A DNA stretch of 25,646 bases from a virus, in IMG/VR virus record IMGVR_UViG_3300025815_000096, positions 1 to 25,646 of that record. One strand, written 5' to 3'. Below, piece after piece: positions 1-25,646 of the stretch (position 1 is its first letter; each line of letters starts with the position of its first letter). A model generated the notes under the pieces. It did not search any database, was not told where the DNA came from, and saw nothing but the letters and a program-made list of their open reading frames with translations. The position numbers and the translations under genes were made by a program.

Positions 1-368
1 TGCTCTGGACATTCCTCATACAATCCTAAGTTCAGCTTTTTAAGGAGTGTACTACTCTTAAAGTTACCTCCGCCTAGGTTAAATACAAATGATACTAGAG
101 CATCGTATTGACCTTGGCTTAGCGGGACATTTACATACTTCTTAACGATTTTACCGTGCTCAACGATATCCTCGATAAGAAGGCGTTCTGCCTCTTCAAC
201 AGTAATCTTTTGACCTGATCTGACGCCTTTGCAGCTGCCATAGCCTATCGTCCATTTTCCAGCGGGGCATCTATAAGAATGTACTAAGCCATCATCCTGT
301 AGTTTATGTAGGCCTTCAAACTTCTTTATAAGCTCTATAGCTTCTTGGGATACTTTTTCTGGATGCAT
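1..368 (-). CDS. Phage lysozyme (GH24 endolysin), partial, C-terminus missing
   Basis: The reading frame starts at an ATG at 368 and runs open off the left edge, giving about 122 residues. It looks like a T4/P22-type lysozyme, which cleaves the MurNAc-GlcNAc bond of peptidoglycan at the end of infection. Near the N-terminus there is KKFEG (candidate catalytic Glu18), then CPAGKWTIGYG (Cys34, Thr40), matching the Glu-Asp/Cys-Thr triad of the family. Further on, SQGQYDALVSFVFNLG is the conserved helical core. Glu18 and Cys34 are 15 residues apart rather than the usual 8, because of an inserted loop around residues 22-31. I see no signal peptide or signal-arrest-release helix, so a separate holin is expected, but none is in the window. 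The start is supported by AGGAG five bases upstream, which overlaps the TAG stop of the preceding gene. Family call is confident; enzymatic activity is inferred. Confidence 0.9.
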   Translation of the reverse strand, partial: MHPEKVSQEAIELIKKFEGLHKLQDDGLVHSYRCPAGKWTIGYGSCKGVRSGQKITVEEAERLLIEDIVEHGKIVKKYVNVPLSQGQYDALVSFVFNLGGGNFKSSTLLKKLNLGLYEECPE

Positions 369-376
369 GTTAACTC

Positions 377-1858
377 CTATGCTGCCCGATATCTCTGTGC
401 ATCAGCAGCTATGTTTAGAAGATCATACGATTTATTGCCTATGACCTGACCTTGCGGAGTAAAGTAAGTTTCGCTCAACATTCCTTGAGGGGTCATGTTA
501 CGATTTACGATTGATCCATTTGCCGTTATCTGGTTTTTCAGAAGGCGTCCCTGCTGATCAAAGGCATTTACAATCCCTTGATATTGCTGACGAGCTGAGT
601 CACTTAACATACTACTTTGGTCTTGCAGCATGGTGCGAACATCGTTCACGGTCTGAGCATAATTGTTCTGCATAAGACCCGCTGTTGAGTCAAAACCTTG
701 TTGGGTTAGATCTTGAATATTTGAAAACCCTTGTTGGTTTGCTCTCTGTATATCCGCAAGGCTAGTAGTCATACTACCAAGAACATTCCCGTTAGCATCC
801 AGTTTTGTTTGTAAAAGGTTGCCTTGAGCGTCTAGAGTATTCTGAATAGTGTTTCCTTGTGCATCAACCGTGTTTTCAATTAGGTTACCTTGAGCATCGA
901 ATGCGCTCATTGCTTCCTTACTTACTTGTCCTTGACCCGCAATGATCTTGTCAGTCATGGTTTGCTGACCCGCTCCTAGAACATTAGTCATTCGCCCTAG
1001 GTCACGCGCCACATCGCCAGCCATATTGGTCATGCCTGTCTGCATTGCTGCCCTAGCATCGTCAGCCCGTGTAACGTCTTCACCATATCTGGATACATAG
1101 TCATCAAATGATGATTGGAACCCTTCTTGACCAGCCTTTAACTCGCCCTGAGTAGCAGAAAGATCTCCGTAGTATGTGTCTTGATTAGACGAGAGATCGC
1201 TTAAGTCTTCCGCAAGCGTTCCTTGACCCGCCATTACACGATCCCCTTGACCCGTAATGTTTTCGTCTATGGTATTAAACGCGCTGTTCAAAGCAGTGTT
1301 TTGAGCATCAAACGCGCTACCTGTTGCTCCAAATCCCGCATCAACCGCACTTTGAACGCCGCCCACACTATTGTCTAATGTATCAAAGCGCCCTGTCGCA
1401 TCTGCAAACCCTTGATCCACGTTTCCTGACAACGTACTTATGTCTCCACGGGTATCCGCAATGCCTTGTCCAAGAGTACCTTGACCAGATATAATATCTG
1501 ACTGTCCTGTTTGTAATCCACCAATACCAGTAGACAATCCACTTAGAGAATTTCCTACATTAGCACCCAGCATGTCTATTGCGCCGTATAATCCAGAACC
1601 ATAATCATCACCGGATCCTGCAAAACCAATTTGCTCCCCTAGCGTATTTTGACCAGTTTTAAGGCCACTAATTCCCAAGTTAGCTGTCCCAAGATCTTGG
1701 ATGAGGCTATCGATATCTACACCTTGACCTTCTAGGGTTGCTCCAAGAGCCTCCATATTTACCCCACCAGCTGCGAGACGGGCAACCAGATCATCGTATT
1801 GCGCATCTCCTAAGCCTGTATAGGTGGTGTTATAAGTTTTTTTACTTCCGCCGCACAT
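377..1858 (-). CDS. Repeat-rich virion protein with hendecad repeats, possible tail needle/plug or internal virion protein
   Basis: 493 residues, not assigned to a family with certainty. It starts MCGGSKK; a Met-Cys start also occurs in T7 gp14-type internal virion proteins, but that is weak evidence. Most of the chain (about 60-320) is Gly/Gln/Ser/Asp-rich, with a recurring [AST]GQ(G)xL motif near residues 68, 117, 124, 202, 210, 242, 296 and 307. Two blocks of four 11-residue repeats follow: residues 321-364 (units such as DAQGNLIENTV, DAQGNLLQTKL) and 434-477 (units such as TANGSIVNRNM). There are no membrane segments. It is one base downstream of the acetyltransferase stop, and its own TAG stop overlaps the Shine-Dalgarno of the lysozyme gene, so the two are probably translationally linked. 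The elongated repeats and position between tail and lysis genes suggest a fibrous trimeric tail or plug protein; this is inference. The ATG at 1858 has AAGGA upstream. Confidence 0.7.
   Translation of the reverse strand: MCGGSKKTYNTTYTGLGDAQYDDLVARLAAGGVNMEALGATLEGQGVDIDSLIQDLGTANLGISGLKTGQNTLGEQIGFAGSGDDYGSGLYGAIDMLGANVGNSLSGLSTGIGGLQTGQSDIISGQGTLGQGIADTRGDISTLSGNVDQGFADATGRFDTLDNSVGGVQSAVDAGFGATGSAFDAQNTALNSAFNTIDENITGQGDRVMAGQGTLAEDLSDLSSNQDTYYGDLSATQGELKAGQEGFQSSFDDYVSRYGEDVTRADDARAAMQTGMTNMAGDVARDLGRMTNVLGAGQQTMTDKIIAGQGQVSKEAMSAFDAQGNLIENTVDAQGNTIQNTLDAQGNLLQTKLDANGNVLGSMTTSLADIQRANQQGFSNIQDLTQQGFDSTAGLMQNNYAQTVNDVRTMLQDQSSMLSDSARQQYQGIVNAFDQQGRLLKNQITANGSIVNRNMTPQGMLSETYFTPQGQVIGNKSYDLLNIAADAQRYRAA
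382..897 (-). repeat. Region holding two blocks of 11-residue repeats in the 493-aa protein
   Basis: Residues 321-364 and 434-477 of the 493-aa product each hold four contiguous 11-residue units. The shared pattern is [DT]-x-[QN]-G-x-x-[LIVS]-x-x-x-x, for example DAQGNTIQNTL, DANGNVLGSMT, DQQGRLLKNQI and TPQGQVIGNKS. The blocks are separated by about 70 residues rich in Gln and Asn. An 11-residue period can be a hendecad coiled coil. The Gly at position 4 of every unit argues instead for a beta-structured fibre. I cannot decide between them from sequence. Confidence 0.75.
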
Positions 1859-1859
1859 T

Positions 1860-2318
1860 CTAACATTCCTTTGCAGTTATATAGCCAATTTTATCGTAAC
1901 CGTTTCTGAGTAAGAACTTCTCGTACCCACTTGTTGCGGTGCCTGATGAAGTGGCTACACAAACTTCGATAGCACCTTTTCGTTTTGCCCAAGCTTCAAA
2001 TTGGGCGAATAAGATTTTTAAAGAGTGAAAGGCATATTTACGCTTATTTGGCTTGATATATACGCCTAGATCACTAGCGCCTATTTTATCGGAGAAATAA
2101 AATTCTCCCACAGTACCCATCATATATCCAATAAGCTTTGTATTTTCTTCTACGACCCAGCAAAACATTTCGTCGTTAATTGCAGACAGTACCAAGCCCA
2201 TTATTTTCTTTTCAGAAAATCCTTGATTTTTCGCTAAGCATGTTTGCTGGAATGTTTTGCAAAGTTTGATGACTTGAAGAGCGTCTTCTATCTTTACGGG
2301 TCTAATCTTAATATTCAT
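1860..2318 (-). CDS. GNAT-family N-acetyltransferase-like protein
   Basis: 152 residues with the overall order of a GNAT fold. The N-terminal strand MNIKIRPVKIEDA is typical. Residues 52-68 (FCWVVEEN...KLIGYMMGTV) fit the central hairpin, 81-116 the strand-loop-helix that holds acetyl-CoA, and YEKFLLRNGYDKIGY (132-146) the C-terminal motif. GNATs move an acetyl or acyl group from CoA to an amine; the substrate here is unknown. The acetyl-CoA loop is degenerate: KPNKRKYAFHSL (89-100) lacks the usual Q/RxxGxG/A glycines, so binding may be altered or lost. It lies between a tail-fibre gene and a virion gene, and has its own promoter-like sequence in a 43-base gap. No good Shine-Dalgarno precedes the ATG. 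Acetyltransferases embedded in tail or lysis modules occur in other phages and may modify virion or host proteins; that role is inferred. Confidence 0.75.
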   Translation of the reverse strand: MNIKIRPVKIEDALQVIKLCKTFQQTCLAKNQGFSEKKIMGLVLSAINDEMFCWVVEENTKLIGYMMGTVGEFYFSDKIGASDLGVYIKPNKRKYAFHSLKILFAQFEAWAKRKGAIEVCVATSSGTATSGYEKFLLRNGYDKIGYITAKEC

Positions 2319-2340
2319 TGTTACATTAGATATTACATTA

Positions 2341-2349
2341 ATTATACCA
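2341..2349 (-). promoter_or_regulatory. Extended -10 promoter before the acetyltransferase gene
   Basis: Reading the minus strand, the 43-base gap holds TGGTATAAT, a perfect TATAAT with the TGn extension. The region 17 bases upstream (TTACAT) is a poor -35, as is usual for extended -10 promoters. Initiation would give a leader of about 15 bases before the ATG at 2318. Just downstream, TAATGTAA occurs twice with a 12-base period (2321-2328 and 2333-2340), which could be a regulator site or simply AT-rich sequence. Prediction from sequence only. Confidence 0.45.
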
Positions 2350-2361
2350 CCAATGCAAGCT

Positions 2362-3222
2362 TTATGTAATATGTTCTAGACGATTTTCTAAGTCTTCTAT
2401 TCTATAAGTTGCTTCTTGTAGAGCCGCCCAAAGAAGTGGGACCAAAGCCCCATAATCTACTGTTTGGTAAACGGGATTTCTTGCATCATCGACCCGATCT
2501 TTTTTACCTGTAACGGCGTATGCAGCAACTTTTTGAAGCTCATGTGCAAGAAACATATCTCTCTCAAATAACTCATCATGCTTAATACCCGTCTTAGGCT
2601 TTACGGACATTATCTTTTCTAGGGGTCTCTCGACTTCCCCGTGAATTGTCTTTGCGCGATAGTCGGAAGTTGTGTTGAATGCTGTAGCTGAAACAGAGGA
2701 GTCAAATGTACCCGTCCCAACAACAGATAAATTCCCGCCTATAGAAGCTCCTCCAGAAGTAAATAGATTTAACCACTTTTTGTTGGTTGTACCTAAACCA
2801 TAGGTGTCCGTATCTGCGAGATCTGGAACAATGGCGCTTTCTGATTTATTTATATGGACTAAAGGGTGCCATACTGCTGCTCCTGCTGTATTATCTACAC
2901 AAATATGCAATCTATCAGTAGATGTATTTACCCAAATACTTCCAACAGTATATCCGTCAGCTGAGTCATCCCCCGTAGTAGGATCAGTTGTGGCTGTATT
3001 GTTATTTTTCCCGCCAACTCCCCCATTAGCTGCTGGAAGATATCCACTCACAGATGAATTAAGAGGGATTTTAGGGCCATCTCCAGTAGCGCCTGTATGC
3101 GTATGACCTGTAGTTCCATCAAACGCACTTAAGAGCTGATTAAATTCATTATTAAGAGAGCTAGCTGTAATATCCAAAGACGGTTGAATAGCACTAGCTG
3201 ATTGTCTGGTGTAACCTGCCAT
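2362..3222 (-). CDS. Tail fibre protein with C-terminal S74 intramolecular chaperone
   Basis: 286 residues. The N-terminal part holds a fibre-like region with DGTTGHTHTGATGDGPKI (residues 35-52), a His-rich motif common in phage tail fibres, followed by a Ser/Gly/Thr-rich stalk and GNLSVVGTGTFDSSVSATAF. The C-terminal 100 residues match the Peptidase_S74 / endosialidase chaperone pattern: SDYRAK (Ser186, Lys191), then LEKIMSVKP, FLAHELQKV, VDYGALVPLLWAALQEA and a terminal coiled coil EDLENRLEHI. Such domains drive trimerisation of the fibre and then cut themselves off before the serine; Ser186 and Lys191 are consistent with the Ser-Lys dyad. It directly follows the nozzle gene (TAA touching ATG), with AGGA nine bases before the start. 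Small for a fibre, so it may be a short side fibre or tip adaptor. Domain call confident; role in host binding inferred. Confidence 0.88.
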   Translation of the reverse strand: MAGYTRQSASAIQPSLDITASSLNNEFNQLLSAFDGTTGHTHTGATGDGPKIPLNSSVSGYLPAANGGVGGKNNNTATTDPTTGDDSADGYTVGSIWVNTSTDRLHICVDNTAGAAVWHPLVHINKSESAIVPDLADTDTYGLGTTNKKWLNLFTSGGASIGGNLSVVGTGTFDSSVSATAFNTTSDYRAKTIHGEVERPLEKIMSVKPKTGIKHDELFERDMFLAHELQKVAAYAVTGKKDRVDDARNPVYQTVDYGALVPLLWAALQEATYRIEDLENRLEHIT

Positions 3223-4944
3223 TTATCTTCTTCCTGCTTTACTGTATTCCAAAACCAACCCTTGGATTGTGTATGGATCAAATATGCCATCAGTCACGAA
3301 TGTAGCTTGAACACTAAATCCACTACCTTGAATGTCATTGACCATTACAGGCTTACTGGTGCCATCGTATTTAACATTATCTCCGCCGTAGGTTATGTTT
3401 CGACCTCCATAAACAACCGGAGCACCTGTAGATGTCTGAGTGTAATCCGCTGGTTTTGGAGTGTCCGGATCTGACCAATCGTACTGAAGGACGAGGTTTA
3501 ACGTAAATGGTCCTTCGGCACGAATAAACGTATTCATCTTATGTATGGTTTTACGGATCTCCGTATCTCCCATATCTAAGTAGGGAGTACTGTACAAAGC
3601 AATTATATTTTGACCCGCAAGACTATTTCCATTTTCTTGGCGATATACCTTGCCATCATATCCACCATGTAGAATATATTCTGTTGCCCCGATAAATTCA
3701 GAAGTTACCACAGCAGCTTTAAATCCCAGCAACTCAGAATATTCCCATTCAATTGAGCCGCCTTTAAACACAATTCCGCCTAAAATACCTTTGCCTTCTC
3801 CGGAGCTTCCTCCAAAAAAATATCGGACTTGAGATTTAGATCTAACTACACAAGAACTTAGTGTACTCAAATCTTCACTTTTAATGATATCAATTAGCTT
3901 ACCCTGTATAGGTCTAGAGATAGACTCAAGTTCCACATCCCCAATTCTTGATGTTCCGGCACAAGGCCGTAATCCATCCGGAGCTAGGAAAATCAAATCT
4001 CCACCAAGCTCTTGAACTGAATCTCTAGCAATACATCCCACATTCGCTGTGACAGGCTCAGATTTAAAAGGCGCTGGTGGATTAGATTGAGTATCCGCTG
4101 AGTACTTTTTGATGGCATTTTGACCAAATACAAACAAATTGTCCCTAAAGGGTTTAATCTGAACTATCTCAAATCCAGCTGAGTATTGTTGTGCACCATC
4201 TGCATTATTCCAATTAAATGGATTGTTGGGAGCAGAATGGGAAAACCCCGCTTTATATGATTGATCACCACCCATGAATATGTGATTTTCAAATACATCA
4301 ATAACTTCTGGAGCTGCATAACACTGATCTCCGCCAGCAGTAATTGCAGCAGGATCCCCGGATATAGCATAAGTATTAGATGGGTTTAAGTATCTCCAGT
4401 TAGCGCCATCAAATATTACCGCGTTGTTTATGCCATCAACGAAGGCAATAAATGATCCAGAAACTTGTGGAGATGCAGTTCGTGTACCAAAATTGAATTG
4501 AACATGCCGTATCCGACCTATAGTCTTTGTGCCAGATACAGTATTGTGGGTTAAGCCTGTATTAATTTTAGTCCAGCCAACTAGTGGGGTATACTTCCAG
4601 AATGAGTAAGTCGTTGCTCCAACATCCTTACGTGCAGCGATAGGGTAAGGATTGCCCAAATTTTCATTGCGGTACATAACCAGACCTAATATTGGCCCTT
4701 CAGCTAAATCTGCATCATTACTATCTTTAGCCTGTACTTCTTGTCCGTATCCTCCAGACAGATATGTTTCTGTCGTGTCGTAGTAATCAAATCCTTCAAT
4801 GCGCCTGTATCCTCCAAATAGGCTAGGCTCATAGTTGGTCAGTCTGGTTGCAGCCCCATCCATGTTCTCTGCCAAATCCAAATGGTTCTCATTTGAGTTT
4901 AGCCCCCCAGAACAGATGAGCTTATATGTTTCTATACGATCCAC
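3223..4944 (-). CDS. Tail nozzle / packaged-DNA stabilisation protein (T7 gp12 / P22 gp10-like)
   Basis: 573 residues. The sequence is beta-rich with repeated hydrophobic-Gly strands (residues about 80-480) and has the look of the P22 gp10 tail accessory factor family. Examples are FRDNLFVFGQNAIKKYS, then CIARDSVQELGGDLIFLAPDGLRP and RPIQGKLIDI. This protein sits below the portal-adaptor ring, extends the short tail channel and prevents DNA leakage. It immediately follows the adaptor gene, the same pairing as T7 gp11-gp12 and P22 gp4-gp10, which strengthens the call. The start is a GTG at 4944 directly abutting the TAA of the upstream gene, with only a weak purine stretch before it; translation probably relies on reinitiation. 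No signal peptide or membrane segment. Confidence 0.75.
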   Translation of the reverse strand: MDRIETYKLICSGGLNSNENHLDLAENMDGAATRLTNYEPSLFGGYRRIEGFDYYDTTETYLSGGYGQEVQAKDSNDADLAEGPILGLVMYRNENLGNPYPIAARKDVGATTYSFWKYTPLVGWTKINTGLTHNTVSGTKTIGRIRHVQFNFGTRTASPQVSGSFIAFVDGINNAVIFDGANWRYLNPSNTYAISGDPAAITAGGDQCYAAPEVIDVFENHIFMGGDQSYKAGFSHSAPNNPFNWNNADGAQQYSAGFEIVQIKPFRDNLFVFGQNAIKKYSADTQSNPPAPFKSEPVTANVGCIARDSVQELGGDLIFLAPDGLRPCAGTSRIGDVELESISRPIQGKLIDIIKSEDLSTLSSCVVRSKSQVRYFFGGSSGEGKGILGGIVFKGGSIEWEYSELLGFKAAVVTSEFIGATEYILHGGYDGKVYRQENGNSLAGQNIIALYSTPYLDMGDTEIRKTIHKMNTFIRAEGPFTLNLVLQYDWSDPDTPKPADYTQTSTGAPVVYGGRNITYGGDNVKYDGTSKPVMVNDIQGSGFSVQATFVTDGIFDPYTIQGLVLEYSKAGRR

Positions 4945-5691
4945 TTAAAAACTCGCATTGATGGATTTATATAAAGGGGCGCTAGCTCCGCCGCCGAACT
5001 GTACTCGCGTATCCACTACGCCGCTAAACTTATTAATGTATTGGCTTTTTAGATCTGCTACAGCTTGCATAAAATTAGCCTTAGCTAACTGTGCAGCCTC
5101 TGGATTATCTTTCAACATATACATATGATAAAGAGCGCCTTCGATAATGGTAGGTTCCAAGGCGTTTGGGTATATTATGTTTCCTGTAATGGTATCATCA
5201 TAGTTAACCATTTCTAGAGGGTGTAAGTAGTACCTAAAGGTAATTCGATATGACTTGTCCGGAGCTGGACTTACGCCCCATCCCGTACCATGAGAAGGAA
5301 ATACATATTTTGGTATAGATATCCCATTAGTAGCATTATCATCGTCTCGATCTCTATGATATTTATACCACGTATCTGTACTAATGTATTGAAGTCTTTT
5401 ATTTTCAGTAGAGTAAGTGCCATCAGCTATAATCTGAAAACTATTCCATTCCATAGACTTCAATTCTACAGGATTTGAGTATTCAGTCTGACCTACGACT
5501 AGAGATGTTGCTTCCTCCGCCGCATTAAAGGGCCATTCGTACTGCATTGTGTTTAAATCAAATACGGCAGAGTTAATTGCGTCCTTGGCGGCAGCTTGTA
5601 TACCTCTAGCTGAAGCAAAATCCGTTGTACTTAACTCTACTTCATTAAGGCGTCTTAGAAGCCTATTTGTAAGATTGATGAATACAGTCAT
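4945..5691 (-). CDS. Head-to-tail adaptor / tail tubular protein A-like
   Basis: 248 residues. The helical N-terminus (NLTNRLLRRLNEVELSTTDF, then an Ala-rich helix and VFDLNTMQYEWPF) is followed by a beta-rich middle with VGQTEYSNP and VSPAPDKSYRITFRYYLHP. A C-terminal helical part (EPTIIEGALYHMYMLKDN...AQLAKANFMQAVADLKSQY) follows. This layout is characteristic of T7 gp11 / P22 gp4-type adaptors, which bind under the portal and create the platform for the nozzle. The neighbouring nozzle-like gene fits. Its ATG overlaps the upstream stop by one base (TAATG), indicating translational coupling with the long repeat protein. Family-level call good; no catalytic role expected. Confidence 0.8.
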   Translation of the reverse strand: MTVFINLTNRLLRRLNEVELSTTDFASARGIQAAAKDAINSAVFDLNTMQYEWPFNAAEEATSLVVGQTEYSNPVELKSMEWNSFQIIADGTYSTENKRLQYISTDTWYKYHRDRDDDNATNGISIPKYVFPSHGTGWGVSPAPDKSYRITFRYYLHPLEMVNYDDTITGNIIYPNALEPTIIEGALYHMYMLKDNPEAAQLAKANFMQAVADLKSQYINKFSGVVDTRVQFGGGASAPLYKSINASF

Positions 5692-8600
5692 TATGCGACC
5701 TTCTTAAACGGTGTTGTCGGTGTGGATGTGCTTGTGGTTTTAAACGGTGCAGAGGTAAGGTCTTGAGCTGTAGATGTGCTAAAGGGCGTTTCGTGTATCG
5801 CAGTGAACGTAAATACGCTTGTAGAAAAGCTTGTAGACGGTAGGCCTAATGTTCCACTAATATTTCCAAGATATACTATATTTGGAGATATACTGACTAT
5901 TGGGCTAATCTGTATTAATGCATCGGCTACTCTTACACGTTTACCATCAGTAGATGCACTTGAAGTAATAGTTTCAGAAGAACTGGTTTTTATAATTCTC
6001 TGAGTATGTATAGTATTTGAGATAGAAATACTGCCCGATATTACCGCATCGATGACGGTTCCAGTATAACCTTGAGCACCAAACGATACACTTACATTAC
6101 CAGCAATGTCGCCTGTTCTAACTCTAACAGCGGGTAGAGTTCCTGATGCGGTGATCAATCCACTCGCCGCACCATCATTTACGATCTCAGTTTTTGCTAC
6201 TGAACCCGTTGCTGAAACAGAACCAACCGCTGCGCCATCATTCAGTCTATCCGCATCTACCGTACCTGTGGCAACTACAGACCCGCTTGCACTGAAGTCT
6301 TTGATCCTATCGGCATCAACCGTACCTGTGACAGATATTGAGCCAGATGCTGGGGCGGCGAGATTTATATTACCACTTTGGCTGGTGGTTGATGATACAT
6401 CAGTCGATGCAGCGCCTACTCGTACTCTTCTAGCGTCTGTAGCGCTTGAGGAAGAGATTGATGCGGATGCGCTTGCTTCCCGTACCCTTGCAGGGTCAAC
6501 CGTGGCTGAAGAGGTTATTGTTGCGGCTGGAGCACCAATTGCTGTGATTTTACCATCAACGCCTGTCGAGACCGTAATATCTCTGCTTGCTTTACCAACT
6601 TTGATAATTGACTCAGCAACAGCAGTAATTTCCATCTCGTCGGTGATGGAGCCTTCAACCGCTAGTCGTCCAGACACAGACGCAGTGATGGCTTCTGACT
6701 GAGTAATAGCGCCCTCAACCGCCAATCTACCAGCGAATGTGCCAGTTACAGCAGCAGATTCAGTAATATCACCAGTAAAGACGAGTTTCGGGCGTAGAGA
6801 TGATGTGACTGAAACTGTCCCTACGGCCTCGACAGTGCTGATGACTTTTGCACTGACGCTAGAAGTCGATGTAATGTCTGCTGAAGCAGGAGACTTATGA
6901 CCTATTGCAGCAGTAACGCTGGAACTACTCGTTACGTCAGTTGAAACCCGTACCCGCTCAGTAATATCACCATCTATAGTCGAAGACGTTGTGATAGTGC
7001 CAGATGCACTTACTGGCTCAGTAATTCTCGCTGCAACACTAGAGGAGCTTGCAATTTCACCAGATACTCTGATGCCCTCATCTACGATTGCAGAGACTGT
7101 CGAAGTGACTGCTATCGTGCCAGAGATTTCAGACGCACGTTTCCGCTGATATACTGTGCTTGTGACAGTGTTTGTTGATGCCTCAACATCTGCCACCCTG
7201 ACCCGCAACGCATCCAGTGATGAGGATGCAGCAATTGTCCCAACAACATCTGCAACCTTAACAATTCTGGCAGAAACAGAACCCGACGAAGTGATACTAC
7301 CAGCCGCTGGTATGCCTTCATCATTGATAGCAGACACAGAGCTTGCGGTAGAAATACTTGCCGTTGCATCGACGGTGCGGATACTCCCAACAGACAAGTT
7401 GCTAGAAGATGATATTGATCCGGATGCTTCGACTGTGCGAATGCGGATGTAATCAGGGCTAGTTGTGGAAGTTACTGTCGCAGCAGCTTCACCGAGATTG
7501 ATCTTCTGCGCATCCACCGAAGTGGTAATACTTACATCGCCAAGAGGTACAAGGATATTTGCTTTCTGAGCATCGACAGAACTGGTTGTCGTTATTGTTC
7601 CAGTGGCGGCTGCATCAATCGCAGCAATTCGACCGTTTACTGACGCTGTGACATCTGAAGATTCAGTAATAGACCCTTCAACAGCCAGCCTTCCAGAAAC
7701 TGATCCTGTGACCGCCTCAGATTGTGTGATACTGCCACTAGCAGATTTTACAGCGGGGATAGTCGATTGTGTGACCGCATTGGAGCTTGTGATAGCTCCC
7801 TCAACAGCAAGCCTACCAGAAACTGATCCTGTAACTTCGGGGGTTTCGGTAATGTCTCCATCAACCGCAAGTCTACCAGAAGTCGATACTGTAACCGCTA
7901 TGGTTTCTGTGATGTCACCAGTAGTAGTTCCACGGGCAGTTGCAGAAGATGTTGCAGTTATTGATCCCGTTGCAGAAACTTCACGAATTAGGGTAGCAGC
8001 AAATGAGCTTGTAGAAGTTACTGTGGCAGCGGCATCGACAGTTGCTACTCTAATAGCATCTATTGAGGTGGTGGCTGCTACAGAAGCGCTGGCTGCCCCT
8101 AACCGTAATTTTTCACCAACGACACTTGAAGTGGATGCTACAGAACCAGACGCTTCAGCTACATTTATCTTCTGCGCATCGACGCTAGTTGTTGCTGCAA
8201 TTGAAGCGGCTGCATCAACTCCTCTGATCCGTACATAATCAAGTGCGGGAGTGACCGCTATTGTGCCAGATGCATCGTTATTACGGATGCGAATGCCGAC
8301 ATTAGCCGTAACAGTGTTCGAGGACGCTATGCCCGTGATTGTCCTGATGCGGATATAATCAACGGAGCTTGTGCTTGATACAGAAGCCAGAGCATCAGCA
8401 GTTTGGATCTTTTGATAATCTACGGAAGAGGTGCTTGCGATAGAAGCTGTTGCCGCCCCTTCTTTTAATCGATCTGCGTCAGTCGAAGTGGTACTAGAAA
8501 TTGTACCAGTAGCAGCGGCTGTAACGACCTTAATAGCGTCGATTGAGGCGCTGGAGGTAATTGTACCAGTTACGGAGCTATCAGTGGCGACCTCAGCATC

Positions 8601-8942
8601 TATGCTGGTTGTAGAAGCAATTGAAGCAGAACCATTCGCTACTCTCACTCTCACCGCATCGAGGCTTGTGGTGGAAGCTATAGACGCAGCACCTTCTGCA
8701 ACTCTGACCTTTAACGCATCGATGCTGGTTGTAGAGGAAGCTGATGCAGCAGCTTCAGCAGGTAGAACTTTAGCAGCATCGACTGTATTCGTAGCAGCCA
8801 CGGACGCACTTGCAGCGCCTTCCACAATGATTTCAGCCACAACAGCATTCGTAGACGTGATATTCGTAGAAGCGGATGCCTCCACAAAATTAGCGTCGAG
8901 CGCCCCTAAAGGAGCGGATGCTAATGGGTGAAATCCTAACAT
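5691..8942 (-). CDS. Giant Ser/Thr/Ala-rich repeat structural protein, possible fibre
   Basis: 1083 residues. The N-terminus MLGFHPLASAPLGALD is a type of start often seen in marine phage structural proteins. Residues about 20-1010 consist of roughly fifty repeats of about 20 residues. One subfamily is like EGAASIASTTSLDAVRVRVA; a second (GSVSGRLAVEGSITESSDVT) is concentrated at about 340-435 and 717-785. Hydrophobic residues alternate with Ser/Thr, so each unit could be two short beta-strands. This suggests a beta-solenoid or a string of beta-hairpins forming a long thin fibre. The last 70 residues are non-repetitive and rich in Pro, Phe, Ser and Thr. It lies between the FG-GAP genes and the adaptor gene, with AAAGG seven bases before the ATG and a one-base TAATG overlap downstream. 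No enzyme motif, membrane segment or cysteine pattern seen. Virion location and adhesion role are inferred. Confidence 0.75.
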   Translation of the reverse strand: MLGFHPLASAPLGALDANFVEASASTNITSTNAVVAEIIVEGAASASVAATNTVDAAKVLPAEAAASASSTTSIDALKVRVAEGAASIASTTSLDAVRVRVANGSASIASTTSIDAEVATDSSVTGTITSSASIDAIKVVTAAATGTISSTTSTDADRLKEGAATASIASTSSVDYQKIQTADALASVSSTSSVDYIRIRTITGIASSNTVTANVGIRIRNNDASGTIAVTPALDYVRIRGVDAAASIAATTSVDAQKINVAEASGSVASTSSVVGEKLRLGAASASVAATTSIDAIRVATVDAAATVTSTSSFAATLIREVSATGSITATSSATARGTTTGDITETIAVTVSTSGRLAVDGDITETPEVTGSVSGRLAVEGAITSSNAVTQSTIPAVKSASGSITQSEAVTGSVSGRLAVEGSITESSDVTASVNGRIAAIDAAATGTITTTSSVDAQKANILVPLGDVSITTSVDAQKINLGEAAATVTSTTSPDYIRIRTVEASGSISSSSNLSVGSIRTVDATASISTASSVSAINDEGIPAAGSITSSGSVSARIVKVADVVGTIAASSSLDALRVRVADVEASTNTVTSTVYQRKRASEISGTIAVTSTVSAIVDEGIRVSGEIASSSSVAARITEPVSASGTITTSSTIDGDITERVRVSTDVTSSSSVTAAIGHKSPASADITSTSSVSAKVISTVEAVGTVSVTSSLRPKLVFTGDITESAAVTGTFAGRLAVEGAITQSEAITASVSGRLAVEGSITDEMEITAVAESIIKVGKASRDITVSTGVDGKITAIGAPAATITSSATVDPARVREASASASISSSSATDARRVRVGAASTDVSSTTSQSGNINLAAPASGSISVTGTVDADRIKDFSASGSVVATGTVDADRLNDGAAVGSVSATGSVAKTEIVNDGAASGLITASGTLPAVRVRTGDIAGNVSVSFGAQGYTGTVIDAVISGSISISNTIHTQRIIKTSSSETITSSASTDGKRVRVADALIQISPIVSISPNIVYLGNISGTLGLPSTSFSTSVFTFTAIHETPFSTSTAQDLTSAPFKTTSTSTPTTPFKKVA
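5912..8885 (-). repeat. About 50 tandem 20-residue (about 60-base) coding repeats
   Basis: The coding region shows a recurring 60-base unit encoding patterns like ASIASTTSxDAxRVRVAEG. A second unit type encoding SGRLAVEGxITxS is visible at DNA level as recurrent CAACCGC-like blocks near 6651-6780 and 7671-7900. Units vary in sequence, so this is an old, diverged array rather than a recent perfect expansion. The Ser/Thr/Ala-rich codon pattern also keeps the opposite strand open over long stretches, which explains the antisense reading frames there. Confidence 0.75.
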
Positions 8943-8952
8943 AAGTTAGCCT

Positions 8953-10758
8953 TTAACCTTCAACAAAAACGTAAACAGAACCTGCATTGCTGGCAGTAGT
9001 GTCTTCCTCATTAGCGCCTACTATCGCCGTACTTCCATCGCCAGACATAGATACGGCAACGCCAAATTTATCATTACTTCCCGCATTACTTGCGAGTAGT
9101 TGATCTTGCTCAGTCCAAGTGGTCCCTGATCTCGTAAAGACATAAGCAGCGCCAGAGTCATTTGGAACAGTGTCTTCGTAAGCTGCTCCTACTATTGCCG
9201 TATCTCCATCACTAGAGATACCTACAGATATCCCAAAATAATCAAATGCTGCCCCATCACTTGCCGTTAGTTTAGCTTCTTGGGACCAAGTTGTGCCTGA
9301 TCTAGTGAAGATGTAAGCAGCGCCAGCGCCATCTGCGGCCTCATCTTCCAAATAAGCACCTGATATTATATTATCCCCATCTCCAGAAACACGCACATAC
9401 TTTCCGAAGAAATCAGATCCTTGCGCATCGCTTGCTTGTATTTTTGCCTCTTGAGACCATGTTGAGCCTGATCTAGTGAAAATATAAACCGAACCAGCAT
9501 TCGATGCTGTAGTATCTTCGTTGGGCGCACCTACTACTGCCGTGTTTCCATCGTTAGAGATAGACACATCTTCTCCAAATTTATCACTTGCTTGGTCATC
9601 ACTTGCCACTATTTTAGCTTCTTGGGACCAAGTTGTGCCTGATCGAGTGAAAATATACGCAGATCCAGCATCCCCGCCACCAGTATCTTCGTTGGGCGCA
9701 CCCACTATTGCCGTGTTTCCGTCACTATCTATGGAGACAGCATATCCGAAATAATCACTAGCCCCTGCATTAGAGGCAATTATTTTAGCTTCTTGGGTCC
9801 ACGTTGTGCCTGATCTGGAGAAGATATACGCAGCGCCAGCATCTGTGCCACCAGCGTCTTCCAAACGTGCTCCTACTATTGCGTAGGTGCCATCAGCGGA
9901 AATATCTACACTCCAACCAAAGTAATCACTCCCTGCTCTATCAGTGGCGTATATTTTTTGCTCCTCAGACCAAGTTGTGCCTGATCTAGTGAAGATGTAA
10001 GCAGCGCCAGATGCTGACCCTCCAACGTCTTCCAAATAAGCCCCTACTATGATTCTGTTTCCATCACTGGAGCTAGATACAGAATATCCAAAATAATCAG
10101 TGGCCGCTGCATCAGAAGCCTGTAACTGAGCCTGTTGTGAAGCGTTTGCCCAACTTAAAAATGCTATGCTAAAGCTATGACTCACATTGGACACATTTGT
10201 CCCGTCAGACACATCAAAACGAATTGTTACAGTCCCGCCCGTTGCAGATGCTGGGGTTAAGGTGAAGACATTACTGCTTTGGTTTGTTACAGGGAAGCTG
10301 GGGGAGCTAATTACGTTAGTCGCCGTGCCGCTTGTAACAGTAGCAGAGTAAGTGAGAGTTTCTAGGTCAGCATCAGATGCGTTGATTGTAATAACCGTAT
10401 TGCTTCCCGCCGTAAGCGTGAAAGTACCATCAGCGGTGAGGTTGTTAGCCCCAGCGCCGCCTGTATTCTCAGAGAAGCTATCAATAGTGGGCGCTACGTT
10501 TGTAATACTGGCAAGCAAGTAGAACCCAGAGGTTTGCTTCACATACAGCCTATTATTATCCGTTTCGTAGTGAAGCGTCCCTTCATCGGCACTTGCGGCA
10601 TCGGTTAACATCGCCGCCTGATTTGCATGAACAGTTACGCCGCTTCCAGAGCTATCTGCAAACTGAACTCCACCAGAGCCTGTGCTTTGAAGAACCTGAC
10701 CGCTTGTGCCATCATCTAGGGCGGCGGCTAGGGCGCTGAGATTGGAATTATTGCTCAT
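8953..10758 (-). CDS. FG-GAP seven-bladed propeller protein, third paralogue
   Basis: 601 residues. The N-terminus has a tail-fibre linker (GTSGQVLQSTGSGGVQFADS, 17-36) and GSGVTV. Next comes a short module ending FYLLASITNVAPTIDSF, a cadherin/Ig-like domain (about 88-200, with TVITINASDADLETLTYS and VSDGTN), and seven FG-GAP repeats (202-601). Blades are about 57 residues, for example WSQEAKIQASDAQGSDFFG to GAAYIFTRSGTT. FG-GAP repeats form the integrin-alpha beta-propeller, used for ligand binding and often Ca2+-dependent; seven is the number needed to close one propeller. There is no signal peptide. AAAGG lies seven bases before the ATG. It is the shortest of three tandem paralogues and lacks the long N-terminal module of the first. 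Likely a tail or capsid appendage binding a host surface ligand; the ligand is unknown. Confidence 0.85.
   Translation of the reverse strand: MSNNSNLSALAAALDDGTSGQVLQSTGSGGVQFADSSGSGVTVHANQAAMLTDAASADEGTLHYETDNNRLYVKQTSGFYLLASITNVAPTIDSFSENTGGAGANNLTADGTFTLTAGSNTVITINASDADLETLTYSATVTSGTATNVISSPSFPVTNQSSNVFTLTPASATGGTVTIRFDVSDGTNVSNVSHSFSIAFLSWANASQQAQLQASDAAATDYFGYSVSSSSDGNRIIVGAYLEDVGGSASGAAYIFTRSGTTWSEEQKIYATDRAGSDYFGWSVDISADGTYAIVGARLEDAGGTDAGAAYIFSRSGTTWTQEAKIIASNAGASDYFGYAVSIDSDGNTAIVGAPNEDTGGGDAGSAYIFTRSGTTWSQEAKIVASDDQASDKFGEDVSISNDGNTAVVGAPNEDTTASNAGSVYIFTRSGSTWSQEAKIQASDAQGSDFFGKYVRVSGDGDNIISGAYLEDEAADGAGAAYIFTRSGTTWSQEAKLTASDGAAFDYFGISVGISSDGDTAIVGAAYEDTVPNDSGAAYVFTRSGTTWTEQDQLLASNAGSNDKFGVAVSMSGDGSTAIVGANEEDTTASNAGSVYVFVEG
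8956..10155 (-). repeat. Seven FG-GAP repeats, third paralogue
   Basis: Residues 202-601 divide into seven units of 61, 57, 57, 57, 57, 57 and 54 residues. Each has the order W(S/T)(Q/E) - xASD - FG - V.IS.DG..AIVGA - ED - GAAYIFTRSGTT. The last unit stops at the final strand (GSVYVFVEG), so the array closes exactly at the C-terminus. Confidence 0.88.
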
Positions 10759-10761
10759 AGC

Positions 10762-12588
10762 TTAACCTTTGACAAAAATGTACCCAGCGTCAGCATTATA
10801 AGCACCTATAATTGCTGAATCGCCATCGCTGATAGAAACGCTAGCCCCAAAAAATTTACCAATCGCTGCATCACTGGCGTATACTTTTGACTCTTGAGAC
10901 CACGTTGTTCCCGACCTACTATAGAAATACGCTGCACCACCATTGCTATAACCTGATCCAGCGTCAAGACGAGCGCCAGCAAGAAACAGATCCCCATCAC
11001 TATTGATAGACACATCAAATCCAAAATTATTAGCGGTTGAATCAGGGTTTGCTATGACCTGTTGCTGAGACCATGTTGAACCTGATCTTGTGAAAATATA
11101 TACCTGAACAGCATAAGAGCCTACGATAGCGTAGTTACCATCTTCATTAAGATCCAAAGACCTCCCAAACTGATCACTCTGCTGCGCATTACTAGCTGTT
11201 AACTTAGCTTGCTGAGACCATGTTGAGCCAGAACGGGTGAAGACATAAGCAGCGCCTTGATCAGTGTAGGTACTATCATCAAGGTGCGCCCCTACAAGTA
11301 GCGTATTTCCATCGCCAGAAAGAGCGACATCAAATCCAAAATTATCATTAGCCGCTTTATCACTAGCTGTTAACTTAGCTTGCTGGGACCATGATGTGCC
11401 AGAACGGGTGAAGATATATACAGCCCCAGCATCTGTGTAGGTAGCATCTATATATGGAGACGCTACTGCTACTGTATTCCCATCATCAGATATAGCGACC
11501 TTGTACCCAAGTTGATCACTAGCCGCTAGATCATTAGGCTTCAATTTTGCTTGCTGAGACCATGATGTTCCTGATCTGACGAAAACATAAGCTGCGCCTG
11601 AGTCTGAATAGGTCGTGTCTTCTGCGCTAGCGCCAATTATTGCTGTATCGCCATCACTATCTAAAGCGACATTCTCCCCAAAAAAGTTGTAAGTTGCTGC
11701 ATCACTAGCTGTTAACTTAGCTTGCTGAGACCATGATGTCCCTGACCTGACATAAACATAAGCTGCACCAGCATATTGTGAGGGGGAGTCATGCAAACGA
11801 GCGCCTACAATAGCATAATTTCCATCAGTGGAGATATAACTAGACCATCCAGCATAATCACCCGCTGCTGTATCAGAACCCACCAATTTAGCTTGTTGCG
11901 AAGCCCCAGACCAACTTGCAAAGTTCAAAGTAAAGGTTGTTGAATTATCAACAGAAGTATTGACACCATCTGTTACTGAAAAGGTCACTGCAAAAGTTCC
12001 ACCACTTGGGGCAGTTGTTGAGGAACTGGGCGTAAGTGTGAATACGTTAGAGGACTGAGAAATTGTGGCTAGGACAGTGCTTGTATCGGTGCTTGTCGTG
12101 ATGTTTACCGAACCACCCCCATCAGTAAGCGAAGCTGAGAAAGCTGTACTTGTACCTGCTGCTGCCGACCACGTTAGATCATCTGCTTCTGGATCAGGGT
12201 CAACCGATCCCGTAACACTGCTAGTCGTAGTGCCATTGTCTGCAAGTGTGTAAGCAGAAGATGTTCCACTACCACCACCAGAGATAGCTATAGAAACCGA
12301 CTGTGGCCCTTGGTTCGTAACCGTAGCAATCAAATACCAACCCGCCGCCTTGCGAACAAAGATTTTATTCAAATCTGTTACGAGCGCCATATCCCCAGCA
12401 GAAGGGCTACTGATAGCCCCTAAAGCAGTTAGGCTTTCAACAACAGTTACGCTTGAACCCGCATCGCCGAACTCCAAGCCATCCGCACCCGTATTCACAA
12501 CAATCGCCTGACCCGCACTTCCCAAGGAGGTAGGTAAAGAGGTAGCTATCGATTGAGCTACGTTTCCAAGATCTCTACTTTTAGTCAT
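10762..12588 (-). CDS. FG-GAP seven-bladed propeller protein, second paralogue
   Basis: 608 residues, starting MTKSRDLGNVAQSIATSLPT. The linker motif GSAGQAIVVNTGADGLEFGD (23-42) and VTVVESLTALG follow, then GWYLIATVTNQGP. An Ig/cadherin-like domain (about 95-224) includes NVFTLTPSSS and VTFSVTDGVNTS. Seven FG-GAP repeats occupy 225-608. Blades five and seven are shortened (49 and 46 residues) by loss of the loop between the VG strand and the YIF strand. The protein is clearly homologous to its neighbours on both sides and like them has no signal peptide. The ATG at 12588 has only a weak GGGG upstream, so translation may depend on coupling with the upstream gene eight bases away. Same inferred role as the paralogues: ligand-binding appendage on the virion. 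Confidence 0.85.
   Translation of the reverse strand: MTKSRDLGNVAQSIATSLPTSLGSAGQAIVVNTGADGLEFGDAGSSVTVVESLTALGAISSPSAGDMALVTDLNKIFVRKAAGWYLIATVTNQGPQSVSIAISGGGSGTSSAYTLADNGTTTSSVTGSVDPDPEADDLTWSAAAGTSTAFSASLTDGGGSVNITTSTDTSTVLATISQSSNVFTLTPSSSTTAPSGGTFAVTFSVTDGVNTSVDNSTTFTLNFASWSGASQQAKLVGSDTAAGDYAGWSSYISTDGNYAIVGARLHDSPSQYAGAAYVYVRSGTSWSQQAKLTASDAATYNFFGENVALDSDGDTAIIGASAEDTTYSDSGAAYVFVRSGTSWSQQAKLKPNDLAASDQLGYKVAISDDGNTVAVASPYIDATYTDAGAVYIFTRSGTSWSQQAKLTASDKAANDNFGFDVALSGDGNTLLVGAHLDDSTYTDQGAAYVFTRSGSTWSQQAKLTASNAQQSDQFGRSLDLNEDGNYAIVGSYAVQVYIFTRSGSTWSQQQVIANPDSTANNFGFDVSINSDGDLFLAGARLDAGSGYSNGGAAYFYSRSGTTWSQESKVYASDAAIGKFFGASVSISDGDSAIIGAYNADAGYIFVKG
10765..11916 (-). repeat. Seven FG-GAP repeats, second paralogue, two contracted
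   Basis: Residues 225-608 divide into seven units of 61, 57, 57, 57, 49, 57 and 46 residues. Unit five (11074-11220) goes straight from AIVGSYAVQVYIF, without the usual ED...AGAAY loop. Unit seven (10765-10902) ends GAYNADAGYIFVKG, also shortened. The number of blades is nevertheless the same seven as in the paralogues. Confidence 0.85.
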
Positions 12589-12595
12589 TCAATTT

Positions 12596-15592
12596 TTACC
12601 CCGGGACAAAAACATAAACTGAGCCAGAATTTGTTGCAGTGGTGTCTTCCAAATGAGCACCTACAATAACCGTGTCGCCATCTGAGGAAATAGTGACCGC
12701 TGAGCCGAACATATCACTAGATTCTGGATCACTGGCTTTTAGTTTTGCTTGTTGAGACCAAGTCGTACCTGATCTGGTGAAAACATAAGCTGCACCAGAG
12801 TCTGTCGCAGTGGTGTCGTCATATAAACAACCTATGATGGCGATATCCCCATCGCCAGAAATAGCGACAGAATTTCCAAAATAATCATTAGCGTCTGCAT
12901 CACTGGCCTGTAGTTTGGCTTGTTGGGACCAAGTCGTACCAGAACGTGTAAAGATATAAGCGGAGCCAGCGTTTGTTGCAGTGGTGTCTTCATATCTCGA
13001 ACTTATGACGGCGGTGTTTCCATCTGAATCAATAGAGACAGAATACCCGAAATAATCACTAGATTCTGCATCACTGGCTTGTAGTTTTGCTTGTTGAGAC
13101 CAAGTCGTACCAGAACGTGTAAAGATATAAGCGGAGCCAGCGTCTGTTGCCGTGGTGTCTTCGGCAAAAGAGCTTATAATGGCTGTATTACCATCGTCTG
13201 ATAGAGAAAGAGACATCCCAAATTGGTCACTAGCTTCTGCATCACTGGCCTGTAGTTTGGCTTGTTGACCCCATGATGTCCCTGATCTGGTGAAAACATA
13301 AACAGAGCCAGCATTTGATCCATTAGTGTCTTCCGTATTAGCACCTACAATAGCTGTATCGCCATCGTCTGATATAGCAACAGCCCGCCCAAAAGAATCA
13401 CCAGCTTGTGCATCACTGGCTTGTATCTTAGCTTGTTGAGACCACGTTGTGCCTGATCGTGTAAATATGTAGGCAGCGCCAGCGTCTGATGCAGTAGTGT
13501 CTTCTTGGAGCGCACCCATGATGACTGTATTTCCATCGTCTGATATAGCGACAGAACATCCAAAGTTGTCATACGCTTGTGGATCACTTGCCTTTAGTTT
13601 TGCTTGTTGAGACCAAGTCGTACCAGAACGTGTTAATATATAGGCAGCGCCGTTGTGTGTGTCAGTGGTAGAATCATATTTCGCACCTACAATAGCCGTG
13701 TTGCCATCTGAAGAAATAGAGAGAGCCTCTCCAAACCACGTACCATTAGCATCACTGGCTTGTATTTTGGCTTGTTGAGTGGCGTTTGCATAACTTATAA
13801 AGGACAAGGAAAATGCTGCTACAGATGTCGCTGCGTTAATATTATCCGACACAGTAAAAGTTAAACTAAAAGTCGTGGCATTCGAAGCATGAGGGGTAAT
13901 AGTGAACACATTCTCACTCGCACCCGTGCCTTGGGTTACTGTGGTGCCATTTAAACTGCCTGACGTAACGCTGTAAGAGTATACCAGATCTGTGCCTTCA
14001 TCTGCATCAGAGGCCGTGACCGTAATAACGGTATTAGTGCCACCAGTTAAAGTAAACGGTGTGGTGTTGCTCGAAGCATCCGCTACACTAGAAATAGTTG
14101 GAGTAGTATTGATAACCGCAATCCTGTACCACCCATTACCGTTGTTTTGGTAAAGTGACGTGTTGGCGGAGACATATGCAAGATCACCCGCTGACGGGCT
14201 AGAGGCGTTTAGCAAGTAAGTGGCACCAGAAGGAGTGCCATCAGTGCCAGACAGACCTGTGTAGACTGTTACCCCAGAGCCGCTAGCGTCTGCGAACTCA
14301 AGGGCGGTAGCCCCAGAATTGACTTGTAGAATTTGTCCCGCTGTTCCTAGTGAACTAGGCGTGTCGGTTAATCCTATAAGGGTGCCACTATCTGCCAACG
14401 CCCCATGCTCAACCACCTCAATCTTATCGCCAGTTGTAGGGCTTGAGTTGGTGAGGTCTATTGTTGTGCCGTTGCTTGCGGTGTAGTCGGTGCCGCTCAA
14501 AAGTTTCACGCCATTAAGATAGATCGCCACCTTATTAGCAGTGTAATTTGTGGTGAGGACTTTCGTAGACGTGTTGTACTCTGAGGATGTTCCGACTGTA
14601 AAAACGGTAGAAGAATAAGGAGAAGCAAAAGGTGTTCCGTATTCGACGACAGTAACAATATCCGAGGCGGCACAAGCAGAACCTAAGACTACAGAAGTGC
14701 CATTCGTGGCGGTGAAATCTGAGGCTGCGAGTTTAGCCCCGTTCAGAAATACGCTGATGCTTCCGACTGTATAGCCGACCGTAAAAGTGGTCGTTGCGGA
14801 ACCTGTGAACTCAGTCTGCTTTACTGGATCAGTCAGTGTGCCAGAGATGCTAGAACCGCTGATTGTGATTGTTTTTGTAGCGCCCGTACCTGTGGCTTGA
14901 ACCCCTGCTCCAGCAAAGTTGAGAGTAGTTGCTGTGGTGGTGAGCGCACTACCTTCGTCTTGTACTGTGATACCGCCAGATGCAGTGCTACTGATTGTCC
15001 CATCGGCAGCAATTGTAATGTTGTTTCCAGCGGTTAGCGCTGCCACGACATTGGTGGTATCAGTGACATCTGCTGAGGCTTCTACACCATCTAACTTTGT
15101 TTTATCGGCGGCACTCATTAGCCCAGCGGCTGAAGTGGTAGCGTTGGAATAAGTCGTGATGTCGCTGTAATTAGCGACCTTAACCCAGCTACCACTATGA
15201 GCAAAATATAGCGCCCCTTCACCATGCACATGATAGATGCGCCCGTGGTTGTCAGATGCTGATGGAAGATCCGAAGTGCTAGAGAATGCTTCTACAATTT
15301 GAATATCTTGAAATGCGGGTGTTAAAAAAACGGTATGCGTCCCACTCGCCAAACTCAAAAGAGAGCCTGTGCTAGAAGAACGCAGTGACCGTGTTAGATT
15401 TAATGAGGAGTGTGTATATGTGCCTGTGCCGATTTCCCACGCAGACCCACTCTCAATTACATATCCGACAGTCTCCCCATCTAATGAGGATGGGAATGCC
15501 TGATAGCCCGACACAGCAGTAGATGAGAGTGTAATCGCACCTGTACCCGTCGAGGTCGAGGTGACCTTAACCCGATCCGCAAATTGAGGCAT
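12596..15592 (-). CDS. Large tail-fibre protein with C-terminal FG-GAP seven-bladed propeller, first paralogue
   Basis: 998 residues and modular. Residues 1-100 (FADRVKVTSTSTGTGAITLS and onward) are a common N-terminal module of marine phage fibres. TSAAGLMSAADKTKLDGVEA (153-172) is a classic fibre motif. Two copies of a VFLNGAKL/VAIYLNGVKL module follow at about 265-320 and 330-400. Next is the linker SLGTAGQILQVNSGATALEF (414-433), GWYRIAVINTTPTISS, a cadherin/Ig-like domain (about 500-598, with ITVTASDADEGTDLVYSY), and seven FG-GAP repeats (600-998). Only this paralogue carries the fibre N-terminus, so it is the best candidate to be anchored directly to the virion. The start has AAGGA six bases upstream and follows the 371-aa gene by nine bases. 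Host-receptor binding through the propeller is inferred. Confidence 0.87.
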   Translation of the reverse strand: MPQFADRVKVTSTSTGTGAITLSSTAVSGYQAFPSSLDGETVGYVIESGSAWEIGTGTYTHSSLNLTRSLRSSSTGSLLSLASGTHTVFLTPAFQDIQIVEAFSSTSDLPSASDNHGRIYHVHGEGALYFAHSGSWVKVANYSDITTYSNATTSAAGLMSAADKTKLDGVEASADVTDTTNVVAALTAGNNITIAADGTISSTASGGITVQDEGSALTTTATTLNFAGAGVQATGTGATKTITISGSSISGTLTDPVKQTEFTGSATTTFTVGYTVGSISVFLNGAKLAASDFTATNGTSVVLGSACAASDIVTVVEYGTPFASPYSSTVFTVGTSSEYNTSTKVLTTNYTANKVAIYLNGVKLLSGTDYTASNGTTIDLTNSSPTTGDKIEVVEHGALADSGTLIGLTDTPSSLGTAGQILQVNSGATALEFADASGSGVTVYTGLSGTDGTPSGATYLLNASSPSAGDLAYVSANTSLYQNNGNGWYRIAVINTTPTISSVADASSNTTPFTLTGGTNTVITVTASDADEGTDLVYSYSVTSGSLNGTTVTQGTGASENVFTITPHASNATTFSLTFTVSDNINAATSVAAFSLSFISYANATQQAKIQASDANGTWFGEALSISSDGNTAIVGAKYDSTTDTHNGAAYILTRSGTTWSQQAKLKASDPQAYDNFGCSVAISDDGNTVIMGALQEDTTASDAGAAYIFTRSGTTWSQQAKIQASDAQAGDSFGRAVAISDDGDTAIVGANTEDTNGSNAGSVYVFTRSGTSWGQQAKLQASDAEASDQFGMSLSLSDDGNTAIISSFAEDTTATDAGSAYIFTRSGTTWSQQAKLQASDAESSDYFGYSVSIDSDGNTAVISSRYEDTTATNAGSAYIFTRSGTTWSQQAKLQASDADANDYFGNSVAISGDGDIAIIGCLYDDTTATDSGAAYVFTRSGTTWSQQAKLKASDPESSDMFGSAVTISSDGDTVIVGAHLEDTTATNSGSVYVFVPG
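12599..13795 (-). repeat. Seven FG-GAP repeats, first paralogue
   Basis: Residues 600-998 divide into units of 60, 57, 57, 57, 57, 57 and 54 residues. Units two to seven are very similar to each other (for example WSQQAKLQASDAESSDYFGY) and to those of the other two genes, also at DNA level. They include recurrent stretches encoding SGTTWSQQAKLQASD. The 171-base period makes this a plausible substrate for homologous recombination. Confidence 0.88.
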
Positions 15593-15601
15593 GGGAAATC
15601 C

Positions 15602-16717
15602 TTAGTCTAGGGCTATAGAGATCGAACCAGCGGGAAAACGCAAAGTATCGCCGCTACCAATTGTTTTAGTGGCATCCAAAGCACCGATAAAAAACGGGCG
15701 GCGCTGAGAAACTGTGGCGTTTCCACTGCCAGTACCGAGTGTAACTCCAGATCCAGCAGGGTACTTTGGATATCGGTTTTGTGCTTGATAAGTTGCGGTT
15801 CCAATTTTGTCACCACCACAAAAAATAGCAAAATGGGTTAGGTCTCCCCAGCTATTGGTAGCCTCTGGAAACTCTACCGCATTGGAATTTGTAATTGTTG
15901 TGGTTCCATTCGAAGTGGACGCCGCACTGAACTCAATTTGGGGTCGTGTGTACCCATAGAGTGAATAAAATGAGAGGTTGGAAGCAGTACCACCACCATA
16001 TCCGGGTTCTTGAGAACCCGCATCATCCTCACTATTAGCCCCACCGCTACCAAACGCTGACGTGGATACGCCCAACCAAAAGCGTTTGTTGTTTGCAGTC
16101 CCGTCTTGAAATTCCCATGTAGAATATGTAGATCCAAGCGGCGTATTACCACCGTCTAAACCCATCAAATTAAGGTGATATTTCGAAAAAAGGCCATCGC
16201 CATTAGTGTTAAGATTGTTACTTGAATATTGCAGCACATTAGGAAGAGTTATATCGAAATCACCCGAAGCAATTCTAAACTGATCCCCAACATTTGTTGT
16301 CACAGCGGCACTAAATGACCCAATCATTAGGGGCTTCTGTCCGTTATCAGCATCGATAGTAGATGAAGATGTGCCGTTGGAGGGAAGCGCATCTTCATAC
16401 AAAGCCCAATAGCCAATATCTCCCCAGTTGGAAGTCGTAGCTTCGGGAAAACTTATTTGGGAATTATTTGTAGACCCCGCATTGTAAGTGCTTGTATCAT
16501 TGAAATTATTAAATACGTTGACCCGACTGTAGCCGTTGCCGTTGTAGGTTGTGCCAGATGATCCGGGTTCTTTTGCCAGTGCTTGCGAAGCCGTATCCGA
16601 CTCCGAAAACGCTGTTGTAGAGAGACCCAGATAAAGTGACGTGAGTTTTGTCATCTCAGTCACTCCGAAGATGTGATCCAGCAGCTTCCGCTCCATGAAA
16701 TCCGTCAGAATAGCCAT
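15602..16717 (-). CDS. Structural protein with two copies of the EFPEAT domain
   Basis: 371 residues made of two related halves (about 1-158 and 180-371). Each half begins with a strand of the type YLGLSTTAF or FWLGVSTSAF. Each then has SFPEATTSNWGD (89-100) or EFPEATNSWGD (282-292), and ends in GDQFRIASGDFDITL or GDTLRFPAGSISIALD. The same signatures occur once in the neighbouring 131-aa protein, so it looks like a duplicated and fused version of that. The N-terminus MAILTDFMERKLLDHIFGV matches the usual start of small phage structural proteins of this kind. I recall the family as widespread in tailed phages, but its exact role (capsid decoration, fibre base or connector) is not known to me. 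AGGAGA lies eight bases before the ATG. Virion component inferred from context. Confidence 0.7.
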   Translation of the reverse strand: MAILTDFMERKLLDHIFGVTEMTKLTSLYLGLSTTAFSESDTASQALAKEPGSSGTTYNGNGYSRVNVFNNFNDTSTYNAGSTNNSQISFPEATTSNWGDIGYWALYEDALPSNGTSSSTIDADNGQKPLMIGSFSAAVTTNVGDQFRIASGDFDITLPNVLQYSSNNLNTNGDGLFSKYHLNLMGLDGGNTPLGSTYSTWEFQDGTANNKRFWLGVSTSAFGSGGANSEDDAGSQEPGYGGGTASNLSFYSLYGYTRPQIEFSAASTSNGTTTITNSNAVEFPEATNSWGDLTHFAIFCGGDKIGTATYQAQNRYPKYPAGSGVTLGTGSGNATVSQRRPFFIGALDATKTIGSGDTLRFPAGSISIALD

Positions 16718-16732
16718 CTGGCACTCTCCTAA

Positions 16733-17128
16733 TTAGTCGATGTTGATGTCCAGATCCCCTGCTGGGATGCGGAAGATGTCGCCCGAAGCGATTGCTTTGT
16801 CTGTTGTTAGCTGCGCATGTGCGATCATATCGCTCGCTGTGCCGCCTGTTGATGCTGGCATAATCATTACTGCTACGACTGTGCCATAGGACGCTGTGGC
16901 CTCTGGGAACTCAATCGCAGACGAGTTGGACGCATTGTTGCCAGAAACCGTGAAAGTCACGGACTGACGGGCATATGCTGTTCCAGAGGTTGATACCTCA
17001 GTTCCCAGAGCGGAATCTGTGGGATCAGTTGTGCAAAGCGCCACGTACCAACTTGTTGGGCGAGTAACGCTATCTGTGGTTAAAAGATATTTGAGAGTAT
17101 GTGTCTCAAAGCTATCAGAAAGTGACAT
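16733..17128 (-). CDS. Small structural protein, single EFPEAT domain
   Basis: 131 residues. The pattern SWYVALCTTDPTDSALGTEVS, then YARQSVTFTVSG, EFPEATASYG (73-82) and SGDIFRIPAGDLDI (115-128) is that of a small phage protein family often seen near capsid or tail genes. It is beta-rich with no signal peptide or membrane helix. The neighbouring 371-aa protein carries two more copies of this domain. A strong Shine-Dalgarno (GAGGAG) sits six bases before the ATG, and the gene follows the 124-aa gene by ten bases. Likely a virion protein; capsid decoration or fibre attachment are both possible. Confidence 0.7.
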   Translation of the reverse strand: MSLSDSFETHTLKYLLTTDSVTRPTSWYVALCTTDPTDSALGTEVSTSGTAYARQSVTFTVSGNNASNSSAIEFPEATASYGTVVAVMIMPASTGGTASDMIAHAQLTTDKAIASGDIFRIPAGDLDINID

Positions 17129-17138
17129 GAGCTTCTCC

Positions 17139-17513
17139 TCAGATTGTCATTGAAAATGAGGAGACCCTAACACTGTCTCCTACAACTAGGTTTGCGTTGG
17201 AGAGAACGAGGTCACCACCACCGTTCAATCCACTTACTGTGCCAGAGAAAATCTCTTGGCCTTCTGTATTGAACACTTTAAAAATAGAAGCGGTCCCAGC
17301 ATTAACAGTGTTATCTCTAGTAACTGTATTTGCTAGGACCGTTCCATTATTCGCTGGCCCAAAGGCCGGATTGGATAAGGGCAACGTGGCTAACTCAGTA
17401 TTGGAACTATCCAGTATTTGCACAGAACCTGCTGAGCCAGTTCCTAAATCTATTAGATCTACAATACCATCCAAAGCAGCATTTCTAGCGGCTACGGTTA
17501 GCGTAATAGACAT
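17139..17513 (-). CDS. Small beta-rich structural protein after the capsid gene
   Basis: 124 residues, MSITLTVAARNAALDGIVDL at the start, followed by short strands such as SVQILDSSNTELATLPLS and a Gly-rich end (VSGLNGGGDLVLSNANLVVG). It directly follows the major capsid gene, a position commonly used for decoration or head-completion proteins. I have seen similar short proteins in other marine phages but cannot name a family or function with confidence. AAAAGG lies upstream of the ATG. No cysteines, signal peptide or membrane segment. Confidence 0.6.
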   Translation of the reverse strand: MSITLTVAARNAALDGIVDLIDLGTGSAGSVQILDSSNTELATLPLSNPAFGPANNGTVLANTVTRDNTVNAGTASIFKVFNTEGQEIFSGTVSGLNGGGDLVLSNANLVVGDSVRVSSFSMTI

Positions 17514-17528
17514 TGCCCTTAACCTTTT

Positions 17529-18620
17529 CTACGCAGCGTTGTAACGAGCGGTTACAATTGCTTCTGGTCTCAGGATCTTGCGACCATAGAGGTGCATACC
17601 TCTACAGATGTCACTAAATGAGTCTGGGTCACGATAGGTCTCAACCTTGTTAAGCTGTTCTGCTGTAGCAACTGCTGAGCTATGACCTGCAACTAGCACT
17701 CCGTAGTTGTCGTCCTGCGCCGTAGTTCCAGTGGTTCCGGCTCCCGTACCTACTGATGGCAGGTTTGAGCTTTGGTATACTTTGAAACCGTGGAAGTTGT
17801 TTACGACCAAACCATTCCGAAGACCACCGGACTCGCCCCAATCGGCTTGCATGAATCGTGAGTCTTCGTCACGAAGGATTTCCATGAAAATTGGGTCTAC
17901 AACGAGCCATCTTGAATCACGGTCAACTTGTTGTTGATCGAGAAGACGCGCCATACGTGCTACAAGCATAGCTGGCGAAATGGTTGTTGTTGGAAGTGCC
18001 GTTGCACCCGGAAGACGGGCAGCAATTGGAATTGAATCACCTGTTGTGCTAGCAGATGCTGCCGTAGTGATATTTCCAAAATTTGCCATAAATAACTTAT
18101 TTGCAGCGAGTAATTCGTCGTTACCCGCGCTTGTGTTAGCCTTCGTGCCGTTCACATCACCTGATGCTGAGCGTACTGCGCTGGCATTTGCATGCAGTGC
18201 AGATTGCTTGTAACCAGACAAGTAACCTAGTACTTCTTGGTCATGCTGATCGGCGAGTCGATAGGCTGCTCGATCAACCGCAAGTTGCATGAAATTGATG
18301 TGACTGTGAGCTTCCTCGATGTCATCCAATTTGAACGCAAAGTAGTTAGCCTTATCGATGACCAGTTGGAAGTCATCATCTTGGAGATCTTGTGTCGTAA
18401 TTGAAGTGCCGCGCTTCAGTTCACTAACTGAAATATTTGGCTCCTTCATTATGCGAACCGTATCCCCTGCTGAGGCAATCTCTCCGAAATAATCAGAGTT
18501 TGTGATATCGCCTACAACTGTAGATTTGCGGAACTCCAGCTGGACCTTTTTTGAAAAAATGGTTGGACTGAAGTTTCCATTGGGTAAGTTTGTATACCCA
18601 CTTGCTGATGAAAATGCCAT
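17529..18620 (-). CDS. Major capsid protein (HK97 fold)
   Basis: 363 residues starting MAFSSASGYTNLPNGNFSPT. The N-terminal part has an extended-loop region (GDTVRIMKEPNISVSELKRG), then FQLVIDKANYFAFKLDDIEE and a helix running through HSHINFMQLAVDRAAYRLAD, the likely spine helix. A later stretch (SRWLVVDPIFMEILRDEDSR, then GFKVYQSSNLP) fits the capsid P-domain and A-domain strands. It forms the icosahedral shell. Length and order fit capsid proteins of marine podoviruses. The preceding gene looks like a scaffold, and a promoter and folded leader lie just upstream. A strong GGAGG seven bases before the ATG suits the high expression needed. No protease domain is fused, so maturation cleavage, if any, would need another protein. 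Confidence 0.88.
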   Translation of the reverse strand: MAFSSASGYTNLPNGNFSPTIFSKKVQLEFRKSTVVGDITNSDYFGEIASAGDTVRIMKEPNISVSELKRGTSITTQDLQDDDFQLVIDKANYFAFKLDDIEEAHSHINFMQLAVDRAAYRLADQHDQEVLGYLSGYKQSALHANASAVRSASGDVNGTKANTSAGNDELLAANKLFMANFGNITTAASASTTGDSIPIAARLPGATALPTTTISPAMLVARMARLLDQQQVDRDSRWLVVDPIFMEILRDEDSRFMQADWGESGGLRNGLVVNNFHGFKVYQSSNLPSVGTGAGTTGTTAQDDNYGVLVAGHSSAVATAEQLNKVETYRDPDSFSDICRGMHLYGRKILRPEAIVTARYNAA

Positions 18621-18675
18621 CTTTGTTCCTCCGTAAATGGCTGATTTGAACCGTCAGGATCACGAAGAGATGTGG

Positions 18676-18715
18676 CAGTGCTTACTCAGGGTGGTGCGAA
18701 CAGGCCTGAGCACTG
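18676..18715 (-). promoter_or_regulatory. Hairpin in the capsid gene leader
   Basis: On the minus strand, CAGTG-CTCAGG pairs with CCTGAG-CACTG across a 14-base loop. That is 11 base pairs interrupted by a four-base bulge (TAAG) on the 3' side. It sits 55 bases upstream of the capsid ATG. No U-run follows, so it is not a typical terminator; an mRNA-stabilising or processing structure is more likely. A smaller 4-bp hairpin (GCAC-ATTA-GTGC) lies at 18756-18767 in the same leader. Confidence 0.55.
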
Positions 18716-18783
18716 GTAGACATATTTTTCTTCTGGGAAAATGTAAGAAGAGTAGGCACTAATGTGCGGTCTTACTTACCTTA

Positions 18784-18813
18784 ATTATAACACAAGTTGT
18801 GCTATTAATTCAA
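18784..18813 (-). promoter_or_regulatory. Sigma70-like promoter with palindrome in the spacer, upstream of capsid gene
   Basis: Reading the minus strand, TTGAAT (18808-18813) and TATAAT (18784-18789) are separated by 18 bases. The -10 is perfect and the -35 matches four of six positions. An 11-base palindrome, CACAAgTTGTG at 18791-18801, fills the spacer and could be an operator. The promoter begins right after the scaffold stop codon and would give a leader of about 155 bases. This would raise capsid expression over the upstream genes. Predicted from sequence only. Confidence 0.55.
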
Positions 18814-18816
18814 TAG

Positions 18817-19605
18817 TTAACGAGCAGCGCCTGACACGTCATAGATAAAATTACCGCTGCTCATTGCTTCCATGATAGCTTGCTCATTTTTAGAGTATTC
18901 AGCCATAGACATACGTTCTATCTGGCTCTCGCTAAACTGAGCTTTACCGTTGGTTGTGGGGCGTGAAGAAGATGTACGTCCTACCGACTGAGCGGCGGAT
19001 TTAGGTGACTTCTTTCTCTTGCCCATATCTACTTTGTACAAGTCAATAGCTCTAGCCGCTGATAAAGCGTCTTTGTTATTTTTGTACAAGGCATCTTGAA
19101 TTGTTTGAGGCTGTGTAGATGCCCAATGATGAAAATTGGGGTCTTGCCTAATCTCTGCAAAATCCGGATGCAGACGTAATAGTTGTTGCTCCGCATCTTT
19201 TCGCGTTAGCTTATTCTCCAAACTTTCTAGCCGTTTCTTTCCCTCATCTAGGGCAACCATCGCTTCATTAGCGCGTTTCTGTGCTATGGTATCAACGATC
19301 TGTGCTACGTCTGGGTACTTTTTACTCCACGCTTCAATTTCTTCGTCCGTTTTGGGGAATTTAATCTGCGCCTTCGAAGCGTCATCTAGCTGGCGTCTTA
19401 AAGCTTCAATCTCTAAAGATTTCTGCTGCATCACATTGTTCATGTGTGTGCGTAAATCACCATAACGCTTACGAAAGGTTTCTTCTTCTGGATCCTCCAC
19501 TGGAGTGTTATCCTGTACTTGTTGAGCTAGTTGATTAAGCTCGCCACGCACCTGTCTTTCTTGCTCACCTAGATTATCTAGATGTGCTCCTCGATATTTT
19601 GCCAT
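18817..19605 (-). CDS. Capsid assembly scaffold protein
   Basis: 262 residues, highly charged and predicted almost wholly helical. Coiled-coil-like segments occur at about 38-80 and 100-140 (for example QQKSLEIEALRRQLDDASKA). A conserved LRLHPDFAEIRQDPNFHHW stretch follows at 144-161. Next are a basic linker (KVDMGKRKKSPKS, 191-203), a Ser/Thr-rich spacer, and a C-terminal helix SESQIERMSMAEYSKNEQAI ending YDVSGAAR. Scaffolds direct coat protein into a procapsid and then leave; the coat-binding part is usually a C-terminal helical motif. The position directly before the capsid gene is standard. Only a weak AAGAG precedes the ATG. Good confidence from composition, motifs and position together. 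Confidence 0.82.
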   Translation of the reverse strand: MAKYRGAHLDNLGEQERQVRGELNQLAQQVQDNTPVEDPEEETFRKRYGDLRTHMNNVMQQKSLEIEALRRQLDDASKAQIKFPKTDEEIEAWSKKYPDVAQIVDTIAQKRANEAMVALDEGKKRLESLENKLTRKDAEQQLLRLHPDFAEIRQDPNFHHWASTQPQTIQDALYKNNKDALSAARAIDLYKVDMGKRKKSPKSAAQSVGRTSSSRPTTNGKAQFSESQIERMSMAEYSKNEQAIMEAMSSGNFIYDVSGAAR

Positions 19606-19648
19606 GTTATGCTCTTGATTGGGGGCCGTTTACGGGTAGCCCAGTTTG

Positions 19649-20842
19649 TTAAATGATGAATTTCAAAGGCTTTGATTTCATCATAGTGAGTTCCCGACTT
19701 TGAGTAGGATAATAATCTTCATCATCCTCCTCTGGCATGTCGGTAGCCATATTCCGTTCTTCTATGTCGTATCCAACCACCTCAATTTCGTTGCCTTGGG
19801 GTGTTTCAATGACGTCTTTTTCTTCTTGTTTGGGATCACTCTCGGCCTGTACTTCGGTGTCCTCAGAGCTTTCGCTATCGGATTCCTCTTCCTCGACATC
19901 GTGATAACCCTTACCGTCACAATGATCGCATCCTTCGCCATCACACTCAGGGCAAATTTCTGCTTCTTCACCCTCATCATCAGTGTATTGAATGAGACCA
20001 TTCATCTCCATCGTCATAAGGCCCATTTCAGCCTCTGCTTGAAGATCCATAATACCCTTAAGACCTAGCCATTTAACTACGTTGGCTGGTAAAACGTATT
20101 CGCCTTCTGATATTTTAATATCGATATCATCACGGACATTTTTAGCATTAGATCCGATTGGTATCTCATTTCCTGATATGGGATCTACCATAAGACCTCC
20201 ACAAGACATCTCAGGGATTTCGTCTTTAGCTACAGCCTTTTGAACCGCGTCTCCCCTTGCTTTCTCATAGGAGTTTAGCTTTCCATCACCGTTTAGGTCA
20301 GCTTTCTTATCGTCTCTCTGAAATCTCTTATTAGCCATTTCTAATCCTGCTTCTGTTGTGATGCCCTTGCGAGATTCTGCTAAACCTCCCAGCGCAAAAC
20401 CCATTTTCTTTCCAAGTAACTGACCGCCAGCAAGTACAGCTTTACCTAGAGGCGCGAAGGTCTCGTATAGAGTGATGCCATCATCCTCGTCTTCTTGATT
20501 AAACTGAGACGTGTACGCTGAGGCCTCTAGGAGTGCGAAGGCGGCTTCCGGTGTAGTTTCGTCCGTAAATTCTTCATGGATTTCTGCATCAAGGGCTTGC
20601 AACCTTGCCCGACCTTCCGGATTTGGTTCATCAGTAGGCCACTCAAGGCCTGTCGCAATAGCATTATCAATAGCTTCTTGATCACTGACGATCTCCCCGT
20701 CCCAGACTGTTGGAATTAATGTTTCTTTACCGTCTATATTCACTATTATGGATCTGACGGTTTGCAGGTTTCCGGTATCTGGATCTTCTACCCCGAAGCC
20801 ATTAGCGATATTGTAATAGTGATGATGTGTTAATGGATCCAC
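19649..20842 (-). CDS. Acidic virion-region protein with EF-hand and DnaJ-like zinc motif
   Basis: 397 residues. The N-terminal 60 residues (YYNIANGFGVEDP, then TVRSIIVNIDGKETLIPTVW) match a domain recurrent in phage polyvalent and structural proteins. Residues 182-193 (DLNGDGKLNSYE) are a canonical EF-hand calcium loop with ligands at 1, 3, 5 and 12. Residues 214-260 carry the pattern CGGLMVDPISGNEIPIG, then VRDDIDIKISEGEYVLPANV, which I recall from phage head-region proteins. At 297-312, CPECDGEGCDHCDGKG is a single DnaJ-type zinc-binding unit with four cysteines. The C-terminal third is very acidic (Glu/Asp/Ser). The start is a GTG at 20842 with weak upstream signal, ten bases after the previous stop. 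It may be an internal or ejected protein, or a packaging co-factor; the function is unknown. Confidence 0.65.
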   Translation of the reverse strand: MDPLTHHHYYNIANGFGVEDPDTGNLQTVRSIIVNIDGKETLIPTVWDGEIVSDQEAIDNAIATGLEWPTDEPNPEGRARLQALDAEIHEEFTDETTPEAAFALLEASAYTSQFNQEDEDDGITLYETFAPLGKAVLAGGQLLGKKMGFALGGLAESRKGITTEAGLEMANKRFQRDDKKADLNGDGKLNSYEKARGDAVQKAVAKDEIPEMSCGGLMVDPISGNEIPIGSNAKNVRDDIDIKISEGEYVLPANVVKWLGLKGIMDLQAEAEMGLMTMEMNGLIQYTDDEGEEAEICPECDGEGCDHCDGKGYHDVEEEESDSESSEDTEVQAESDPKQEEKDVIETPQGNEIEVVGYDIEERNMATDMPEEDDEDYYPTQSRELTMMKSKPLKFII

Positions 20843-20851
20843 GATATCTAC

Positions 20852-23350
20852 TCAGTCTGGCAATCTACGATTATAAGTTAGGTCTTCTCTGGTGACTCCT
20901 CCCGCACGGTCACTGCCCATTTGATTAAGCATCTTGTAAGGAGGTATTTCTGCCCTAGCTTCTGGAGACATTGCGCGGCGGGCTTGTGTTAATGCTGATT
21001 TTAACTCACCCTGCTCATACCAATAGAGATCGTACCAAGTACCGTTGGACTCTTTAATTACCTTTGCAAGCTGTATATCTCTATCGTACTTAATGGCGTT
21101 AAAGGTGTCTAAAGCATTTCGCACAACAGGTTTTGCAAAGTTATTCAGAAAACCCGCTGATACATTGGTCAATTCATCTTCTGTTAGGGGGCCATTTATG
21201 TTTTCTAATACAGTTTGATTAAACCCAGATCTCGCCAACTCAGGATCACTGTCTTTTAGCTCATCGTACAAAAGCTTGGCATTCATCAGGTTTTCAATAG
21301 CTGTTGGCTCACCGTTTTTATGCTGCGTAAGTTTTATGGGCGCAGTTTCAGCTTGTTTTTTATCGAGGTATTCCGCGTACTTTTTGTAAGCTTCACTGAC
21401 TTCGGGTAAATTTTCTGGATTATCTATTTCCTCATCTATAAATTTATAAATTCTTTCCTTAGTAAACGCAGCCGTTTCATCCATAGACCCAAAGACACTT
21501 AGCAACTTATTGGCAATGGCTTCATCAATTACAGGCTGATTAAGAGTACTATACTTACCACCAATATACAGAAGTACAGATCTTACTTTTGGGTCTTGCT
21601 TAATCCCTAGCGTATCTAAAAGAGTGTCATAAAATTGGGCCTTGCCATCCGCACTTAAATCATCAACTATGGGTTTAGTTTCGTATTTATATGTATGAGG
21701 ATCAAACCGTTGGGCTGGAGATTTGCCCGTTTTATATAGGCCTTCTGTGAACTGAGTTTTAAAGCTAAAGTCTTCAAGTTGCTTTAGTTGCTTATGTAGC
21801 TGACTATCATACTTATCCGTAATCTTTTTCATCTTAGCTTTTGCTTCAGTTGGGTTATTTCCCCTTCCTGTTTCGCTCTTAAAATAATCGTCTAAGAAAT
21901 GCTGTGTTTCATGTAGCATTGTAGACCAAATAAGATCTCCAGCAGCTTGCCTAGTAGATATCCTACCCTCATCATGTAGGCGCAGGATTTCTTTATCTCT
22001 CTCATTGCGATCGGCATTTTCTTTGGCTAAATTCTTCCAGCCCTTGCCTGTAATACCTGCGTTTTTAAAGGCGCTTATTGAAGATTTACCCTTACTCTTT
22101 AACCAGTTTGGACTCTGGTAACCGTAGTAAACACCCAGCGTATTTTTGTCTCCCGCTGTAGAGGCTGCTCTTGCTCCCGCCTCGGCTGTAGGAAAAGTAG
22201 AAAACATTCCCATACTCTGCCCAGAAGGATTTATTGCGTCTTCATCCCGTAATAACTGAAAAAGCTCTTCATGGTTTAAGACTTCATCTAGAGTAGCAGA
22301 TCCTGCACCGCCTGTTATTAGCTTTTTACTAACTTGGTTTGGAACCGTGACTGTCTTAGTTTTCGTGACAGTCTCTGTAGTTCCTTTATCGTTTAGTTGT
22401 TTATTAAGCTCTGCCTGTATTTCATTAGCTTGCCGCAAACCCTCTTCAGCAGTTATATCACCGTTATCAATCTGCTTCCGTATAGCGAGCATTTCAAGCA
22501 TCGCCCGTTGCTTAAAGTACTGAGCATCTGAAGGATTTATGCCGCCACTGCGTATTAACTCATCAAACGTAATAGTCTTGGTAACTGGGCCTTTTGTGGC
22601 GCTGTTTTTGCCCTGAGTTAAGAAGATCTCTGACTGACTATCATCAATTTCAGCAAGCCACTCGCTACTAGTGCGTTTATCTGAGCTTGCAATTTGCCAT
22701 AGACCTGTCTGTTTCCAGATTTCGTCTCTATCAGCTCCTTGATTTTGAAGCTCCTCAGCCTTCTTAATTCTATTCCTACCATCAGCTGTAACTCTTGCGG
22801 GATAAAACATCCCAGCTATAGCGCCATCACCGTCCTCTATCTTAATAAGGTTTGCGGCTTTAAGTCCCTTTGCAGCTAGAGGCATTCCTGCAACCGCGCT
22901 AATCAATTCCGCTCCGGTACCCTCTCCTCGGAACATTCTTTCAAGCTCTTGGTTTATGCCAGAGACCATTGCAGCAGTAGTTTCTAATGGCTCTGTTCTA
23001 AACGCATTTACAACGTCCTTAGTGCCTTCATACGCTTCTTGCAGTTTTTCTACCGGAGCATCTAGAAACTCTGGTATAATACCCTTCTTATTGGGGTCAT
23101 AATCAGGATCCATTTCTAGATATATTGGATTACCCCACATATCTACGATCATGGGGTTACCTAATTCATCTTTCCACGTAGGGTGTAGTTTAGCTCCCAT
23201 TGCCCTTGTAGGTAAATTGCCACGCATAGACTTAAGTGTGGCGTCTAATTCAGCCTGTGTCTGGGGATATAGGGTGGGAGCAATCTCAGGCTGAGTAGCC
23301 TCTAAATCATCTTCGTCACTCGTACCAAATATGAAATCAAGTACACCCAT
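20852..23350 (-). CDS. Polyvalent-type protein with zincin (HExxH) domain
   Basis: 832 residues. It contains HETQH (480-484) within WSTMLHETQHFLDDYF, which fits a zinc metallopeptidase active site: two His ligands and a Glu base, with Asp487 or Asp488 as possible further ligands. About 270 residues earlier, DEIWKQTGLWQIASSDKRTS and WLAEIDD (209-237) resemble the TGW...W-x-EID element that often precedes the zincin in large polyvalent phage proteins. Such proteins are typically carried in the capsid and delivered with the DNA. The N-terminus is acidic (MGVLDFIFGTSDEDD) and the C-terminal half is helical and charged, with no recognised domain. It overlaps the upstream stop by one base (TAATG). 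Its place between portal and scaffold is where a prohead protease is often encoded, so it may instead be a maturation protease. Confidence 0.7.
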   Translation of the reverse strand: MGVLDFIFGTSDEDDLEATQPEIAPTLYPQTQAELDATLKSMRGNLPTRAMGAKLHPTWKDELGNPMIVDMWGNPIYLEMDPDYDPNKKGIIPEFLDAPVEKLQEAYEGTKDVVNAFRTEPLETTAAMVSGINQELERMFRGEGTGAELISAVAGMPLAAKGLKAANLIKIEDGDGAIAGMFYPARVTADGRNRIKKAEELQNQGADRDEIWKQTGLWQIASSDKRTSSEWLAEIDDSQSEIFLTQGKNSATKGPVTKTITFDELIRSGGINPSDAQYFKQRAMLEMLAIRKQIDNGDITAEEGLRQANEIQAELNKQLNDKGTTETVTKTKTVTVPNQVSKKLITGGAGSATLDEVLNHEELFQLLRDEDAINPSGQSMGMFSTFPTAEAGARAASTAGDKNTLGVYYGYQSPNWLKSKGKSSISAFKNAGITGKGWKNLAKENADRNERDKEILRLHDEGRISTRQAAGDLIWSTMLHETQHFLDDYFKSETGRGNNPTEAKAKMKKITDKYDSQLHKQLKQLEDFSFKTQFTEGLYKTGKSPAQRFDPHTYKYETKPIVDDLSADGKAQFYDTLLDTLGIKQDPKVRSVLLYIGGKYSTLNQPVIDEAIANKLLSVFGSMDETAAFTKERIYKFIDEEIDNPENLPEVSEAYKKYAEYLDKKQAETAPIKLTQHKNGEPTAIENLMNAKLLYDELKDSDPELARSGFNQTVLENINGPLTEDELTNVSAGFLNNFAKPVVRNALDTFNAIKYDRDIQLAKVIKESNGTWYDLYWYEQGELKSALTQARRAMSPEARAEIPPYKMLNQMGSDRAGGVTREDLTYNRRLPD

Positions 23351-23565
23351 TATTCCGCCCCTTTAACAACCTCATCTCTAAGAGTACGGAACCTCTTAAG
23401 CTCGGCTATCTGACCTTGAAGCATTCGTATTTTATGCTCGTCCATGCAGGTTTCTAATTGGATCCTTGAGATCTCTATTCTCTTATCCACATATGATTGG
23501 AGCATCTCGTAGGAGTCTTTTTGATTAACTAGGAGAAGAATACTCCTGTAAAATTGCCTATCCAT
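23350..23565 (-). CDS. Small helical protein between portal and polyvalent protein
   Basis: 71 residues, predicted to be almost entirely alpha-helical, with a charged heptad-like stretch (YVDKRIEISRIQLETCMDEH and LQGQIAELKRF). Both its ends overlap neighbours by one base (TAATG at 23565 and 23350), so it is translationally coupled to the portal and the 832-aa gene. Short helical proteins are often found next to phage portals, but I cannot assign a function. No signal or membrane segment. Confidence 0.7.
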   Translation of the reverse strand: MDRQFYRSILLLVNQKDSYEMLQSYVDKRIEISRIQLETCMDEHKIRMLQGQIAELKRFRTLRDEVVKGAE

Positions 23566-25646
23566 TACTGTACAGGCGCTCCTTGCTGTTGAGGCGGTGG
23601 CACATTACCACCATTTGCACCACCTCCGGCTCCGGTAAATCCAGCAGCATCGGGTTCTGGAGCAGCTCCGGGGGCTATGTTTCCGCCACCAGTCTGTGTT
23701 GGATCGTTAGGACTTGGAGGACCGCCTTGTGGTTGCTGTGCGTCTGGGGGAGGTGGCGGCATTTGACTTTGAATATCTGCCATCATTTTTGCTTGAATAA
23801 TGGCTTCCCTTGGATCGTTTATGATACCGTCTTCATCCAGATCCATGCTTGCGGCAAGCTCGCGCAAAACATAATCGTACTTTATAAACGGTGCCATTGC
23901 AGGGTTTTGTGTCATCTGCATAAACTGCAATAGTCTCTGCGACCGTACCTCGTTTCTCATCAGGCTTTCTGTACCTTTAGAGATAACTTCAAGGTCGCCT
24001 ATAAACTGTGGATCAAAATTGAATTGCATATTAAACGCAAACAGAGAGCGGCCTAGAGGGGCTAGGAGATAGTCATCGATGTTCTTTACCACAGTCTTAA
24101 TAGCTTGCTGAGCAGCGCCCATAAGCATCGACATTCCGCTAGCAGTTCTACCAACTCCCATAATCCCTGTCGTACCATGAGAATAACTTGGAATGCCTGT
24201 AGCCTCATCAGCTAATTGACGAGACTTGTCGAACATCATCATAAGCTCTTGAGATACATTCGGGAATTTAGTTCCGAAGATAGCTTGCCCCGGTGCTCCG
24301 GCTTGTCTACGGAATACTTTTCCGGGGTATATGCTCATGTCTTGCCCCGGAACAAGGTTGGTTTCATCTACCTCTATAAGTAGATTTCCACTCAATGCAG
24401 CGTTGTCTACGCTCATCCGATAGAAGCCGTTCATAAGCAGCTGAGTGTCCGACATATTTTCGGCTACACCGATACCAAAAAAGCTATACGGGTTGGACTC
24501 GTAAGGAACAGCTGCATAGGGGATGCGACTTGGAGTGAATGGGTTCAGAACAAGCCTAATAATCTGACCATTACATACCCAAACATTTACCTGTATTTGA
24601 TCACGATCCTCAAGCTCTTTGGGAATATCCAAATCGGCGTCTTCTGCGACATCAGCGTCGATAATTCCCCAATATTCCAAAACTTCGTATCTATTAACAT
24701 CATAGGAGTTGGCAGAGTCCTCTAAAGCGTCTTCCCAATATTCTCGTTGATATGAAGCCCCCATAGAAAGAGCTATTTCAATGCTCTCCTCCCTAAAGTG
24801 AGGTCTATTTTTCAGTTGCCGAAGCTGAGATTTGTTTAATCTATGTCTGTGAATGACATATTCAGCTTCTTCCATATTACGAGCGTCTGGATCAGGGTAA
24901 AAATCCCAAATAGAGCAATATTCTACTTTAGGAATTGTGTTAAATAGCGGATCATACTCTCCATCCTCATTCCAGCGAGGATATTCCTTATCAAATGCAA
25001 ATGGACCCTTTAATATACCCGTTCCAAACAATGCCATTTCAAAAGATACAGACCGTAGATGCTTAGATGCAGAACACTCATCTAATTGATCGTGCATCTT
25101 CTTTTCCATCATTTGAGCGGCCTGTTTAGCTGGCTCAAAGGTGATAGATCCTATATTCCTACCTGCACCTAGCTCTAAACTATCTTCAATAGGCTGTAAT
25201 TGATCTTTAAAGACACCAAGCTCTTTAGCAATGTCTGGACGCTTGATTGATCTTGGAACTTGATAATCAATTTGCGTCTTTTCCTTAACTTTTTCAGTAG
25301 TTATGGCATTTGGATCATAATGTACTTTTCCTGCCACATTGTTAGGAAACTTACGCGCCTGTACGCCGATAGGAAACTTAGACCCTGCAAATAATACATC
25401 GATAATCTGGCTGTACGCCGCTAACACCTTCGTCTTTGTAATTTTGATAAAGGCGCGAGACTTTTCAGTGTCAGTAAATTGAACATCTGAACTATATAGA
25501 CCTCGATAGTTACGGTATCCCTCAAGCCATCGTGTCTCGTCCGATAATCTGGCATCTTTTGATTTACGGAATGCAGAATCAACGAACCCAACTACTCCGC
25601 TGTACTCGCTTTGCTCCTGTTCAACATCCCCGTCTTCATCAAGAGA
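23565..25646 (-). CDS. Portal protein, partial, N-terminus outside window
   Basis: At least 693 residues. The frame stays open to the right edge, reading ...SAFRKSKDARLSDETRWLEG YRNYRGLY... upstream of residue Val at 25427. That GTG is therefore an internal codon, and the true start lies beyond the window. The RWLEGYRNYRG region is typical of portal N-termini. The middle has EYWG, IPYAAVPYESNPYSFFGIGV and NGFYRMSVDNAALSGN, then GIMGVGRTASGMSMLMGAAQ, all characteristic of large P22-type portals. These form a dodecameric ring at one capsid vertex for DNA entry and exit. The C-terminus is Pro/Gly/Gln-rich and probably disordered. DLDEDGIINDPRE near it resembles an EF-hand but with the last acidic residue one position late. 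Terminase genes are expected just beyond the right edge. Confidence 0.85.
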   Translation of the reverse strand, partial: SLDEDGDVEQEQSEYSGVVGFVDSAFRKSKDARLSDETRWLEGYRNYRGLYSSDVQFTDTEKSRAFIKITKTKVLAAYSQIIDVLFAGSKFPIGVQARKFPNNVAGKVHYDPNAITTEKVKEKTQIDYQVPRSIKRPDIAKELGVFKDQLQPIEDSLELGAGRNIGSITFEPAKQAAQMMEKKMHDQLDECSASKHLRSVSFEMALFGTGILKGPFAFDKEYPRWNEDGEYDPLFNTIPKVEYCSIWDFYPDPDARNMEEAEYVIHRHRLNKSQLRQLKNRPHFREESIEIALSMGASYQREYWEDALEDSANSYDVNRYEVLEYWGIIDADVAEDADLDIPKELEDRDQIQVNVWVCNGQIIRLVLNPFTPSRIPYAAVPYESNPYSFFGIGVAENMSDTQLLMNGFYRMSVDNAALSGNLLIEVDETNLVPGQDMSIYPGKVFRRQAGAPGQAIFGTKFPNVSQELMMMFDKSRQLADEATGIPSYSHGTTGIMGVGRTASGMSMLMGAAQQAIKTVVKNIDDYLLAPLGRSLFAFNMQFNFDPQFIGDLEVISKGTESLMRNEVRSQRLLQFMQMTQNPAMAPFIKYDYVLRELAASMDLDEDGIINDPREAIIQAKMMADIQSQMPPPPPDAQQPQGGPPSPNDPTQTGGGNIAPGAAPEPDAAGFTGAGGGANGGNVPPPQQQGAPVQ

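Follow-up and report, generated by a model that had tools for sequence, protein, structure and literature searches.

Since three adjacent genes of a marine viral genome fragment each seemed to end in a block of seven FG-GAP repeats, we wondered whether their products close into integrin-like rings and what such rings would do for a phage. The window, i.e. the whole stretch of DNA that was analysed, is a linear virus record of 25.6 kb (25,646 nt). Its portal protein shares 76% identity over 90% of its length with that of Roseobacter phages CRP-738 and CRP-235, and 58% identity with that of Puniceispirillum phage HMO-2011, which identifies the window as a fragment of an HMO-2011-type podovirus. 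For this marine virus of bacteria, a host among the Rhodobacteraceae is a reasonable inference.

The minus strand carries, in order, the portal gene, two unassigned genes, a scaffold-like gene, the capsid gene, the gene of a 124-aa structural protein, two Gp80-like genes, the three tandem genes under study (A, B, and C, for the 998-, 608-, and 601-aa products), the gene of a 1083-aa repetitive protein, tail protein genes, a tail-fibre gene, an acyltransferase gene, an unassigned gene, and an endolysin gene (Table 1). A, B, and C thus sit among virion structural genes and share their strand with the genes for portal, capsid, tail, and endolysin. The segment that holds them, with capsid and tail genes on either side, is a variable island. 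It is absent from the two closest isolates, CRP-738 and CRP-235, in which the gap between capsid and tail genes measures 58 and 54 bp, respectively. A search of related phage contigs, a check suggested in the first-pass annotation, recovered the entire three-gene block in contig L009 (99.86% identity to the window), C and most of B in L010 (99.96% identity), and A plus its upstream genes in L024. Because these contigs carry the same genes, an assembly error does not explain the block.

Table 1. Coordinates of the island, its borders, and the parts of the three FG-GAP proteins in the window.
Feature	Position	Strand	Remarks
Tail protein, downstream island border	4945..5691	-	PHROG 10775
1083-aa protein, directly downstream of the array	5691..8942	-	~20-residue period
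Putative adhesin C, 601 aa	8953..10758	-	linker/aromatic/Ig module 1-201, propeller 202-601
Propeller of C	8953..10155	-	seven repeats; ring closed in the model; best integrin Z 41.4
Stalk module of C	10156..10758	-	65-87% protein identity in relatives; DNA homology to LamG-tipped contigs ends near 10171
Putative adhesin B, 608 aa	10762..12588	-	linker/aromatic/Ig module 1-224, propeller 225-608
Propeller of B	10762..11916	-	seven repeats (5th and 7th short); ring closed in the model; best integrin Z 41.4
Putative adhesin A, 998 aa	12596..15592	-	fibre modules 1-~410; linker, aromatic, and Ig/cadherin-like part ~411-600; FG-GAP propeller ~601-998
Propeller of A	12596..13792	-	7 FG-GAP_2 repeats
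Gp80-like protein, 371 aa, upstream in the island	15602..16717	-	Pfam Gp80, E 3e-29
Gp80-like protein, 131 aa	16733..17128	-	Pfam Gp80, E 7e-32; PDB 8jou_a, E 0.0016
124-aa protein	17139..17513	-	PHROG 3758 'virion structural protein', with a phage 7-7-1 virion structural protein as a relative
Major capsid protein, upstream island border	17529..18620	-	–

Repeat architecture and predicted fold

The positions, strand, and lengths given for the three genes in the first-pass annotation proved exact, and its count of seven C-terminal FG-GAP repeats in each product was borne out. The Pfam profile FG-GAP_2 (PF14312; gathering cut-off 23 bits) matched seven stretches in each protein, with E-values of 6.6e-109, 1.1e-81, and 1.6e-109 and whole-protein scores of 356, 269, and 358 bits for A, B, and C, respectively. 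These scores place all three proteins in the family and exclude a chance origin of the repeats. A search at the DNA level found exactly 21 matches in the window, all above the curated cut-off. The repeat period was mostly 57 residues, and the arrays ended 3-6 residues short of the stop; the 5th and 7th blades of B were shortened, yet present. Upstream of the propellers, the linker, the aromatic module, and the Ig/cadherin-like domain that had been described as common to the three products could indeed be aligned among them, the match to Cadherin_5 being weak (window member E 0.001, below the cut-off; best member E 3.3e-5). The roughly 410 additional N-terminal residues of A consist of other fibre modules. 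The DxDxDG motif had no occurrence in A, B, or C by pattern count, and integrin-type calcium binding is therefore unsupported for these proteins.

It had also been proposed that each array closes into one complete ring, and AlphaFold2 models of B and C, built from small alignments of window and related sequences, agree with this proposal. Mean pLDDT was 79 for C and 81 for B, with the propeller blocks mostly at 85-98 and values below 50 at the extreme N-termini (residues 1-44 in B and 1-39 in C). Counted from the strand lists, both models contain 28 strands per ring, which corresponds to seven four-stranded blades. The first strand (residues 207-212 in C and 230-235 in B) is placed so as to complete the last blade in the classic style of ring closure, a pairing that was read from strand order rather than from coordinates. 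In VIA-align, C (residues 204-601) and B (residues 227-608) matched integrin-alpha propellers over the whole ring (Z ~38-41, rmsd 2.6-3.1 over 342-366 residues), and C also matched integrin alpha-M by sequence (E 7e-7). B and C are thus predicted to form closed, integrin-alpha-like propellers of seven four-stranded blades. For C, the top 50 Foldseek matches did not include the integrins that VIA-align did recover. Against viral models, Foldseek returned many relatives, including collagen-repeat proteins of giant viruses and a protein of Cyanophage S-TIM5.

Seven repeats are the rule in relatives. Among loci fetched from viral contigs, FG-GAP repeats were found in 92 distinct ORFs, 73 of them complete; exactly seven repeats were detected in 54 of the 73 and fourteen in three, the others having 18 or 1-6, where counts below seven may include divergent repeats missed by detection. 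Tandem propeller genes also occur elsewhere: three in L050, four in L067 (one with six detected repeats), and two in L119. The products of the tandem genes in L050 and L067 share an N-terminal sequence of their own, a different one, which suggests more than one origin of such tandem arrays. Many viral contigs contain FG-GAP propellers, and annotated phages and giant viruses have them as well. The description of the three-gene apparatus as unusual must therefore be tempered.

Tip exchange at a fixed junction

An indication of function came from relatives of C. In seven contigs (L014, L015, L016, L099, L100, L104, and L105), DNA homology to the gene of C (74-83%) stopped at gene nt 588, just before the stalk/propeller junction at nt 603 and the propeller start at nt 604. 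L098 and L015 are one contig, of which only L015 was counted, and since L099 and L100 look closely related, the independent cases number fewer than seven. In the four pairs tested, protein identity across the junction dropped from 83-88% over the last 60 stalk residues to 23-28% over the next 60. Past the junction, a LamG domain (PF13385) was present in all five contigs typed with Pfam (L014, L015, L016, L099, and L105), the tips of L100 and L104 lying outside the scan. A conserved stalk is thus combined with an exchanged tip. Pfam placed LamG in stalk-bearing proteins of L011, L013, L014, L015, L016, L099, L105, L110, L112, L135, and L137, with three LamG stretches in every scanned protein except that of L014, which has two; LamG/ConA-like tips come in threes much as the propellers come in sevens. 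Tip sets can also differ between close relatives: the capsid protein of L031 is 100% identical to that of the window, yet in this contig the A-slot gene is shorter and lacks a propeller, the B-type tip is another one, and only one propeller gene is present.

Swapping of tips at a fixed junction is the pattern expected of host-recognition tips, and most likely the propellers are swappable heads of this kind. The N-terminal fibre or linker part would attach each protein to the particle, the aromatic module and Ig/cadherin-like domain would form a stalk, and the C-terminal seven-bladed propeller would be the distal binding head. The array may be seen as a set of slots in which stalks persist and tips change, the tips alternating between seven-blade FG-GAP propellers, LamG/ConA-like lectin domains (mostly three), and other domains. 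In the window phage, propellers would occupy all three slots, presumably as related heads with different loops and possibly different ligands. A propeller and a lectin on the same stalk amount to a natural swap experiment, which makes the receptor-binding role directly testable.

Placement and function of the proposed adhesins

We consider it probable that A, B, and C are adhesins on fibres of the tail or neck, with receptor-binding tips that can be exchanged. The first-pass annotation had favoured such a receptor-binding role, and both the LamG exchange and the position between capsid and tail genes point in the same direction. Against this reading, the propellers have no close homologue in any isolate of the HMO-2011-type group. 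Furthermore, their best annotated homologues are the 'FG-GAP repeat protein' of Vibrio phage nt-1 and a 'virion structural protein and packaging' entry of Cyanophage S-TIM5, and these sit among non-structural or unknown genes, so that the FG-GAP fold is not confined to tail-fibre loci.

A possible, although less favoured, alternative is that A, B, and C form fibres at the capsid vertices or at the head/neck, for reversible sticking to cells, flagella, or particles, rather than being receptor-binding proteins of the tail. This must be taken seriously because of the neighbours of the array and of weak profile matches. The island follows immediately on the capsid gene, and its first genes include members of the Gp80 family (podophage GP4 fiber I; 8jou_a) and one for the 124-aa neighbour, a relative of a virion structural protein of phage 7-7-1. 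Weak matches to Pfam Phage_head_fibr, over only ~50 residues, occur in the A-slot relatives from L106, L112, L119, and L137. In addition, a separate tail-fibre gene (2362-3222) has relatives in both isolates. Tail genes form the other border of the island, however, and the exchange with lectin domains points to specificity. In any case, a head or neck location would alter the site of the adhesins more than their function.

Several observations concern these neighbours. The Gp80-family pair (15602-17128) lies directly upstream of the array, whereas Gp80 (PF23140) did not appear in the Pfam listings of A, B, and C. In some related islands (L017, L110, and L119), no match to the pair was seen. 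The neck fibre of A-1(L) (PMC10966104), considered as a lead for Gp80, had only its gene number in common and was discarded. The 1083-aa protein matches itself at 31% at a lag of 20 residues and gave no match by tblastn in the phage collection, nor in PDB, Pfam, or PHROG; it is possibly an extended fibre component, and its relatives hold the same position in related contigs (e.g. L012 and L105). In its N-terminus, the tail-fibre-like protein shares 49% identity with the tail-fibre proteins of CRP-738 and CRP-235, which are larger. Since the window protein has only 286 aa, receptor binding may have shifted to the island. RCA phages and HMO-2011 were reported to differ in their tail-fibre genes (PMC6918029). 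Next to it lies an acetyltransferase gene (1860-2318; PHROG 1249); the products encoded at this location in the isolates are annotated as 'putative toxin-activating lysine-acyltransferase' (CRP-235) and 'putative acyltransferase' (CRP-738).

We regard it as unlikely that the propellers are polysaccharide-degrading enzymes resembling tailspike depolymerases. Many enzymes are indeed beta-propellers, and Foldseek gave sialidases among the weaker matches of C, but integrins were the best whole-domain matches, and the Pfam scan (E<=1) gave none of the three proteins a glycosidase or lyase domain.

Among known systems, the integrin alpha-subunit shares the seven FG-GAP-type repeats and the ring match, but A, B, and C lack DxDxDG and a beta subunit and would sit on a phage fibre; by prediction, the fold of the integrin-alpha head is here used as a fibre tip. 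The FG-GAP_2 proteins of bacteria and viruses (Vibrio phage nt-1, Cyanophage S-TIM5, and giant viruses) have the same repeat family and fold, whereas here three stalk-linked tips adjoin capsid and tail genes. Matches in annotated phage records all fall short of 80% coverage of protein A. The receptor-binding protein of phi11 has a five-bladed propeller, and PRD1 P2 and the seven-bladed gp131C of phiKZ are mentioned in the same study (PMC4901313). These systems likewise have a beta-propeller, there in a host-recognition or baseplate-periphery protein, but the proteins, compared by description only, are not called FG-GAP in that study. FG-GAP repeat genes of Mantoniella virus MntV1 were proposed to act in host attachment (PMC11467894); both viruses encode FG-GAP proteins, but MntV1 is a eukaryotic giant virus. 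FG-GAP propellers are themselves not new in viruses, as annotated phage records already bear the name, whereas their use as phage receptor-binding proteins or fibre tips was not found in the literature searched, which included few subscription journals. Our data would thus connect a widespread but little-described family of viral proteins with the recognition of hosts by an abundant group of marine phages.

Loop variability and blade evolution

Among close relatives, sequence variation was concentrated in two of the four loop classes, D-A and B-C, and in the positions next to them; mean column entropy was 1.5-1.8 for these two classes and 0.6-0.9 for A-B and C-D. In propellers generally, D-A and B-C loops share one face, which is the ligand face in integrins. 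The same face may bind the receptor in A, B, and C, although loop variability is partly expected in any propeller.

Fourfold silent sites matched at 44-53% between blades within a gene and at 33-39% between sister genes, against 27-28% expected from composition. In a comparison that used a score cut-off, a blade-position signal was absent for A-B (p 0.40) and B-C (p 0.62) and weak for A-C (p 0.025). The likeliest reading is that blades were homogenised or amplified within each gene, without recent gene triplication; this remains suggestive, because shared codon bias would raise both silent-site figures. A more far-reaching idea is that one virion displays three different integrin-like heads with slot-specific surface ligands, and that these heads vary through replacement of entire tips and through homogenisation of blades within genes. 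We hold this to be rather doubtful at present; if true, it would allow host-range change without a dedicated diversity-generating system.

A recent tandem triplication that left the three genes without separate roles is very improbable: the genes are adjacent and alike in architecture, and the C propeller shares 62% identity with the A propeller and 51% with the B propeller, but between-gene silent matches lie near the expected level and below the within-gene level, blade order lends it no support in two of the three pairs, and the C stalk shares only 44% identity with the A stalk and 37% with the B stalk, while being far closer to its relatives in other contigs (Table 1).
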